Shown: one piece after another, positions 1 to 64,000 of the stretch
How positions within the stretch are numbered: position 1 is the stretch's first letter
Layout: every line of letters begins with the position of its first letter
NCBI GenBank assembly: GCA_025361765.1
Contig: JANYJS010000027.1
Coordinates: forward strand, 1 to 64,000
Source: Bacillota bacterium
GTDB lineage: Bacteria > Bacillota > Clostridia > Peptostreptococcales > Anaerovoracaceae
DNA length: 64,000 nt
Direction of reading: 5' to 3'
Notes under the pieces: model-generated
Database searches by the model: none
Told to the model about the DNA's origin: nothing
The model's input: only the letters and a program-made list of their open reading frames with translations
Made by a program: the position numbers and the translations under genes

Positions 1-711
1 TTTAATAAAGCCAACTTTTTTGCCGATTTTTTCAGCGGACATCCAAATATGGCACAGACAAATACCAATGTCGATCTGGTTCATCTTATTATAAATAAAA
101 AGCTTTAAGGGGTTTAGCCGAAGTCGATTAAACTGTATAGCCTCCGCTGTCCCGGAAAAAAACCAAGGCTGGCTGTTTGTTGCCGAAGGAGCCAGCCTCC
201 CGGCTTCTAAAATGGCTGTCAACTCAAGATTTTCTTTAAGACCTTCTAAATTCGTCATCTCATCTAGGGATTTTCGTTTGAATTCTGCTAAGCTGGTTCT
301 ATAAAGCGGTTCCGCCGGAAGACCGAAGGCAAGAACAATAATGAACTCCATTCCATTCTCTAAAGCGAATTCCTTGTTGGGTTTTGTCATGCCAAGCCAG
401 CAAGCGCCAATGCCATTTTTGGCTAGAAATAAGTCAATCTGTTGAAGCATAAAGCCTGCATTCATGAGATAGTCTCCCTTAGGTTCTGAGCAAACTGCCA
501 CATAGTGAGGGGCTTTAATTGAGAAGAGTCCACCTTTCGCCGCATCCTCATCAATGACTGTAAATTGGGTTTTTATGGCATTATCAAGGGGTTTAATTCC
601 CTGAATAAACAAACGGATCTCTTCAAGCTTTTCTGATTCTATCCCCTTCATATCATACTTTCTGATAGATTTTCTCTTAAAAATCATATCGTATAAGTTA
701 TCGTTTTGCAT
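1..711 (-). CDS. Nitroreductase family protein (TM1586-like), 3' end outside window
   Basis: The frame runs open from an ATG at 711 to the window edge (237 codons), so the C-terminus is missing. It begins MQNDNLYDMIFKRKSIRKYD, the usual opening of flavin nitroreductases, where an RKS.RKYD segment helps bind FMN. A second half contains LEAGRLAPSATNSQPWFF, the typical LAPS..N.QPW nitroreductase motif. Two related halves in one chain fit the TM1586-type nitroreductase family (PF14512). A ribosome-binding site AGAAAGGA lies just upstream of the ATG. The expected role is an FMN-dependent NAD(P)H oxidoreductase of unknown physiological substrate. Family assignment is fairly sure; substrate is not known. 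Confidence 0.8.
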   Translation of the reverse strand, partial: MQNDNLYDMIFKRKSIRKYDMKGIESEKLEEIRLFIQGIKPLDNAIKTQFTVIDEDAAKGGLFSIKAPHYVAVCSEPKGDYLMNAGFMLQQIDLFLAKNGIGACWLGMTKPNKEFALENGMEFIIVLAFGLPAEPLYRTSLAEFKRKSLDEMTNLEGLKENLELTAILEAGRLAPSATNSQPWFFSGTAEAIQFNRLRLNPLKLFIYNKMNQIDIGICLCHIWMSAEKIGKKVGFIK

Positions 712-727
712 ATCAATTTTCCTTTCT

Positions 728-2596
728 TCACTTTCTATCCTGCACTAAAACAATAGCCAGGATTCTGGCCACTATAACCAGCATATCAATTTCATCTTTT
801 ACCCAAAATCTTTTATTGCTGCACTCTTCAAAACCAATAAATCCTGCGAACTCTCCATTGTTTAGAATAGCACATTCAATGAGAGAGTGAACCCGGTTTG
901 TTTCCTGACCTTTATAGACGGTGTCCGGAAGATTAGCGGTATCTTCGCAGTAAAAAATACCTTCTTCGTTGAAATTATGCTTATAAGTGGAGAGTTCCTC
1001 CATTTTGGTCACCTTAAAGCTGTCAATGTCTGAGATAATCCCTTCGTTGCACCATTCATAAGTATAATGGAACTGATCTTCAAATAATTCAAAAATATAG
1101 ACCCTGCTGACATCATAGAACCTTCCGATGATCTCCATGATCAGATTGATGGATTTTTTTATGTCGCGAGATTCATAGAGTATTTGAAAAATATCCCTAG
1201 TAATAGTTTCTTTGGAGTGCTTGGCCGTTTTAATCAAAAGTGGATCATCTTGCTTTCTAGGTTGAAAGTAGTCTTCTTTTTTAACGTTGGTTAAGAACCT
1301 TTCTCTCTCGAAATTATCATCATAGAAATTGTAGGCATTTTTGCCTTTGTCTTTGACACCATATAAGGCTTTGTCTGCTTTCTGGAAGAGTTCACGATAG
1401 GTCGTGCCATCAGCAGGATATCTCACGATGCCCATGCTCCCGGAAATTTTGTTCACTGATTGCATGGTCGAAGAGATGGCATCAAATATGTCAATAAGGG
1501 CGTCGGCCTTTTCTATAATCAAATTGTTGTATTTAATATTTTTAAGCAGAATCAAAAACTCATCTCCGCCAATTCTGCCCACGATATCTGTATTTCTAAA
1601 TAAGTTCTGAATTCTCTTTGATAATTCAGTCAATACTGCATCCCCATAAAGATGTCCCGCCTGATCGTTGATCAGCTTAAAATCATCGATATCGATAATA
1701 AATAAACCATGCTCACTATCTTTCCCATCACCGGAAAGATAATCAACAATCAACTTCTCAGTAACATTTTTTCTAAGGAGCCCAGTAAGCCCATCCTTTT
1801 GAGATTCACTTATAATATCAAGCTCTTTTCTCTTAATCCCATCTATGTCGGCAATTTTTCCAATAATACTTCTATTGCGTTCATCCCCAGTATTTTGAAT
1901 GGAATTTTGCATCCAGATGTACTTTCCTTCTTTATTCAGCACCCGGGTTTCACACGTGGCTTTGTAATCGCCTCCAGCAGAAGCGCTTCTAAGTCTTTCC
2001 GGTGCAAAGGACAAGTTAAACTCGACCAATTCCTCTGGATGCATCAGTTCCGACACCATCATAAAGGCTTCTGTGTATTTTTTTGGTGCTGACTTACCAA
2101 AAAACTCATTCCATCGATCATTGGAGGTTGTAAAATCATCCGTTGCAATATCAACTTTAAAGATCAAATCCTGTGAGACCGACAAAGAAAATTGGTAATG
2201 CGCCTCTTTCTCGTTAAATTCATCTAGGACCTTTGCCAGATTCTCCTTGTCATGTTCTAAGGTCTCAATTAAGCTATTTAAGTTCGAGGCAAGCCCTCCA
2301 ATTTCGTTATTCTTTGCGTAATAGAGCCTCGCTTTATAATCTCCATCCTTAGCCCGTTTAACGACCTCCATCAGTTGGACAGCAGGGCTGACAATCTGTT
2401 TGTATAGTGCTATGCTGACTATGATACTTGATAAGAGCATCGTACTCATAAAAACCAGGAAAATCATCATTTTCCCATATAAAGAAGCGCTTGAGGCTGC
2501 CTCCGGCAATACCGAACTTATAAAAAACAAAATAACCATGCTTTGCGCAAAAGGAAAAAATATCAGTAACCCAAAGAACGCGGTTCTAAGCTTCAT
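728..2596 (-). CDS. Membrane diguanylate cyclase: HAMP-PAS-GGDEF-GAF
   Basis: A protein of about 622 residues. The N-terminus has two hydrophobic segments (about residues 5-30 and 40-65), followed by a HAMP-like linker, a PAS domain (about 130-250), a GGDEF domain (about 270-440) and a C-terminal GAF-like domain (about 470-620). The active-site motif GGDEF is intact, so c-di-GMP synthesis is expected. RNTD lies exactly five residues upstream of GGDEF and matches the RxxD inhibitory I-site, implying product feedback. The ATG at 2596 is preferred because AAGGAG sits six bases upstream; a GTG at 2638 would add 14 residues but lacks a good site. The ligands of the sensor domains are unknown. Confidence 0.9.
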   Translation of the reverse strand: MKLRTAFFGLLIFFPFAQSMVILFFISSVLPEAASSASLYGKMMIFLVFMSTMLLSSIIVSIALYKQIVSPAVQLMEVVKRAKDGDYKARLYYAKNNEIGGLASNLNSLIETLEHDKENLAKVLDEFNEKEAHYQFSLSVSQDLIFKVDIATDDFTTSNDRWNEFFGKSAPKKYTEAFMMVSELMHPEELVEFNLSFAPERLRSASAGGDYKATCETRVLNKEGKYIWMQNSIQNTGDERNRSIIGKIADIDGIKRKELDIISESQKDGLTGLLRKNVTEKLIVDYLSGDGKDSEHGLFIIDIDDFKLINDQAGHLYGDAVLTELSKRIQNLFRNTDIVGRIGGDEFLILLKNIKYNNLIIEKADALIDIFDAISSTMQSVNKISGSMGIVRYPADGTTYRELFQKADKALYGVKDKGKNAYNFYDDNFERERFLTNVKKEDYFQPRKQDDPLLIKTAKHSKETITRDIFQILYESRDIKKSINLIMEIIGRFYDVSRVYIFELFEDQFHYTYEWCNEGIISDIDSFKVTKMEELSTYKHNFNEEGIFYCEDTANLPDTVYKGQETNRVHSLIECAILNNGEFAGFIGFEECSNKRFWVKDEIDMLVIVARILAIVLVQDRK

Positions 2597-2685
2597 GTCA
2601 AGTCTCCTTAAAGTAATCATTCCTAGATGAAAGTGCACTTATACGCATCATTTTATATGTCGTAAATACTAAAGTCAACAAACCT

Positions 2686-3333
2686 TTACACCATTTCAAA
2701 GACGCTTTCATAGGCGTATAATTTTCGATTTCCAATTTCCCAAAGATAAAGCGAAGCAAGGGTTTTATTTGGCGAATAGCGATTCGCAATGCTTTGAAAA
2801 TCCTCTTTAGTTAGTGTCCCAGGTCGGCTGTATAGCCATGAAATGCCTTTTCTGATGCCTAGATCTCCGAAACTCAGAACATCTTTTTTGCCAAGAGAGA
2901 AAATGAGAAACATCTCAACTGTCCAGGGCCCTATACCTTTAATGGCCATAAGCTCCTCCGCGATGGCGGTATCATCCTTGTCGTAAAAATCCGACAAGAC
3001 TAGCTTCCCCGACAATACCGCCTCAGACAGGTCTTTGATGAAAGCGATTTTATTGTTGGAGAGGCCTATTTCTCTAAATAAGGCATGGGGAAGTGCCTCG
3101 ATAGATTCGGGGCTCAAATCCGGGATCGCCCGAGTAAATTTTAAAAAGATGGCCTCTGCCGCTTTGTTTGATAATTGCTGGGAGACGATACAACTAATCA
3201 GTGATCTGAATAAATCTGGAGAATATTGTCTTTCGAGCTTCCCGATGCTTTCAATTAGTCGTTTCATATTTGGATCAGCATTTTTCAGCTGGGAATACTC
3301 ATCATCGGTAAAAACAAATTCTTTATAAATCAT
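2686..3333 (-). CDS. DNA-3-methyladenine glycosylase, AlkA-like HhH-GPD family
   Basis: About 215 residues. It shows the helix-hairpin-helix signature LMAIKGIGPWTVEMFLIFSL followed by a conserved aspartate in FGDLGIRKG, the catalytic Asp region of HhH-GPD base-excision glycosylases. SCIVSQQLSNKAA is the N-terminal motif of the AlkA/MpgII group. There is no iron-sulfur cluster loop after the HhH, which argues against endonuclease III. The likely function is removal of alkylated bases. The start is uncertain: ATG at 3333 is given, while a TTG at 3342 has the better placed GGGGT. It lies downstream of the amr genes, separated by a short triple repeat. Confidence 0.85.
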   Translation of the reverse strand: MIYKEFVFTDDEYSQLKNADPNMKRLIESIGKLERQYSPDLFRSLISCIVSQQLSNKAAEAIFLKFTRAIPDLSPESIEALPHALFREIGLSNNKIAFIKDLSEAVLSGKLVLSDFYDKDDTAIAEELMAIKGIGPWTVEMFLIFSLGKKDVLSFGDLGIRKGISWLYSRPGTLTKEDFQSIANRYSPNKTLASLYLWEIGNRKLYAYESVFEMV

Positions 3334-3359
3334 AGCGCTCAAATTACCCCATATTCAAA

Positions 3360-3437
3360 AGTTCTTTACATAGATTTAGTTCAAATGTCCTCTACATAAA
3401 TAAATCTCAAGTGTTCCCTTCATAGACATAGTTCAAA
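3360..3437. repeat. Three 26-bp imperfect tandem copies over the 3' end of amrS
   Basis: Contiguous units at 3360-3385, 3386-3411 and 3412-3437. On the minus strand each starts YTTGA and carries TCTATG or TTTATG in the middle and GAACA-like bases at the end. Unit 3412-3437 codes for the last residues of the radical SAM protein, and the stop codon at 3407-3409 lies in the next unit. The copies have diverged (about 70% alike by eye), so this is older than the near-identical repeats at 19.4 and 62.4 kb. Confidence 0.8.
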
Positions 3438-4276
3438 TTCAGTCTTGCGCATTCGCAAAGACCCAATATAGTATTGGTTGGCGTCGGCTCTTTGGCCATC
3501 AACTTATACCTCGGAAAAAAGCGAGAAATATGAAGCGGCATATCGGGACTAATGGTTGAAATCCATTTTGAGAGCTCCGCCATCTCTGCAAGGCTGTCGT
3601 TTTCTCCAGGGATAATTAGGGTCGTTATTTCAATATGACATAATTTAGCGGAAATTTCTATTGTGTTTTTAACTGGGGATAGCTGTCCGCCAATTTTTCT
3701 ATAAAAAAGCGGCGAAAAGCTTTTTAGATCAATATTCATGGCGTCTATGTAAGGCATCAAAGCCAAAAGAGGTTTTTCACAGATATAGCCATTGGTCACT
3801 AAAACAGTTTTAAGACTATGTTCCTTGGCTAATTTGCAGCAATCAAGAACATATTCATAACCAATCAGAGGTTCATTATAGGTAAACGCCAAGCCAATAT
3901 TCCCTTCCGGCTTTAAATCAATGGCTTTTTCAACAAGTTGTTGCGGCGAAATGAATTGAGTTTCCAAGGTTTCCGGGCTACCAAATGAAATGCTATGATT
4001 CTGACAAAAGCTGCAGCGAAAGTTGCAACCATAGCTTCCCACAGACAATATCCGGGTTCCCGGAAAAAACCGCATCAAAGGTTTTTTTTCGATTGGGTCT
4101 AGGGCCATACTGGTGATCTTTCCATAGCTTTGGGCATAAAGGATGCCTTCACTGTTTTGTCTGACTTGGCAGAGCCCAATGCCACCATCCGGTATATAGC
4201 ATAAATGGGGGCACAGCAGGCAGCGAACTTTCTTGTCTATGTTTTCTGGTTTTTTATAGTAAAGCGCTTCCTTCAA
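3407..4276 (-). CDS. amrS: AmmeMemoRadiSam system radical SAM enzyme
   Basis: 289 residues. The radical SAM cluster motif C-x3-C-x2-C is seen in GCNFRCSFCQNHSIS (about residue 85). An additional N-terminal Cys set (CLLCPHLC..) is typical of AmrS and of pyruvate formate-lyase-activase-like proteins. The start codon overlaps the stop of the MEMO1-AMMECR1 gene upstream by four bases, so the two are translationally coupled. The AmmeMemoRadiSam trio is widely conserved, but its substrate has not been established. The 3' end of the gene lies in a 26-bp triplicated sequence. Confidence 0.93.
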   Translation of the reverse strand: MKEALYYKKPENIDKKVRCLLCPHLCYIPDGGIGLCQVRQNSEGILYAQSYGKITSMALDPIEKKPLMRFFPGTRILSVGSYGCNFRCSFCQNHSISFGSPETLETQFISPQQLVEKAIDLKPEGNIGLAFTYNEPLIGYEYVLDCCKLAKEHSLKTVLVTNGYICEKPLLALMPYIDAMNIDLKSFSPLFYRKIGGQLSPVKNTIEISAKLCHIEITTLIIPGENDSLAEMAELSKWISTISPDMPLHISRFFPRYKLMAKEPTPTNTILGLCECARLNLNYVYEGNT

Positions 4277-5706
4277 TGGTGTCTCACCACCTCAAACCGT
4301 TCCATCTTATAATCTGCATCCGCAGGTATTCCGGCCTTTTGAAGCGCTATGGAGACCTGCTCATCAATGCTGGTCACGTTTTCAAGATTTGGCAGCAGCA
4401 GCCCCCTCTTTCGGCCACTTGTCACAATGACGCCATATCGCAGAACATCCAGCTCATCTTTTGTTTGAATGGGTTCGGGCGGGCTAAGCACGTCGACGCT
4501 ATAAACCAAATCCGGCAGTTCTTCTTTGGCAACAGGGGAAAACCTCAGATCAGATGCCCCTGAACTAACCGCATTTTTGATAATTTCCTCTGCTATTGAA
4601 GCCTCAACTGGCTCTATAGTACCTATGCAACCCCTTAGCCTGCCGTGTTTTTTTATCGTCACAAAAACGCCTGCACGTCTATTAAAGAGTTCGTCGCTGT
4701 GTTTTATTCGAAACTGGACGGACTGATTGATCAGGAACCCATCAATCAGATCTTTTGTCAGGTTTATGGTACCGTGCTCCATCACAAAAGTCTCAAGGGA
4801 GAGACGCGCAAGCCTTACATAGGCATCCTCCCCATTCTTGATTTGGTCTAGTCTATTTTTTTCCAGATTCTTAACCTGTATGCCAAAGTCCCTGCTCTGA
4901 TCAACGCCTATAGGTTTAAAAGCGCAAACAGCATAGCCTACTCCAAAGGGCCCTTCATAGGACAGCAGTTCGGCCTCTACACCTAACTGATCAAGCGCAC
5001 CTGCCATTATAACGAAGGGATGAAGCCCGCATTCTCCTGCGGAGCATAGAAATTCTTCATCCATAATAAGGAATGTTAAAAAGTCTCCTTTTGCCATTGC
5101 TTTGGTTATTTGTTCGTCGAATATAGGGCCCTCTTTTGCATAGGTGTAGGGACCATCAGAAGTCAACTTATGGGATAGGTCCCCACTGGCAATAATAACA
5201 ACTTTTCTGTCAAGCTCGAAGGCGACTTGCTTTAAGCAACGCCCGAGAGCATAATGCTCATCTCGAGAAAGTCCGGATGATGATATGCGTACAAGCTTAT
5301 AATCCTTGAGATGATGTTCTATGAAAAATAGAGGTACTATAGTCCCATGATCCAGCCTCTTATCTTTTTCTCCAATGGTTCCAGCAGATATACCCGATGA
5401 AGATGCTACGAAGGACAGTGCGGAAACAAATTCCTCATCATAATCAACTTTTATGGATACCTCTGGAGCGCCAAATTGGGCTAAATTTCCCTGCCCGCTT
5501 TTCCCCGGAGATATGTGCATGTAGTCTGAGTACATAACCCCATGAGGCGTTAGTACAACTATGGTCTCCGGTTTTAATTCAGCAATTCTGCGGGATATTT
5601 CTTCATACGCATCAATGGTTTTTTGAATGTCCTTCTCCCTGCCATCACCCACCGCAGGAATAATCACTGGTGGATGGGGTACAATATAGGTTGCAAGAAT
5701 TGGCAT
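4273..5706 (-). CDS. AmmeMemoRadiSam system protein B/A fusion (MEMO1 + AMMECR1)
   Basis: About 477 residues. The N-terminal part (about 1-270) is MEMO1-like, related to class III extradiol dioxygenases, with the opening PILATYIVPHPPVIIPAVG, LTPHGVMYSDY, HGTIVPLFF and IASGDLSHKLT. The C-terminal part (about 295-475) is AMMECR1-like, with GVFVTIKKHGRLRGCIGTIE and the end GIPADADYKMERFEV. The ATG at 5706 is chosen because AGGTGATC precedes it; the frame extends upstream without another good site. It is followed by amrS with a four-base overlap. The fused arrangement puts all three components of the system in two genes. Biochemical role unknown. Confidence 0.93.
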   Translation of the reverse strand: MPILATYIVPHPPVIIPAVGDGREKDIQKTIDAYEEISRRIAELKPETIVVLTPHGVMYSDYMHISPGKSGQGNLAQFGAPEVSIKVDYDEEFVSALSFVASSSGISAGTIGEKDKRLDHGTIVPLFFIEHHLKDYKLVRISSSGLSRDEHYALGRCLKQVAFELDRKVVIIASGDLSHKLTSDGPYTYAKEGPIFDEQITKAMAKGDFLTFLIMDEEFLCSAGECGLHPFVIMAGALDQLGVEAELLSYEGPFGVGYAVCAFKPIGVDQSRDFGIQVKNLEKNRLDQIKNGEDAYVRLARLSLETFVMEHGTINLTKDLIDGFLINQSVQFRIKHSDELFNRRAGVFVTIKKHGRLRGCIGTIEPVEASIAEEIIKNAVSSGASDLRFSPVAKEELPDLVYSVDVLSPPEPIQTKDELDVLRYGVIVTSGRKRGLLLPNLENVTSIDEQVSIALQKAGIPADADYKMERFEVVRHH

Positions 5707-5808
5707 TTTGATCACCTCACTTTCTTTCATTATATACTTCCCTATTTCATTTGTGATAAAAATAGTTATTCCTGCCACTAAAAAGCCAGCAACTATAAAT
5801 GATGCTTC

Positions 5809-5870
5809 GTGAAATTTAACTGTGAAATTTATATTGAAATTTATATTGAAATTTATTTGAAATTTATATT
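5809..5870. repeat. AT-rich 12-bp tandem repeat in the amr/hydrolase intergenic region
   Basis: The unit TGAAATTTATAT occurs at 5823-5834, 5835-5846, shortened by one base at 5847-5857, and at 5858-5869, with a partial copy at 5809-5820. It sits in the 297-bp divergent intergenic region between the MEMO1 fusion and the plus-strand hydrolase, immediately upstream of a possible promoter. It might act as an AT-rich UP element or be neutral slippage. Confidence 0.8.
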
Positions 5871-5892
5871 AACTAGACCTTAAAATTAGTTA

Positions 5893-5921
5893 TAGGCAAA
5901 TCCCAATAGATTTGTTATAAT
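5893..5921 (+). promoter_or_regulatory. Possible promoter of the isochorismatase-like gene
   Basis: A perfect -10 TATAAT at 5916-5921 lies about 80 bases upstream of the gene. The -35 position 17 bases upstream (5893-5898, TAGGCA) is poor, so the call rests on the -10 and on the AT-rich sequence above it. Confidence 0.4.
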
Positions 5922-6003
5922 GTACAAAAATACTGGCACAATAACGATCGGAATGCATTAGGGAAATAGATGGTGTGAACCATTCTATTAAATTTAAGGG
6001 GAA

Positions 6004-6573
6004 GTGTTTAATTTGGACGGATTCACTAAGGATGATACAACTATTTTTTCCATCGATATGAATAATGGTTTTGCCAAGGCTGGCAAACTATATAGCAAAA
6101 GAGTCGAGGCTTTAATTGGCCCAACCGTAGAGTTTTTTAAGCTTGCCAAGGCTTCCGGCATAAAAATTATCGGCATTACCGATAAACATAATGCTGACTC
6201 TCTGGAATTTGATTCTTTTCCTGTTCACTGTATCGCAAATACCAGTGAATGTGAGATTGTTGATGAACTTAAAGGATTTATGGATATGATCGTGACAAAA
6301 AATTCAACCAACTGTTTTTTTGCCTTTGAACCCGATTATAAAAGCGGTCATAAATACATCATCACCGGCTGCTGCACTGATATTTGCATCTATCAATTTG
6401 CCACCACACTGAAAGCATATTTGAATCAACACAACATCATTTCAAGGGTCATTGTCCCGGAAAATCTGGTTGATACCTTCGACACGCCGAGTCACCCAGC
6501 AGAGAGCATAAATCACACTTTTTTAGCCAGCATGAAGAGCAATGGCATTCAAGTCTACCCTAAAATAGTTTAA
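6004..6573 (+). CDS. Isochorismatase-superfamily cysteine hydrolase (nicotinamidase-like)
   Basis: 189 residues as drawn. The catalytic triad of the superfamily can be placed: Asp18 in FSIDMNNGF, Lys99 in MIVTKNSTN and Cys128 in TGCCTDICI. Members hydrolyse amides such as nicotinamide; the exact substrate cannot be read from the sequence, though the NAD salvage enzyme PncA is a reasonable possibility. The start is unclear: GTG at 6004 has AAGGGG only two bases upstream, whereas TTG at 6013 has the same site at a more normal distance. It stands alone on the plus strand between two minus-strand operons. Confidence 0.85.
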   Translation: MFNLDGFTKDDTTIFSIDMNNGFAKAGKLYSKRVEALIGPTVEFFKLAKASGIKIIGITDKHNADSLEFDSFPVHCIANTSECEIVDELKGFMDMIVTKNSTNCFFAFEPDYKSGHKYIITGCCTDICIYQFATTLKAYLNQHNIISRVIVPENLVDTFDTPSHPAESINHTFLASMKSNGIQVYPKIV

Positions 6574-6598
6574 ATTTCGTCGAGGATTCTGTTAATTA

Positions 6599-7756
6599 TT
6601 ACACTTTTGTTTGTGCAGCCTTTCTTGAATAGTTTTTCAAGTAGTTGGCTCTCATCAAATGACATTCAACGAGATTGATTGCAGAAAATGAACCGGTTAA
6701 TAAAGAGATGTTCAAGGCCTTGCATGCTTTTTCCATAATCAGTTGCACTGCCTCGGCATCTTTTTTTGTGGCGCCGCAGCACAAAGCTCCACGATCTTTT
6801 ATAAGCAGACCATGGCGGCCTTTTAAAGCAGCAATGATCGCTTTGCTGGATCTGGCCGCATCATTCGGGTTCCACTCAGCAGTTTTTAATGATGTCCCTT
6901 GAATCTGAGCCATATCATCAAGAATGGGCTTCCAAGTACCGCCTTTGGTAGCGAGCCTTAATATTTCAGGGCTTTTCACATATTCTATAAAGTTGATATC
7001 TTTTCGGCTATTATAGATATCTTCATGCATTTGCCGCTCCGCATTAAGCGCTGGGCTTTCTGTTCCTGCCTCAAGGCGCTGACATCCAAGGCTTTCTGTT
7101 CTTGCCTCAAAGAGCTGACATCCAGGTCCTGTTCTTTCACTGCTGTGCATCTTTAATTCAGGCGCTACCGCAGGATCCATATCAGATTTTGTCCTTATAT
7201 GTAAAATCAAATTTTCACAGATGTTTTCTAAATCCAAGGCTAGGAAAAATGCATCTTCGGTATCTTTTCCCATGCAAAGAACGCCATGATTTCTCATAAT
7301 GATGGCTTTGCTCAAGTTGTTTTCAAGTACAGTTGTTATGCCTTTGCAAAGTTTTTTAGATCCTGGAAGGCCGTAATCTGCAAAAGTGAGATTCATCCCC
7401 TCAGAATCCTTCGTCTTTGGATTCTCATTGAGATTAGAGATGGTGCTGATTACGGATGCGTTCAACTGATGAGTATGAATGACAAAGTTGATATCTTTTC
7501 TGATTCGGTAGACAGCCGCGTGAATACGGCTCTCCGAAGAGGGCTCAATATCTCCAACATGCTTTAAATCCTTCATTTTTACAAGCACAATATCCCCTGG
7601 CGTTAAATTGCAGTAATCTCTTCCGCTGGGCGTTATAGCGAAAAATTCATCATTGATGCGGCAGCTGACATTCCCCCAGGTTCTGGCAATTAGCCCTGAT
7701 TCCACCAGCCTTATGCCCGCATCTACCACACTTTGTCTGAAGGCTTCAAATTCCAA
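6599..7756 (-). CDS. Class II aldolase/adducin family protein with a degenerate second domain
   Basis: 385 residues. The first domain (about 1-195) looks like an intact class II aldolase: TWGNVSCRI, ITPSGRDY, the metal-binding HTH of VIHTHQLNA and the later His of MRNHGVLCMG. A linker with a duplicated segment follows, then a second, shorter domain (about 240-375) that resembles the aldolase fold but has KDRGALCCG in place of the RNHG motif, so one metal ligand is absent. This suggests one catalytic and one degenerate unit. Relatives act on fuculose- or ribulose-phosphate-type sugars or methylthioribulose phosphate; the substrate here is unknown. Confidence 0.8.
   Translation of the reverse strand: MEFEAFRQSVVDAGIRLVESGLIARTWGNVSCRINDEFFAITPSGRDYCNLTPGDIVLVKMKDLKHVGDIEPSSESRIHAAVYRIRKDINFVIHTHQLNASVISTISNLNENPKTKDSEGMNLTFADYGLPGSKKLCKGITTVLENNLSKAIIMRNHGVLCMGKDTEDAFFLALDLENICENLILHIRTKSDMDPAVAPELKMHSSERTGPGCQLFEARTESLGCQRLEAGTESPALNAERQMHEDIYNSRKDINFIEYVKSPEILRLATKGGTWKPILDDMAQIQGTSLKTAEWNPNDAARSSKAIIAALKGRHGLLIKDRGALCCGATKKDAEAVQLIMEKACKALNISLLTGSFSAINLVECHLMRANYLKNYSRKAAQTKV
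7054..7125. repeat. Two 36-bp in-frame tandem copies in the aldolase linker
   Basis: Units at 7054-7089 and 7090-7125 are nearly identical and multiples of three, giving CQLFEARTESLG and CQRLEAGTESPA one after the other in the protein. The duplication lengthens the linker between the intact and degenerate domains without breaking the frame. Confidence 0.85.
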
Positions 7757-7833
7757 ACCTTTTACTCCTATTAATGTATCTATTCAGAATTACCGATTTT
7801 CAGCCTATTATATCATAGAAAAATCCTTATTCT

Positions 7834-7862
7834 ACAGTATATTTTTTCAGATGTGTTATAAT
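7834..7862 (+). promoter_or_regulatory. Extended -10 promoter of the desulfoferrodoxin operon
   Basis: TGTTATAAT at 7854-7862 is a perfect -10 with the TGn extension. The -35 region (around 7834-7839) is weak, as is common for extended -10 promoters. It lies about 50 bases before the desulfoferrodoxin start. Confidence 0.55.
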
Positions 7863-7913
7863 TAAAAAGACAACTAATCGTATATCTCATTTGTGAAAGT
7901 AGAGGTGATTCAA

Positions 7914-8297
7914 ATGTCCTGTGAAAAAAAGTTTTATAAGTGTGGCGTTTGCGGCAACATAGTTGACCTGATTCACGAAGGCGGCGGTACTCTCGTATGC
8001 TGTGGCCAGAATATGAATCTGCTGATCCCTAATACTACAGAAGCAGCCACCGAAAAACACATTCCAGTCGTTACAGTGGAAGGCACTCAGGCCGTTGTTA
8101 AAATTGGTAGCGTTCCTCATCCCATGCTGGCCGAGCATTATATCCAGTGGATTTATGTTTGTTGTGGCAACAAAGCAAAGATGGTCAATTTAAATCCTGG
8201 CGACGCACCAGAAGCCACATTCTGTGTTGAGGATTCGGAAGATCGAATAGCTTATGCTTATTGCAACATCCATGGTCTTTGGTCCGCAAAATTCTAA
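7914..8297 (+). CDS. dfx: Desulfoferrodoxin (superoxide reductase, two-iron type)
   Basis: 127 residues. The N-terminal desulforedoxin-like domain has C10-x2-C13 and the adjacent pair C29-C30, which bind the rubredoxin-type iron. The C-terminal superoxide reductase domain supplies His49 (EKHIP), His69 (VPHPM), His75 (EHYIQW), Cys117 and His120 (CNIHGLW), the square-pyramidal Fe(His)4Cys centre. It reduces superoxide to peroxide without making oxygen, as expected of an anaerobe. The ATG at 7914 is chosen over a GTG at 7893 because AGAGGTGA lies just before it. It is followed 20 bases later by an NDP kinase gene, probably in one transcript. Confidence 0.96.
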   Translation: MSCEKKFYKCGVCGNIVDLIHEGGGTLVCCGQNMNLLIPNTTEAATEKHIPVVTVEGTQAVVKIGSVPHPMLAEHYIQWIYVCCGNKAKMVNLNPGDAPEATFCVEDSEDRIAYAYCNIHGLWSAKF

Positions 8298-8317
8298 TAA
8301 ATAATTGAGGTTTTTTT

Positions 8318-8713
8318 ATGGAAGACACCCTCGTACTTATCAAACCAGATGGCTTAAAAAACCATTTAGTAGGAGAAATCATAAAGCGTTATGAACAAGA
8401 CGCGTTAGACATTAAAAACATGAAGTTGGTCGCGCCGGACGAAAAACTGTTGTCCCTTCATTATGAAGAGCACATCGGCAGAGATTATTTCAAAGATCTG
8501 ATGGACTTTATGTTATCCGGATCCCTTATTGCTCTTGTTCTATCAGGCGACAATGCCATCGAAAGAGTCAGAGCCATCAATGGAAAAACAAACCCCAAAG
8601 AAGCAGACAAAGGAACGATCAGAGGAGACCTAGCTGAGGATTTAAGGCATAATCTGGTCCATGGGTCAGACTCCAAGGACAGTGCTCTAAGAGAGCTTGC
8701 CCTCTGGTTCTAG
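8318..8713 (+). CDS. ndk: Nucleoside diphosphate kinase
   Basis: 131 residues. The phosphohistidine motif NLVHGSDS places the active His at 115; TLVLIKPDG at the start and GTIRGD before the His complete the family pattern. It exchanges gamma-phosphates between nucleoside tri- and diphosphates. The chain ends in SALRELALWF, roughly ten residues earlier than most bacterial homologues, so the C-terminal tail is short but the core is intact. A GAGG site lies seven bases before the ATG. It ends before a strong terminator. Confidence 0.95.
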   Translation: MEDTLVLIKPDGLKNHLVGEIIKRYEQDALDIKNMKLVAPDEKLLSLHYEEHIGRDYFKDLMDFMLSGSLIALVLSGDNAIERVRAINGKTNPKEADKGTIRGDLAEDLRHNLVHGSDSKDSALRELALWF

Positions 8714-8766
8714 AAAGCTTGGATTTGACAAGCTTCATACTTAATCGAAAACGATAAATCTTGAAT

Positions 8767-8802
8767 ACAGGCGCCGATTATATTTAATCAGCGCCTGTTT
8801 TT
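8767..8802 (+). terminator. Intrinsic terminator after ndk
   Basis: ACAGGCGC (8767-8774) pairs with GCGCCTGT (8791-8798); inner GATTA/TAATC pairing extends the stem, and a run of T follows. It closes the dfx-ndk transcript. Confidence 0.9.
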
Positions 8803-8830
8803 AATTAGAACTTGTTATTTTATACTGTCA

Positions 8831-9361
8831 TTAAGCTTTCAATTCCATAGTTGCGAGGAGTGGTGTCTTTGTATAGATTCTTGTCCCCATTTCGGCATCC
8901 AGCAAATAAATTGCTTTGCCGTCCATGCCCATGGTCTTGAATTTATTCAAGTTTGTATTTGCTGCGTTTTCTTCTTGAACCTGCTCATCAATAAACCAGT
9001 TTAGAAACTGCACAGTTTTAAAATCCATCTCTTCATTGGCTGCCTTGACAATCTCGTAAATAGAAGCTGTAATAAATTCTTCGTGTTTTACGGTCTGCTC
9101 TAAAATATCAATGGTATCCTTGAATTCCCAGGTTGGTTTGTCCAACTCCTGAAAAATGGTTCGGGCACCGGTCTGCTGCATATATTGATAGAAAATCAAC
9201 GCATGATCTCTTTCTTCGGCGGTTTGCACATAGTACCACTTAGAAAAGCCATCAAGACTCATGCTGGAAAACCACGAGGCCATTGACAAGTAAAGGGTTG
9301 ATGAGTAGAGTTCCTTCGTAATTTGGTCATTGATCATTTTTTCAATTCTTGGATTAAGCAT
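8831..9361 (-). CDS. ftn: Ferritin (non-haem iron storage)
   Basis: About 176 residues, the usual length of bacterial ferritin. Ferroxidase-centre residues are visible: Glu in TKELYSS, the E..H pair in EERDHALIFY, and EFITASIYEIVKAA and QEENAAN further on. It oxidises and stores iron in a 24-mer shell. The second ATG (9361) is preferred because AGAAGGG is six bases upstream, whereas the first ATG (9367) abuts the site. It faces ndk across the shared intergenic region and fits with desulfoferrodoxin as oxidative-stress and iron handling. Confidence 0.95.
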   Translation of the reverse strand: MLNPRIEKMINDQITKELYSSTLYLSMASWFSSMSLDGFSKWYYVQTAEERDHALIFYQYMQQTGARTIFQELDKPTWEFKDTIDILEQTVKHEEFITASIYEIVKAANEEMDFKTVQFLNWFIDEQVQEENAANTNLNKFKTMGMDGKAIYLLDAEMGTRIYTKTPLLATMELKA

Positions 9362-9415
9362 ATGCATCCCTTCTTTCTTTTATTTGTTGTGCTATTATTA
9401 TACCACAATAAGTCG

Positions 9416-10660
9416 CTAATCCATATCGCTCAAATTGAGACTGCGGGTATGTTCTATTTCTTCCCATTTATTTGATCTATGAAACAGGCAAATAATATTA
9501 ATCGGTATCCAGCTTGCCACAAATCCCCAGGTTGTTATAATGCCCTTAAACATTTTCCTGACATCCTTCTTTTCGAGAAGCACTACAAACAGGGAGAGCA
9601 TTGCTCCGCTGATTACGGAACCGTCAAAAGAGACAAACATTCTAAAATAGACATCGGTTTGCGGGAAAAGATCATATCTTGATCCAAAAGCTGTCAATAT
9701 GAGGATCAGCACAAATGACACCAAGCTTAGTATTTGAAACAAGGCCGCCCAAAGCAAGAGCATTGTATCAAAACAGCGAAATTTTTTCAATTTAACGCCT
9801 GCAATTATAAGCGGTACTGTATAGCGATATAGGCATTGCAATATCCCTGTAGACCAGCGCTTGCGCTGATTCCAGGATTGCTTGAAAGTAATTGGCTGCT
9901 CATCGAAAGTGATGGCTTTTGGCGCCCAGTCAATTTTAATGTTGTTGATGGCGCAAATGGATGTAAATTCAATATCTTCTGTCATGGTAAAGGTTCTAAA
10001 GCCGCCCAATTCTTCTAAAACACTGGCACTAACCATAAATCCGGTACCGTTAATTATAGCGGATAGGCCTAAAGCATTTCGGGCATGGTTGTAAAGTCTG
10101 TTGATTGTCCAGTAATAGATTGAATGCCAGGAAGAAACGATGGAATCTGTAGGATTTTTGCTGTCCCGATAGCCTTGAGCAACACGAGAGCCTTTACATA
10201 GCATATTGTTCATTTGCTTAAGGAAATCTCTATCAACCAGATTGTCAGCGTCTATTATGCAAAACGCATCGTATTTAAAGCCCTTGTCAGATAAATAATC
10301 AAAGGTAAATGAAAGCACTTCGCCTTTTGAGTGCACAGGAATCGTACAGTCGATAATCTTAGCCCCGCTTCGTAAAGCGATAGCCCTTGTCTCGTCAGTG
10401 CAATTATTGGGAACAACCCAGATATCAAATATCTCTGATGGATATTTTTGATTCTTGAGGCTCTCCACCAAATTCCCAATCACATTTGCTTCATTGCGCG
10501 CCGCAATGATGATGGCAAATTTATTCTTTGGCGCATGATCAGATGTGACTTTTAAGCGTTTAAGCGCAAATAAAGCGACGAAAACGTAATAAGATAAATA
10601 GACAATTAAAATAACGCTGATGGTCCATGACATATCTCTTATTGTTGAAATCATATTCAT
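9416..10660 (-). CDS. Membrane processive glycosyltransferase, family 2
   Basis: 414 residues. One N-terminal membrane segment (about 10-35), a cytoplasmic GT-A domain (about 45-270), and several C-terminal membrane segments (about 290-405). The catalytic pattern of processive beta-glycosyltransferases is complete: AARNEAN and CTDETRA for nucleotide binding, DAD in AFCIIDADNLV, TED in FTMTEDIEF, and the QxxRW motif in QRKRWSTG. This places it with cellulose, hyaluronan or poly-N-acetylglucosamine synthases; the polymer is not predictable. The start overlaps the tyrA stop by four bases (ATGA), so it appears to be the last gene of the aromatic operon, an unexpected partner. Confidence 0.85.
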   Translation of the reverse strand: MNMISTIRDMSWTISVILIVYLSYYVFVALFALKRLKVTSDHAPKNKFAIIIAARNEANVIGNLVESLKNQKYPSEIFDIWVVPNNCTDETRAIALRSGAKIIDCTIPVHSKGEVLSFTFDYLSDKGFKYDAFCIIDADNLVDRDFLKQMNNMLCKGSRVAQGYRDSKNPTDSIVSSWHSIYYWTINRLYNHARNALGLSAIINGTGFMVSASVLEELGGFRTFTMTEDIEFTSICAINNIKIDWAPKAITFDEQPITFKQSWNQRKRWSTGILQCLYRYTVPLIIAGVKLKKFRCFDTMLLLWAALFQILSLVSFVLILILTAFGSRYDLFPQTDVYFRMFVSFDGSVISGAMLSLFVVLLEKKDVRKMFKGIITTWGFVASWIPINIICLFHRSNKWEEIEHTRSLNLSDMD

Positions 10661-11493
10661 AAGCAGTCTGCCTCCTCTTTAAGTTTCCGTCCCTCGGCAA
10701 GGAGCTTCTTCATTGTTTCAACGTCCTCGTTTTCGAGAGCCCTTTTATAGTCATTGAGATTGTTTAGAATCCCATTCAATTCAAATAGTAGGGACTCTTT
10801 ATTCATTATAAATAAGCTGGTCCATAAGTCTTCGTTTAATCTGGCTACCCTGGTCAAATCCTGAAAGCTGCCCGCGCTGAAGCCTTGCTCGTTTTTTAAC
10901 GAGGGGCTTTTTACGTAGGCATTAGACACAAGATGAGCCAGCTGAGAAGTGAAAGCAATGTTTTTGTCATGTTGATCCGCCGTGGTAAGGACAATCTTGC
11001 CAAAGCCCATTTGATTAGCCAGATTTCTTACAGTATCCAAAGTTTCTAATGATGTCAACTCCGTAGGCGTTATAATAAAGCTAGCTCCATTAAATATGCC
11101 GGCGTCCGAAAAGTCAAAGCCTGAAAACTCTCGCCCCGCCATGGGGTGAGTCCCTAAGTAATTTATGCCCTCATCACGTAAAAGCTGATCTAATATAGCG
11201 ACGGGTCTTGATTTAACGCCGCTGACATCACAAATAATGCTGCCCTTCTTAAATTTTTTGATATGCGAAGTCACAAAATCAATGGTAGCTTCAGGGTGTA
11301 GGCAGACAAAAACTAGGTCTGCTTCCTTGAGATCTGCCAAGTCAATAGCCCCATCAATGGCGACTTGATCCTTTGCTTTAATTAGGGTATCTGCATTGGT
11401 ATCAAAGCCTAAAACTGTATGAGAAGTGCTTAATTTAAGTGCTTTACAAATTGATCCGCCGATCAGTCCAAGTCCGATTACTGCTATTTTCAT
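10657..11493 (-). CDS. tyrA: Prephenate dehydrogenase
   Basis: 278 residues. The Rossmann motif IGLGLIGGS is at the extreme N-terminus, followed by GTHPMAGRE, which carries the catalytic His region of prephenate dehydrogenases. It makes 4-hydroxyphenylpyruvate for tyrosine. There is no C-terminal ACT domain, so allosteric tyrosine binding of that type is not expected. AGGAGG sits seven bases upstream. It lies 11 bases after the distal DAHP synthase gene and overlaps the glycosyltransferase start. Confidence 0.95.
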   Translation of the reverse strand: MKIAVIGLGLIGGSICKALKLSTSHTVLGFDTNADTLIKAKDQVAIDGAIDLADLKEADLVFVCLHPEATIDFVTSHIKKFKKGSIICDVSGVKSRPVAILDQLLRDEGINYLGTHPMAGREFSGFDFSDAGIFNGASFIITPTELTSLETLDTVRNLANQMGFGKIVLTTADQHDKNIAFTSQLAHLVSNAYVKSPSLKNEQGFSAGSFQDLTRVARLNEDLWTSLFIMNKESLLFELNGILNNLNDYKRALENEDVETMKKLLAEGRKLKEEADCL

Positions 11494-11504
11494 AATCTAG
11501 CCTC

Positions 11505-12515
11505 CTATAATGCCTTGTTTTCCATTTGGCAGAGCAGTTTTACATCCGCCATAATAGCGTCAAATTCGTTGGGCGTAACGGATTGAGCCCCATCGCACAG
11601 TGCTTGTGACGGCATTGGGTGCACTTCAATAATCAGTCCGTCTGCTCCGGAAACAACAGATGCTTTAGCAAGCGGCTTTACAAGGGCAGAAATGCCTGTT
11701 GCGTGGCTTGGATCCACAATAATGGGCAAATGGCTTAATCTCTTGATTAGTGGCACCGCCGAGATATCCAGCGTATTTCTGGTTGCAGTTTCAAATGTTC
11801 TGATGCCCCGTTCACATAGGATCACATTGCTGTTGCCGCCTGCCAGTATATATTCCGCGCTCATCAGTAATTCTTCTATCGAACTTGCATTTCCGCGTTT
11901 CAATAGTATTGGTTTATTCAGCTTGCCTAGTTGACGGAGCATTTCAAAATTCTGCATATTTCGTGCACCAACCTGAATGACATCGACTTCGTCGAATAAA
12001 TCAAGGTGATTGATGCTTATAAGCTCGGTAACGATGGGAAGTCCAGTGACCTTTTTAGCCTCAAGCAGCATTTCTATACCTTCTGCTTTAAGTCCCTGAA
12101 AAGCGTAAGGAGATGTGCGCGGTTTGAATGCGCCGCCTCTAAGAAATTTAGCCCCAGCAGCTTTGACCCGCTTTGCCACCTCTATAATTTGCTCATAGGA
12201 TTCTACTGAGCACGGCCCTGCTATGACGCCAAATTTTCCTGCGCCAAAAGCGCCTTCTCCAACTAGAATTTGCGCATCCTCTGCATGAAATTTTCTGTTT
12301 GCAAATTTAAATGGCTCTGTAATTCTTTTGACATCCTCAACGATTTCATTTGCCCTGAGAAGGTCCATATCCAGGCTCAGTGTGTCTCCTATAAGGCCTA
12401 TTATGGTAGTGGTTTCGCCTTTGCTGTAATTGATATCCAGACCTTTTTGTCTAAATTCTTCGACGAAGATATCCACCTTTGATTGATCCGGATTTCTCTT
12501 TAGTATGATGATCAT
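11505..12515 (-). CDS. aroF: DAHP synthase, type I-beta, operon-distal copy
   Basis: 336 residues. An N-terminal ferredoxin-like regulatory domain (about 1-70) precedes the barrel, as in the Thermotoga-type enzyme. Barrel motifs include GPCSVESYEQ, RGGAFKPRTSPYAFQG, ILCERGIRTFE and DPSHATG. It condenses phosphoenolpyruvate and erythrose 4-phosphate to open the shikimate pathway. A strong AGGAGG lies upstream. A second, clearly related copy heads the same operon at 17.4-18.4 kb; the pair may differ in feedback sensitivity (Tyr or Phe). A 115-base gap before it may hold an internal promoter. Confidence 0.95.
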   Translation of the reverse strand: MIIILKRNPDQSKVDIFVEEFRQKGLDINYSKGETTTIIGLIGDTLSLDMDLLRANEIVEDVKRITEPFKFANRKFHAEDAQILVGEGAFGAGKFGVIAGPCSVESYEQIIEVAKRVKAAGAKFLRGGAFKPRTSPYAFQGLKAEGIEMLLEAKKVTGLPIVTELISINHLDLFDEVDVIQVGARNMQNFEMLRQLGKLNKPILLKRGNASSIEELLMSAEYILAGGNSNVILCERGIRTFETATRNTLDISAVPLIKRLSHLPIIVDPSHATGISALVKPLAKASVVSGADGLIIEVHPMPSQALCDGAQSVTPNEFDAIMADVKLLCQMENKAL

Positions 12516-12552
12516 GCGCTATTCCTCCTGGTTAGTAGTGTTATTGACTTTG

Positions 12553-12558
12553 ATTATA
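12553..12558 (-). promoter_or_regulatory. Possible internal -10 before the distal aroF
   Basis: TATAAT reads on the minus strand in the 115-base gap between pheA and the distal DAHP synthase gene. No good -35 is seen at 16-18 bases, so an internal promoter is only a suggestion. Confidence 0.3.
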
Positions 12559-12630
12559 CAACATCCTGCTGTTTCTTGCTTTGTTTTGTCAGAATTTGTT
12601 CATACCTTTAATTTCATTTAGGCTATTTGT

Positions 12631-13761
12631 CTAAGCCTGGTCCACATAATTTCCTAAAAAATGCATTTCTGGAAGCTCTTTGTAAAGCATGTAAAGAATG
12701 GCCTTAACCTCGCCACTATAAACAGAACCAGATATATCCATATAAAATCTGTACTCCCAGGGCTTTTGGGGAAGGGGCAAAGACTGAACGTTGACCAGGT
12801 TGATATCGTAGTCAGCAGCAATAGATAAAATATTTGAGAGAAATCCGCTTTCATGGGGCATAGTAAAACTCAGTGAAATCCGGTTCGCAGCAGGATTGAT
12901 GACCGGCTGCTTCGTCACAGCTATAAATCTGGTGCTATTGCACTTAGCATCGTTGATGTTTTCGTCTAAAATAGTCAGTCCATAGATCTGAGCGGCTAGG
13001 GATGATCCAATAGCGGCAAGCTCTGGATTGCCTTCATCAGAAACCCTTCGTGCAGCGATAGATGTATTGATCTCAGGTATGGGCGTATAACCGTGGTTGC
13101 TGATATAGTCGGCGCACTGTCCCAGCGCCTGAGGATGAGAGAAGACCTTAGTTATTTGGCTTTTTCCTTCCCCGGAAAGTCCAAGTAAGCAATGCTTGAT
13201 GGGCATGGTGATACTGTCCGAAATGTAAAGGCCATACTTTAATAGCCCTTCATAAACATCGGCGACTATTCCTTCTGTGGTATTATCAATCGGAAGGATG
13301 CCCACATCGCAGTTTCCTAATGCTACTGTTTCTAGAACGCTACTGAAAGTATCATGGCTCACGAGTCTAATCTCAGGATAAAAAGTCTCTGCAGCAATAT
13401 GGGTATACGAGCCCGGAAGCCCGGCATAAGCAGCCCTGATTGGCCTTATTTCGGGGCTGATTGAACAGCCAATAATGTCCTCAATGGAAAGGCCTGCGCT
13501 GATAATTTCATACTGCCTTTCTCTACTTTGCCGCATCAGCGTTTTATAGAGCTGTCTTATTTTATAAGCGTTTTCTTCTCCCGCCATAGTCATGACCCTT
13601 TGAAGGACTTGTTCTTCTCTTTTTGGATGATAAATAGCAGCTCCAGTTTCTCGCTTATAGTCTGCAATCTCGGAAACGGCATCCATACGTTCCTTGTACA
13701 ATGTTGTCAAGGTTTGGTCGATCTCGTCGATTTTGGCGCGCAGTGCATCAAGATCTGTCAT
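12631..13761 (-). CDS. pheA: Bifunctional chorismate mutase / prephenate dehydratase
   Basis: 376 residues in three parts. The AroQ-type chorismate mutase (about 1-85) shows LDALRAKIDEID and YHPKREEQVL. The prephenate dehydratase (about 105-285) shows AYAGLPGSYTHIAAETF, GILPIDNTTEG and the STRF motif. The C-terminal ACT domain (about 295-370) starts ISLSFTMPHESGFLSNIL and would bind phenylalanine as feedback inhibitor. It converts chorismate to phenylpyruvate. It overlaps the aroC stop by 14 bases, indicating translational coupling. Confidence 0.95.
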   Translation of the reverse strand: MTDLDALRAKIDEIDQTLTTLYKERMDAVSEIADYKRETGAAIYHPKREEQVLQRVMTMAGEENAYKIRQLYKTLMRQSRERQYEIISAGLSIEDIIGCSISPEIRPIRAAYAGLPGSYTHIAAETFYPEIRLVSHDTFSSVLETVALGNCDVGILPIDNTTEGIVADVYEGLLKYGLYISDSITMPIKHCLLGLSGEGKSQITKVFSHPQALGQCADYISNHGYTPIPEINTSIAARRVSDEGNPELAAIGSSLAAQIYGLTILDENINDAKCNSTRFIAVTKQPVINPAANRISLSFTMPHESGFLSNILSIAADYDINLVNVQSLPLPQKPWEYRFYMDISGSVYSGEVKAILYMLYKELPEMHFLGNYVDQA

Positions 13762-14842
13762 AGCCGGCGCCCTCCAGAATCATATCCGTGATGACAATAG
13801 CGCAGGCGGCCTCAACTACAGGGACAGCCCTGACTGCAATGCAGGGGTCATGTCTGCCCTCTACCTTCAATTCTTCTTTATATCCTGTGGTCACGTTTAG
13901 CGTGAATTGGGATTTTTCAATGGACGCTGTCGGCTTAAATGCAGCTCTGAAAATAATTGGAGCTCCCGTCGTGATGCCACCAAGGCATCCGCCATTTTTA
14001 TTTGTTTCGGGGTAGACTTGATTGTCTTTTAGGCAGAAGACGTCATTTGCCGTTGACCCAAGCATTTGTGCGATACTGAAGCCTTCACCAAACTCTACCC
14101 CTTTAACGCCAGGAATGGCAAAGATTATGGCCGCTATTTTGCTCTCGACAGTCTCAAAGAATGGGTTACCTAGTCCGGCCCTAACACCGATTGTTGCACA
14201 TTCCACAACTCCGCCCACCGAATCTCCTTCGGACTGTCTATTTTGGATCTCTGATTTTGCTTTTTCTTCTGAGTCATTTCTGAGAAACGCCAATTCTTTT
14301 TTGGCAAGATGCTTAAAAAGTTCGGGATTCAGTTGTCCTTCATTGAAGCTATCGTCTTGAATAGTTCCCACGCTTTTAAGATGTGCGCCTATATGAATAC
14401 CCTTTTGAGCAAGATACAATTTGCACAGCGACCCAGCAAAGACCAGTGGCGCCGTTAATCTTCCTGAGAAGTGGCCGCCACCCCGCTGATCATTAAATCC
14501 ATTATAGCGAAGGGCTCCTGTAAAATCTGCATGAGAAGGTCTGGGCATAGAAAGCAAGGTCTGATAATCTGAGGACCGCTGGTTTGTATTCTCAATGATG
14601 CAGCAAATCGGAGCACCAGTGGTTATGCCATTTAAAACACCGGACAATATCCTATAGGCATCCTTTTCTTTTCTTGGCGTAGCAAAATTACCGCCCGGAG
14701 CCCTTCTCGCCATTTCGGCGTCAATAAAAGTCTCATCGACCTTTATGCCAGCAGGAAATCCATCAATTACAGTGCCGACAGCCTCACCGTGTGATTCTCC
14801 AAATAAAGAAGTTTTCAAACTATTCCCTAGTGTCGATCCCAT
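13748..14842 (-). CDS. aroC: Chorismate synthase
   Basis: 364 residues from the ATG at 14842, which has GGAGGTGA seven bases upstream; the longer frame to 14917 is not supported by a site and would prefix 25 unlikely residues. Family signatures are LFGESHGEAVG, MPRPSHADFTGALRYNG and RGGGHFSGR. The enzyme uses reduced FMN to eliminate phosphate from EPSP and make chorismate. It starts inside the last 23 bases of aroA and runs into pheA, part of the coupled aro block. Confidence 0.96.
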   Translation of the reverse strand: MGSTLGNSLKTSLFGESHGEAVGTVIDGFPAGIKVDETFIDAEMARRAPGGNFATPRKEKDAYRILSGVLNGITTGAPICCIIENTNQRSSDYQTLLSMPRPSHADFTGALRYNGFNDQRGGGHFSGRLTAPLVFAGSLCKLYLAQKGIHIGAHLKSVGTIQDDSFNEGQLNPELFKHLAKKELAFLRNDSEEKAKSEIQNRQSEGDSVGGVVECATIGVRAGLGNPFFETVESKIAAIIFAIPGVKGVEFGEGFSIAQMLGSTANDVFCLKDNQVYPETNKNGGCLGGITTGAPIIFRAAFKPTASIEKSQFTLNVTTGYKEELKVEGRHDPCIAVRAVPVVEAACAIVITDMILEGAGYDRS

Positions 14843-16166
14843 TTGCTTCACCTCCAAGTTTTCTATAATCATCATAAAAATGCGGGTAAGATTTTTTAAT
14901 ACAGCCATATCCCTCAATTGTCACCGGCTGATTGCAGCCACAAGCTGCTATAGAAAGTGCCATAACAATGCGATGATCGTTATAGCCACTTGCTGTTCCA
15001 CCTTGGATTTCCCCTTTGCCATGGATAATTAAGCTATCACAGTCAATCTTAACATCTGCGCCAATTAGATTCAGAACCTCTGCTGTTGCTGCGAGCCTAT
15101 CGCTCTCCTTAAATCTCAGCCTGCCGGCATTTATAATCTTCGTTTTACCCCTGGCAAAAGCGGCAACCACAGCAAGAACAGGAATGATATCCGGAATCTG
15201 AGTTGCATCTATCAATATACCGGAAAGCTGATTTTTTGAAGCCCTAATACCGCCGTCCTTAAATGTCTCAATATTTGCCCCAAATTTACGCAATATATCC
15301 ATTATGGCCGCATCACCTTGTTTTGATGCTGGATCCATGCCATTAACGACGATATCGCAGCCCATTGCCCCAGCACAAAGCCAGGCGGCAGTCTGGGACC
15401 AGTCTCCTTCTACATTGTAGCCCTTGCTTTGGTACTTCTGATTACCCCGAATGGTATAGATCCCATCTTTTTCTGCAACTGTAATACCAAAACTTTTCAT
15501 AACCGAAAGCGTAACATCTACGTATCCCTTTGATTCAAATGGCGCTTTCACGGTAACAACAGAATCGCCCTCACAAATCGGCAAAGCCAGCAGCAGTCCC
15601 GTGATATATTGGGAACTGACGGAACCGGAAATGGTATAAGTGCCGCTAGTAAGCCTGCCTCGCATGTAAAGTGGCAAATTCGCTTCCTTGTCATGATTAA
15701 ATACAATGCCTTTTTCGCCAAGTACCTCAAAATAGGTTTGAAGAGGTCTTCTCGGCAGCTGTCCCTCCCCAGTGAAGCGCACATTGACACCCAAAGCTGC
15801 AGCCACGGGAATCATAAACCGAAGCGTAGATCCTGACTCACCGCAATTAATATCCACAGCCGCCGCATCGACAACGCGACTGCTATCATTTATTTCGCTG
15901 ATAGCACTGGAGCCATTGATACTATTCAGGCCATTGTTGCCACCGATGCCATTGACAACTATGCAATTATGCTCAAATCTCACTTGGGCGCCGATGGCCC
16001 TCAGAGCCAAGGCAGTTGCCTTGATATCCTCAGATAGAACGATATTTGTGATTTTGCTTTCTCCAAAGGCCAAAGCTGCGCAAATCAATGCTCTATGTAG
16101 AACACTTTTTGAAGGAACCGCATCTATGCTTCCGTAAAGTAGCTTTGGACTGATTTTCATATCCAT
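14820..16166 (-). CDS. aroA: EPSP synthase (3-phosphoshikimate 1-carboxyvinyltransferase)
   Basis: 448 residues. The phosphoenolpyruvate and shikimate-phosphate site is seen in VPSKSVLHRALICAA near the N-terminus, NCGESGSTLRFMIPVAAAL (in place of the GNAGTAMR of class I enzymes), SVSSQYITGLL, and the C-terminal GRLRFKESDRL and YNDHRIVMAL. The variant GESGSTLRF is usual in clostridial AroA. GAGG lies seven bases before the first ATG. It is followed by overlapping aroC. Confidence 0.95.
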   Translation of the reverse strand: MDMKISPKLLYGSIDAVPSKSVLHRALICAALAFGESKITNIVLSEDIKATALALRAIGAQVRFEHNCIVVNGIGGNNGLNSINGSSAISEINDSSRVVDAAAVDINCGESGSTLRFMIPVAAALGVNVRFTGEGQLPRRPLQTYFEVLGEKGIVFNHDKEANLPLYMRGRLTSGTYTISGSVSSQYITGLLLALPICEGDSVVTVKAPFESKGYVDVTLSVMKSFGITVAEKDGIYTIRGNQKYQSKGYNVEGDWSQTAAWLCAGAMGCDIVVNGMDPASKQGDAAIMDILRKFGANIETFKDGGIRASKNQLSGILIDATQIPDIIPVLAVVAAFARGKTKIINAGRLRFKESDRLAATAEVLNLIGADVKIDCDSLIIHGKGEIQGGTASGYNDHRIVMALSIAACGCNQPVTIEGYGCIKKSYPHFYDDYRKLGGEANGIDTRE

Positions 16167-16185
16167 ATATGTACCTCATATTTAC

Positions 16186-16227
16186 CTGTATCTTCTTGTT
16201 GATTCGCTGTATCTTCTTGTTGCAATA
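16186..16227. repeat. Two 21-bp tandem copies between aroB and aroA
   Basis: CTGTATCTTCTTGTTG occurs at 16186-16201 and 16207-16222 with a 21-base period. On the minus strand the block lies between the aroB stop and the aroA start. Read in the aroB frame beyond its TAG, it gives QQEDTAN then QQEDTG, and that frame stays open for 22 codons. Confidence 0.75.
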
Positions 16228-16243
16228 AAACTTTTTCCTCGCT

Positions 16244-17287
16244 CTAAAGCAATTTTTTTAATTCCAGAACGTCGATGGGATAAATCATGGCGTCCCCAAT
16301 CGACTTAAGCAATACAAAGTTGATGGTGTCTCCGCTTTTCTTTTTATCTGACAGAAGCGCTGAATAAATCTGCTCCTTGCTCTCATCGGACCGAATAGGA
16401 AGTGCATATTTTTTCAAAATCTGAATAATATCATCTGTTGTCCCTGGGGCCGTTACGCCGAGGTTTTCACCAATCGATGCGGCGTAGACCATACCTATGG
16501 CCACTGCCTGCCCATGGGTATATTTTTTGAAATTTCCGCATTTTTCGATGGCATGTCCTAAGGTGTGTCCGAAATTCAGCAGCATTCTTTCACCCCGGTC
16601 CCGTTCATCCGCACTCACAACAGCGTTTTTGATGCTGACACAGGTATCGATAAGTTCTGTCACATCTTCGCTGAATTCTCCATATAAAATCCGATTATAG
16701 AGCTTTGCATCCTTAATTAGTCCATACTTGATGGCTTCAGCCATGCCGTCTGCAAAAATTTGAGGGCTGAGTGTCTTCAATACTGTCGGATCGATGAAAA
16801 CTGCTGCTGGCTGGTTGAAAAGCCCAACCAGATTTTTCCCATAAGCTGTATCTACCCCTGTTTTGCCACCTACAGAAGAATCAATTTGAGCGAGCAAAGT
16901 CGTGGGAATTTGTATATATGAGACGCCCCGAAGATATGTCCCGGCTGCAAATCCAGTCATATCACCAACAACGCCGCCGCCTAAAGCAATAATCACATCT
17001 GTTCTTGTCATGCCGTGTTGATGAAAGGCCTCATACAAACTTTCTATCGTAGAAAGCCTTTTGTGTTCTTCACCTGCAGAAATGGTGTAGCTTGCTGTAT
17101 CAAAGCCACCATCCACAAGGGCACCCACGATTCCGCCGCCATACAACGGAAAAACAGTGGTGTCAGAAACTACAAAAGCCTTGCCCCTTTTGCCTGACTT
17201 TTTAATAGTATCCACAATGCTTTTATAGTCAACACCGATATAAACGTTATATGCGCCACTGCTCGCTTTGATGTTTATGGTCTTCAT
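16244..17287 (-). CDS. aroB: 3-dehydroquinate synthase
   Basis: 347 residues. NAD and metal-site motifs are clear: ALGGGVVGDMTGFAAGTYLR, PTTLLAQIDSSVGGKTGVD, and NFGHTLGHAIE with zinc-binding histidines. It cyclises DAHP to 3-dehydroquinate. It is separated from the proximal aroF by about 100 bases and from aroA by 77 bases containing a short tandem repeat. The genes for the next three steps (aroD/aroQ, aroE, aroK) are not in this window. Confidence 0.95.
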   Translation of the reverse strand: MKTINIKASSGAYNVYIGVDYKSIVDTIKKSGKRGKAFVVSDTTVFPLYGGGIVGALVDGGFDTASYTISAGEEHKRLSTIESLYEAFHQHGMTRTDVIIALGGGVVGDMTGFAAGTYLRGVSYIQIPTTLLAQIDSSVGGKTGVDTAYGKNLVGLFNQPAAVFIDPTVLKTLSPQIFADGMAEAIKYGLIKDAKLYNRILYGEFSEDVTELIDTCVSIKNAVVSADERDRGERMLLNFGHTLGHAIEKCGNFKKYTHGQAVAIGMVYAASIGENLGVTAPGTTDDIIQILKKYALPIRSDESKEQIYSALLSDKKKSGDTINFVLLKSIGDAMIYPIDVLELKKLL

Positions 17288-17391
17288 CCTTCGCTCTCCT
17301 TAATACAGGCAATAGGCATCAATAGGCGTTTCCATCCTACAAATACTTATAATGCTCAAATATCTTAATTTTTACTTGTTAGCTGACTTTA

Positions 17392-18408
17392 TTACAGAAC
17401 GGTTCTCCCAACAGCCTCCGACACCTTCTGCATCTTCGGCATCAATTGATGAAACTGCTCCGGCGTAATGGACTGTGCACCGTCAGACAAGGCGTTTTTG
17501 GGATCATTATGCACCTCGATGATAAGTCCATCTGCGCCAGCCGCAATTGCCGCGAGGGTTAGGGGCTCCACCAGATAAGAAAGCCCGGCCGCATGGGAAG
17601 GATCTATGACTACAGGTAAATGGCTGAGTTTCTTAAGAATCGGTACAGCACTGATATCCAGTGTATTTCGCGTTTGCGTTTCAAAGGTCCTGATTCCGCG
17701 TTCACACAATATAACGTTTTCATTGCCGCCGCTCATAATGTATTCCGCCGACATGAGCATCTCTTCTATTGTATTTGAAAACCCGCGTTTCAATAGAATT
17801 GGTTTTTTTAATTGGCCCAGCTGCTTGAGCAACTCATAGTTTTGCATATTTCTTGAACCCACCTGTATGATATCCACATAATCATTGAATAAATCTATAT
17901 ACGAAGGATTGGTGATCTCAGAGACCACAGGGAGTCCCGTCACTCTTCTAGCCATGTCAAGGAGCATCAGCCCTTCAGATTTTAGACCTTGAAAAGAATA
18001 AGGCGATGTTCGGGGTTTGAATGCCCCACCACGAAGCAGGGTGGCTCCGGATTTTTTGATTTCTTTGGCAATCAGGATAATTTGTTCTTCAGATTCGACT
18101 GAGCAAGGCCCAGCGATCACCGGAATTTTATTTCCACCAAACTCGATGCCATTCACGGAAACAATGGTATTTTCGGGGTGAAATTTTCTGTTTGATTTTT
18201 TATAAGGTTCCTGAACTAAAATGACCTTGTCGACGCAAGGCATCATGGCCAGCACATCCTTATCCAGTTCCGACGTATCTCCCACTAAACCGATAACAGT
18301 TGTACCAGAGCCATAAATGGGGCTTGCCGTGATACCATGTCCACTGATCCATTCATTAAGTTCCATCACTTCTTCATAAGCGACGCCGTTTTTTAGGACA
18401 ATAATCAT
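17392..18408 (-). CDS. aroF: DAHP synthase, type I-beta, operon-proximal copy
   Basis: About 338 residues from the ATG at 18408; AAAGGT is nine bases upstream of it, whereas the ATG at 18417 abuts that site, and the chosen start (MIIVLKNG) matches the paralogue (MIIILKRN). It has the same N-terminal ferredoxin-like domain and barrel motifs: GPCSVESEEQ, RGGAFKPRTSPYSFQG, ILCERGIRTFE and DPSHAAG. It is the first structural gene behind the T-box leader, so it is the copy most directly under tRNA-Phe control. Confidence 0.95.
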   Translation of the reverse strand: MIIVLKNGVAYEEVMELNEWISGHGITASPIYGSGTTVIGLVGDTSELDKDVLAMMPCVDKVILVQEPYKKSNRKFHPENTIVSVNGIEFGGNKIPVIAGPCSVESEEQIILIAKEIKKSGATLLRGGAFKPRTSPYSFQGLKSEGLMLLDMARRVTGLPVVSEITNPSYIDLFNDYVDIIQVGSRNMQNYELLKQLGQLKKPILLKRGFSNTIEEMLMSAEYIMSGGNENVILCERGIRTFETQTRNTLDISAVPILKKLSHLPVVIDPSHAAGLSYLVEPLTLAAIAAGADGLIIEVHNDPKNALSDGAQSITPEQFHQLMPKMQKVSEAVGRTVL

Positions 18409-18508
18409 AATTCTCATACCTTTCTCATTTCAGCCGCTTACAAAGAGCCTCTTAGACCCGAGCAAAAAGTCTCTTTTCTCTATTGTAATACAGCTTTTAC
18501 AAAAACAC

Positions 18509-18795
18509 AAAAAAAGCTTCTCCCAATACTGGGGCGAAGCTTTAAAAAAATCTCGCGGTACCACCCAATTTTACAGTAATTTACTGCATCTTTATTCGTG
18601 TACAATCATACACTACCCCTCTAACGGTCGGCAGCCGGCAGAACCTACTGAATAATTTCAGCTCTGCAACTCACAAGGGAACTTCAGGAACAATCGTTTC
18701 ACTACCGTCATCTCACCACCGACGGCTCTCTGTCAGGTTATGCACCCGGGCGCAAGGCCAAGCTTAAACTGAACTCTACTTCCTTGATCATGGTT
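18509..18795 (-). ncRNA. T-box leader, predicted phenylalanine-specific
   Basis: The leader runs from a promoter near 18800 to a terminator. The conserved T-box sequence (TGGGTGGTACCGCG) is at 18554-18567. It is followed by a terminator whose stem pairs AAAGCTTC with GAAGCTTT (18509-18543) and ends in a T run. Stem I has the AGTAGA loop-E strand on its 5' side and the distal AGAGAGCC segment. Pairing CAAGG with CCTTG and GTTCAG with CTGAA leaves TTC at 18679-18681 in the specifier position, a phenylalanine codon. Uncharged tRNA-Phe would then favour antitermination of the aromatic operon. T-box identity is certain; the specifier is a hand-folded inference. Confidence 0.92.
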
Positions 18796-18801
18796 TTGCT
18801 T

Positions 18802-18831
18802 ATAATATCATCTTGCTCAAATCTTTGTCAA
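18802..18831 (-). promoter_or_regulatory. Promoter of the T-box/aromatic operon
   Basis: On the minus strand TTGACA (18826-18831), an 18-base spacer, and TATTAT (18802-18807). It stands immediately before the T-box stem I. Confidence 0.85.
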
Positions 18832-18845
18832 CACAAAAATTTATA

Positions 18846-18894
18846 TTGGTTTTACTTGCAAAAGTCTTGCAAAATTTTGGTTTTACTTGCAAAA
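18846..18894. repeat. Direct repeat upstream of tRNA-Val
   Basis: TTGGTTTTACTTGCAAAA occurs at 18846-18863 and 18877-18894, a 31-base period, between the divergent aromatic-operon promoter and the tRNA-Val promoter. It could be a binding site or a neutral duplication. Confidence 0.7.
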
Positions 18895-18901
18895 TTTTAT
18901 A

Positions 18902-18930
18902 TTGCTTTTAGTTACGGGTTTGGTTATAAT
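18902..18930 (+). promoter_or_regulatory. Promoter of tRNA-Val
   Basis: TTGCTT at 18902-18907, a 17-base spacer and a perfect TATAAT at 18925-18930, 16 bases before the tRNA. Confidence 0.8.
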
Positions 18931-18946
18931 CATGCTTGTACATAAT

Positions 18947-19022
18947 GGGCGGTTAACTCAGTTGGTAGAGTGTCACCTCGACAAGGTGGAAGTCGTAGGT
19001 TCGAGTCCTATACCGCCCACCA
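18947..19022 (+). tRNA. tRNA-Val (anticodon GAC) with C at position 33
   Basis: A complete cloverleaf with encoded CCA. The acceptor GGGCGGT pairs with ACCGCCC, the D stem is ACTC/GAGT, the T arm carries GTTCGAGTC, and the anticodon stem TCACC pairs with GGTGG. The loop reads TCGACAA, so the anticodon is GAC (Val), but the base before it is C where almost all tRNAs have U33. Other departures are a T27.G43 wobble and A10-T25 in place of the usual G10-C25. Its own promoter and a good terminator suggest that it is transcribed. Confidence 0.9.
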
Positions 19023-19036
19023 TATTTATTAAGTAG

Positions 19037-19072
19037 AAATCTACAAATCTCTAATTTGTAGATTTTCTTTAT
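19037..19072 (+). terminator. Terminator of tRNA-Val
   Basis: AAATCTACAAAT (19037-19048) and ATTTGTAGATTT (19054-19065) form a perfect 12-bp stem with a five-base loop, followed by T-rich sequence. Confidence 0.9.
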
Positions 19073-19162
19073 TATTCACGAAACCTTCATACTTTCTTCA
19101 CAATTGAGTGATATCATGAAATTGATAAAAAAATCTGTTCTACTCGAAAGGAGATTGTTTTC

Positions 19163-19444
19163 ATGATGAGATATGAAGGTTTTGGTTATGGCCACATGGG
19201 TTTATTGGGAGGAGTATTTATGTTTTTTATTGCCTTGGCAGTTATAGGTCTGTTAATTTATCTGGTTGTTCTGTTATCTAGAAATGCTAAAATGCATTCA
19301 GGTGTTTCCAGTCATTATGTAGAGAAAGCCCCGAATACACAGAACTTGAATAACGCTTTATCCATTCTTAGCGAAAGATATGCAAGAGGCGAAGTCAATG
19401 ATGAAGAATATGCCAGAAAAAAAGAAGCTTTGTTAAAACTATAG
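19163..19444 (+). CDS. Small membrane protein with SHOCT domain
   Basis: 93 residues. A glycine-rich start leads into one membrane segment (about 14-40). The C-terminal third, ALSILSERYARGEVNDEEYA, is a SHOCT motif, a short helical module found at the ends of many bacterial proteins and thought to mediate oligomerisation or regulation. AAAGGAG lies upstream of the ATG. A copper-chaperone-like gene follows in the same direction; SHOCT membrane proteins often accompany metal-transport genes. Its last codons and stop are duplicated just downstream. Confidence 0.8.
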   Translation: MMRYEGFGYGHMGLLGGVFMFFIALAVIGLLIYLVVLLSRNAKMHSGVSSHYVEKAPNTQNLNNALSILSERYARGEVNDEEYARKKEALLKL

Positions 19445-19487
19445 AAACTTTAGAAACTAAAGAAGCTTTGTTAAAACTATAGAAACT
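19421..19487. repeat. Exact 29-bp duplication of the SHOCT gene 3' end
   Basis: The bases 19421-19449, which code for the last residues and the stop codon, recur without change at 19459-19487 (38-base period). A partial fragment TAGAAACT lies between. The second copy is non-coding. Confidence 0.9.
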
Positions 19488-19517
19488 GTTGTATTCGATT
19501 AAATAGGAGGGTTCAAT

Positions 19518-19730
19518 ATGTCAAAAGAATCAATCACATTAAATGTTGAAGGTATGTCCTGTAGCCATTGTGAAAACAGAGTCAAAAATTCGGTTGGTGA
19601 CCTTGATGGCGTTTCCAGCGTTACAGTAAGTCTGGATGACAAAACCGTAACCATCGAGTACGATGATGAGGTTACCGGGTTGGATTTGGTCAAAGAGACC
19701 ATCGAAGATCAAGGATATGAAGTGAAATAA
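19518..19730 (+). CDS. Heavy-metal-associated domain protein (CopZ-like)
   Basis: 70 residues, a single HMA fold. The metal-binding motif GMSCSHC is at about residues 12-18, and the end DQGYEVK is typical of copper chaperones. It should bind Cu(I) or a similar soft metal and pass it to a P-type ATPase, none of which is in this window. AGGAGG precedes the ATG. It ends before a bidirectional terminator. Confidence 0.92.
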   Translation: MSKESITLNVEGMSCSHCENRVKNSVGDLDGVSSVTVSLDDKTVTIEYDDEVTGLDLVKETIEDQGYEVK

Positions 19731-19743
19731 ATATAAGATTGCA

Positions 19744-19798
19744 AAAATAGAGTTGTCTCAAAATGAATCACTAAATTCATATGAGGCAGCTCTATTTT
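19744..19798. terminator. Bidirectional terminator between convergent genes
   Basis: AAAATAGAG (19744-19752) pairs with CTCTATTTT (19790-19798), with further pairing inside (GTCTCA/TGAG and ATGAAT/ATTCAT). It has A before and T after, so it can stop transcripts from both sides. Confidence 0.85.
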
Positions 19799-19832
19799 GT
19801 TTATACTTGGGGCTGTTGTTGCTCAGCAACGG

Positions 19833-20522
19833 CTATTTTCTTGAATTAGGGACATCTGCCGTATTATCATAGCCATTCATTTCCCAATATCCCTGATAAT
19901 AGGCGTTATCAGACAGTTCAATTTCGCTCACCCATCGTGCCCATTTGTAGCCCAGTTTGTCTTCAGCTACGACTATGAATGGAAACCCAAGTGAAGGCGG
20001 AAGCGTAATTCCGTTTGAAGAATAGGCCAGCAACATATCTTTATCGAGAATCGTTTGTAAAGGCATCGACGTCGTATAACCATCCACACAATGGAAAATG
20101 ACAGTATTAGCCGTATTTTTTGCAGCGGCTAATTCAATAACATCTTTTAGCAGCACGCCCTTCCAAAGCACCGTCGCATCCCACCCTTCAACGCAATGAA
20201 GCGTAATTAGCTTCTCATAGCTGGTCAGCGCTAACACATCGTCATAGCTCAGGGAAAGAGATTTATCTACCAGACCATCGACTTTGAGAGAGTAGGTACC
20301 GATGTCGACATTCTGTATGCCTTTTATGGAATTATCTCTTGGCCCAACAGATGGATCGAGTCTAACTCCTTTATAATCCCTGATTTCAGTGGCAGCATAG
20401 CGATCCTGAGTCGCTGACGAATTGCCGTCATTTCCGGGCAGAACAAAGCCAAATATCGAACAGGCGGATAAAAGAACTAGGCTTAAAATCATAATGACTA
20501 AAAGTTTAATTTTTTTCATCAT
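19833..20522 (-). CDS. Molybdopterin-binding oxidoreductase-like lipoprotein
   Basis: 229 residues. A lipoprotein signal peptide ends in LLSAC (Cys at about 21). The mature part is a sulfite-oxidase-type molybdopterin domain (PF00174), with the conserved Cys in LHCVEGWDATVLWKG that ligates molybdenum, and HCVDGYTTSM and LGYKWARWVSEIEL further on. It would be anchored on the outer face of the membrane. It has neither a haem domain nor a dimerisation domain. The natural electron partner is not in view, though a ferredoxin gene lies upstream. Confidence 0.88.
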   Translation of the reverse strand: MMKKIKLLVIMILSLVLLSACSIFGFVLPGNDGNSSATQDRYAATEIRDYKGVRLDPSVGPRDNSIKGIQNVDIGTYSLKVDGLVDKSLSLSYDDVLALTSYEKLITLHCVEGWDATVLWKGVLLKDVIELAAAKNTANTVIFHCVDGYTTSMPLQTILDKDMLLAYSSNGITLPPSLGFPFIVVAEDKLGYKWARWVSEIELSDNAYYQGYWEMNGYDNTADVPNSRK

Positions 20523-20605
20523 GTCTCTCCATATATTTTAGAAAATTAAGCGTTTTTCTTTTTTATTTTCTCTTTTGTTTCAGTTGCTTTATTTATGGGT
20601 TCTAT

Positions 20606-20797
20606 TTATTTCGCTTTGATTGTGTTAATACCAAAAGGAATATAAAGTGGGCACACACCTATAAGGGCCGTCAGTAAAGGTATGAAACCAATCAGCGCAA
20701 GAAACCTAAGATTACCCTGAAGTATAAAGAATAAGCTAAAGAATACTAAGGCTAAAACGATTCTAACTATTTTGTCTGTACTACCAATATTTTTCAT
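20606..20797 (-). CDS. DUF2892 small membrane protein
   Basis: 63 residues from the ATG at 20797, which has AAGGAGG eight bases upstream; a longer frame to 20890 would overlap the ferredoxin gene. It starts MKNIGSTDKIVRIVLAL, has two membrane segments with a short turn, and ends with the CPLYIPFGINT motif that defines DUF2892. This domain is often found fused to or beside rhodanese domains in sulfide or metal stress genes. It follows the ferredoxin gene in one transcript. Confidence 0.85.
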   Translation of the reverse strand: MKNIGSTDKIVRIVLALVFFSLFFILQGNLRFLALIGFIPLLTALIGVCPLYIPFGINTIKAK

Positions 20798-20847
20798 GAC
20801 CATTTCCTCCTTTTCCATGATTTGCAGATTTCGACTGCTCAATTGAT

Positions 20848-21030
20848 TTATACTGCTTGAAATACCCCGTAAGGGCACGCGCGCATGCACTTACCACATT
20901 CTATGCATTTTTCTTCATCAATAACCGGCGCTGCATTTCCATTCTGTGAAATGGCATCTACTGGACAAATTCCCATTGCAGGGCATCGATGGTTTTGAGG
21001 GCATCTCTTCGCCTCTACTTGTAACATCAT
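20848..21030 (-). CDS. 4Fe-4S ferredoxin-like protein
   Basis: 60 residues. One canonical cluster site, CIECGKCMRACPYGVF, lies in the C-terminal half. The N-terminal half has cysteines at wider spacing (CPQNHRCPAMGICPVDAI), so whether a second cluster forms is unclear. AAAGGAG precedes two adjacent ATGs. It is the first gene behind a palindromic operator and runs with DUF2892, and perhaps with the molybdopterin lipoprotein. Confidence 0.88.
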   Translation of the reverse strand: MMLQVEAKRCPQNHRCPAMGICPVDAISQNGNAAPVIDEEKCIECGKCMRACPYGVFQAV

Positions 21031-21112
21031 TATACTCCTTTCACGTCTAAATGTCAGACCTTCTTATTTCATTATGCTTTAATAGTGGTTTAGGTCTAAA
21101 TAAGGCCTACGA

Positions 21113-21140
21113 ATAATATACCCAGGCTGGGTATATTCAA
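21113..21140 (-). promoter_or_regulatory. Promoter with perfect operator palindrome in the spacer
   Basis: On the minus strand TTGAAT (21135-21140), a 16-base spacer, and TATTAT (21113-21118). A 23-bp palindrome with one central base spans 21115-21137 (AATATACCCAG/CTGGGTATATT). The TATACCC...GGGTATA shape resembles operators of CsoR/FrmR-type repressors. A repressor bound here would block RNA polymerase. The regulator gene is not in this window. Confidence 0.8.
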
Positions 21141-21209
21141 ACATCCTCATGTGAAAGTTATTACAAATTTACTTTGTGCTTTGTATTTTAAAATAAGTTA
21201 GTTTTTGCA

Positions 21210-21833
21210 TTAATTTACTAATACAGCGGATATAATATAGCGGCACGGCGCACTGCCGATATAATTAAACGGATAGCAGGTAGTCAAAGTCAGAACTGCT
21301 TGGTCTGTTGGCATAATTACTGTCTTATCATCCTTATCAACGATTCGTGCTCCACGAACTTCATAAGTGAATTTTCCTGCAGCCGTTTCAACAATCATCT
21401 GATCTCTCAGTCTCAGATTCCCAAGTTCGCTGAAAAAAGTATCTCGATGGGCAGAAAGCACGCAGTTGTCTGCCTCACCAGAGAGTAAGCTTTGCATGAA
21501 ATGCCCTACACCCTTTTTAAGTTGTTTGTCGCCGGTGCCTTGTATGATTGGCAATACCTTATCTAAAGCCGAAATCGTAAGGCTTCCAAATTTATCCCCT
21601 ATTGCGGGATAGTCTAGATATAAGCTTTGATCGGTTTTTATGTCGATAAAGCCATCTGGTTTAAGTTTGATTAGTTCCTGGGCAAAAACTGTTGGAAATG
21701 CATAATGACTCTTTGCAGCATCAGTAGAATACAAATAAGAGGAGCCCCTTCCAAACAAGGCCCATGAGATACAGCCTACCCCGAGGATTATCAATCCTAG
21801 AGATAGGCTTTTATATGGAGAGATGATGATCAA
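21210..21833 (-). CDS. Class D sortase
   Basis: 207 residues. An N-terminal membrane anchor (about 8-28) precedes the sortase fold. The catalytic residues are His129 in LSAHRDTFF, Cys186 in LTLTTCYPF and Arg198 in APCRYII. The pattern LSxHRDTFF and TLTTCYPF points to class D. It would attach LPxTG-type proteins to peptidoglycan or assemble them outside the membrane. No protein in this window carries a sorting signal, so its substrate lies elsewhere. It follows the EamA gene by 13 bases. Confidence 0.92.
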   Translation of the reverse strand: MIIISPYKSLSLGLIILGVGCISWALFGRGSSYLYSTDAAKSHYAFPTVFAQELIKLKPDGFIDIKTDQSLYLDYPAIGDKFGSLTISALDKVLPIIQGTGDKQLKKGVGHFMQSLLSGEADNCVLSAHRDTFFSELGNLRLRDQMIVETAAGKFTYEVRGARIVDKDDKTVIMPTDQAVLTLTTCYPFNYIGSAPCRYIISAVLVN

Positions 21834-21846
21834 TTATCTCTTTCGC

Positions 21847-22746
21847 TCACTTGAAAACGGTAATGATTACCACGGATACTATTATAACCGCAGCTGAGAT
21901 CATTGAGTTCAGTCCTAGCACTTCGCCAACCAAAAGATACCCAAGGAAAACAGCTACTATAGGATTGACAAATGCGTAGGTTGAAACCCAAAGCGGTTCT
22001 GCATTTTTAAGAAGCCATATGAATGCAGAAAAGGCAATTATTGAGCCAAATACAACAAGATACGAGAATCCAATAATGGATCTCAGGGAAACTTGCTGAA
22101 GTTGGAATCCGTCAAATTCGTTTAAGAAAAAGGCGGTTATTAATAGAAAAATACCGCCAAGTATCATTTGCATGCCGTTTGATAGAAGCGCTGAGTCGTG
22201 TTGACGCACTTTTCTTGAATACATTGACCCTAAAGACCAGGAAAATGCAGCGAAAATTATGGCTAATAAGCCGACCGGATCGATAGCCGTCACAGATTGC
22301 TGATCAAAAAAGTTTGGGAGCACTAGAATTCCAATCCCTACTAGCCCGAGGCCGACCCCAACCATGCTTCCTTTTGAATGTCTGACTCTGTCTTTGCTAA
22401 AGAAGCCAATAATGATGATCCAGAGGGGAACTGTTGCAATCAGTAAAGCGGCGATTCCGGATGGAACCGTCTGTTCAGCCCAACAGACAATGCCGGTTCC
22501 CCCTAATAAAAGAAGGGCAGCAATTATTCCTGAGGTTTTCCAGTTTTCAAAAGTTGGATTCGCTGCGCCTCTTAGCTTGGCATAAACATATAGAATTATT
22601 CCAGCCAAGGCGAACCGAAAACCAGCCAGCATGAATGGAGGAATCGTTTCAATGCCAATCTTCATGCCCAAATATGTTCCACCCCAGAATACATATACGA
22701 TTAAAAGAGCAGCCGCAATCTCTAATTGCTTTTTATTTAATGTCAT
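21847..22746 (-). CDS. EamA family (DMT) transporter
   Basis: 299 residues with about ten hydrophobic segments and two EamA repeats (about 10-140 and 150-295). Features include YVFWGGTYLGMKIGIETIPP near the start and a Pro-rich GTGIVCWAEQTVPSG loop. Family members export amino acids or other small metabolites. It overlaps the upstream GyrI-like gene by 14 bases, suggesting that the two are made together; a small-molecule-binding partner and an exporter may form a tolerance unit. Confidence 0.88.
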   Translation of the reverse strand: MTLNKKQLEIAAALLIVYVFWGGTYLGMKIGIETIPPFMLAGFRFALAGIILYVYAKLRGAANPTFENWKTSGIIAALLLLGGTGIVCWAEQTVPSGIAALLIATVPLWIIIIGFFSKDRVRHSKGSMVGVGLGLVGIGILVLPNFFDQQSVTAIDPVGLLAIIFAAFSWSLGSMYSRKVRQHDSALLSNGMQMILGGIFLLITAFFLNEFDGFQLQQVSLRSIIGFSYLVVFGSIIAFSAFIWLLKNAEPLWVSTYAFVNPIVAVFLGYLLVGEVLGLNSMISAAVIIVSVVIITVFK

Positions 22747-23362
22747 TGTTTTTTACGCTAAATCGCAATACAGTTTTAAGTTTGTCGGGTTCAGTTTTTC
22801 TGGGGTCAGAAAGATAGATTTCACGATGCCTTTTTGAAATTCTTGTATATCTATTATTATTGCAGAATTGTTCCATCAATTCAAAACTTGCGGGCTCATC
22901 ATCATAGCTTCCCAAATGAAGCATTTGGCAGCATGGGCCTTCAGTTAGTGTGATAAATTTGGCTTTTTCCAAATATGTGTTTGGCTTTTTCTTTTTTGTT
23001 TCAGACAAGAAATGTTCAAATAAGTCTGGAATCAGAAAATCAGGCTGCCGGATCATAATAGAATAAGCAAAATTACTTTTGTCAGATACTGATTTTGTTT
23101 TGTCAACCAAATCCCACACGCCCTCGAGTGGGAAAACGGTATAATCATAAAAGCCTTTTGGAATATTGTTGCCTTTATAAGACATTTTTACCGCATAGCT
23201 GAGGCTATAAAGTGCTGTGGTAGCCAAGGCAAACTCCTCACCATTTGGGTCGCCTTGACCGTCAATTGCAATAAAACTCATTTTGGGGACTTCAATAAAA
23301 GCAGGTCTGACTTTGGGTAAGTATAAATCCTTAAATGTCTTTTTATAATCTAATTTTTCCAT
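22733..23362 (-). CDS. GyrI-like small-molecule-binding domain protein
   Basis: 209 residues from the ATG at 23362, which has GGAGG seven bases upstream; the frame is open for another 46 codons without a site. It resembles the GyrI-like family (PF06445): YLPKVRPAFIEVPKMSFIAI, FAYSIMIRQPDF and EGPCCQMLHLGSYDDE. Such proteins bind or hydrolyse hydrophobic drugs. There is no DNA-binding domain, so it is not an AraC-type regulator. Confidence 0.85.
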   Translation of the reverse strand: MEKLDYKKTFKDLYLPKVRPAFIEVPKMSFIAIDGQGDPNGEEFALATTALYSLSYAVKMSYKGNNIPKGFYDYTVFPLEGVWDLVDKTKSVSDKSNFAYSIMIRQPDFLIPDLFEHFLSETKKKKPNTYLEKAKFITLTEGPCCQMLHLGSYDDEPASFELMEQFCNNNRYTRISKRHREIYLSDPRKTEPDKLKTVLRFSVKNNDIK

Positions 23363-23517
23363 AGTCTTGCCTCCACATGTTTGAATCTTTTTCGATTTTA
23401 TTATTATATCACTTTTTCTCATTTTTTCGAGCCAAATCGCATAGTGATTAGGCGAAAAACCGCATTTTTTTCTAAGACTTTTTTCTAAGAGAGTAAGCAA
23501 AAATTTTATCAGGCATA

Positions 23518-23680
23518 AAAAATGGCAGCGGCATTCTTTGTGAAGGAAATCGATTAGTAGCCTATCGATTCATCGAACAACATCATGAGAAATTCAGTCT
23601 TCGCTGGATACTCTACCGGATGAGTATTTTAACGAATGCCTATTACAATTATCTTAAACAGGCAAAAGCCCATAAAAAAA
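23518..23680 (+). pseudogene. Remnant of an IS3-family transposase (OrfA end, OrfB start)
   Basis: The bases 23522-23557 read AAAFFVKEID then stop, matching the end of IS3 OrfA proteins (typically ...KKAAAFFAKE). From 23557 another frame reads VAYRFIEQHHEKF and then MSILTNAYYNYLKQAKAHKK, the opening of IS3 OrfB. The rest of OrfB, including the DDE catalytic residues, is missing, and no terminal repeats are seen. It is a dead fragment, possibly reused as a terminator region for the lipoprotein gene on the other strand. Confidence 0.75.
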
Positions 23681-23714
23681 ATCAGCACCATCTGTTGGAC
23701 GGGTGGTGCTGATT
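23674..23714 (-). terminator. Terminator of the duplicated-domain lipoprotein gene
   Basis: On the minus strand AATCAGCACCA and TGGTGCTGATT (23680-23714) form an 11-bp stem, followed by eight T (23674-23681). It overlaps the edge of the IS3 remnant. Confidence 0.9.
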
Positions 23715-23733
23715 AGAGATAGAACTTTCCGGG

Positions 23734-24381
23734 CTACTTCTGGGCTGTGATCTTGATCCCTTTCAAATAGACTGCGTAGTCGCTGTCTTCGATGGTGATC
23801 GTTCCCGCCTTCGAAATGATGTCATTGGTGATTATGTCTTCCTTATTCATCGCGACACTGCCAAGCCGCTGAAAGATACCGGAATTCGTCGCGATATCCG
23901 TGATCTGGACGTCATAGGTGCCGGGCGCCAGGTCGTATCCAATCAGATATAGTCCGCTGCCGGCTTCAGTCTGGATCGCTGGTTTCAGTTCATCGGCGAT
24001 GATTGGCTGGATATCGACGCCTTTAAGCCGGACCGCTTTGTCGGTGTCGAGGATCTGCACGTAGCCATTGCCGGCATAACTGATGCTGGCCAGTATATTG
24101 CTGACCGACATGTCTTCACTAACTGAGCGGTCGATGGTGCCATTCTTCGTCAGAGTATCCATTAATTCGACCCGATAGAGGCCGCTCTGAAGGTCGGTTC
24201 CGACAATATAGGTACCGTCCGAATAAATCGTTCCGTTGCGATCCAGTATGCTGGCTGTTTCCGCTTTTTCGGCAGTGCCGCCGCAGGCTGTGGTGATACC
24301 GGCAATAAGTAGGATGGCCAGGATCATAGCTGCCGCTTTGTAACCGCGCGAAACCTTTGACTTGTTAGATTTTCTGTTCAT
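23734..24381 (-). CDS. Lipoprotein with two tandem related domains, unknown function
   Basis: 215 residues. An N-terminal signal peptide (about 14-33) ends with ITTACGG, a lipobox-like Cys. The mature part is an internal duplication: GTYIVGTDLQSGLYRVEL (about 57-74) matches GLYLIGYDLAPGTYDVQI, and AVRLKGVDI matches AVYLKGIKI at the end. Each half is about 70 residues and rich in beta structure. GC content is visibly higher than that of its neighbours (roughly 55% by eye), and it stands between an IS remnant and a tRNA cluster, which suggests horizontal transfer. A possible promoter (TTGATG at 24460-24465) lies upstream. Confidence 0.75.
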   Translation of the reverse strand: MNRKSNKSKVSRGYKAAAMILAILLIAGITTACGGTAEKAETASILDRNGTIYSDGTYIVGTDLQSGLYRVELMDTLTKNGTIDRSVSEDMSVSNILASISYAGNGYVQILDTDKAVRLKGVDIQPIIADELKPAIQTEAGSGLYLIGYDLAPGTYDVQITDIATNSGIFQRLGSVAMNKEDIITNDIISKAGTITIEDSDYAVYLKGIKITAQK

Positions 24382-24895
24382 TCTCTTCCTTCTTTCTCAT
24401 TCAAGCAGTGCTTTGGGTAGTATTACGTGTGATATCTTATCATAAATATCGGAGTATTTCATCAATTTATAATGTGCATCAATAAGAATACTGTATACAA
24501 AAGCTCTTGTCTTAAATATTTCCCGAATGCAGTGCGGTAGAATGCGTCACTTATTTATGTAACCATATGCTTACTTATGATTTGTCCGGAAACACCTCAA
24601 ATATTAGCGTTTCCGATAAGTGTTTCAAGAGGTCTTGGTAAGCCTGCACTCAACAGGGCACTTGTTGCCTTAAGATTTATGCATACGCTTCCGTCACCAT
24701 CCGCGAGGATGAATACTGCAGGCAGCACGCAGAGCTTTCAGAGCGCTTTGAGGAGCAGAAACGCCAGCAAAATCGGGCTGATTGATCCTTTCGACAGACT
24801 CAATCCTTCGTTAATTTCGGTTAATTCGCCTTGAATAGATAAACCGGTTCAGCGCATCTCTATACAGGGGCGGTTCCCTCCCCTGCTACCCCTCC
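24382..24895. other. Gene-poor stretch beside the tRNA cluster with decayed coding signal
   Basis: No convincing gene is present. One plus-strand frame (about 24645-24780) reads YASVTIREDEYCRQHAELSE and onward to a stop at RQQNRAD. It is strongly charged and helical, like the C-terminal region of serine recombinases, but has no start and is too short to assign. An alternative frame open from 24577 to 24834 has no ribosome-binding site and looks composite. The stretch is probably the remains of an element. Confidence 0.4.
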
Positions 24896-24913
24896 GGTTC
24901 AAATCCTGCCTCC
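24896..24913 (+). repeat. Inverted 18-bp copy of the tRNA-fMet T-arm/acceptor end
   Basis: GGTTCAAATCCTGCCTCC is identical to the T loop and 3' acceptor part of tRNA-fMet, whose own copy lies on the opposite strand at 24982-24999. The sequence before it does not complete a tRNA. Integrases commonly use this segment as an attachment core, so it may be an att-site remnant, though the inverted orientation is unusual. Confidence 0.75.
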
Positions 24914-24924
24914 ATGATCAAGAC

Positions 24925-24973
24925 AAAAAACAGAACAGGCTTACTCTTTATGAGAAAGCCTGTTCTGTTTTTT
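24925..24973 (-). terminator. Terminator of the tRNA operon, symmetrical
   Basis: AAAAAACAGAACAGGCTT and AAGCCTGTTCTGTTTTTT form a perfect 18-bp stem around a 13-base loop. It follows tRNA-fMet on the minus strand and would act in both directions. Confidence 0.93.
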
Positions 24974-24974
24974 G

Positions 24975-25050
<76 letters not shown>

Positions 25051-25073
25051 ATATTGAGTTTTAGGTAAAAAAT

Positions 25074-25162
25074 TGGTGCCGAGGACCGGAATCGAACCGG
25101 TACGGGAAGTTAATCCCGCAGGATTTTAAGTCCTGTGCGTCTGCCAGTTCCGCCACCCCGGC
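25074..25162 (-). tRNA. tRNA-Leu (anticodon TAA)
   Basis: 86 bases plus encoded CCA, with the long variable arm (GCGGGATTAACTTCCCGT) of a class II tRNA. Anticodon stem CAGGA/TCCTG with loop CTTAAAA gives TAA. Acceptor GCCGGGG pairs with CCTCGGC. Confidence 0.95.
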
Positions 25163-25166
25163 ATTT

Positions 25167-25241
25167 TGGCTCCAAGGGTGGGGCTCGAACCCACAGCCTA
25201 TCGGTTAACAGCCGAGTGCTCCACCATTGAGCTACCTTGGA
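25167..25241 (-). tRNA. tRNA-Asn (anticodon GTT)
   Basis: 72 bases plus encoded CCA. Acceptor TCCAAGG/CCTTGGA, anticodon loop CTGTTAA, T arm GGTTCGAGCCC and G discriminator base. It is the first gene of the tRNA operon. Confidence 0.95.
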
Positions 25242-25272
25242 ATACCACTGCTATGCTTTGCACGCAAGGGTT

Positions 25273-25302
25273 ATTATAATACAGCCTTGCCCTTTATGTC
25301 AA
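25273..25302 (-). promoter_or_regulatory. Promoter of the Asn-Leu-fMet tRNA operon
   Basis: On the minus strand TTGACA (25297-25302), an 18-base spacer and TATAAT (25273-25278), about 30 bases before tRNA-Asn. Confidence 0.88.
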
Positions 25303-25368
25303 TACACTTTCAATCAATTGACCATGTTTTTTTATCGTTTTTTTATCACATCTGGTTCTGCAGGTAGC

Positions 25369-25944
25369 TTAAACCTGAGCAAGGCCCATATTAAAAGCTT
25401 TGATATTAAGGTCTGCAAAGTTCGCCTTTACATTATCCTTAATAACCTGTTCCCAGTCTATGCCAGGGACGTTTAAGGCCTTTACAAGGGCCCCCAGAAG
25501 GACTACGTTCATCATCTTGCTGTTGCCAAGACCGGTGGCAATTTCCGCAGCTTTAAAAACTGAAATGTCAGCCTTAGCCGCTAATTCTTCTATGATTCCC
25601 TGAGGATAAGCCACTTTTCCCATTAAAATGGGGGCAGATGGGATTTCATAATCATTGATGACCATCTTCCCGCCCTTTTTTAAGTACTCGAGCCATCTCA
25701 GCGCTTCCATTTTTTCGAATGCAACGATAAGATCCGCTTCACCTTTGCCAATAATAGGGGAATAGACCTTCTCGCCAAATCTGATTTGTGTGCTGACATT
25801 GCCGCCCCTTTGGGACATGCCATGAACTTCCGACATCTTCACATCAAAGCCTGCCATGACAAGTCCAGAAGATAAAATTTTGCTGGCTAATATGGTTCCC
25901 TGGCCGCCAACGCCAACCAATAAAATGTTTTTAATAGCCGCCAT
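25369..25944 (-). CDS. iorB: Indolepyruvate:ferredoxin oxidoreductase, beta subunit
   Basis: 191 residues. It starts with LLVGVGGQGTILASKIL, the glycine-rich opening of the gamma-type domain of 2-oxoacid:ferredoxin oxidoreductases, followed by EVHGMSQRGGNVSTQIRFG. With IorA it oxidatively decarboxylates aryl pyruvates to aryl acetyl-CoA and reduces ferredoxin, or runs in reverse to make aromatic amino acid precursors. The start immediately follows the iorA stop, and its GGAGGTGA site lies inside iorA. Confidence 0.95.
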   Translation of the reverse strand: MAAIKNILLVGVGGQGTILASKILSSGLVMAGFDVKMSEVHGMSQRGGNVSTQIRFGEKVYSPIIGKGEADLIVAFEKMEALRWLEYLKKGGKMVINDYEIPSAPILMGKVAYPQGIIEELAAKADISVFKAAEIATGLGNSKMMNVVLLGALVKALNVPGIDWEQVIKDNVKANFADLNIKAFNMGLAQV

Positions 25945-27717
25945 TTATTTCACCTCCCTGGAAATCGCATTAAATGGGCAGACCTGCATACAGACTGCGC
26001 AGCCCGTGCACATCACTTCGTCAATCTCAATGTTGTCTCCCGAATGGATCGCAGGACAGCCTGTCCTTACGCAGGTTTTGCATTTTGTGCAGATTTCCTG
26101 ATTTATCTCGCATTTTCCAGGGCTTAAATCAAAGTCTTCCTTGTCCTGATCACTGAATTTTTTTAGAATACAGGGCCATTTTGCAAGGATGACCGAAGCG
26201 TCATCCAGGGCTAAGGCCGCTGTGAGCGCTTGATCCGTTTCTTTGAGGTCTAAAGGATTGATAACAAAGATATGGCTTTTGGGGATACCTACAGCCTGAC
26301 AAATCAATTCAATATCTACTTCTACTGTCGGCTCGCCCATGAGGGTAAAACCCGTACCTGGATTCTGCTGATGACCTGTCATGCCTGTAATCCGGTTGTC
26401 CAGAATTACGGTGATACAGTTGCTTTTATTATAGGCCACATTCATAAGTCCGGTTACACCGGAATGAAAGAACGTGGAGTCTCCAATAACTGAGACGACC
26501 CTAGTGTCAAGACCCGCGTTGGCAAACGCCTTGGCTGCACCATGGCCTGCGCTGACACTGGCGCCCATGCAAATACACGTGTCCATGGCCAGAAGCGGCG
26601 GAGCCGAACCTAAAGTATAGCAGCCGATGTCTCCGCTGATCATAACGTTCTTCTTTTTGCTGAGGACCTGTAAAAACCCTCTATGTGGACAGCCCGCACA
26701 CAAGGTTGGCGGCCTTACTACCGCAGCCATCTCTGACGTTACTGCTTCACTTTCAATGCCATAGACAGCTTTTCTCAGGATATCTGTATTGAGTTCATCT
26801 ATTGATGGAACAATTTCTTTTCCTATGCAATCTATGCCGGCCATGCGGATTTGGTTCTCAATATAGGGATCCAGTTCTTCAATCACATAAAGCTTCTTGA
26901 CCTTTTTTGCAAACTCTTTTATCTTATCCATAGGCAGAGGATAGGTCATGCCCAACTTTAAATAGGATGCCTCGTCACCGAAAACTTCTCTGGCATACTG
27001 GTAGGCTACGCCTGAACTGATGACACCGATATCGCTACCATGATACATGGCTGTATTAATATCCGTATTATTGGAATAGGTTTCCATGGCCTTAATTCTA
27101 TCTTCAAGCTTGTAGCGCATAACCTTGCCGTTAGCTGGCGTCGCTACATATTTTCCAATATTCTTTCCATATTTTTTCATACTGACTTCGATGCGGTCTT
27201 CAAGTTCTACAAGGCTCTTGCTATGGCAGATTCTTGTGGTCACCCTCAGCATGACTGGTGTATCAAATTTTTCGCTCAGCTCAAAAGCCAGTTTGGTATA
27301 AACCTTGGCTTCCTGACTGTCCGCTGGCTCAAGCATCAGAATCCGGGCGAAGGCAGCATAGTTTCTGTTGTCCTGCTCATTCTGAGAGCTGTGCATCCCT
27401 GGATCATCAGCGGAAATTAGCACAAATCCACCATTTGTCCCTGTATAAGCAAAAGTAAATAGTGGGTCCGCAGCTACATTGACACCGACATGCTTCATAG
27501 TGGACAATGACCTTGCGCCGGCTATTGCCGCGCCGATGGCTGATTCAAGAGCCACCTTCTCATTGGGTGCCCATTCGCAGTAAATTTTGTCCTTGTACAG
27601 GACTACGTTTTCCAGGATTTCCGTGCTTGGCGTTCCCGGATAGGCAGAGGCAAAAACCGCTCCTGCTTCGTAGGCTCCTCTTGCGATGGCTTCATTTCCA
27701 GTCATCAATTCTTTCAT
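25945..27717 (-). CDS. iorA: Indolepyruvate:ferredoxin oxidoreductase, alpha subunit
   Basis: 590 residues. An N-terminal pyruvate-oxidoreductase-type domain (about 1-330) starts MTGNEAIARGAYEAGA. A thiamine diphosphate-binding domain (about 350-520) shows CAGCPHRGF and GDSTFFHSGVTGL. Two 4Fe-4S sites are at the C-terminus (CTKCKTCVRTGCP and CTGCAVCMQVCPFNA). It handles aromatic 2-oxoacids, linking it to the aromatic amino acid genes of this window. AGAGGT lies before the ATG, 15 bases after the TPR protein start region. Confidence 0.96.
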   Translation of the reverse strand: MKELMTGNEAIARGAYEAGAVFASAYPGTPSTEILENVVLYKDKIYCEWAPNEKVALESAIGAAIAGARSLSTMKHVGVNVAADPLFTFAYTGTNGGFVLISADDPGMHSSQNEQDNRNYAAFARILMLEPADSQEAKVYTKLAFELSEKFDTPVMLRVTTRICHSKSLVELEDRIEVSMKKYGKNIGKYVATPANGKVMRYKLEDRIKAMETYSNNTDINTAMYHGSDIGVISSGVAYQYAREVFGDEASYLKLGMTYPLPMDKIKEFAKKVKKLYVIEELDPYIENQIRMAGIDCIGKEIVPSIDELNTDILRKAVYGIESEAVTSEMAAVVRPPTLCAGCPHRGFLQVLSKKKNVMISGDIGCYTLGSAPPLLAMDTCICMGASVSAGHGAAKAFANAGLDTRVVSVIGDSTFFHSGVTGLMNVAYNKSNCITVILDNRITGMTGHQQNPGTGFTLMGEPTVEVDIELICQAVGIPKSHIFVINPLDLKETDQALTAALALDDASVILAKWPCILKKFSDQDKEDFDLSPGKCEINQEICTKCKTCVRTGCPAIHSGDNIEIDEVMCTGCAVCMQVCPFNAISREVK

Positions 27718-27732
27718 AACTTACCTCTTTTA

Positions 27733-28710
27733 TTATTTTTTTTGGTTTCTTTCTTTATTAATCAAAGCAGCTTTGCTTCTGTATTTTTCAGCATTCTGCA
27801 GATCACCCAGCGCATCATAGCAATCCGACAGCAAGACCATGGATAGCACCTGGGATGGGATAACCTCAAGTACTTTTTTGAACATGGCTATAGCTTCCGG
27901 CAATCTGCCAGTTTCCTTATACCCCTTTCCTAAGAAGAAATATAAATTGGCCATATCTGGATACTGTGCATATAATGCCTCAAGAATGCGGATGCCGTCC
28001 TTAAATTTGCCTCTGTCAATAGCTGTGTAGCCCTGCTCAAAGGCGACCCATTTTTCCAACTGAGAAAGCCTGGTTCTAATTTCTTTTTTATCTTTTCCGT
28101 TTTTACCGATTTTCAGGAATTTTTCCCAAGTCATCTTGGCCTTAACGTATAAATTCGCATTAAAATATTGAAAACCCAAAAAGTAATAGGACTGGGCGAA
28201 TTTGGGATGCTTTTCGGCAGTCATCTCAAAATATTTGGTTGATTCGGCCTTAAAATCAGTTATAAAAACTGGATCCTCGCTCTTCTGATAAAGATGCATA
28301 CAGACCCTTGCATAATTATAATTCGCATCCAGCCATTCGGAATCGATGACTAAGGCGGCACGTAGGTGAATGGCCGCGATGTCCAGTTCTTCTTTTTCAG
28401 CGTAATCCAGGCCTTCCCTAACCACAAAATTCCGTATTTTGGGATTATGAAGCGTCATAAACTGGACATATTGAGCAGCATATCTACTGTGCATGTCAGA
28501 ACCAAGAACAAAGACCATAGCCTCGGCAAAATCGTTGAATTTATAGAGAACCTGTTTCCCAAAAGTTTCTTCATCTTCTTTTTTGATTGGCAGCTTCACA
28601 CCGGTTAAAAAATTAATATTTCCTGCTCTTGCAATATAATCAGGGGAAAGTTCAATGAATACGTACCGATCCAGAAAATGTTTAAAATATTTTTCGACTT
28701 TATCTTGCAT
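27733..28710 (-). CDS. TPR-repeat protein
   Basis: 325 residues. From about residue 130 onward there are tetratricopeptide-like helical pairs, e.g. AIHLRAALVIDSEWLDANYN and ANLYFFLGKGYKETGRLPEA. The first 120 residues form a separate region without a recognised domain. No signal peptide is present, so it is probably cytoplasmic. It lies between radical SAM genes and iorA, and its partner is unknown. The ribosome-binding site (AAGGG) is weak and distant. Confidence 0.75.
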   Translation of the reverse strand: MQDKVEKYFKHFLDRYVFIELSPDYIARAGNINFLTGVKLPIKKEDEETFGKQVLYKFNDFAEAMVFVLGSDMHSRYAAQYVQFMTLHNPKIRNFVVREGLDYAEKEELDIAAIHLRAALVIDSEWLDANYNYARVCMHLYQKSEDPVFITDFKAESTKYFEMTAEKHPKFAQSYYFLGFQYFNANLYVKAKMTWEKFLKIGKNGKDKKEIRTRLSQLEKWVAFEQGYTAIDRGKFKDGIRILEALYAQYPDMANLYFFLGKGYKETGRLPEAIAMFKKVLEVIPSQVLSMVLLSDCYDALGDLQNAEKYRSKAALINKERNQKK

Positions 28711-28730
28711 GGTATTAACCGACCCTTGGG

Positions 28731-28785
28731 ATTTACTGATACTCCCACGGCTAAAACCGTGGGCTTTTCGCGCACTTCAGTAAAT
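28731..28785. repeat. Nested palindromic element resembling an IS200/IS605 end
   Basis: An outer 9-bp inverted repeat ATTTACTGA (28731-28739) / TCAGTAAAT (28777-28785) encloses a hairpin CCCACGG-CTAAAA-CCGTGGG (28744-28763). The inner hairpin, with GCGCGAAAAGCCC before it on the minus strand, resembles the right-end hairpins of IS200/IS605 elements. The right arm includes the stop codon of the radical SAM gene. No transposase is nearby. Confidence 0.65.
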
Positions 28786-30291
28786 TTCCCAGCCCTTTCC
28801 TTTAAATTTTTTGACTGCTTCACTGTTCAGACAGGCATCCATATCATCAGAAAGAAGTTCCCGCATTTTTTCCAGGGCCCCATTCTGATGTCTCTCCTTC
28901 CAAGCAGCATAATCCAGAAATATTCTGTATAAATCTTCTTTTTTATGAGAGCGATGTTGATAGCCTTTTAAATAATAAAAATTTGCAAATTCTTCATAAA
29001 AATGGTAAGGCGTTTCAGCCAGTTCAATTGTGGCATAGGCCAAAGATTCCTTGAAGCCTCCCTTATTATAATAGAGATCAAGTATACTTTCTACCATTTT
29101 AAGTTTAACGACTTCTTCCGACGACATAAATGCATTGGAAATGAATTCATAAGGCGCTTTTTCACGGTACAGATATCTAAATTCCTCTACTTGGCTGCGT
29201 ATGGGCGTCCCCTTGAGGAGTTTCAGGAATCCCAGCTGAAGGTTGTCGGCCTTGAGCTCATAGACCTTGTTGAAAGAATTTTTAAAGCTGGCAAAATCCT
29301 CATAAGGAAGACCAGCAATCAAATCAAGATGTATATGGCTGTTTCCATTAGCCACCAGTTTTTGGACCACCTGGCGGACTTTTTCAAAGTCTCCATTTCT
29401 ATGAACGGCTTTAAGGGTTCTCGGATTTACGGACTGTATGCCGATTTCAAACTGAAAGAGTCCCTTTCTAGCGCTGCAAAGAAGCTGGAGCAAGGCTTCA
29501 TCGACAAGTTCCGCACAAAGCTCCATATGAAAATTAGTGATACCATTATCATTTCCGATCAGATATCTGACAAGCTCATAGGCCCTCTCGGTGTTCCAAT
29601 TAAAGGTTCGATCAACGAATTTGACCTGTCTGACTTTTTTAAACAGAAAGTAATCCAACTCCGATTTCACCCGGTCTAAATCTAAGCTTCGCATAGTCTT
29701 TTCAATCGAAGAAAGGCAGTAGGTGCATCTGTAAGGGCAGCCTCTGGCTGATTCATAATAAAGCACTTTATCTTCTTCTATAGGCAGCATTAAGTATGGA
29801 AAAGGCACATCGGCCATGGACATAGGCTCAGCAAGTGTATTCACATAAATTTTGCCCGCGGCTCTATATGTCAATCCCTTAATCGATTGTAATTGAGGTT
29901 CTTGCGCCTGCATGGTTTCCATCAGTTCTGCAAAAGCCTTCTCGCCTTCCCCGGAAATGACGATGTCAATAAAAGGATTTTCCTTCATAAATTCAACGGT
30001 TTCAAAGCTGACTTCCGGTCCGCCAACGACGATACGCGTTTTCCACTTTGCTTTTTTAATGGTCTCCGCCAAAACCAAGATGCGCTGGATATTCCAGATA
30101 TAGCATGAGAAACAAATGACATCGTACTTGTTTCTCATGATTTCAGTAAAAACGTAATCATCATCATTGTTGATGGTAAATTCCTTGAGTTCAATACACC
30201 TTCGGTTTTCTCCTGCTGAAGCATAGAGATATTTTAAAGCCAAATTCGAATGGATGTATTTTGAGTTCAAGGTCGTAATCAAAACCCGCAT
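28777..30291 (-). CDS. B12-binding domain radical SAM protein (DUF4080 type)
   Basis: 504 residues. An N-terminal cobalamin-binding-like domain (about 1-140) shows LNSKYIHSNLALKYLYA and VVGGPEVSFE. The radical SAM core (about 165-380) has ARGCPYRCTYCLSS, the C-x3-C-x2-C site. The C-terminal part (about 385-500) fits DUF4080. Relatives carry out methylations or complex radical rearrangements; the substrate is unknown. AGAGGTGA precedes the ATG. The gene end overlaps a palindromic element. Confidence 0.88.
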   Translation of the reverse strand: MRVLITTLNSKYIHSNLALKYLYASAGENRRCIELKEFTINNDDDYVFTEIMRNKYDVICFSCYIWNIQRILVLAETIKKAKWKTRIVVGGPEVSFETVEFMKENPFIDIVISGEGEKAFAELMETMQAQEPQLQSIKGLTYRAAGKIYVNTLAEPMSMADVPFPYLMLPIEEDKVLYYESARGCPYRCTYCLSSIEKTMRSLDLDRVKSELDYFLFKKVRQVKFVDRTFNWNTERAYELVRYLIGNDNGITNFHMELCAELVDEALLQLLCSARKGLFQFEIGIQSVNPRTLKAVHRNGDFEKVRQVVQKLVANGNSHIHLDLIAGLPYEDFASFKNSFNKVYELKADNLQLGFLKLLKGTPIRSQVEEFRYLYREKAPYEFISNAFMSSEEVVKLKMVESILDLYYNKGGFKESLAYATIELAETPYHFYEEFANFYYLKGYQHRSHKKEDLYRIFLDYAAWKERHQNGALEKMRELLSDDMDACLNSEAVKKFKGKGWEIY

Positions 30292-30325
30292 TATTCACCT
30301 CTTGATTATGAGTCTTTGGCGTTTT

Positions 30326-31198
30326 TTATAGTGCTCTAAAACGTTCATCTTTAAGCATACCCAGGTTGTTCATGGCTTTTTTGATTTGTGCTAGAAGCCT
30401 GTCTTGATCTTTGGGCAGGTCCCCGGCTAATGACAGATAATTCGACGCATGATTACTTCTGAATACACAGTTTTTTGTCACATGGATGTTTGAAACCAGT
30501 TCAAAGGTCTCTTCTAAGACTTCTTCCGGGCTCAGTACTTGGAATTTCCCCGACCTAATATCCAGTTCAAGTTCGGTGCCTCTGGACGCCATAAGGGTCA
30601 AAAGTCCCACATAAGATGGTTCCATGGCGCTGATAATTCTACCGGACTCTACTGCATGTTCTTTCCAGCTTACCCGTCCGCCAATTCCGGATATGAATGT
30701 AACCGAAGCCTGTATCCCTGAGGCTTCTAACTTTCTTCCTGCCTCGATCATCTGCTCCGGTGTGACCCCTTTTTTAATAGCCTTTAGTATGGCTGCACTG
30801 CCGGATTCTACACCCATATAAGCGATCCCTAGGCCTCTGGTATACAGCTCCTTTAACTCTTCAGGGGTTTTACGAAGAACATCCTGAGGAGAGGCATAGA
30901 TGCCGACTCTTCGGCACTCGGGGAAAAGTTTGGCAATATGGTCTAAAATGGCAAGCAAATCAGCGTTTTTTAGGACCAGTGCATCGCCGTCCGCAAGAAA
31001 AATCTTGTCAACTCTTCCGTAGCCTTGCCTGGCTGAATCCAGATCCTCAAGAACGTCACTGATTTTTCTGATTCTGAATTCCTTATCCTTAAACATGCTG
31101 CAAAAGGTGCAGGCGTTATGTGCGCAGCCGATGGTCACCTGCAGGATCAAGCTGTGAGCCTCGCTGGGTGGTCTATATATATTTCCTTCGTATCTCAT
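30326..31198 (-). CDS. Radical SAM protein
   Basis: 290 residues. The cluster motif is C-x4-C-x2-C (GCAHNACTFCSMF, about residues 25-35), a spacing one longer than usual but normal for this subgroup. GVESGSAAILKAIKKGVTPE is typical of Elp3/MiaB-like radical SAM proteins. The function is unknown. It follows argS by 15 bases and precedes a B12-type radical SAM gene, suggesting that the two may share a pathway. Confidence 0.85.
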   Translation of the reverse strand: MRYEGNIYRPPSEAHSLILQVTIGCAHNACTFCSMFKDKEFRIRKISDVLEDLDSARQGYGRVDKIFLADGDALVLKNADLLAILDHIAKLFPECRRVGIYASPQDVLRKTPEELKELYTRGLGIAYMGVESGSAAILKAIKKGVTPEQMIEAGRKLEASGIQASVTFISGIGGRVSWKEHAVESGRIISAMEPSYVGLLTLMASRGTELELDIRSGKFQVLSPEEVLEETFELVSNIHVTKNCVFRSNHASNYLSLAGDLPKDQDRLLAQIKKAMNNLGMLKDERFRAL

Positions 31199-31213
31199 AA
31201 TATGTCTTCTCCA

Positions 31214-32932
31214 TTACATCTTTTCAGGTGCCTGCATGCCGAGCAGGCTAAGGCCATTTTTTATGGACTGCTTTGCGGCATAGACCAAAAGCAGTTTGGC
31301 TTTCTTCTCTTTTGGATCAGAAACCAAGATGTGTTCATCATGATAGAACCTATTAAATGCTTGAGCGATATCGACGATATGTCTGGTTAGGATTGAGGGT
31401 TCGTAGCGTTCTGCCGCTTCAATAATAACCTCTGGAAGCCTATAAATCAGTTTGGTCAAGGCAAAAGCACTTTCACCAGTGATAAAGCTATAATCCACAT
31501 CCTGGGCCATAAGCTCTGCCTTTTCGGTATCTAAAGATGCATTGCGAAGGACGCTGCTGGCTCTTGCATGAGTATACTGGACATAGGGTCCTGTCTCACC
31601 CTCAAAATTGAGTATTTTGTCCCAGGAGAAGGTATAATCCTTAATCCTGCCATTGGATAGCTCCTGAAATATCACGGCGCCGATGCCAACTTGTCTCGAT
31701 ATGAGATCGATATCCTCAGCATTGACATTCTTTTCGATTATAATGTCTCTGGTCTGATCCACCGCTCTTCTCAGAACTTCTTCGAGATACACAACTCTGC
31801 CTTTTCTGGTGGACATGGTTCCTTCTTCAAGGCTCACAAGCCCAAAAGGTATGTGGATGCATTGCTTGGACCAGTCATATCCCATAAGTTCTATGACTTT
31901 AATCCACTGCTGAAAATGCAGATTCTGCTGAGATGCGACCACATAAATATTCTTATAAAAATCATAGGTCTCTTTCCTATATACCGCAGCGGCTATGTCC
32001 CTTGTGATATAAAGAGTTGAGCCATCCTGCTTCATGATTAATGCTGGCGGCATATTGTAAGCATCAAGGTCTATGATCTGAGCCCCTTCTGAGGAAACCA
32101 GCAGGTTCTTTTCCTTCAGGATATCGATGACTTTGCCCATTTTATCCGAATAAAAACTTTCCCCGGCATAGGAGTCAAAATCAATACCCAGCATATCATA
32201 GACTCTTTTGAATTCCATGAGGCTAACTTCTCTAAACCATTTCCAAAGAGCATATTCTTCCTGCGATCCATTTTCAAGCAGGGTAAACACGGCTCTAGCC
32301 TCGTCTTCCAGCTCGGGATGGGCTTCTGATTCCTCGTGAAATTTGACGTAATAACTGAGTAAACTTTTAATCGGCTCTTTTTCTACATCCTCTTTATTGC
32401 CCCATTTTCTATAGGCCACAATCATTTTCCCGAATTGGGTGCCATAATCGCCAAGGTGGTTGATACGAACCGTGTCATACCCTAGAAAGTGATAGAGCTT
32501 ATAAATGGCATTGCCTATGACCGTGCTTCTGATATGCCCGATATGGAAAGGCTTGGCAATGTTGGGAGAGGAAAATTCTACAATGACTTTTCTGTTTAGC
32601 CCCACATTGGTACTGCCATATCTTTCTTTCATTTCTGCTGCAGTGGTTAACACGGACTTTGAAAGCACCTCTTTATTGAGGAACATATTAACATAAGCAT
32701 TCACACTTCCCACCTGAGAGAAAATCTCCATGCCGGCAAGCTGTTCTGCCAGCTCCTGTGCGATAATAGGGGGAGCTTTCTTTAGAGCCTTAGCCAGTCT
32801 AAAGCATGGGAAGGCATAATCTCCCATTTTGCTGTCCGCAGGTATTTCGATCATGCTTTCTATCTCTTCTGCTGTCAGGCCCTCGATATGTCTGGCCAAA
32901 ATCAGCGCTATTTCCATCTTAAAATCTGTCAT
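31214..32932 (-). CDS. argS: Arginyl-tRNA synthetase
   Basis: 572 residues, a normal length. The class I HIGH motif is in KPFHIGHIRSTVIGN and the KMSKS-like loop reads MSTRKGRVV. The C-terminal anticodon-binding domain starts near residue 450 and ends LGMQAPEKM. It charges tRNA-Arg. A strong AAAGGAGG lies before the ATG, and the start overlaps the DUF523 gene by 14 bases. Confidence 0.97.
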   Translation of the reverse strand: MTDFKMEIALILARHIEGLTAEEIESMIEIPADSKMGDYAFPCFRLAKALKKAPPIIAQELAEQLAGMEIFSQVGSVNAYVNMFLNKEVLSKSVLTTAAEMKERYGSTNVGLNRKVIVEFSSPNIAKPFHIGHIRSTVIGNAIYKLYHFLGYDTVRINHLGDYGTQFGKMIVAYRKWGNKEDVEKEPIKSLLSYYVKFHEESEAHPELEDEARAVFTLLENGSQEEYALWKWFREVSLMEFKRVYDMLGIDFDSYAGESFYSDKMGKVIDILKEKNLLVSSEGAQIIDLDAYNMPPALIMKQDGSTLYITRDIAAAVYRKETYDFYKNIYVVASQQNLHFQQWIKVIELMGYDWSKQCIHIPFGLVSLEEGTMSTRKGRVVYLEEVLRRAVDQTRDIIIEKNVNAEDIDLISRQVGIGAVIFQELSNGRIKDYTFSWDKILNFEGETGPYVQYTHARASSVLRNASLDTEKAELMAQDVDYSFITGESAFALTKLIYRLPEVIIEAAERYEPSILTRHIVDIAQAFNRFYHDEHILVSDPKEKKAKLLLVYAAKQSIKNGLSLLGMQAPEKM

Positions 32933-33374
32933 AAGGTCCTCCTTTAAAATCTTCTTCTGTCAGTACGGCAATGCCTTTAGCCTTGAGAAACGCTGCAGTG
33001 AAACCATCTCCAGAAACTATCTTGCCTGAGAAAGTTCCATCATAAATTCTGCCACAGCCACAGGAGGGGCTTTTTGCCTTTAATATGGCTTTTTCAATGG
33101 GCTGATCAAGTTCCCTAGCCCTTGCTTCCGCCAGTTCATAGGTCATTTTTGCGCCTTTTTCAAAGTCCTCTGTAACATCACTTCCAAGTTTATTATATAC
33201 CCTGCCTTCGGTAATCTCAGCTGGCGGTCTAGGTACGCCGCATCCAGCTAGCACCTCCGGGCAAAGCAGAATATAGTCCTTGTCTTTTATGAATGCTCTA
33301 ACGCCGTCATGATCGTTGTTTGACCCGTTGTATTTGCAGTTTTCGCCTAACAGGCATGCACTAATAATATACAT
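32919..33374 (-). CDS. DUF523 family protein
   Basis: 151 residues. It starts with MYIISACLLGENCKYNG and contains LCPEVLAGCGVPRPPAEI and KAKSPSCGCGRIYDGTF, the conserved cysteine motifs of DUF523. The cysteines suggest metal or cluster binding. The function is unproven; related proteins have been linked to 2-thiouracil desulfurisation. The ATG overlaps the idi stop by one base (TAATG). Confidence 0.88.
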   Translation of the reverse strand: MYIISACLLGENCKYNGSNNDHDGVRAFIKDKDYILLCPEVLAGCGVPRPPAEITEGRVYNKLGSDVTEDFEKGAKMTYELAEARARELDQPIEKAILKAKSPSCGCGRIYDGTFSGKIVSGDGFTAAFLKAKGIAVLTEEDFKGGPYDRF

Positions 33375-33922
33375 TAAAAATCCCTGATCACTTTCATCAC
33401 TTTAGGTGCAGAAATCAGAAACCACGGAGCAAATTTTTCAGGAGTTTCAACCATTTGTCTCTCAAGATCTTCGAATTCGACAAATTCAAGCTCAGCGATT
33501 TCATCCGGATTCGGTCTGAGTTTTTCTAAATTCAGGTCGACCTCACCGGCATCTGAAACTGGGTATTCCCCTATGAAAACATGATCGTATTCATATTCAT
33601 AGAGTTCCTCGGCAAATTTATAATAATAAACAAAAGCAAATTCTTCTCTAATATGTGCTGTCAATCCCACTTCTTCCATAAGTCTTCGCCTTGCTGCGCC
33701 TATGGTCTCTTCTCCGTCCCTAGGGTGGGAACAGCAGGTGTTGGCCCAAAGACCGCCGGAGTGGTATTTGTCAAAGGCGCGCTTCTGAAGCAACATCTTG
33801 GTCCCCGAAAAAATAAATATGGAAAAAGCGCGATGGAGGATGGCTGCTTTATGCAAATCCACCTTGCTTCCAGTGCCAATTTGTTTGTTATAAATGTCCA
33901 CCTTGATGAGTTCTTTGTTCAT
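33374..33922 (-). CDS. idi: Isopentenyl-diphosphate delta-isomerase, type I
   Basis: 182 residues with a Nudix-like fold. The catalytic Cys is in NTCCSHPRDGE, and the Glu region is EYEYDHVFIGEY. It interconverts IPP and DMAPP. Type I (metal-dependent) is the less common form in Clostridia, which often use the flavin-dependent type II. AAGGAG precedes the ATG. It sits between mutS2 and DUF523. Confidence 0.92.
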   Translation of the reverse strand: MNKELIKVDIYNKQIGTGSKVDLHKAAILHRAFSIFIFSGTKMLLQKRAFDKYHSGGLWANTCCSHPRDGEETIGAARRRLMEEVGLTAHIREEFAFVYYYKFAEELYEYEYDHVFIGEYPVSDAGEVDLNLEKLRPNPDEIAELEFVEFEDLERQMVETPEKFAPWFLISAPKVMKVIRDF

Positions 33923-33931
33923 GTGTGCTCC

Positions 33932-36301
33932 TTATTTCAGATAAACGATGGTAACGCCGTCTCCGCCTTCATTATAGTTTCCTTTGCGATAACTTTCTAT
34001 GTGTTTATGTTTTTTAAACATTTGATGGAGGCCCGAACGCAAAATACCTTCGCCCCTGCCATGAATGATGATGACCTCTTTAAGACCCGCCATAAAGGCA
34101 TCATCCAAATATTTATCCACCTCCATGTAAGCTTCTTCCAATGCTAATCCTCTGACACTAACGCTGGTGGAAATGGTTTGGGATTTGCTGCGGTATAGTT
34201 CTCCATATCTGCTTTTTGCGCTATCTTTTCTCGCCTCTTTTCCGCTGATTTTGGCGATGTTGTCCATATGAACGTTTATTTTAAGTTGACCCACTTGCAC
34301 CATTACTTCTCCCCGGTCATCCGGAAGAGTCATGAGACTGCCATTCTGATCCAGGGTCAACACCTTGACGCCGTCGCCAATACTGAGCTCTCCGGCTTTT
34401 ACCGGCACCTCATTAATGCTTTTCTGGAGCTTGACCTGATGCTTTTCCTGAGCACCTTTGATGCGTTTTCGCAAGTCTTCCTGGGTTCTATTTCTCTGGG
34501 AATGATCCTCAATTTTTTCAAGTTCACGCAGTTCCTTTTGAACGCTATCCGAAAATTCTTTGGTCTCCTTAATCAAATCCCTGGCTTCTTCTTTTGCGGA
34601 ACTGAGAATTTTTTCCTTCTGGGCCTCCAATTTAGCCTTTTGCTTGTCAAACTCTTCCTTCATTTTTTTCATTTGAAGGTTGAGCATGGTAGCCTCATCT
34701 CGCTCTGCCTCAGCAGCTTTACGGTCCTTCTCGATGTTGACAAGAACATCCTCAAACTGAAGGTCATCCTGGCCAATCAAGTTTCGCGCTCGATCTATAA
34801 TTCCTTCCGTAAGTCCCAATTTTTTTGAAATCTCAAATGCGTTGGATCTTCCTGGAATGCCTACTGTCAATTTATAGGTTGGGCTTAAGGTCTCAATGCT
34901 GAATTCTACAGATGCATTTTCTACGCCAGCAGTTGCCAGGGCATATTTCTTAAGCTCCGTGTAGTGGGTTGTTGCCAAGGTCTTGGTGCCCCTTTTATAC
35001 AGATGATCCAAAATGGCTATTGCCAAGGCGGCGCCTTCTGTGGGATCCGTTCCCGCGCCCAGTTCGTCCAGAAGTACCAGTGTATTCTGATCCGACTCCC
35101 GGACTATTTGGACAATATTGGTCATGTGCGATGAAAAAGTACTCAAGCTTTGTTCAATGCTTTGCTCATCGCCGATATCTGCAAAAAGCCTTTTAAATAC
35201 AGGCAGTTCTGTACCCTCGATAGCCGGAACATGAAGCCCCGACTGTGCCATCAATAAAAAGAGTCCAACGGTCTTTAAGGTAACTGTCTTACCACCAGTA
35301 TTCGGCCCAGTGATCACAAGGGTGTCATAGCTTTTGCCTAGACTGATATTTATGGGTACGACTTTTTTCGGGTCAATTAAAGGGTGCCTGCCACCTCTGA
35401 TGTTGATATATCCACGGTCATTCATGAGAGGTTCAACCGACTTTTGCCTAACAGAGAATTTGCCTTTTGCAAATATGAAATCCAGGCGAATCAAAATTTC
35501 CTGGTTGGATAACAAATCCCTTGCAGCATCACCGACTTCAGCTGAAAGCTCAGCGAGAATACGTTCAATTTCGACTCTTTCTTTAAGCTCAAGTTCCCTG
35601 AGTTCATTGTTTAGCGTGACAATCGCTTGAGGCTCTATAAATAGCGTGGCCCCGGTGGCCGACTGATCATGAATGATACCAGGAAAATTTTTCTTGTATT
35701 CCTGTTTAACAGGAATGACATAGCGGCCTTGTCTCATTGTAAATAGAGCATCCTGCAGCATGACCTTGCTTGCGCTCGATGCTAATATTCCGCTCATTTT
35801 ACTTCTGATGGATTCATTTTGCCTTTGGATTTTTCTTCTCGTATCCCGAAGGACCGCGCTTGCGGCATCAGCGACTTCATCTTCAGAAAGTATGCATCGG
35901 TCAATATGTTCTTCCAGCTTTTTATGGCTAACCAGAAGGCTGGCCATTTCCGGAATGATCACAAGGGATGGCAAATCCACCTTAAGATAAGTGACGGCGT
36001 TTCTTGCGATTTGAAGATTATAGAGCACCTCGAGCAATTGTTTCATGCTTAAGGTACCGCCCTTATCAGCCTTAATCACCGAGTCTTTTGTGTCGTAAAA
36101 AGAGCCTAAAGGAAGTGCCCCTTTATGCATAATCACAGAAACCGCTTCCGTTGTCTCAGCCTGCATGTCTTTGACCTGATGCTTCAAAACAGAGGGCGTC
36201 AGGTCTGAAATCAAGCCCTTTGCCATCTGTGAAGCCGCTTCATTTTTTAGAAGCTCTATGATTTTGTAATAGTCCAATACGCGAAATGTCTTGTCGTTCA
36301 T
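33932..36301 (-). CDS. mutS2: MutS2 ATPase/endonuclease
   Basis: 789 residues. The MutS-type ATPase has Walker A GPNTGGKTVTLKT, the LSTFSSHMTNI motif and Walker B TLVLLDELGAGTDP. A long coiled coil (about 520-620) is followed by a C-terminal Smr domain (about 710-789) with IIHGRGEGILRSGLH. MutS2 suppresses recombination in some bacteria and acts on collided ribosomes in Bacillus (also called RqcU). The C-terminal end GNYNEGGDGVTIVYLK is complete. Confidence 0.96.
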   Translation of the reverse strand: MNDKTFRVLDYYKIIELLKNEAASQMAKGLISDLTPSVLKHQVKDMQAETTEAVSVIMHKGALPLGSFYDTKDSVIKADKGGTLSMKQLLEVLYNLQIARNAVTYLKVDLPSLVIIPEMASLLVSHKKLEEHIDRCILSEDEVADAASAVLRDTRRKIQRQNESIRSKMSGILASSASKVMLQDALFTMRQGRYVIPVKQEYKKNFPGIIHDQSATGATLFIEPQAIVTLNNELRELELKERVEIERILAELSAEVGDAARDLLSNQEILIRLDFIFAKGKFSVRQKSVEPLMNDRGYINIRGGRHPLIDPKKVVPINISLGKSYDTLVITGPNTGGKTVTLKTVGLFLLMAQSGLHVPAIEGTELPVFKRLFADIGDEQSIEQSLSTFSSHMTNIVQIVRESDQNTLVLLDELGAGTDPTEGAALAIAILDHLYKRGTKTLATTHYTELKKYALATAGVENASVEFSIETLSPTYKLTVGIPGRSNAFEISKKLGLTEGIIDRARNLIGQDDLQFEDVLVNIEKDRKAAEAERDEATMLNLQMKKMKEEFDKQKAKLEAQKEKILSSAKEEARDLIKETKEFSDSVQKELRELEKIEDHSQRNRTQEDLRKRIKGAQEKHQVKLQKSINEVPVKAGELSIGDGVKVLTLDQNGSLMTLPDDRGEVMVQVGQLKINVHMDNIAKISGKEARKDSAKSRYGELYRSKSQTISTSVSVRGLALEEAYMEVDKYLDDAFMAGLKEVIIIHGRGEGILRSGLHQMFKKHKHIESYRKGNYNEGGDGVTIVYLK

Positions 36302-36309
36302 GTTTTTTC

Positions 36310-36930
36310 CTAATCTATCATTTTTTTGTAACGGTCAATTTCTCCTTTTAGCTGGATATTTTCCATCTGTAAATCGAAGAAACTATTTTCCATTTCCTTG
36401 CACTTTTCTGTCAGTTCTCTAATCTCCGAGGAAGTTGAGTCCTTATTATCCTCCTGAGACTTAAGCCGGTTCATGAGATCCTCATTTTTGAGGGCTGTAG
36501 CCTGATATTTATCAAGAAGTCTGGCGTTTTCAAGCGATAATTGTTTGAGCTCATGATCCTTCTCATCTAACAGCTTTTTTCCTACCAGGTTCTGTTCAAT
36601 ATTGGTGTGCGCATCCTCTTTATACTGGATAAAGCTATTTTTGGCTTCATCCCAGAGCTGAACATAATGCTGGGTATCTTTAACCAGACGTTGATTTTCT
36701 CTGCGAAATTCTTCTATACTGTCCTTAGTTTTAAAAAACTCATCGGCGATATTGACAGCAGTAAGAACGGCCAAAGAGGATAAAGGGGAAGAAGGAAGCC
36801 CCACGGCTATTTCCTGCATCTTTGCATCCACATAGTCTGAAACTTTTCGGATCTGGTCTCGAGTAGAATCACCGGATAGCACATAGTCCTGACCGTATAT
36901 TTTCACGCTTACCCTAATCTTATCTTCCAT
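36310..36930 (-). CDS. zapA: Cell division protein ZapA, long form
   Basis: 206 residues. The N-terminal ZapA domain (about 1-95) begins RVSVKIYGQDYVLSG and contains VDAKMQEIA. The remaining 110 residues are a charged coiled coil, making this about twice the length of typical ZapA. It promotes FtsZ bundling at midcell. A strong AAAGGAG precedes the ATG. The zapA-mutS2 pairing downstream of pheT is common in Firmicutes. Confidence 0.9.
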   Translation of the reverse strand: MEDKIRVSVKIYGQDYVLSGDSTRDQIRKVSDYVDAKMQEIAVGLPSSPLSSLAVLTAVNIADEFFKTKDSIEEFRRENQRLVKDTQHYVQLWDEAKNSFIQYKEDAHTNIEQNLVGKKLLDEKDHELKQLSLENARLLDKYQATALKNEDLMNRLKSQEDNKDSTSSEIRELTEKCKEMENSFFDLQMENIQLKGEIDRYKKMID

Positions 36931-36953
36931 AGCTGGTCTCCTTTCAATCCTGT

Positions 36954-39350
36954 TTAAACTTCTCTTAATACAGCGTTTATCCTGTCTCTAAGCGCATCCA
37001 GCACTTTCTGGTGAACCTTGACCACCTCGTCATCGGTCAGTGTCTTATTCACATCCCTGTAGGTTAAGGTGAAGGCTACGCTTTTATGCCCTTCCTTAAC
37101 CTGTTTGCCTCTATAGACATCAAAGAGCTGAAGCTTTTCAAGAAGCGTCCCTGCATTCTCCCTGATTATGGCTTCGATTGAATCGACGAGAATATCTTCA
37201 GAAACAAGCAAGGCAATATCTCTATTGACAGCTGGGTATTTTGGCAGAGGCGAATACAGCCTTTCAATATTGGCTAAGGTATAAAGCTTGTCAAGGTCAA
37301 GTTCACAGTTATAGACTCGGGTATCTATGTTATAGCGATCTGTCACATCGGGATGTACTTCTCCCATAATGCCAAGCACAGCGCCATCGCTGACAATGCT
37401 TGCACAACGGCCAAAATGATACATGGGGTAGTTTTCCTTCGGTATAAAACTGATGTCCGAAACGCCAAGCTTAATGAATAGCTCAGTTAATACCCCTTTA
37501 AGGGTGAAAAAGGTTTCTCCGTCCCCATAGGCGGCCATACTGAGAAATTCGCTCTCCGTTGGCAAATCCTCTGGGCTAACATCGAAATTGAGAAAGACAT
37601 TGCCTATTTCAAAGGCTTTGACTTTGGCGATATTCCTGGAATAGTTTCTACCAAGCACCTCCATCATATTGGGCGCCAGACTTGTTCGCATCATCCCACT
37701 GTCTTCACCAAGGGGATTTAAAAGTTTAACGTAATTTCTCAGTTGGCCCTCATCCGGGATATTCAAATTATCCAGTCCTTTTGGATTTGCAAAGGAATAG
37801 GTCTGTATTTCATTCATGCCCAAGGCTACAAGGCTGTCTCTGGCAAGGTCTCTGAGAATTTGCTTACCGGATTTTTCTGCAATCAAGTTGCTTTTTGGCA
37901 AAGTGGTCGGCAAGTTATCATAGCCATAAATTCTGGCAATTTCTTCAACAAAATCAATCTCAGATGAGAGATCCTGACGGACCGTCGGAGGTGTCACTGT
38001 TATGATTCCGTCCTTGCTATAAGTTTTCATCTCGAGCCGATGCAAGATGCTTTCCATTTCCATGGTGGAAAGGCTGATACCAAGCAAAGAGTTGACCCGA
38101 TCTGTTCTGATTGCTGTCACTTTTGGTGCATCAATCGTCAGATAGGCATCTACTGCGCCAGAAACAACTTTACCAGCGCCAATTTCCTCAATCAAACTGC
38201 AGACCCTATCGCAGGCTTTTGCGCAAAGATTGGCGTCGATGCCTTTTTCAAAACGTGCGGAAGCTTCTGTCCTTAGACCCAGTTTTTTTGAAGAACTTCG
38301 AATATTATCTCCATTAAAATTAGCCGATTCAATCAAGGTGGTCGTAGTATCCTGGAGAATTTCCGAGTTAAGGCCCCCCATGATGCCTGCTATGGCGACT
38401 GCCTTTTCGCCATCGTTAATCAGAAGCATATCCCCTGTCAGTTTTCGGGAAGTCCCATCTAGCGTAGTAAAGCTTTGTCCAGGCTCCGCCGCATCTACAA
38501 CAATTTTATTGCCAGCAATCATGCGCAGATCAAAAGCATGTATGGGCTGACCGTATTCTAACATGACGTAATTTGTCACATCAACAATATTGTTAATTGG
38601 GCGCATACCTGCTGTAATGAGCCTTTTTTGTAGCCACCAGGGTGATGGGGCAATTTTGATATCCTTGACCACTCTTGCCGTATATCTTCTGCAAAGTTCT
38701 GGTTTCTTGATTTCTACGGAAATGTAATCAGAAGCCATGCCTTCTTCTATGAGGCAAGCCGTCACTGGATAAGTCAGCTCTCCGCCAAATACCGCAGCGG
38801 CTTCTCTCGCCATGCCAAGCATACTCAGGCAATCCGGTCTATTGGGCGTTATTTCAAATTCTACAGTTTTTTCATAAAAGTCCAGGGCTGTCATGACATC
38901 CTGCCCTAAGGTATAGGCTTTATCCAGGATGAATATGCCATCTTTATGAGCTATTGGAATGACTTTGTCATCAATACCCAATTCTTTGGCGGAACACAAC
39001 ATGCCATCGGACTCAACATCCCGCAGCTTGCCTTTTCTGATGGCAATCCCGCCCGGCAAAACGCCGCCGGCCATGACCACAGGAACGTAAGCTCCCTCAA
39101 ATACATTGGTGGCCCCAGTGACAATCTGAACTGTCTCCGTACCCACATCCACCTGGCACACAACCAGTTTGTCTGCGTTAGGGTGTTTTTCGATCTTGAG
39201 TATTTTTCCGATGATGACACCGGAAATCCCCTCTCCAAAAGTTTGCACAGTTTCTATGTTTGACCCGGACATGATCATTCTGCTGCAGAATGCATCAATG
39301 TCCTCGTCTATTTTTATATAATTATTCAACCAACTGATTGGTACTAGCAT
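36954..39350 (-). CDS. pheT: Phenylalanyl-tRNA synthetase, beta subunit
   Basis: 798 residues from the ATG at 39350 (MLVPISWLNNYIKIDE), the canonical PheT start; the open frame runs 72 bases further but overlaps pheS. Domains in order: EMAP-like tRNA binding (about 40-150), B3/B4 editing (about 210-370), B5 (about 400-475), catalytic-like core (about 480-690) and FDX-ACB (about 705-797). With PheS it charges tRNA-Phe, the ligand of the T-box upstream of the aromatic operon. A 13-base gap separates it from pheS. Confidence 0.97.
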   Translation of the reverse strand: MLVPISWLNNYIKIDEDIDAFCSRMIMSGSNIETVQTFGEGISGVIIGKILKIEKHPNADKLVVCQVDVGTETVQIVTGATNVFEGAYVPVVMAGGVLPGGIAIRKGKLRDVESDGMLCSAKELGIDDKVIPIAHKDGIFILDKAYTLGQDVMTALDFYEKTVEFEITPNRPDCLSMLGMAREAAAVFGGELTYPVTACLIEEGMASDYISVEIKKPELCRRYTARVVKDIKIAPSPWWLQKRLITAGMRPINNIVDVTNYVMLEYGQPIHAFDLRMIAGNKIVVDAAEPGQSFTTLDGTSRKLTGDMLLINDGEKAVAIAGIMGGLNSEILQDTTTTLIESANFNGDNIRSSSKKLGLRTEASARFEKGIDANLCAKACDRVCSLIEEIGAGKVVSGAVDAYLTIDAPKVTAIRTDRVNSLLGISLSTMEMESILHRLEMKTYSKDGIITVTPPTVRQDLSSEIDFVEEIARIYGYDNLPTTLPKSNLIAEKSGKQILRDLARDSLVALGMNEIQTYSFANPKGLDNLNIPDEGQLRNYVKLLNPLGEDSGMMRTSLAPNMMEVLGRNYSRNIAKVKAFEIGNVFLNFDVSPEDLPTESEFLSMAAYGDGETFFTLKGVLTELFIKLGVSDISFIPKENYPMYHFGRCASIVSDGAVLGIMGEVHPDVTDRYNIDTRVYNCELDLDKLYTLANIERLYSPLPKYPAVNRDIALLVSEDILVDSIEAIIRENAGTLLEKLQLFDVYRGKQVKEGHKSVAFTLTYRDVNKTLTDDEVVKVHQKVLDALRDRINAVLREV

Positions 39351-39363
39351 ATCTCTGCCCCCC

Positions 39364-40386
39364 CTACTTGAACTGCTGAATGAAACGCATGTCGTTTTCA
39401 TAAAACAATCTGATATCATCAATTTCGTATTTCAACATGGCAATTCTTTCAACGCCCATGCCAAAGGCAAAGCCAGAAAAACGCTCCGTGTCCACGTTGC
39501 CAATCTTAAGCACATTGGGATGTACCATGCCGCAGCCTAAAATTTCGATCCAGCCGCTGCCTTTGCACACTCTGCATCCGCTGCCTCCACATTTAAAACA
39601 GGAGACGTCTACCTCTGCACTCGGTTCGGTAAACGGAAAATGATGTGGTCTAAATTTAGTCCTGACCTTAGAGCCGAACATCTCTCTTGCAAATTCTGAA
39701 AGGGTACCCTTGAGATCCGCCATAGATATGCCCTCATCGACAGCAAGGCCTTCAACTTGATGAAACATGGGTGAATGGGTAGCATCAGGCGTATCACATC
39801 TGAAACATCTTCCCGGGGAGATGACTTTAATCGGTGGCTGTTGCTGCATAAGCGTTCGGATTTGAACCGGAGAGGTTTGGGTGCGCAGTAATATCTGCTC
39901 TGAAATATAAAAGGTGTCCGAAAAATCCCTTGCTGGATGATTCGGCCCTGCATTCAGCGCATCAAAATTATTGAAAACAGTCTCTACCTCAGGACCCTCT
40001 GCGATCTGGTAGCCCATATTCATAAAAACTCTTGATATCTCTTCGATGGTAATGGTTATAGGATGCTTGGTTCCTAAAGAGATGACGGTGCCGGGCTCAG
40101 TGACATCGATCTTCTCAGCCTTGAACTTAGCTGCTCTTTGGACCAGCTTCATTTCCAGAAATTTTTCTTCAAGGAGTTTTTCAATTTCACTTCTGACATC
40201 GTTGGCCTGTTTTCCCAGGGCTTTTCTGTCTTCTTCGTTTAAAGAACCCATGGAACGCAGAATTTCAGTCAGCCTACCTTTTTTCCCAAGGAATCTGATT
40301 CTTAATTCTTCTGTCGCATCCATCGAGGCGGCATTTTTCAACTGTTCTTTTGCCTCCTGCAAAATTTCCATCAACTGATTTTGCAT
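39364..40386 (-). CDS. pheS: Phenylalanyl-tRNA synthetase, alpha subunit
   Basis: 340 residues. An N-terminal coiled coil (about 1-85) is followed by the class II catalytic core with FRCDTPDATHSPMFHQVEG and FGMGVERIAMLKY (motif 3). GGAGG precedes the ATG. It follows the RNA methyltransferase gene by 15 bases. No T-box is seen directly upstream, so this operon is not under the same leader as aroF. Confidence 0.97.
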   Translation of the reverse strand: MQNQLMEILQEAKEQLKNAASMDATEELRIRFLGKKGRLTEILRSMGSLNEEDRKALGKQANDVRSEIEKLLEEKFLEMKLVQRAAKFKAEKIDVTEPGTVISLGTKHPITITIEEISRVFMNMGYQIAEGPEVETVFNNFDALNAGPNHPARDFSDTFYISEQILLRTQTSPVQIRTLMQQQPPIKVISPGRCFRCDTPDATHSPMFHQVEGLAVDEGISMADLKGTLSEFAREMFGSKVRTKFRPHHFPFTEPSAEVDVSCFKCGGSGCRVCKGSGWIEILGCGMVHPNVLKIGNVDTERFSGFAFGMGVERIAMLKYEIDDIRLFYENDMRFIQQFK

Positions 40387-40401
40387 AACTATCCTCCAAG
40401 T

Positions 40402-41253
40402 TTATTTTTGTTTCAGGTTTTGTCTGACCGCTTCATACATGAGTATGGCCGCACAAATCGCTGCATTCATAGACTCTATTGTTCCTGACATGGGAATACT
40501 GATCTGGCTGTCACAGCTTCTCATAAAACTGTCACTAATGCCGTTTGCTTCATTGCCGATGACTATGGCCGCGTTTTTAGCGAGTTTGGCATCGAAATAG
40601 ACTTGATCCGCTTTTGGTCCGGTACAAAAGATGGTCTTTTTATTTGCCCTTAACAAGACGATTGCTTCTTCTTCTGTGTCTATAAAAAGCACCGGAACCC
40701 TAAATATAGAGCCGGCAGTTGCTCTAACGACCTTTGAAGAATAAATGTCTCCAGATCCCTTCAGTAAAACAACGCCTTGAAAACCTGCTGCATCAGCCGT
40801 TCTTAGGATTGATCCCAAATTCCCCGGATCCTGAAGGCGGTCGAGCACTATGAGGTTGCCCTCTTTATTTTCGGCGAAAAAGTTCTCCGCCGTTATCTCT
40901 CTTTTCGATACCACGCCCAAAATACCTTGAGGGGTTATGGTGTCTGAAAGCGGGATGAATAATCTCTCATCCACCCTAAAAATAGGCACGCCGGACTTTT
41001 CCAATCTATTAAGCAACGGTTCTAATCTGCTAAGCAATTGCTTATCGTCTTCGTTAGACGTCACATGTCTTAAAGGGCTAAGCGCTTCACAATAAATAAT
41101 GAATTTGATCAGAGCCCCGTTGTCTAAAGCCTCAGAAATAAGCGTTTGCCCTTCAATTAAAAAACTGCCCAACTCATCTCTGAACTTTTTTTGGGCCAAT
41201 TGCTTGATTTCTTTGATTATTTTATTGTCCTTAGATGTGATCACATTAATCAT
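40402..41253 (-). CDS. TrmH/SpoU-family RNA 2'-O-methyltransferase
   Basis: 283 residues. The N-terminal substrate-binding domain (about 1-110) precedes the SPOUT knot fold with its three motifs: DRLQDPGNLGSILRTADAAG, IVIGNEANGISD and IPMSGTIESMNAAI. It methylates ribose in rRNA or tRNA; the target cannot be assigned. The location just before pheST is conserved in many Firmicutes. The Shine-Dalgarno sequence (AGGG) is modest. Confidence 0.92.
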   Translation of the reverse strand: MINVITSKDNKIIKEIKQLAQKKFRDELGSFLIEGQTLISEALDNGALIKFIIYCEALSPLRHVTSNEDDKQLLSRLEPLLNRLEKSGVPIFRVDERLFIPLSDTITPQGILGVVSKREITAENFFAENKEGNLIVLDRLQDPGNLGSILRTADAAGFQGVVLLKGSGDIYSSKVVRATAGSIFRVPVLFIDTEEEAIVLLRANKKTIFCTGPKADQVYFDAKLAKNAAIVIGNEANGISDSFMRSCDSQISIPMSGTIESMNAAICAAILMYEAVRQNLKQK

Positions 41254-41271
41254 ATACGCCCTGCTATCAAA

Positions 41272-41299
41272 CTAAAAAGCCGGTTTTTCATACCGGCTT
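41272..41299 (-). terminator. Terminator after ftsZ
   Basis: On the minus strand AAGCCGGT and ACCGGCTT (41277-41299) pair, followed by five T. It lies between ftsZ and the methyltransferase gene and separates the dcw cluster from the pheST run, perhaps partially, because no clear promoter follows. Confidence 0.85.
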
Positions 41300-41314
41300 C
41301 ATTGTTCTGATTTA

Positions 41315-42433
41315 TTAAAAATTTCCCTTTGGGTCCCTAAGGAAGCTGGGTATATCAAACTTTATTCCGGATCCTAAGCCGCCGTATCCAGTATCCTCTT
41401 TGAGTTTTTCTTTATCCCTATCCTGTTCATCTGATTCTTTAGCGTCTCGACTGTCAAAAGGCATAGCAGTGTCAAAGGTTCTATCTTCGAATCCGGTAGC
41501 AATGACCGTAATCTTGATTTCATCCTGCATGTCTTCTTTTATGGATGTCCCGAATATGACAATGGCATCTCTATCCGCAGCTTTTTCGATCATGTCCGCG
41601 GCTTCATTGACTTCAAGCATACCAAGATCATAGCCCCCCGTTATGTTCAGCAAAATAGCCTTGGCGCCATTAATGGATGTCTCAAGCAGTGGGCTTTCAA
41701 TAGCTTCTTTGACCGCCTGAGATACGCGGTTTTCTCCTCTGCCTCGCCCCACACCCATATGAGCAACGCCTTTTTCGCTCATGATGGTTTTGACATCGGC
41801 AAAATCCAGGTTGATTAGTCCCGCCTCCGCGATCAAATCAGAAATCCCCTGGACGCCTTGCTTTAATACATCATCAGCCATTGTAAAAGCTTCAAGCATG
41901 GATGTGTTCTTTTCGGAGACTTGAAGAAGTTTGTCATTAGGCACAATCACCAGGGAGTCTACATATTTTTTTAGAAATTTGATGCCCAAATCAGCATGAT
42001 CTCTACGTTTTTTTCCTTCAAAGGTAAATGGTCTTGTCACAACACCAACGGTTAGAATCCCAAGATCCTTTGCGGCTTTGGCTATGATTGGTGCGGCTCC
42101 GGTTCCGGTGCCTCCGCCCATGCCAACGGTGATAAAAACCATATCTGAACCTGTAATAAACTTAATGATATCATCAATGTTTTCTTCAGCTGCCTTTTGT
42201 CCGATTTCCGGGTTAGCCCCAGCACCAAGACCTCGCGTCAGCTTTGAACCTATTTGAACCTTCGTATCTGCTTGGGAGCAAGTCAAAGCCTGCTTATCTG
42301 TATTTACTGCAATAAAGTCAATACCTTTTAAATCAGCTTCAATCATGCGATTAACAGCGTTGCAACCACCGCCACCAACACCGATCACTTTTATTTGCGC
42401 AGCATTTTCTATATTTAATTCGAATTGCAGCAT
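41315..42433 (-). CDS. ftsZ: Cell division protein FtsZ
   Basis: 372 residues. The tubulin-type GTP-binding loop [10 protein letters not shown] is intact, with [12 protein letters not shown] at the start and the T7 loop [11 protein letters not shown]. The C-terminal tail ends in [10 protein letters not shown], the conserved peptide that binds FtsA, SepF and ZapA-type partners. It forms the division ring. A GGAGGG site lies ten bases before the ATG. It is the last gene of the dcw cluster and has a terminator behind it. Confidence 0.98.
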
Positions 42434-42527
42434 AATTTAGTACCCTCCAACTGAAAATGTGACATGCTATTAGTTAGATTATACCACGCAGTCATTCTAC
42501 ATGCACGAGTTTCTTATTTATATGTCC

Positions 42528-42875
42528 TTATTTTTTTAAGACGTATTTGTCTAGTAGTATTCTTCTTATAACCCCCAGATTCTGAAATAAACGTCCGCCG
42601 AATACCAATATGGCTGCATAGTAAAGTGGTACGCCCAGTCTGTCTCCCAGATAAGCTAATAGGCCTGCCAGAAGTGCATTAAGAAAAAATCCAGTGGTGA
42701 AAATGATCATGTTGTACTTGCCTTCGAGCTGAGCTCGGCCGGCCCCAATAATGGAGTCTAAAGCAGCCAGAAGGGCCATAGTAATATAAAATGAATACTC
42801 CGAAGGATAAGAGACGTTAAGAATGAACCCTAAAGAAATCCCGGCCGCTAGGCCAATAATCGTTGCAATAATCAA
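42528..42875 (-). CDS. sbp: Small basic protein Sbp (DUF1290)
   Basis: 115 residues, starting with TTG (position 42875) preceded by GGAGG eight bases upstream. Three or four hydrophobic segments and LDSIIGAGRAQLEGKYN and LFQNLGVIRR match the Sbp family, found beside ftsZ in Firmicutes. Its role in division is not settled. Confidence 0.88.
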   Translation of the reverse strand: MIIATIIGLAAGISLGFILNVSYPSEYSFYITMALLAALDSIIGAGRAQLEGKYNMIIFTTGFFLNALLAGLLAYLGDRLGVPLYYAAILVFGGRLFQNLGVIRRILLDKYVLKK

Positions 42876-42891
42876 ATTTATTTCCTCCCTA

Positions 42892-43602
42892 CTAAGATTT
42901 TTTCATATACTTATAAGTGGTGTTTTCAGTGTATTTTGAGATCGATACATCATCTGAGATGACTGCATTAAAGGTCAGCCCATAATCCTTAAGCAGCGCT
43001 CCATAGCTTTCAGGGGCAACCAGGATTGCCAGCATCCTAGCGGAATCGCCGATGGCCTCAATTTTGAATGGTCTTGCAAAAAATTGCCCGTTGATTCTCA
43101 CCGTATAGCCTGAACAGGCGATTTCACTGGCATCGACGATGCGCTGCCCGTTTATGGCAATAGCCTCTGCGCCCGCAGACTTAAGCTCATTGATAATGAT
43201 CAGAAGATCCGCATCATGTACCAGGACATTATTAGGGTCTTCCCCTTCAAATAGATCTCTCGTCCCGTCGTCTATGATAACGATAACGCCTGGGCCTCTA
43301 AGGTCAAACCCACCGCTGATCATTTTATAGAGGTCCCGCTCCTTAGAGAGCTTTGAAATAAAGGCTGCGGCATCCTCCGGTTTGGTGGTTTTATAGTCCT
43401 TTAAAGCAATCTTAGCTTCATCGACAAGCTTTTGTACCTTTTCTGTATCCTTAAGCTCGCTATCAATGCTGGTCTTTAGATCAGTGATCGCCTTAGCGGA
43501 AACAAACAAATGCTGTCCATTAATCATCTTCGCCTGAACTGACAAAGTGAATCCCACAATAAAGCAAATTATAAATATGAATAGAATTTTTGGTTTTATC
43601 AT
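42892..43602 (-). CDS. DUF881 family protein, second copy
   Basis: 236 residues. An N-terminal membrane anchor (about 5-24) is followed by a coiled coil (about 35-90) and the DUF881 core with DLRGPGVIVIIDDG, ELKSAGAEAIAINGQRI and FEIT-like strands. Such proteins occur in pairs or trios in the division clusters of Gram-positives. The function is unknown. It is the neighbour and paralogue of the next upstream gene. Confidence 0.88.
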   Translation of the reverse strand: MIKPKILFIFIICFIVGFTLSVQAKMINGQHLFVSAKAITDLKTSIDSELKDTEKVQKLVDEAKIALKDYKTTKPEDAAAFISKLSKERDLYKMISGGFDLRGPGVIVIIDDGTRDLFEGEDPNNVLVHDADLLIIINELKSAGAEAIAINGQRIVDASEIACSGYTVRINGQFFARPFKIEAIGDSARMLAILVAPESYGALLKDYGLTFNAVISDDVSISKYTENTTYKYMKKS

Positions 43603-43611
43603 AGCGTCTAC

Positions 43612-44340
43612 CTATTGCACTTTTTCTGGCTTAGCATATCTGAATACCAGAACGCTGCTGTATCTTGAGATTAAAACCTCTTCGCTCTTCTTGATTTCAA
43701 CGCCAAGGTTGTATCTGCTCTTCATCTGCTCTACAATGCCAAATCTGATATTTAACGTCGCTTCAATTGTATCCGCATTTCCAATCCCCTTAATCACATA
43801 GGGCGGTGCCGTTGGAACTGCATTAATATTCACATTGTCCCCAGCAAGGCTGATCTCCGTGGTGCTGATGATTCTCTGTCCATTTATAGAAATCGCCTCT
43901 GCCCCTGCCTCCTTAAGCTTGTTCACCAAACTTAGAAGCAGCTCGTAATTATACATGATGACGCTATAAGCTTCTCCGTACTGATCATCTGCTACTGGAT
44001 CAGTAATTGTAATCGTGACGCCAGGGCCCTTAACATCTACAAGGCCAGCGGACATTTTATATTTATCTACTTCTGAAACCAGTTCGGCTGCAACCGTGTC
44101 GCCTTCGGAGCTGGCCTTCTTAATCTCTTCCATTTTTGCTTCAAGTGTATTGAGCTCCTGTAAAATGACTTCTTTCTCAGCCCGAACCTTCTTAAGCTCG
44201 ACTTCAAAGCCCTGGGCTTTAGCAAGGGGGATGAGTCCTCCGGGATCAGTTCCCTGAGTCGTTGAAATCTGAATAGAAATCACCAGCCCAATAATCAGAG
44301 CTAAAAACCCAACTAAAATTATGCCACCATATTTTTTCAT
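43612..44340 (-). CDS. DUF881 family protein, first copy
   Basis: 242 residues with an N-terminal membrane segment (about 6-26), a coiled coil (about 40-90) and the DUF881 core: DVKGPGVTITITDP and KLKEAGAEAISINGQRI. The matching phrase AEAI.INGQRI in the next gene shows that the two arose by duplication. AGGAG lies before the ATG. Confidence 0.9.
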   Translation of the reverse strand: MKKYGGIILVGFLALIIGLVISIQISTTQGTDPGGLIPLAKAQGFEVELKKVRAEKEVILQELNTLEAKMEEIKKASSEGDTVAAELVSEVDKYKMSAGLVDVKGPGVTITITDPVADDQYGEAYSVIMYNYELLLSLVNKLKEAGAEAISINGQRIISTTEISLAGDNVNINAVPTAPPYVIKGIGNADTIEATLNIRFGIVEQMKSRYNLGVEIKKSEEVLISRYSSVLVFRYAKPEKVQ

Positions 44341-44351
44341 TCTGTATTCTC

Positions 44352-45104
44352 CTATTCCGGCAACGGGCTAAATGCAAAGTAACCGTCGCTGCCCATTTTT
44401 ATGACTCCGCGTTTGATCCCTTTTTTAAACAAATCATAAATCACTTCTTTGAGTTGAGGCATATTATTTGTCAGGTTTTCAGGCGTAGCTTCGCAAATGA
44501 GATTATCGTATATATATGCTTTAATGACTACATTGGAAATGATGATTTTCTTGAAAAACAGCTCTTGTTCATCCATCTTTTTAAGCATAGTCAGCGTCGA
44601 GGTTAAAATGGCGTTTTCCTCTGCCTCAAGGGGTTTCCCAGGATCAATTTTTTTAATTGTAAGACCAGAAAGCGCAGTAATTTTAGGTTCAACAGAAGCT
44701 TGCCTTAAAACAATTCCATCGTTATCTATGATAATGAAATCAGATCTATAGGCAATATAAGCCGCTTCCTTTCGCTCTACAACTGCTATCTCAATACCCG
44801 AAGGTAAGCTTCTCGAAACAGACGCGTTTTTAATATAGGGGTCCAGTAGAAGCTTGCTTTTCATTTTGCCTGTACTTTCAGCAAAAATGTTGCCTCCAGT
44901 TTTAGCTCCCGCAATATTGATAATTTGCTCAGAAGTATAATAAGCGTTATTTTCAACTGTGATTTTCTGAATGTCAAAAAGGCTTGACGTTAAGAAAAAG
45001 TAGGAGGCTACGCAGAAACAAATCACTAAAAACAGTCTAAGCAAATAGTTCTTTTTTTTGCGCTTCTTCTTTTTCTTTTTAATTCTTTCCTTGTTTTCTT
45101 CCAT
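44352..45104 (-). CDS. ftsQ: Cell division protein FtsQ/DivIB
   Basis: 250 residues. A short, very lysine-rich cytoplasmic tail (KKKKKRKKK) leads to one membrane segment (about 22-42). A POTRA domain follows with FDIQKITVENNAYYTSEQI and SRSLPSGIEIAVVERKEAAY, and then the beta domain. It scaffolds FtsL and the division PBP outside the membrane. The Shine-Dalgarno sequence is weak. Position in the cluster is as expected. Confidence 0.9.
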   Translation of the reverse strand: MEENKERIKKKKKKRKKKNYLLRLFLVICFCVASYFFLTSSLFDIQKITVENNAYYTSEQIINIAGAKTGGNIFAESTGKMKSKLLLDPYIKNASVSRSLPSGIEIAVVERKEAAYIAYRSDFIIIDNDGIVLRQASVEPKITALSGLTIKKIDPGKPLEAEENAILTSTLTMLKKMDEQELFFKKIIISNVVIKAYIYDNLICEATPENLTNNMPQLKEVIYDLFKKGIKRGVIKMGSDGYFAFSPLPE

Positions 45105-45174
45105 AGGTTATAGCTTCTTTCTTATACCCGGAAGAGTACTCCGGAGACGTCTTACAATATATCATACATTGACC

Positions 45175-46269
45175 CTAAATATCAAGGTTTTCATAGATGA
45201 TTTCAACGGAATCCAGTCTGCCAAGTTCTTCGCTTTTTTGGCTCATTTTGTTCAAATAGTCCTTATTATTCTTGAGACGTAGTACGATATCAAAAAGTTT
45301 CTCTCCGGTCAGATCTTTTTCTTCAATGAGGATGGCCGCTCCCGCATTAGAACTCACTTTGGCATTAAAATACTGATGATTATCAGCTACATAAGGAGAT
45401 GGAATCAAAATAGACGCTTTGCCGCAAGCATTGATTTCTGTCACTGCTAAAGCTCCAGCCCGGCTGATGACAAGATCAGCGGAAGATAAATACTCCGGCA
45501 TGGCGTCAAGATAATCTATAATCTTTATCCGGTCGCCGTTTTCAATGAGCAGATCGACAAGAGAATCCTTAACCCCTTGGTAGTGGGCTTTCCCTGTCAC
45601 AAAATAGAGCTTAACCTGAGGATCCTGTGAAATCCTTGCAATCGCTGAAACTATGGCTTTGTTTAGCGTAGAGGAACCCTGGCTGCCGCCTATACAAAGT
45701 ACCATAAAATCCGTTGCCCCAAGCCCAAGCTTCTCGCGATTATTCTTTATGCTGCAGACCAGAAATTCTTTTCTGACGGGATTTCCAGAAAGAATCAGCT
45801 TAGACTGATCCTTGAAATACTTTCTTGATTCTTCAAAACTGATGAAAACTTTGTCTGCGTGCTTTTCCAGCATTTTGTTTGTCAATCCCGGAAACGCATT
45901 CTGTTCATGAATATAGGTCCTTATGCCTTTTTTATGAGCTGCCCGCACCAGTGGGCCGCAAACATAGCCACCTGTACCAATAACGATATCTGGCTTAAAT
46001 CGATCCAGTATCTCCTTGGACTGGCGAATTCCTTTAAATAAAGTTTGTAAGGTCTTCATGTTTTTTAGTAAGTTTTTTCTATTAAACCCCGTCACCTCTA
46101 TAAATTCGATGGCATAACCATGCTTTGGCACCAAATCTTTTTCCATGCCTCTTTGGGTTCCCACAAAAAGAATTTCTGCGTCCGGATTTTTTCTCCTGAT
46201 CTTGTCCGCTATGGCAATGGCCGGATAAATATGTCCGCCCGTACCGCCTCCAGTCATAATTACTCTCAT
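45175..46269 (-). CDS. murG: UDP-GlcNAc:lipid I GlcNAc transferase MurG
   Basis: 364 residues from the ATG at 46269 (RVIMTGGGTGGHIYPAIAIA), with AGAAGGTGA upstream; the longer frame inside ftsW is not needed. It has two GT-B halves, the first with the GGTGGHIYPA lipid-binding loop and the second with GGSQGSSTLN and SRAGALAVTEI. It makes lipid II at the inner face of the membrane. The start overlaps the ftsW stop by four bases. Confidence 0.97.
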   Translation of the reverse strand: MRVIMTGGGTGGHIYPAIAIADKIRRKNPDAEILFVGTQRGMEKDLVPKHGYAIEFIEVTGFNRKNLLKNMKTLQTLFKGIRQSKEILDRFKPDIVIGTGGYVCGPLVRAAHKKGIRTYIHEQNAFPGLTNKMLEKHADKVFISFEESRKYFKDQSKLILSGNPVRKEFLVCSIKNNREKLGLGATDFMVLCIGGSQGSSTLNKAIVSAIARISQDPQVKLYFVTGKAHYQGVKDSLVDLLIENGDRIKIIDYLDAMPEYLSSADLVISRAGALAVTEINACGKASILIPSPYVADNHQYFNAKVSSNAGAAILIEEKDLTGEKLFDIVLRLKNNKDYLNKMSQKSEELGRLDSVEIIYENLDI

Positions 46270-47396
46270 TGTTTCACCTTCTTTGATATATTGAGCAGTA
46301 TGCCCATAGCTAACATAAACAGCACCAGAGAGTTTCCACCCCAACTTATAAATGGCAGGCTAACTCCTGTCGGTGGCATGGACGAGGTCACAACGGCAAT
46401 ATTTAAAACCACCTGCACAGCAACCATGATGGTGATTCCCGACGCCAATAAGGTGCCAAATAAGTCCGGAGCCGTAAGGGCAATATGGGTGCCTCGCCAA
46501 ATCAATACTATAAATGCCAGAATCAGTAGTATACACCCGATAAATCCAAGTTCTTCTCCTACGATGGCAAATATAAAATCATTTTGAGGCTCAGGTAAAT
46601 ACAACGTCTTTTGAATGCTTTTGCCTAGTCCAACCCCGAATAGTCCCCCAGATCCCAGCGCCAGTAATGATTGTATGACCTGCCAGCCATCACCTTTAGG
46701 ATCTGCAAAAGGGTCTAAAAAGGTGGTGATTCTCTTAAGCCAGTATCCGTCTGAGTTGCTTGTCAATAAAAGAAATAATCCAATTCCGCCACTAGCTATG
46801 AGTCCAGCAATATAGACAAAATTAAGCCCTGCCACAAACATGATGCCAACTATTATGACAGCTACGGTTATTGCCGTGCTTAGATTTGGTTGAAGGGCAA
46901 TAAGTCCCGCGAAAACGATTAGTAGTCCCATCATTGGTGCTATGCCATTTTTAAAAGACTTGATCCTTCTCGGGTCCTTGCTTAAAAATGAAGAAACGAA
47001 AATAATCACAGCAAGTTTGGCGATTTCTCCCGGCATAAGCGTAATTGGGCCAAGTTTAATCCATCTGACAGCATAATTGAGTTCAAGTCCGAGCGGCGTA
47101 AAAATCATGACCAATAGCACAAAGCTTATTCCAAGTATGACAAGGCTCCTCTTTCGGTAAGCACGATAAGGAAATATGCTGGCAATCATCAAAAATATAA
47201 ATCCTACAGCCGCCCAAAGGATATCTTTTTTTAAATAATAAAAAGCGTCACCTTGCTTGTCCAGCGCATCATAATAACTAGAACTGAAAACCATAATGAC
47301 CCCAAAGATGACGAGCCCCATAACGGTAATGAACAGGATGAAATCATAAGAATTTCTGTCCAGAAATTTTGCAATCGCTGTTTTTTTTGTTTTCAT
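46266..47396 (-). CDS. ftsW: Lipid II polymerase FtsW
   Basis: 376 residues with about ten membrane segments of the SEDS family. Signature stretches include MVFSSSYYDALDKQGD near the start and TGVSLPFISWGGNSLVLFM near the end. It polymerises glycan strands at the septum with the class B PBP encoded upstream. GAGG lies nine bases before the ATG. Confidence 0.96.
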   Translation of the reverse strand: MKTKKTAIAKFLDRNSYDFILFITVMGLVIFGVIMVFSSSYYDALDKQGDAFYYLKKDILWAAVGFIFLMIASIFPYRAYRKRSLVILGISFVLLVMIFTPLGLELNYAVRWIKLGPITLMPGEIAKLAVIIFVSSFLSKDPRRIKSFKNGIAPMMGLLIVFAGLIALQPNLSTAITVAVIIVGIMFVAGLNFVYIAGLIASGGIGLFLLLTSNSDGYWLKRITTFLDPFADPKGDGWQVIQSLLALGSGGLFGVGLGKSIQKTLYLPEPQNDFIFAIVGEELGFIGCILLILAFIVLIWRGTHIALTAPDLFGTLLASGITIMVAVQVVLNIAVVTSSMPPTGVSLPFISWGGNSLVLFMLAMGILLNISKKVKQ

Positions 47397-47397
47397 G

Positions 47398-48759
47398 CTA
47401 TTTCCTCAAAGCTCTGACGTTGTTTTTGAAATCCTCGCCTCTCTCCTCAAAACAGGTATACATGTCCCAGCTTGCGCAGGCCGGCGACAGGAGAACAATG
47501 TCTCCGGGCTTTGCCAGATCAGAAGCCTTCTTGACGCTGTCCTTCATATCCGCAGCCATTATAGTGCCGTTATAGCCAAGGGACTCTGCCGTTATTTTTA
47601 TGAGTTCAGCAGTTTTGCCTAAGAGTATCAAATTTTTAACTTTTCCATTAAAGCTTGAAATGAATTCTTCAAAGGTGCTCCCTTTGTCATAGCCCCCAGC
47701 AATAAGAATAATATTTCCATCATATGCCTCTATGGCTTTAATGGAGGCATCAGGATTGGTACCTTTTGAGTCATTGACATACCGCACCCCGGAAATTTCT
47801 TCGACAAATTCCAATCGATGAGAAACGCCTTCGAATGCTTTAAGTGTTTTGCCAATAATAGCGGGGTCTATTCCAGCAAAAAATGCGATAGCCGCTGCCG
47901 CCAAAGCATTTTCCAGGTTGTGGGCACCAGGAATCTTAAGTTCATCCACAGCGCATATTATTGATATGTGCCCAAGCTGATCCTTTATAACCAGTTGATT
48001 ATTCTTCACATAACAGCCAAATTCCAAAGACGTTTTCCTGCTGAATGGTACCACCGTCGCCTTGCAGTCAGCTATAAGTTTAACGGCTTCCATATCATCA
48101 AGATTCACGACAAAATAATCTTGCTTTGTCTGATTTGCATATATTTTGCCTTTTGCTGCAGCGTAATTTCCCAAAGTTTTATGTCTGTCCATATGATCCG
48201 GCGTGATATTGAGCAGTGCCGAAATCACCGGTTTGAAATTTAGGGTTGTTTCCAGCTGAAAGCTGCTGGTTTCAGTAATAAACCAGGTGTCCTCCGTAGC
48301 TTCCAAAGCTTTCTTTGCTACTGCAACGCCAACATTCCCAACGACCTCTGTCTTTCTTCCAGCGTCTTTAAAAATTTCTCCTGTCAGTACGGTGGTTGTT
48401 GTTTTTCCATTGGTTCCAGTAATGGCGATATAGCGTCCCTTGCCAATTCGATAGGCAAGTTCCAATTCACCTATGATCTCAATACCCAAAGCCCTTGCCT
48501 TCTCAATAATAGGTAGATCGATTGGCACGCCCGGACTAACGATAATGAGCGCCAGGTCGCTGATTTTGTTGGGTTCTTGATCGAAAAAGCCCACGATATT
48601 ATTATTGCTGAGGTAGTCAAAAAGACTCGGATCTATCTGATCAGCACGTTTCTTGTCATAGACGCTGACACGAGCGCCAAGAGTAATCAGTGCCTCCGTA
48701 GCTGCTACGCCTGATTTTCCCATACCTACTACCAGTATATTTTTGTCTTTCATCTGCAT
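47398..48759 (-). CDS. murD: UDP-MurNAc-Ala:D-Glu ligase MurD
   Basis: 453 residues. An N-terminal Rossmann-like domain (LVVGMGKSGVAA) precedes the ATP loop GTNGKTTTTVLTGEIF, HRLEFVEEISGVRYVNDSKG and a C-terminal Mur ligase domain with SPACASWDMYT. It adds D-glutamate to the muropeptide precursor. Either the first or third codon (both ATG) may be the start. Confidence 0.97.
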   Translation of the reverse strand: MQMKDKNILVVGMGKSGVAATEALITLGARVSVYDKKRADQIDPSLFDYLSNNNIVGFFDQEPNKISDLALIIVSPGVPIDLPIIEKARALGIEIIGELELAYRIGKGRYIAITGTNGKTTTTVLTGEIFKDAGRKTEVVGNVGVAVAKKALEATEDTWFITETSSFQLETTLNFKPVISALLNITPDHMDRHKTLGNYAAAKGKIYANQTKQDYFVVNLDDMEAVKLIADCKATVVPFSRKTSLEFGCYVKNNQLVIKDQLGHISIICAVDELKIPGAHNLENALAAAAIAFFAGIDPAIIGKTLKAFEGVSHRLEFVEEISGVRYVNDSKGTNPDASIKAIEAYDGNIILIAGGYDKGSTFEEFISSFNGKVKNLILLGKTAELIKITAESLGYNGTIMAADMKDSVKKASDLAKPGDIVLLSPACASWDMYTCFEERGEDFKNNVRALRK

Positions 48760-48834
48760 CTATTTTGACTCTCCCATTCAATTTGACTATTTTGTTCATT
48801 ATTTAGACATTTTATTTTTTCAGAAAGGTGCTTC

Positions 48835-49818
48835 TTACAGCATCATCGGATATCTTCCCGCCAGTATTATAAAGTAACTCGTGGTGCACAAAAGCCCAGT
48901 TATTCCCCAAAATACCAGAACAATCTTTGTTTCTTTCCACCCGGAAAGTTCGAAGTGATGATGTAAAGGCGCCATTTTAAAAACTCTTTTCCCCCGAGTC
49001 TTAAAGCTGATGACCTGAATGACAACAGACAAAGCTTCGGCAACAAAGATGCCGCCAACTAGGGGTATGATCAATTCAATGTTCATCAAAACAGAAGCAA
49101 CAGCAATGCCGCCTCCAAGTGCAAGGGAACCTGTATCCCCCATGAATACCCTGGCCGGATGTCTGTTGAATAATAGAAATCCCATGCATGCACCGGCTAT
49201 AGCCGCGCAAAACACCGGGCTGATGATTTCACCCATTAAGGTACCAGCCAAAGCCATAAATAGGGCCACAATGGCGGTAACCCCAGCCGCCAGACCATCG
49301 AGTCCATCGGTCAGATTGACGCTGTTTGCTAACGCTACAATGACAAATGCGACAAATGGGATATAAAAGTTGCCGAGGTTCCAATAAGTATTGATAAAAG
49401 GGACCCATATAGAGGTACCAACTTCAGTAACATCCGCATACAATGCGATGCCAACGGCGATCAAGACCTGCATGGTCAGTTTCTGATAGGCCCTAAGTCC
49501 CAAATTGCGTTTAAGAGCAACCTTGACGAAATCATCTGTAAATCCAAGAGCGCCAAAAGCCATGAACGCCACAAGTATGATGAGCATTTCTCTCTTAGGG
49601 GCTCCAGCTGACAAGCTGGCCAAAATAACTGCGAAAATGATCACAATGCCGCCCATTGTGGGTGTTCCGGATTTTACCAGATGAGATTTTGGCCCATCTT
49701 CCCTAATGCTTTGTCCCGCTTTTATCTTCTTTAAAAGAGGAATAAAAATCGGGCAAATTGCAATGGTCAGTGCAAAGGCTATCAGTATGGCCAATGCTAA
49801 AGTCATATATTCCTGCAT
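48835..49818 (-). CDS. mraY: Phospho-MurNAc-pentapeptide translocase MraY
   Basis: 327 residues with about ten membrane segments. Motifs include SHLVKSGTPTMGGIVIIFA, GFTDDFVKVALKRNLGL (aspartate pair), NLTDGLDGLAAG and MAPLHHHFELSGWKE. It makes lipid I. AAAGGAG lies before the ATG. Confidence 0.97.
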   Translation of the reverse strand: MQEYMTLALAILIAFALTIAICPIFIPLLKKIKAGQSIREDGPKSHLVKSGTPTMGGIVIIFAVILASLSAGAPKREMLIILVAFMAFGALGFTDDFVKVALKRNLGLRAYQKLTMQVLIAVGIALYADVTEVGTSIWVPFINTYWNLGNFYIPFVAFVIVALANSVNLTDGLDGLAAGVTAIVALFMALAGTLMGEIISPVFCAAIAGACMGFLLFNRHPARVFMGDTGSLALGGGIAVASVLMNIELIIPLVGGIFVAEALSVVIQVISFKTRGKRVFKMAPLHHHFELSGWKETKIVLVFWGITGLLCTTSYFIILAGRYPMML

Positions 49819-49843
49819 GAAAAACTCCTTTTAATAATAACGG

Positions 49844-51235
49844 TTAGACTTTTAAGAGTCTATTCACAACTTGATCCATAACCATGCCTCTCGAGCCCTT
49901 TACCAAAATCACATCTCCAGGATGAACCATGGTATCTAGCACTTCAAGTAAAGCTTCTTTTGTTTCAAAGTATTTGGCCTGATCCGGCGACATGGTTTCA
50001 ATTGCTCCTAGAAAAATACTTCTGGCTTTATCTCCGACAGCAATTAAAACATCGATCTTTTTAGCAGCAGCATAATTCCCCACCTCCAGGTGAAAATTTT
50101 CCGTGAAATCGCCAAGTTCAAGCATATCAGACAAAATGGCAATCCTTCTTCCCCCATTAATGCTACTCAGCACGTCCAGTGCCGCCATCATAGAGTCGGG
50201 GCTGGCATTGTAAGTATCATCTATGATCTTCAGCCCATTGGCTGTTTGGACGCGAAGTCTTTTGTCCACTTGCGCCATGGCGGAAAGCCCCTTCTCAGAG
50301 GTTTTCATATCTATATCGTAAACAAGCCCCGTTGCAATGGCGAGGGAGGCGTTATAGGCGTTATGTTTGCCTGGAGTCTTTATTCCGATGCTTTCGATTT
50401 TATCCTGCACTTCAAGATCAAACCTAATGCCGTCTTCTCCAAAATCCTTTATGGTGCCAATTTTGGCATCGCAGCCTGAAGTACGACCAACAGTAATGAC
50501 GTTATAATCAAGCTCATTGTGTGCCAGGTCTCTTAAAAACTCATCATCTCCATTGACTACAAGAAGTCCGTGTTCCGAAAAATAATTGGCGATTTCCATC
50601 TTGGCTTTTAGGATATTTTCCCGAGAGCCTAGGGTTTCGACGTGAGAAAGTCCTATATTTGTAATAACGCCAACATCCGGCCTTAAGATATTGGCCAGAA
50701 GGTCAATTTCTCCCAGCCCTCTCATGCCCAATTCAAATATGCCCGCTTCATGATCGGCTTCAATATTAAAAATTGTCAGAGGAAGACCGATATGATTGTT
50801 AAAATTCCCCATGGTTTTGAGCGTTTTAAATTTTTCGGAGAAAATAGCATGAAGCATATCTTTTGTTGTGGTTTTCCCTGTGCTTCCCGTCACTGCTATT
50901 TTCTTGAGATTGAACAGCGAAATATAGTAAGCGGCAAAATCCTGAAGTCCTTTTAGTGTATCCGGGACATAAATGGATGCTACGCTGAGCTGACTCTTTG
51001 GTGCCACCAGTTTTTCTATTGGCCGAGAAATAAGAACCGCACTGGCTCCTTGATCAATGGCAATATCAATATAATCGTGGCCGTCATTGTTTTCTCCTAT
51101 TAAAGCAACAAAAAGGTCTCCAGGTCCTGCCTTTCTGGAATCCGTAGTCACGCCGGTTATGATTTGACTTTCTGCACCACTGAGCAGGCTGCCACCGGTT
51201 GCCTTAATAATTTCCGAAATTAAGATGTCTTTCAT
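49844..51235 (-). CDS. murF: UDP-MurNAc-tripeptide:D-Ala-D-Ala ligase MurF
   Basis: 463 residues. The ATP loop is VTGSTGKTTTKDMLHAIF, preceded by a MurF-type N-domain (GVTTDSRKAGPGDLFVALIG) and followed by DDTYNASPDSMMAALDVL. It finishes the UDP-MurNAc pentapeptide. AAGGAAG precedes the ATG. The 79 bases before it contain a small inverted repeat without a T run. Confidence 0.97.
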   Translation of the reverse strand: MKDILISEIIKATGGSLLSGAESQIITGVTTDSRKAGPGDLFVALIGENNDGHDYIDIAIDQGASAVLISRPIEKLVAPKSQLSVASIYVPDTLKGLQDFAAYYISLFNLKKIAVTGSTGKTTTKDMLHAIFSEKFKTLKTMGNFNNHIGLPLTIFNIEADHEAGIFELGMRGLGEIDLLANILRPDVGVITNIGLSHVETLGSRENILKAKMEIANYFSEHGLLVVNGDDEFLRDLAHNELDYNVITVGRTSGCDAKIGTIKDFGEDGIRFDLEVQDKIESIGIKTPGKHNAYNASLAIATGLVYDIDMKTSEKGLSAMAQVDKRLRVQTANGLKIIDDTYNASPDSMMAALDVLSSINGGRRIAILSDMLELGDFTENFHLEVGNYAAAKKIDVLIAVGDKARSIFLGAIETMSPDQAKYFETKEALLEVLDTMVHPGDVILVKGSRGMVMDQVVNRLLKV

Positions 51236-51314
51236 AGTTTCACTTCCTTAACAAGACTTGGATAATAAATAAGTTATCTCATGAACAAGGCTTGTTTAAA
51301 AACAAGCTTGCGCA

Positions 51315-52775
51315 TTATTTTGCATCAATAATTTCCCTAACGACTTCTCGATCGTCAAAATGACTTTTAACAGTTCCTATGATCTGATAATCCTCGTGAC
51401 CTTTTCCAGCTATGACCAAAATGTCCCCTTTCCTATAAAGGGAAATGGCCTTTTTGATTGCCTCATATCTGTTTTCAATAATCTCGTATATGCATCCCGT
51501 ATCATAGATTCCGGCCTCAATGTCAGACGTGATCGTTGCTTGATCCTCTGTCCTTGGATTATCGCTAGTAATGATACAATAATCTGCCAGTTCCCCGGCT
51601 GCCTTTCCCATCATAGGTCTTTTTTTTGTATCTCTGTCTCCACCACAGCCAAAGACACAAATCAGTCTGCCACGCTTGAACCCTAAAGCTGTTTTGAGAA
51701 CTTTTTCAAGGGCATCTGGCGTATGAGCATAATCCACGATCACTGTCATATTTTTAGTGTTTTCAACCAATTCAAATCTTCCGGGTACACCCGAAAGCGA
51801 TTCCAGACCTTTTTTGACCAGAGAAAAATCAATTCCAGCCATTATGCAGATTGAGGCCGTTGTCAAAGCATTGTAAATAGAAAAGGTTCCCGGCGTCCTA
51901 ATTGAAATGCTGCCCATGGGTTTCCCACTTCTGAAAAGCGCTATCTCTGAACCCTTTTCTGTAGATGATAATACTTCTCCATAAAAATCAGCCTCGTTAT
52001 TTTTCAAAGAGTGAGAAAACGCTGTGACTTTGTTGTCCTTCAATTCTTCGAAGAGTTTTTTTCCGTATGTATCGTCAATATTGATGGTGCTGGCCTTGCT
52101 CGTCTGATAGAAGAGTTTTTTCTTGCTTGCAAAATAATCATCCAAATTTTCATGAAAATCCATATGATCCGGGGTCAAATTTGTAAAAGCGCTATAGTCA
52201 AAGCAGATATCTGCCGTTCTCGATAGGGCAAGTGAGTGAGAGGATACCTCCATCACACAATTTTTGATCCCCTCCTGCCGCATTTCTGAGAATAAGCGCT
52301 GAAGTTCAAGGGACTCAGGCGTTGTATTGATAGATTCATAGACCTTATCCCCAAATTTATAAGCAATTGTCCCTAGAATGCCGCAGCTTTCAGTTGCTAC
52401 GTCCAGGATGTTTTTAATCATATAGGTAATTGTCGTTTTCCCATTTGTTCCAGTAATACCGAAAATACGAATATCCTCAGTCGGGTGGTCGTAAAAATTG
52501 GCAGAAACCTTGGATAAAACTCTTCTTGTATCTTTGGTCATAAGTACCGGAACCTTCATAACGCCTAATTCCTGCTCAGAAATAAGGATTGCTGCTCCTT
52601 TTAGAACAGCATCATTGGCATATTTGTGACCATCCGTGTCATAACCCTTTATGCAGATAAACACATGACCTTTCTTCACTTGACGAGAGTCATAAGCTAT
52701 TCCAGTGATCTCCATTTCCTCAAGCCCAGTTGGGCACTCTATATGTGTTTCATCTAACAGCTTCTTTAATTTCAT
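51315..52775 (-). CDS. murE: UDP-MurNAc-dipeptide ligase MurE, meso-DAP type
   Basis: 486 residues. The ATP loop is GITGTNGKTTITYMI; the substrate motif DNPR (TSDNPRTED) is that of enzymes that add meso-diaminopimelate, while lysine-adding enzymes differ there. HTPDALEKVL and FGCGGDRDTKKRPMMG are also typical. The peptidoglycan is therefore probably A1-gamma (meso-DAP). AGGGAG lies before the ATG. Confidence 0.97.
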   Translation of the reverse strand: MKLKKLLDETHIECPTGLEEMEITGIAYDSRQVKKGHVFICIKGYDTDGHKYANDAVLKGAAILISEQELGVMKVPVLMTKDTRRVLSKVSANFYDHPTEDIRIFGITGTNGKTTITYMIKNILDVATESCGILGTIAYKFGDKVYESINTTPESLELQRLFSEMRQEGIKNCVMEVSSHSLALSRTADICFDYSAFTNLTPDHMDFHENLDDYFASKKKLFYQTSKASTINIDDTYGKKLFEELKDNKVTAFSHSLKNNEADFYGEVLSSTEKGSEIALFRSGKPMGSISIRTPGTFSIYNALTTASICIMAGIDFSLVKKGLESLSGVPGRFELVENTKNMTVIVDYAHTPDALEKVLKTALGFKRGRLICVFGCGGDRDTKKRPMMGKAAGELADYCIITSDNPRTEDQATITSDIEAGIYDTGCIYEIIENRYEAIKKAISLYRKGDILVIAGKGHEDYQIIGTVKSHFDDREVVREIIDAK

Positions 52776-52786
52776 GTTTTGTCTCC

Positions 52787-54769
52787 CTATTCCTTATAGA
52801 TACAAACGCTTTCACCCTTTTGAAGGGTAGCTCCAGCTTTTGGATATTGGTCTACAGCTACAAAATCTCCTGATTCACCTGCCGGCCATAAATTGAAAGT
52901 AAGGCCACTCTCAGCTAAGATGCTAACAGCTTCCGCATAATTTTTCCCGATGATATCGGGTACAATAGCAGCGTTTTCTTGTATTATGCTGAGCTCATCT
53001 GGTGTATAGGATGGTTGAATTTTTAGATATCTTAAAGTTTGTTCCAATATGCTCTTAACCGCAGGCGCCGCTGTCTGACTTCCAAAATGGGCCCCTTGTG
53101 GCTCATCAACGATTAATAGTATCGCTAATTGTGGATCATCGATAGGTGCTAGCGCAACAAAAGAAGCATAAACTTGATCCCCATATACACCGTTTTCTAT
53201 TTTATCCGCAGTTCCGGTTTTTCCGCCAATCCGGTATCCAGGGATTTTAGCATTTGTTCCTGTACCTTCATTAACAACGGTCTCCATAATCACTTTCATT
53301 TCATCAGCAGTTTCTTTTGAAATGACCTGCCTGATGATTTTGGGTTCGAATTTTTGGACAGTCTTTCCATTTTCATCCCGAAGTTCTTTAACCAGCCTAG
53401 GTTCCATAAGTTTTCCATCATTGCCGAAAACTGAGATTGCCGTTAAAATCTGAATAGGCGTTACAGAAATTCCCTGTCCGAATGCCATGGTGGCAAGACC
53501 AACGCTTCCTGCTGTATCGATGTTTTGAACTTGGGCTTCTCCCTCTCCAGGATAGTCAATTCCGGTTTTCTCCGTAAAGCCAAAGGCATTAAGATAATGA
53601 TAGAATTTGTCGATCCCCATACGGAGAGCAAGGGTGACGAAAATCGGGTTACAGGAGTTTGCTACTGCCTCCGTCAATGTCTCATCTTTATGAGATAAGG
53701 GATATAGGTCACATCTGATTCTTTGATTACCAACCATAATATAACCATTATCATAAAATGGCTCATTTGGGTTGGTAATGCCTTCTTCAAGTGACATTGC
53801 CGTGGTAATCAGCTTTAGCGTTGAACCTGGCTCATAAGTATCGCTGATCAGCGGATTTCTCCACATGGCATTCCAGTAATCCTGCTTCTGCTGGTCGTTC
53901 ATTGCCTTGAGCTGTTCAGCGGCCCATGGATCAAGGGGCGTTCTTGGGTCGTTGGGGTTGAAATCCGGATAATTGGACATGGCAAGAACTTCCCCGGTTT
54001 TCGGATTCATCACAATGCACATGACCTTTTTGGCCTGGGTCGAAATTTGAGCTTCGAAAACGGCTTTTTCAACGTAGTGCTGTATCACTTCATCAATGGT
54101 CAAAACAACGTTATAGCCATTCTCAGCCTTAAACAATTTTTCAGTGCCATAGGAAAGGTTTTGCCCTGATACATCCGTGTTTAAAATTGATCTTCCTGGC
54201 ACGCCGCGCAAATAGCGGTCATACCGGAGCTCAATCCCTGATAATCCACGGTTGTCATCCGTCGTACTTCCAAGGAGATGGGCAGCAAAACTGCCCAGGG
54301 GATAGTACCTCTTAACGTCCTCAACAATAGAAATACCAGGCAGCTTCGCCTTTCTCAGCAAATCCGCCTTCTCTTTTGGAATATACTTTGCGACCTTCAG
54401 AAGCGGCTTCTTCTCTTCCTTTAGAATCGGAAGAATCTCAGCGATATCCTTGCCCAGAATTTCCGATAGGCTTTTAGCCGTCTCATCAACGGTCATTTTT
54501 TTGCTATTCTCGACATCCGCTGGCCTAACCCAGATTGTATTGGTCACTGCACTGATTGCAAGCTCTTTGCCATTCCTGTCATAGATGATTCCGCGCTTTG
54601 CAGGGATAGGCATATCCTTGGTCTGTTGTTCAACGGCCAGCTTTTCGTATTTATCGCTGGCGACAACTTGGATCCATCCGATCCTAAAAGTCAGTCCAAT
54701 GATAACAAAACAGAAAACCGTGAAAATAAGGATGATTCTTCTTTTATTTTTACGCGTTGCAGCTACCAT
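52787..54769 (-). CDS. Class B penicillin-binding protein, SpoVD/FtsI type
   Basis: 660 residues. One N-terminal membrane segment (about 10-32) and a PBP dimer domain (about 55-230) precede the transpeptidase domain with the serine site STLK (YEPGSTLKLITTAM), SCN (VANSCNPIF) and KTG (GGKTGTADK). One C-terminal PASTA domain (about 598-660) ends the chain. It crosslinks septal peptidoglycan with FtsW. PASTA-bearing PBPs in this position include SpoVD (sporulation) and division FtsI; with only one copy visible, both jobs are possible. AAAGGAG precedes the ATG. Confidence 0.93.
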   Translation of the reverse strand: MVAATRKNKRRIILIFTVFCFVIIGLTFRIGWIQVVASDKYEKLAVEQQTKDMPIPAKRGIIYDRNGKELAISAVTNTIWVRPADVENSKKMTVDETAKSLSEILGKDIAEILPILKEEKKPLLKVAKYIPKEKADLLRKAKLPGISIVEDVKRYYPLGSFAAHLLGSTTDDNRGLSGIELRYDRYLRGVPGRSILNTDVSGQNLSYGTEKLFKAENGYNVVLTIDEVIQHYVEKAVFEAQISTQAKKVMCIVMNPKTGEVLAMSNYPDFNPNDPRTPLDPWAAEQLKAMNDQQKQDYWNAMWRNPLISDTYEPGSTLKLITTAMSLEEGITNPNEPFYDNGYIMVGNQRIRCDLYPLSHKDETLTEAVANSCNPIFVTLALRMGIDKFYHYLNAFGFTEKTGIDYPGEGEAQVQNIDTAGSVGLATMAFGQGISVTPIQILTAISVFGNDGKLMEPRLVKELRDENGKTVQKFEPKIIRQVISKETADEMKVIMETVVNEGTGTNAKIPGYRIGGKTGTADKIENGVYGDQVYASFVALAPIDDPQLAILLIVDEPQGAHFGSQTAAPAVKSILEQTLRYLKIQPSYTPDELSIIQENAAIVPDIIGKNYAEAVSILAESGLTFNLWPAGESGDFVAVDQYPKAGATLQKGESVCIYKE

Positions 54770-54836
54770 GAGTTCTCCTTTTAGGACAGCTTCTATTCTA
54801 CTTTATTATGCTGGTATTTGCCAGCAGTATATTTTT

Positions 54837-55277
54837 TCAGTTATAGGCCTGTTCCCTCAGCGCCATTGCAAAATCATTAAATTTTTCTGATTTAGCTGCA
54901 ATAAATACCATCTGCTCATACTTTGGATAGACCATGCCCAGTTCAGAAATTGCTTTTTCTTCAATTATTTTGATATTATTTGCCGCCTCTATATTAACAT
55001 CTAAATTTTGAATTTCACCCTGGATGACTTGATTTTCTCTAGACAGCGTATTAATATTATGCTTTATTTGAGATGCATAAGCCGTACAAATGACCCCAGC
55101 AATACATAAGGCTCCGATCATCACAAATAGAAGCAGCATTTTGACTTTATCCTTTATGCCAAAATTGGCCTGAGAAGTCTTGGCCAAAGAAGCCCTACGG
55201 CTCATGGGCGGACTCATATCAATGCCATATTTGACGTAATTTTCTTGGTGCTGATACCATTTCTCTGCTGTTAGCAT
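54837..55277 (-). CDS. ftsL: FtsL-like division protein
   Basis: 146 residues. A cytoplasmic N-terminus (about 1-45) is followed by one membrane segment (about 46-70) and a leucine-zipper-like coiled coil (about 72-115), the layout of FtsL. The identification leans on position between rsmH and the class B PBP. It begins immediately after the rsmH stop, with GAGG in the rsmH end. Confidence 0.82.
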   Translation of the reverse strand: MLTAEKWYQHQENYVKYGIDMSPPMSRRASLAKTSQANFGIKDKVKMLLLFVMIGALCIAGVICTAYASQIKHNINTLSRENQVIQGEIQNLDVNIEAANNIKIIEEKAISELGMVYPKYEQMVFIAAKSEKFNDFAMALREQAYN

Positions 55278-56225
55278 TTAATTTTCCTCACTTATTTTTT
55301 CTACGACACGCAGTTTTGCACTTCTTGATCTGGGATTAAGCATGATTTCCTGTTCTGATGGTATGATTGGCTTTCCAGTAATTTTTCTCACATCAGACTT
55401 TTTGCCGCAGACACAAACGGGAAAGTTTTTTGGACATGTACAAGGATTTATGCGATCATTGACAATATCTTTCACGATTCGATCTTCAAGGGAATGAAAG
55501 GTGATTACGCATAATCTTCCGCAGGAAGCCAGAACATCCAGAAACTCGCTGACAGCTATTTCAAGCTGTCCCAGTTCATCATTGACTTCAATCCTTATTG
55601 CCTGAAAAGTCCTCTTGGCTGGATGGGGGCCATCTCTTCTAGCCGATGCAGGTATAGCGGCTTTAATGATCGTCACCAGCTCTTCCGTTGTCATAATGGG
55701 GGCTGTTTTACGCGCCTCAACTATAAAGGCACTGATACGGGCAGCCCATTTTTCTTCTCCATATTTTCTTATGATATCCGTAAGCTCAGCTTGTTCGTAG
55801 GTATTCACGACCTCGCTAGCGGTTAAGGAATCTTCCGCGTTCATACGCATATCCAGTGGAGCAGACTTCATATAGGAGAATCCTCTCTCCTCGTTGTCCA
55901 GCTGAAATGAAGATACACCAAGGTCAAGCAACGCACCGTTTATTTGATCTATGTTCAGTTTTATTAAAATTTCTTTAACATTGGCATAATTGTCTTGTAT
56001 GAATATTTTTTTACACGTATAGCCTTCAAGGTTTTTTGATGCTGCAGATAAGGCATCCTGGTCCCGGTCGATACCGATAAAGGTTCCTTGGTCGCCGAGC
56101 TTGCTACAAATTCCTGCGCCATGGCCACCTCCGCCAAGAGTGCCATCAACATACACGCCATCAGGTTTTATCGACAAATAATTCATCGCTTCACTGAATA
56201 GTACCGATGTATGCTTGAATTCCAT
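55278..56225 (-). CDS. rsmH: 16S rRNA (cytosine-1402-N4)-methyltransferase RsmH
   Basis: 315 residues. SAM-binding motif YVDGTLGGGGHGAGI, then RGFSYMKSAPLDMRMN, HPAKRTFQAIRIEVNDEL and FHSLEDRIVK, all standard for RsmH (MraW). It modifies the ribosomal decoding centre. AGGAG precedes the ATG, ten bases after mraZ. Confidence 0.97.
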   Translation of the reverse strand: MEFKHTSVLFSEAMNYLSIKPDGVYVDGTLGGGGHGAGICSKLGDQGTFIGIDRDQDALSAASKNLEGYTCKKIFIQDNYANVKEILIKLNIDQINGALLDLGVSSFQLDNEERGFSYMKSAPLDMRMNAEDSLTASEVVNTYEQAELTDIIRKYGEEKWAARISAFIVEARKTAPIMTTEELVTIIKAAIPASARRDGPHPAKRTFQAIRIEVNDELGQLEIAVSEFLDVLASCGRLCVITFHSLEDRIVKDIVNDRINPCTCPKNFPVCVCGKKSDVRKITGKPIIPSEQEIMLNPRSRSAKLRVVEKISEEN

Positions 56226-56235
56226 TGTTTTGCTC

Positions 56236-56667
56236 CTATATTCCCAATTCCGCCATTTTTTCAGCTATGCCATCATATCCCAAATCTGCATTCGTACTAT
56301 AATTTTCCCATTCGCGTTTGCTCCAAATTTCGACTCTTGACAATACCCCAATAGCGACGAGATCTTTTTCAATTTTTGCATGTTCTCTGAGGTTTTGAGG
56401 TATGATCAGTCTCCCCTGCCGGTCGATTTCACATTCCACAGCGCCAGAAAAAAAGTATCTGACAAAAGCTCTAGCCTCTTTGCTGGCAACTGGAAGGTTT
56501 TTAAGTTTTTCTTCAAATTTCGCCCATTCTTCGAGGGAGAAAATGAAAAGACAATTATCAAGTCCCTTTGTCAGGATGAATTTGTTGCCAAGTTCATCCC
56601 TAAATTTTGAAGGCACAATTATTCTGCTCTTCGCATCTATGGAATGTTGATATTCGCCTATTAACAT
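56236..56667 (-). CDS. mraZ: Transcriptional regulator MraZ
   Basis: 143 residues with two SpoVT-AbrB-like halves, each carrying the DxxxR motif: [19 protein letters not shown] and [18 protein letters not shown]. MraZ binds repeated boxes in its own promoter and adjusts dcw cluster expression. Four such boxes are seen upstream. AAGGTGG lies before the ATG. Confidence 0.97.
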
Positions 56668-56693
56668 GACACTTATCCACCTTATTGTTTAAT

Positions 56694-56734
56694 TTATCCC
56701 CACTATACTCCACTTCTCTCCACATTACAACCAC
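56694..56734 (-). promoter_or_regulatory. dcw promoter with four phased GTGG boxes (putative MraZ operator)
   Basis: On the minus strand GTGG starts at 56734, 56723, 56713 and 56703, i.e. spacings of 11, 10 and 10 bases, one helical turn. A promoter is interleaved: TTGTAA (56725-56730), 17-base spacer, TATAGT (56702-56707). Tandem direct boxes at about 10-bp spacing directly upstream of mraZ are the known layout of MraZ sites, so autoregulation is inferred. Confidence 0.85.
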
Positions 56735-56803
56735 ATCGGCACAAAACAGAGGTCCAAAATGGTCTTGTTTTACCATTTTTTTGGTTTTGCTCAGTCAAAA
56801 AAT

Positions 56804-56837
56804 AAAAAAATCACAATATATGGTGTCAATATTGTGA
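56804..56837 (-). terminator. Terminator of the sigma/anti-sigma operon
   Basis: TCACAATAT (56811-56819) and ATATTGTGA (56829-56837) pair around a nine-base loop. On the minus strand a T-rich run follows (complement of 56804-56810 and beyond). It shields the mraZ promoter from upstream transcription. Confidence 0.85.
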
Positions 56838-56881
56838 CTTCTTATCTAAATAAGCCAAGACAAAATTTTATTAATTGGAGA

Positions 56882-57187
56882 TTAGAAGCGCGTCAGTATC
56901 TGAGGGTATTGCTCAATGAGGAATTGCATGCTCCCCATGCAAACCGAGAAAAAAGACATCGCAATAACAATGACTACCGACCAACCGTCATAGCGTATTT
57001 TTTCTTCTTTGTTAACGGCGTAGGAGACTAAAGTCTCTATGCCCAGTATAATCAATATGACCGGCCAAAAGTTCAATAGGGCCAAGTATGAAAGCGTCGG
57101 CACAAATAGGTGAAGCAAAAACCCGCCTCCACTCAAAATAAGCACACATCCTAAGGTTAGGGTGCCTACACGTCGATTACTGCTCAT
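56882..57187 (-). CDS. Small membrane protein, LiaF transmembrane-like
   Basis: 101 residues from the ATG at 57187 (AAGGAGG nine bases upstream). Three hydrophobic segments, with FWPVILIILGIETLVSY, a phrase typical of the LiaF-type or DUF5668 transmembrane domain. These domains occur in cell-envelope stress genes. Overlap with the upstream gene end (57177) suggests coupling. Confidence 0.75.
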   Translation of the reverse strand: MSSNRRVGTLTLGCVLILSGGGFLLHLFVPTLSYLALLNFWPVILIILGIETLVSYAVNKEEKIRYDGWSVVIVIAMSFFSVCMGSMQFLIEQYPQILTRF

Positions 57188-57794
57188 TGTTTTCTGCCTC
57201 CTTTTCACTTTTCATTTCATCTTCACATTTCATTTCATTTTCACTTTTCATTTCACTTTCACTTTTCATTTCATTATTTAATTCACTTTTTTTACCCCTA
57301 ATTAGAGCAATTCCCGCCCATATGACCAAAAGGCTGACTGCTACTTGTGGGACCATGTCAGATAGATTATATATCGCCTGTCTAATTGGCTCAGAAATAT
57401 TCAATACATTAAGTACATGTCGCAGCATGCTTTCCCAAAGTATATAAATGCCATATCCAATGAGTGCGAAGCCTATAATGGGCTTGCGCTTCTTGATAAT
57501 CTCCAGTCCGAATTGCCCATTCTGAGTTGAATCAAATAGGTAATAATCCTTTTGCGCGTAGAAATCATCATCATCTAGGAACCTTTTATTCAGGCAATCA
57601 AAGAAGGCATAAAACCAGATGACTGGAGCAAGGAGCATAATAGGCCCGAGTCCTAATGTGGCGGATAAGAATGCTATGGCAAAAAATAAGGCCATAAGAG
57701 AAACGCCCAGTTTCATAAATCCATTAAACATGTGTCCTGCACCGGGAAGCATTGAAAACGCAACTGTCCAGAACTTACTTCTTTTTTTGATCAT
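57177..57794 (-). CDS. Multi-pass membrane protein with repeated charged tail
   Basis: About 205 residues from the ATG at 57794, nine bases after AGGAGG. Several hydrophobic segments: FSMLPGAGHMFNGFMKLGVS resembles the TM2/DUF5683-type start, and a later pair spans about 105-165. The C-terminus (last 32 residues) is a hydrophilic tail made of four copies of a six-residue unit [NSD]EMK[SC]E. It overlaps the anti-sigma gene by about 20 bases. Function unknown, probably part of the envelope response controlled by the sigma factor. Confidence 0.75.
   Translation of the reverse strand: MIKKRSKFWTVAFSMLPGAGHMFNGFMKLGVSLMALFFAIAFLSATLGLGPIMLLAPVIWFYAFFDCLNKRFLDDDDFYAQKDYYLFDSTQNGQFGLEIIKKRKPIIGFALIGYGIYILWESMLRHVLNVLNISEPIRQAIYNLSDMVPQVAVSLLVIWAGIALIRGKKSELNNEMKSESEMKSENEMKCEDEMKSEKEAENNEQ
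57204..57275. repeat. Four 18-bp tandem copies coding for EMKSE repeats
   Basis: Four units of 18 bases give NEMKSE, SEMKSE, NEMKCE and DEMKSE in frame at the end of the membrane protein gene. The copies differ by a few bases. Copy number could vary between strains without breaking the frame. Confidence 0.88.
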
Positions 57795-58260
57795 TATTAA
57801 CAACCTCCTGTTGTACTATTTTATCAGAAAGGGTTCTGATATTTTCACTTACGGTATTAATTCCTGAAAAGTCTATTTTGTTCATCAGATCTGCGTCAAA
57901 GGTCTTAGCGACCTCGTTAAAAGTGCCAGAGAAAAGAATCATGATCGTCAGACACATGGCTAAGGAGACTCTGGCGACATAAAAGTAAAACTCTTTCTTT
58001 TTTTTCTCGCTTTTTTTCTGATTAATCGGTTCCTCTTGGATGTCTAAAGCTTTCCTTTGCGCAACGCTTGAAAAGTCTGGAGAAGCAGTAAGAAGTTCCT
58101 GTTCGTCAAAACACTCTGAAAAAGCTGCTGCGCAGATGTCGCACATTGACACATGTGTCAGCGCTTTTATGCTGTCTTCGATAGATAAAGCATTTTGTTT
58201 CAATAACCGCATATCTTCATTCGTCAGATGTTCATTGTCGTTATAATGACTTTTATTCAC
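57775..58260 (-). CDS. Putative zinc-binding anti-sigma factor
   Basis: About 161 residues from a GTG at 58260, preceded by GGGGGAG. The N-terminal part has H-x3-C-x2-C (THVSMCDIC), the zinc-containing anti-sigma (ZAS-like) motif, and a basic stretch (KKSEKKKKE) precedes one membrane segment (about 92-112). The remainder is extracytoplasmic. The GTGA overlap with the sigma gene stop couples their translation, the normal arrangement for a sigma/anti-sigma pair. Confidence 0.85.
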   Translation of the reverse strand: MNKSHYNDNEHLTNEDMRLLKQNALSIEDSIKALTHVSMCDICAAAFSECFDEQELLTASPDFSSVAQRKALDIQEEPINQKKSEKKKKEFYFYVARVSLAMCLTIMILFSGTFNEVAKTFDADLMNKIDFSGINTVSENIRTLSDKIVQQEVVNNDQKKK

Positions 58261-58778
58261 TGGTTCTCCCCCTTCCATAAGTCTCTAAGCATTGCTTTTG
58301 CGCGATAGATTTGTGTCTGCAGAGTTTTTTGATTCGCATGACTTACCATGGAGATTTCCTCGATGCTCCGGTTTTCATAAAAGTGTTGGATGGCGACTGT
58401 CCGATAAGGTTCCTTGAGCTTTTGACAGAGGTCTTTCATCCTACCGATTGCCTCATCCTTCAATAGAACCTCATCTGGTAAATCTGCCCTATCCGACACG
58501 TTATAAAAAGCGTCCTCTTCGACAGGCACTGTCCTACGGGCTGAATTCTTTAAATAGTCCTTGCATTTATTGGCAGCAATTGCTGTCAGCCAAGCCTTCA
58601 TACTTCGGCCATCAAACTTGTCTAGATTTTTATAAGCGCTTATAAAAGTCTCCTGAGCAAGATCTTCTGCTTCAAAATAATCCCGGGTCATCGTGTAGCA
58701 GATGGTAAGGATTAATCCAGAATAATCCTTCATGCTGTTTGCCAGTATTTCCGCTTTATTTTTTAGGATTATCCTCAC
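58257..58778 (-). CDS. ECF-type RNA polymerase sigma factor
   Basis: About 173 residues from the GTG at 58778 (AAGGGAAATGAG upstream). Region 2 is seen in YFEAEDLAQETFISAYKNLD and KAWLTAIAANKCKDYL; region 4 in VAIQHFYENRSIEEIS, ending with the helix-turn-helix. The open frame could extend to 58853, but that would put a 9-bp palindrome inside the gene, so the shorter start is preferred. It controls a small regulon, likely including the downstream membrane proteins. Confidence 0.9.
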   Translation of the reverse strand: MRIILKNKAEILANSMKDYSGLILTICYTMTRDYFEAEDLAQETFISAYKNLDKFDGRSMKAWLTAIAANKCKDYLKNSARRTVPVEEDAFYNVSDRADLPDEVLLKDEAIGRMKDLCQKLKEPYRTVAIQHFYENRSIEEISMVSHANQKTLQTQIYRAKAMLRDLWKGENQ

Positions 58779-58813
58779 CTCATTTCCCTTTAACTCTATT
58801 AATCTATCCCCCC

Positions 58814-58837
58814 TGTATAGTCTTAAACGACTATACA
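58814..58837. promoter_or_regulatory. Perfect inverted repeat upstream of the ECF sigma gene
   Basis: TGTATAGTC (58814-58822) and GACTATACA (58829-58837) with a six-base centre. It lies 36 to 59 bases before the chosen GTG start. It could be an operator or an RNA hairpin. No confident promoter was fitted to it. Confidence 0.7.
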
Positions 58838-59061
58838 AGTAAAAAATCTTCAAATTAGAAAAAATAATGTTTGAACTAGAAGAAATAATCTTTAATTACA
58901 AAATATAATCTTCTAATTACGAGATGTTTTTTTCTAAAACCGATCAATTATTAAGTTCTTACATTGAAATACCGCCAAAGCATTGATTTGACGGCACTGA
59001 TTTCTTTTTATACTCGGGCTCAGTTTATATAAAATCTCTCATTATACGCTCGGGCTCCAGT

Positions 59062-59490
59062 TCACAATCGAACTTCTACCTGTTTCCCAAAAGTGATTTC
59101 ATCTTCAGAAACAAAAGAATCATAAGCCAGAATGTGGACGCCCCTTTCTTGTGCCATCCTAAGAGCGGCCCCAAAGGCGGGATGCATGATATCATTTGGC
59201 TCAAAATATAGAGCGCCCTTCATCTGAATCAGGAACAGAATATAAGCCAGATAGCCTTCCCGCTTAGCTTTAATCAGTTCATGAATATGTTTAAGCCCCC
59301 GCTCAGTAGGCGCATCCGGAAATCTCAATATGCCCTGGTTCTCAAGCGTAACGCCCTCAATCAGAAGTTCCCTGCATCTGCTGGTGTTTTTAACATGAAC
59401 GATTTCCTCTTTGCCTTCAATTGTGACATGGGCAACAAACCTATTCGGCCTGAATTTAAATTCTCCCTCAACTACTGTACCATACTTCAT
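59062..59490 (-). CDS. sfsA: SfsA-like protein with a large internal deletion
   Basis: 142 residues where SfsA is normally about 230. The N-terminal OB-like start (FRPNRFVAHVTIEGKEEIVHV, split in the family as FxxRFxA.V) runs as far as NTSRCRELLI, then jumps directly to EGVTLENQGILRFPDAPTER, which in intact SfsA comes about 85-90 residues later. The lost part contains the PD-(D/E)xK nuclease core (the FD and EVK residues). The frame is kept and the C-terminus is complete. The protein is likely inactive as a nuclease. It follows a lipoprotein gene by eight bases. Confidence 0.85.
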   Translation of the reverse strand: MKYGTVVEGEFKFRPNRFVAHVTIEGKEEIVHVKNTSRCRELLIEGVTLENQGILRFPDAPTERGLKHIHELIKAKREGYLAYILFLIQMKGALYFEPNDIMHPAFGAALRMAQERGVHILAYDSFVSEDEITFGKQVEVRL

Positions 59491-59498
59491 GCCATAAC

Positions 59499-60383
59499 CT
59501 AAGCTGGGGACCAGTAACGGTAGGCCGTTGACGGCTGCTCTTGTAGTCCATCGGACTTTTCCAGAAGAAACAGCGTGTTCTCTCCCTCAGCGCCAGTCCA
59601 GCTGACTATGGTCAGAAAACCTTGATCGGTCTTTGCAGCAAAGCGGATTGAAAATAAAGAAGGGTCAATAGTTCCCCCATCATCAACGCGCCAGACACTC
59701 GATCCATCGCTAACCGCGGGATAATCCATAAACTTTAGCTTTCCTTCTTTGGTTTTTAGAATCATACTCATTAAATAATTTTGGCCTTGTGGTTCAAAAA
59801 CTGCAATTTGAAACTGAATCCCCTCGCCATAGTCTGCCATGATCCAGCCTGCTTGTGCTGGTCTGCCTTTGGCATCGCTAATCGACTTGAGCTCATTGGC
59901 ACTGAATGCTATAGGTGTTGTCATGGCGGAACTCAAGAGGCTTTTTTCTGAAATCACTTCTTTGTTGCTCAGGAAGTAGGTTTGATTAGGAACCGCAGGT
60001 TTTTCAAGGACATTATAAACATATCCTTCCATGTTATCAAAATTCGCGGCAATAACTCTGCCAGTATCCAACTCACTTTTTCCCTGCTTCTTAACGAATT
60101 CCAGACTTAAATACTGGTTATCCGCTCCAATGGCGACATCGATGCCTTTAATTGATGTAGTATTCTCAATCGGTGTAAAAGTTATCAGACGATCTCCAGA
60201 TTCATTGGCTATCGCAAATATATTACCAATCTTGCTATATATTATGGGTGATCCCCTGTCTTCAACAGGTACGACATCTGGTGGTACATTATCTGGAGGC
60301 GGTGTCTCCTGCTTGGTATTGCAACCAAACAACGGGGTGGTTATCAGCAATAAGCTGACTATGATCAATATCATTTTTTTCAT
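59499..60383 (-). CDS. Lipoprotein of unknown function
   Basis: 294 residues. The signal peptide ends with the lipobox TPLFGC (Cys about 21), followed by a proline-rich linker. The mature domain has no motif I recognise; it is rich in beta-strand-like segments and ends STAYRYWSPA. AAAGGAG precedes the ATG. It is divergent from lgt, the gene that lipidates such proteins. Confidence 0.75.
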   Translation of the reverse strand: MKKMILIIVSLLLITTPLFGCNTKQETPPPDNVPPDVVPVEDRGSPIIYSKIGNIFAIANESGDRLITFTPIENTTSIKGIDVAIGADNQYLSLEFVKKQGKSELDTGRVIAANFDNMEGYVYNVLEKPAVPNQTYFLSNKEVISEKSLLSSAMTTPIAFSANELKSISDAKGRPAQAGWIMADYGEGIQFQIAVFEPQGQNYLMSMILKTKEGKLKFMDYPAVSDGSSVWRVDDGGTIDPSLFSIRFAAKTDQGFLTIVSWTGAEGENTLFLLEKSDGLQEQPSTAYRYWSPA

Positions 60384-60452
60384 AATAATCTCCTTTCAGA
60401 AGCAATCGTTTCTTTACTAATATTATACCATTTAGAACGCCAAAATGTGTAC

Positions 60453-60481
60453 TGTGCATTTTGATTATAGTATAGTATAAT
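60453..60481 (+). promoter_or_regulatory. Possible promoter of lgt-ychF
   Basis: TATAAT at 60476-60481, 38 bases before lgt, with a weak TGTGCA 17 bases upstream. The divergent lipoprotein gene has its own TATAAT-like sequence on the other strand near 60425. Confidence 0.45.
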
Positions 60482-60518
60482 TAAAAAGCTGTAAAAAGTA
60501 AATTTTGGAGGTAAGATT

Positions 60519-61289
60519 ATGACACCTAATCCTGTCGCATTAAATATCCTTGGATTTGATATTCGTTGGTACGGCATTCTCATTGCAGTGGGCATGCTGC
60601 TTGCCATCCTGATAATATACAAAAGGGCTCCAAGACATGATCTTAATCCAGAAAAGATGATTGACCTGGTTCTGATTGTGATTCCTCTTGGCATCATTGG
60701 CGCGAGGCTATATTACGTCTTTTCTAACTGGAGTTTTTACCAGGGCGACTTTATGAAAATCATCGACATCAGAGCGGGCGGTCTCGCCTTTCATGGTGGA
60801 ATTATAGTCGGCGTTCTTGTTTCTGTTCTGCTTTGTTATATCTGGAGGATACGGTCTTTAAACCTTTTAGATTTAGCTATGCCAGCAGTAGCCTTGGCCC
60901 AGTCCATCGGTCGTTGGGGCAACTACTTCAATCAAGAGGCTTACGGCATACCGACGGACCTTCCTTGGGCTATAAATGTCAACGGCGTCATGGTTCACCC
61001 AACCTTCCTTTATGAATCCATTTGGTGCCTGTTGCTGTTTCTTTTCCTGAGCTTTATTGACAGTCGAAGGACTTTTGAAGGACAGGTTTTCCTCTTATAC
61101 GGCATTTTGTACTCCTTTGAAAGGTTTTTCGTGGAGTGGCTCAGGATTGATAGCCTAATGATTGGGGAATATAGAATTGCCCAAGTGGTTAGTCTCATCA
61201 TTTTCGTGACTTTTACAATTGCCTATATTGTCAGAAACCACAAGGCTAAATCTAAAAATAATATGTTTATTACTCGGAGGTATCTATGA
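60519..61289 (+). CDS. lgt: Prolipoprotein diacylglyceryl transferase
   Basis: 256 residues with about seven membrane segments. The Lgt signature is in RWGNYFNQEAYG, with GARLYYVFSNW and RAGGLAFHGGI earlier. It transfers diacylglycerol to the lipobox cysteine, serving the lipoproteins seen at 19.8, 23.7 and 59.5 kb. GGAGG precedes the ATG. It overlaps ychF by four bases. Confidence 0.96.
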   Translation: MTPNPVALNILGFDIRWYGILIAVGMLLAILIIYKRAPRHDLNPEKMIDLVLIVIPLGIIGARLYYVFSNWSFYQGDFMKIIDIRAGGLAFHGGIIVGVLVSVLLCYIWRIRSLNLLDLAMPAVALAQSIGRWGNYFNQEAYGIPTDLPWAINVNGVMVHPTFLYESIWCLLLFLFLSFIDSRRTFEGQVFLLYGILYSFERFFVEWLRIDSLMIGEYRIAQVVSLIIFVTFTIAYIVRNHKAKSKNNMFITRRYL

Positions 61290-62380
61290 AACTTGGTATA
61301 GTGGGGCTTCCCAATGTAGGGAAAAGCACACTTTTTAATGCAATCACAAAAGCAGGCGCAGAGGCTGCAAATTACCCCTTTTGCACCATTGAACCCAATG
61401 TCGGCGTGGTGTCTGTCCCTGACGAAAGATTAAAAGTTCTGCACGAACTTTATGATTCCAAGAAGACCGTATACACAGCCATCGAATTTTATGATATTGC
61501 CGGGCTTGTAAAAGGAGCCTCCAAAGGAGAAGGCCTTGGCAATAAGTTTCTTTCCCACATTCGCGAGGTTTCGGCGATTATCCATGTAGTGAGATGCTTC
61601 GAAGATGATAATGTGGTCCATGTGGACGGGAGAATTGGTCCTCTCAGTGATATAGAAACCATCAACCTCGAATTGATTTTAGCGGATATGGATATTGTGG
61701 ATAGACGACTTCAAAAGACTCTAAAGGCGCTGAAAACTGATAAACAGCTCCAGTTTGAGTACGACGTCCTGGTTAAAATCAAAGAGACCCTGGATCAGGG
61801 TTTATCTGCCAGAACCATGTCGCTTACGCAGGACGAAGCCGAATTTATGCGTTCCTTGGATTTACTTTCTGGCAAACCCATCATATATGCCGCCAATGTA
61901 TCAGAAGACGATGCCGTTGCTGGTGGTGCTGAAAATGCTTTTGTTTCTGAAGTTCGAAAGTTTGCTGAGTCCGAAGGTTCTGATTTGGTTGTGATTTGTG
62001 CCAAACTCGAATCTGAGATAGCCGAGCTTGAAGATGATGAGAAGGCGGCTTTCTTTCAGGATCTGGGCATTGACGAATCTGGTCTTGATAAACTTATCAG
62101 GGCGTCTTATCACCTTTTGGATCTCATATCATTTCTAACCGCCGGTCCTCAGGAAGTTAGAGCATGGACCATCAAAAATGGCTCCAAAGCGCCACAAGCA
62201 GCCGGTAAGATTCATTCTGACTTTGAACGTGGTTTTATTAGAGCTGAGATTGTGGCTTATCATGATTTGATAGAAAATGGCACTATGGCTATAGCTAAAG
62301 AAAAAGGGCTGGTGAGGTCAGAAGGCAAAGATTACATTGTCAAGGATGGAGACGTCATATTGTTCCGATTTAACGTGTAA
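61286..62380 (+). CDS. ychF: Ribosome-binding ATPase YchF
   Basis: 364 residues, the usual length. P-loop [19 protein letters not shown]; the G4 position reads NVSE (not NKxD), which gives YchF its preference for ATP over GTP. The switch II region is [19 protein letters not shown], and a C-terminal TGS domain ends [11 protein letters not shown]. The last codons and the stop are inside a tandem repeat that continues downstream. Confidence 0.97.
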
Positions 62381-62444
62381 GCGATTAATTCGGTTTTTCT
62401 GATTTAACGTGTAAGCGATTAATTCGGTTTTTCCGATTTAACGT
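62367..62444. repeat. 34-bp tandem repeat over the ychF 3' end
   Basis: Units start at 62367, 62401 and 62435 (the third one partial); the first two differ at one base in 34. The unit GATTTAACGTGTAAGCGATT and onward includes the ychF stop codon TAA. The array ends just before the stop of the convergent signalling gene. Confidence 0.92.
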
Positions 62445-62456
62445 TTGGGCGATCGA

Positions 62457-64000
62457 TCAGGCGATACACTTTTCCCTGATATTTTCTACGAAAGCCTTTG
62501 CAATTCGCGGGTCAAACTGGCTTCCCAGATTTTCTAGGATTTGGTCAATGGCTTCTTCTTTTGTTAAGGCTTTTCTATATGGCCTGTCCGATGTCATGGC
62601 ATCGTAACTATCCGCAATCGAAATAATTCTAGATAATACTGGGATTTCTTCGCCCTTTAAACCCTGTGGATACCCTTTTCCGTCCCACCGTTCATGATGG
62701 AAGAGCGTTAAGTTTGCCAGCTCCTTCATTTCGAATGATGAGCTGAGAATTCTAAAACCAATATCCGGATGCTTTTTAACCTCTTCAAATTCTTCTTTGG
62801 TTAATGAGCCCGGCTTGTTTAAGATGCTCTCTTCAATGGCAATTTTGCCGATATCATGAAGCATTCCCACCACTTTCAACTTCTGAATATCGATTCTGCT
62901 GAGCTTTAATTCTTTACCTATGACTTGGCATAGCTCGCTCACTCTGCTGGAATGCCTTTCTTCCCTTGGGTTTTTTTCATACAGAGTGCGTATGATGGTT
63001 GTGATGGCGTTTCCTCGCAGGCTTTCGCCTTCCATCATCTTTTGTTTGTACATATTATCTTCCGCTTTGATCTGTATGCTTTGAATATCCTCCAGCGTAT
63101 TTTTTTTGGTATCACAGCCAAAAGAAATGCTTAAATTGATATCATTCATATATTCATGAACCAATAAACTCTTTACCCTATCGATAAATTCCGATGCCGC
63201 GTTAGCATCTGTTTGCGGCAGTATCAAAACGAATTCATCCCCACCCCAACGCGATAAGATGTATTTTTTTTCGCAGACACTTTGAAAAAGCTCGGCGGCC
63301 TTCTTTAGAAGAGCATCTCCCCTTTTATGGCCAAAGGCATCATTGAATACCTTCATGCCGTTGACATCCGCCATAACAATTGATAGCGGAAGGTTTTCAT
63401 CGACATCTATGCGAGACAGCTCATCCTCGTAATATTTTCTATTATAAAGTCCAGTCAGTTGGTCATGATAACTAAAATACTTTAAATCCTCTTCCGTCTT
63501 TTTTCGTTTTGTGATGTCTTGAATGGTGCCAATGAAATTTGTAGTCTTTCCCTCAGAATTGCGCTCAAAGACACCCAGTCCATGTACCCATATCTCCTTC
63601 CCGTCATCTATTCGATTAATTGGATATTCAAAATCAAATTTCTTGTTATTGTTTCTGATTTGCTTGAAATACCTTACAAGCAACGGTTTATAATCCTCAC
63701 GTAAAATAGACGTCCATCCGTCGAAGTTTCGCGGAAAATCATCATTAATGCCAAATATCCTGATGAGCTCATCCGATGGTGTCCATTGATCCATTTCCAG
63801 ATCAAAGTGAAAACTTCCTATATTTGCCGCCTTTTGAGATTCGCTCAAATAGAACTGACTCTCAACGAGCTTAAGCTCCGCCTGTTTTCTGATGCTGATA
63901 TCTTCCAGCATCAATATATGGCTATCAGAATTGGTACTTGCTGAATCAACAAGTGAGATGGTCAAATTCGTCCAGACCCAGTGCCCAAACGGATGAAGAT
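62457..64000 (-). CDS. PAS-PAS-GGDEF-HD-GYP c-di-GMP signalling protein, N-terminus outside window
   Basis: The frame stays open to the window edge, so the start is missing; 514 codons are present. The visible part begins in the end of a PAS domain (LHPFGHWVW, ILMLEDIS), then has a complete PAS domain (about 40-155 from the edge), a GGDEF domain with intact GGDEF (RWGGDEFVLIL), and an HD-GYP domain with HDIGKIAI, HPDIGFRIL and HHERWDGKGYP. Both synthesis and degradation motifs look intact, so it could be bifunctional. A TTG at 63965 is not the true start, because the PAS domain continues upstream. Confidence 0.92.
   Translation of the reverse strand, partial: LHPFGHWVWTNLTISLVDSASTNSDSHILMLEDISIRKQAELKLVESQFYLSESQKAANIGSFHFDLEMDQWTPSDELIRIFGINDDFPRNFDGWTSILREDYKPLLVRYFKQIRNNNKKFDFEYPINRIDDGKEIWVHGLGVFERNSEGKTTNFIGTIQDITKRKKTEEDLKYFSYHDQLTGLYNRKYYEDELSRIDVDENLPLSIVMADVNGMKVFNDAFGHKRGDALLKKAAELFQSVCEKKYILSRWGGDEFVLILPQTDANAASEFIDRVKSLLVHEYMNDINLSISFGCDTKKNTLEDIQSIQIKAEDNMYKQKMMEGESLRGNAITTIIRTLYEKNPREERHSSRVSELCQVIGKELKLSRIDIQKLKVVGMLHDIGKIAIEESILNKPGSLTKEEFEEVKKHPDIGFRILSSSFEMKELANLTLFHHERWDGKGYPQGLKGEEIPVLSRIISIADSYDAMTSDRPYRKALTKEEAIDQILENLGSQFDPRIAKAFVENIREKCIA

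What the first reader, a model, noticed from the sequence alone, without database searches (positions are those of the whole stretch)
21113..21140. Operator palindrome exactly between -35 and -10 of a ferredoxin/DUF2892 unit
A perfect 23-bp palindrome (AATATACCCAG-G-CTGGGTATATT on the plus strand) fills the promoter spacer. Its TATACCC/GGGTATA shape is like that of CsoR/FrmR-family operators, and DUF2892 is often linked with rhodaneses in sulfide stress. It may mark a metal- or persulfide-sensing regulon including the nearby molybdopterin lipoprotein.
Basis: partly seen in the sequence, partly recalled or inferred. Interest (0 to 1): 0.55.

Follow-up and report, generated by a model that had tools for sequence, protein, structure and literature searches.

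The report
Repressor site shared with selenocysteine genes
The palindrome is very probably the binding site of a small cysteine-carrying repressor, and the same site stands before the genes that let this bacterium make selenium-containing proteins, which suggests that a sulfur or redox signal switches that machinery on and off.

Summary
The 23-bp perfect palindrome (window 21115-21137) is real and lies on a promoter-like TTGAAT-16-TATTAT. The host genome has exactly four TACCC-N5-GGGTA sites. All four are intergenic: (1) this ferredoxin / YgaP-like / Moco-lipoprotein unit; (2) just before the only CsoR/RcnR-family (PF02583) gene; (3) before tRNA-Sec-selD-selA-selB; (4) before a YruB-family glutaredoxin. 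All ten one-mismatch sites lie inside reading frames. In another family of the order (G078) the same operator heads a cluster of HesB-like selenoprotein, orthologous regulator, tRNA-Sec, selA and selB. In three further families it stands before YruB glutaredoxin next to the regulator, and in a fourth (two genomes) before thioredoxin. The regulator keeps the two sensor cysteines but has Tyr where copper CsoRs have His, a residue that varies His/Tyr within its clade. Best reading: a CstR-like thiol (persulfide or other sulfur/redox) repressor whose regulon here includes the selenocysteine machinery. The binding partner is well supported by inference; the effector is not shown. I found no paper linking this family to selenocysteine genes. 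Limits: no binding data; operator control of tRNA-Sec seen in only two genomes.

The parts
21115..21137 (.). operator: perfect 23-bp palindrome AATATACCCAG-G-CTGGGTATATT, core TACCC-N5-GGGTA at 21119-21133
21113..21140 (-). promoter-like -35 TTGAAT (21140-21135), 16 nt, -10 TATTAT (21118-21113), overlapped by the operator
   Evidence: consensus match only
20848..21030 (-). 4Fe-4S ferredoxin-like protein, 60 aa; first gene behind the operator
20606..20800 (-).
19833..20522 (-). lipoprotein with oxidoreductase molybdopterin-binding domain (PF00174), probable last gene of the unit
   Evidence: membership of the unit inferred

Best explanation
The palindrome is an operator for the genome's only CsoR/RcnR-family (DUF156) protein (G000:C44:21256-21561, minus strand), a repressor that sits on TACCC-N5-GGGTA and blocks RNA polymerase at four promoters: its own, tRNA-Sec-selD-selA-selB, a YruB-family glutaredoxin, and the ferredoxin/YgaP-like/Moco-lipoprotein unit of the window. 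The protein works like CstR: two conserved cysteines (Cys44, Cys73) in place of a Cys-His-Cys copper site react with sulfane sulfur (persulfide, perhaps its selenium analogue) or another thiol oxidant, cross-link between subunits and release the DNA, so that thiol/selenol redox proteins and the machinery that makes selenoproteins are made together. Shown by sequence: the sites, their positions, the residues, the conserved linkage to redox and sel genes. Inferred: binding by this protein, repression, the effector.
For: One PF02583 gene in the genome, E 1e-26. Four exact core sites, one 18-32 nt before that gene's start. All 4 exact sites are intergenic; of the 10 one-mismatch sites all 10 lie inside ORFs (1 in 1001 by chance). 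Three of the four extend to TATACCC-N5-GGGTATA, 0.002 expected from a first-order model of the window. In the host's family 14 of the 31 genomes with a PF02583 gene have an exact site 66-212 nt upstream of it. In the class, 21 of the 30 fetched orthologue loci have a site of at least 9 of 10 within 75 nt upstream and 22 of 30 have a thioredoxin WCGPC motif within 1.5 kb downstream. G078: operator, HesB-like selenoprotein, regulator, tRNA-Sec, selA, selB in a row. Operator before YruB glutaredoxin in G371, G308 and G404, next to the regulator; before thioredoxin in G206 and G145. Cys pair kept in 30 of 30 class orthologues while the copper-ligand position is Tyr in 16 and His in 14.
Against: No binding, expression or effector data. 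Copper-type CsoRs (Cys-His-Cys) of the same family have the same operator shape, so the site alone does not tell the effector. Exact operator within 600 nt before tRNA-Sec in only 1 of the 30 tRNA-Sec loci scanned (G078's lies further up), and a scan of 391 class genomes for a site 40-70 nt before a GGATGNG found a real tRNA-Sec only in G000. Most close orthologues live in genomes without a clear tRNA-Sec (7 of 8). Two of the 11 regulators of the nearest group (G501, G549) have no site of 9 or more within about 10 kb, and two others (G206, G145) lack the second Cys. The nearest solved structure by sequence is a copper CsoR, not a CstR.
Confidence: 0.6

Rival explanations
1. The regulator is a copper(I) sensor (true CsoR), and the four operons are a copper-stress regulon; thiol redox proteins and selenoproteins are induced because copper damages thiols and Fe-S clusters.
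For: Same family and operator shape as Cys-His-Cys CsoRs of the host's family; the best solved-structure relative is Geobacillus CsoR 4m1p (the genus name is recalled); a CopZ-like HMA protein lies 1.4 kb away in the window.
Against: His of the copper site is Tyr in the host protein; none of the four exact sites precedes a copper gene, and the HMA gene has no site; NCBIfam copper repressor RicR only 64 bits against a cut-off of 175. A copper-exporting ATPase was not searched for.
Confidence: 0.12
2. The regulator senses selenium itself (hydrogen selenide, perselenide or selenodithiol) and is a dedicated selenium switch for the Sec machinery.
For: The operator heads tRNA-Sec-selD-selA-selB in G000 and a HesB-like selenoprotein-regulator-selC-selA-selB cluster in G078 with TsoY and DsrE genes beside it.
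Against: Most orthologues live in genomes without a clear tRNA-Sec, and most class orthologues lie next to thioredoxin genes, so the clade as a whole is not tied to selenium.
Confidence: 0.17
3. The window palindrome is bound by an unrelated factor, and its likeness to the site before the CsoR-family gene is chance.
For: An exact 10-base core alone is not rare: the reversed control pattern gave 2 hits in this genome.
Against: Four of four exact sites intergenic, three of them sharing 14 fixed bases, one before the regulator gene; repeated linkage elsewhere.
Confidence: 0.07
4. The palindrome acts as RNA or as a terminator of the upstream sortase gene.
For: It can fold as a hairpin (-16.7 kcal/mol on the gene strand, z -1.5; -19.8, z -2.7 on the other).
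Against: No T-run follows; not listed as a terminator, no Rfam match; a terminator-like site lies nearer to the sortase end (21258-21241); the same motif sits on promoter-like sequences elsewhere.
Confidence: 0.02

Closest known systems
CstR (CsoR-like sulfurtransferase repressor) of Staphylococcus aureus and Enterococcus faecalis
   Same: DUF156 family; two reactive cysteines (C31/C60 in S. aureus, PMC5480029 passage; C31/C62 in E. faecalis, PMC9405070 passage) and, as recalled, no copper-ligand His (the solved chain 7mq1, which I recall as pneumococcal CstR, reads Cys-Asn-Cys); represses thiol/sulfur genes.
   Different: Known CstRs repress rhodaneses, sulfite exporters and sulfide:quinone oxidoreductases close by (PMC10318464, passage). 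Here the targets are scattered and include tRNA-Sec and selD/A/B, YruB glutaredoxin and a ferredoxin unit. Sequence is nearer to the CsoR 4m1p than to 7mq1.
CsoR copper repressors (M. tuberculosis, Geobacillus, Streptomyces)
   Same: Family, and G/C-run pseudo-palindromic operator on or near -10/-35 (PMC10318464, passage).
   Different: Cys-His-Cys copper site; here Cys-Tyr-Cys; no copper gene behind an exact site.
TTHA1953 of Thermus thermophilus (PMC10318464, passages)
   Same: CsoR-family, two cysteines, thiol state changes DNA binding, scattered sulfur regulon.
   Different: Operator TACNNTACNNNNGTANNGTA without a G/C run; controls sulfur oxidation.
LysR_Se / HrsM selenium regulators (PMC5322559, PMC11097638, passages)
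   Same: Transcription factors proposed for Sec and selenium genes.
   Different: LysR family; the passages name selenophosphate as likely effector; CsoR and DUF156 do not occur in PMC5322559.

Membership tests
CsoR/RcnR family (DUF156, PF02583) | sequence match over the curated cut-off | tested here: met
   94.3 bits against 22.8, E 1e-26
CsoR/RcnR family (DUF156, PF02583) | pseudo-palindromic operator with a G/C run near the promoter | tested here: met
   TACCC-N5-GGGTA 18-32 nt before its own start and on promoter-like sequences; the run of C or G is 3-4 in the four sites, whereas PMC10318464 (passage) gives 4 or more for most of the family
CsoR/RcnR family (DUF156, PF02583) | binds that operator as an oligomer | not testable with these tools
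   needs a binding assay
CstR (persulfide sensor) | two conserved cysteines at the sensor positions | tested here: met
   Cys44 and Cys73 (numbering of the 102-aa ORF); kept in 30 of 30 class orthologues
CstR (persulfide sensor) | no His at the copper-ligand position | tested here: met
   Tyr in G000; but His in 14 of 30 orthologues
CstR (persulfide sensor) | controls rhodanese, sulfite exporter or sulfide:quinone oxidoreductase genes | tested here: inconclusive
   not among genes behind the four exact sites; YgaP-like TM present without a rhodanese
CstR (persulfide sensor) | DNA release by persulfide through Cys-Cys cross-link | not testable with these tools
   experiment needed
copper CsoR | Cys-His-Cys Cu(I) site | tested here: not met
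   Cys-Tyr-Cys
copper CsoR | copper efflux genes behind the operator | tested here: not met
   none behind the four exact sites; a copper ATPase was not searched for
FrmR (formaldehyde sensor) | NCBIfam FrmR equivalog cut-off | tested here: not met
   46.3 bits against 133

The most novel reading that the evidence does not exclude
A CsoR-family thiol switch directly gates the genetic-code expansion for selenocysteine (tRNA-Sec, SelD, SelA, SelB) in some Clostridia. The sulfur or selenium charge of the cell, read by two cysteines as persulfide or perselenide, decides whether UGA can be read as selenocysteine.
Probability: 0.4. Interest if true: 0.8.

Novelty: new variant of a known kind. Interest (0 to 1): 0.6.

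Why it matters
How bacteria adjust the selenocysteine machinery to selenium and redox state is little known; the comparative study read here (passages of PMC5322559) proposes only a LysR-type regulator. A 100-residue regulator with a readable operator, tied to tRNA-Sec and sel genes in two families and to glutaredoxin or thioredoxin in others, makes the question testable with one purified protein and a few oligonucleotides. It would also extend the CsoR/CstR family from metal export and sulfide detoxification to control of an expanded genetic code, and gives a motif for finding thiol regulons in Clostridia.

Tried and rejected
Terminator, RNA element and chance were considered and rejected. 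FrmR and copper CsoR were rejected as filings for the host protein. A scan for operator directly before tRNA-Sec in 391 class genomes gave 8 genomes with pattern hits; of the 10 hit loci only G000's holds a tRNA-Sec. The 30 best tRNA-Sec loci of 46 genomes: 1 with an exact site within 600 nt upstream, no other over 8 of 10. The genus holds no second genome, so no close footprint of the window's own operator could be made; conservation of the ferredoxin/YgaP/Moco arrangement elsewhere was not tested. The eight genomes of L072-L079 were scanned for exact sites (8 of 8 have some) and regions were fetched around 13 of those sites, but the genes there were not worked through, apart from sites near the regulator. 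The order-level search brought mostly Cys-His-Cys proteins without the site upstream (3 of 30 loci with 9 or more, one of them G000 itself). Literature: searches gave no paper joining CsoR, CstR or DUF156 with selenocysteine genes; most hits were unrelated uses of the letters. Papers: passages only of PMC5322559, PMC10318464, PMC5480029, PMC9405070, PMC11097638, PMC7176365; listings and abstract beginnings of the rest. The main CstR reactivity paper (PMC8643695) is not held. No structure prediction was run.

Full report
Observation. The palindrome is as described, at window 21115-21137, and is the only 11-bp-arm perfect palindrome with a short spacer in the window. It covers the 16-nt spacer of a minus-strand TTGAAT/TATTAT promoter-like site and parts of both hexamers. 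Behind it lie a 60-aa 4Fe-4S protein, a 64-aa YgaP-like membrane protein and a Moco-domain lipoprotein.

Genome-wide. The host genome (G000, 2.23 Mb, 144 contigs) has four exact TACCC-N5-GGGTA sites (0.5 expected from a first-order model of the window; 2 hits for the reversed control pattern). Three of them keep TATACCC-N5-GGGTATA (0.002 expected). Their places: the window; 18-32 nt before the start of the single PF02583 gene, right behind what reads by eye as TTGACT-17-TATACT; C44:13431, 64 nt before tRNA-Sec, which is followed on the same strand by selD, selA and selB, again inside a spacer (TTTACA-17-TAAAAT by eye); and C77:4781, about 70 nt before an 80-aa glutaredoxin over the NCBIfam cut-off for the YruB family. 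The ten sites with one mismatch all lie inside ORFs (nine; the tenth, window 20863, inside the ferredoxin ORF).

The operator belongs to this regulator family. In the host's family, 14 of 31 genomes with a PF02583 gene have an exact site 66-212 nt upstream of it (my count from the tables; 60 genomes drawn). The family's fetched proteins are Cys-His-Cys (29 of 29 loci), like copper sensors. Class-wide, the 30 best orthologue loci of the 60 genomes that matched (391 searched) show a site of at least 9 of 10 within 75 nt upstream in 21 of 30 (exact in 10) and a thioredoxin motif downstream in 22 of 30; several of these are near relatives. By eye, RseC-like, cysteine synthase, glyA and TlpA/CcdA genes are also neighbours.

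Linkage to selenium and thiol genes. A tree (68 rows, 88 columns, few columns) puts G000's protein in an 11-row group (SH-aLRT 90, below the program's 95 mark) inside a 32-row clade (SH-aLRT 98). Of those 11: G078 has operator, HesB-like protein with an in-frame UGA, regulator, tRNA-Sec, selA, selB in a row, with TsoY and DsrE genes upstream. G371, G308 and G404 have the operator before a YruB glutaredoxin 59-68% identical to G000's, in the last two shared with a DsbD/CcdA-like gene and a ResA-like gene that run the other way (the family search covered those two genes in G308 only). G206 and G145 have an exact site before a thioredoxin gene (in G145 about 400 nt before it, and 80 for G206); their regulators lack the second Cys (Cys-Tyr-Ser). 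G334 and G464 have a 9-of-10 site before the regulator itself. G501 and G549 have no site in the fetched 20 kb.

Residues. Cys44 and Cys73 of the host protein match the outer cysteines of the CsoR site; the middle ligand is Tyr. In the class set the middle position is Tyr in 16 and His in 14 of 30, with both Cys in 30 of 30. A copper site would need the His, so a ligand that comes and goes while the Cys pair, operator and thioredoxin neighbour stay argues for a thiol sensor. This is inference.

Against. Seven of the eight genomes holding close orthologues have no clear tRNA-Sec, and exact operator control of tRNA-Sec appears in only two genomes here. So the clade is thiol-linked in general, and selenium is a lineage-specific extension. 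The effector is unknown. Pairing of this protein with these operators is by location and conservation, not by binding.

Conclusion. The finding is real and larger than stated: a CsoR/CstR-type thiol-redox regulon that includes the selenocysteine machinery. Confidence that this protein binds these sites is about 0.85; that it is a sulfur, selenium or thiol sensor and not a metal sensor, about 0.65; for the whole model as stated, 0.6.

Noticed in passing
L010 7855-8919 (G000:C44, selD): SelD itself has an in-frame UGA near its N-terminus, so selenophosphate synthetase is probably a selenoprotein in this organism.
   Followed up: partly
L010 7611-7850: Three direct copies, 85 bp apart, of a 52-base unit with an inner palindrome lie between tRNA-Sec and selD; not found in the window or other held loci except overlapping fetches of the same place.
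   Followed up: partly
L010 about 15670-15740: Two copies of a different palindrome (core CCGATATCGG) between the regulator gene and a gene on the other strand that looks Fic-like by eye; perhaps the operator of another regulator.
   Followed up: no
window 18527-18800, minus strand: T-box leader (RF00230, 101.8 bits) upstream of the gene 17392-18417, a DAHP synthase by eye.
   Followed up: partly
window 19163-19730, plus strand: SHOCT protein followed by a CopZ-like HMA protein; no operator copy before them.
   Followed up: no
L164 11389-12700 (G078): TsoY selenoprotein-family gene and a DsrE-like gene beside the regulator-selC-selA-selB cluster.
   Followed up: partly
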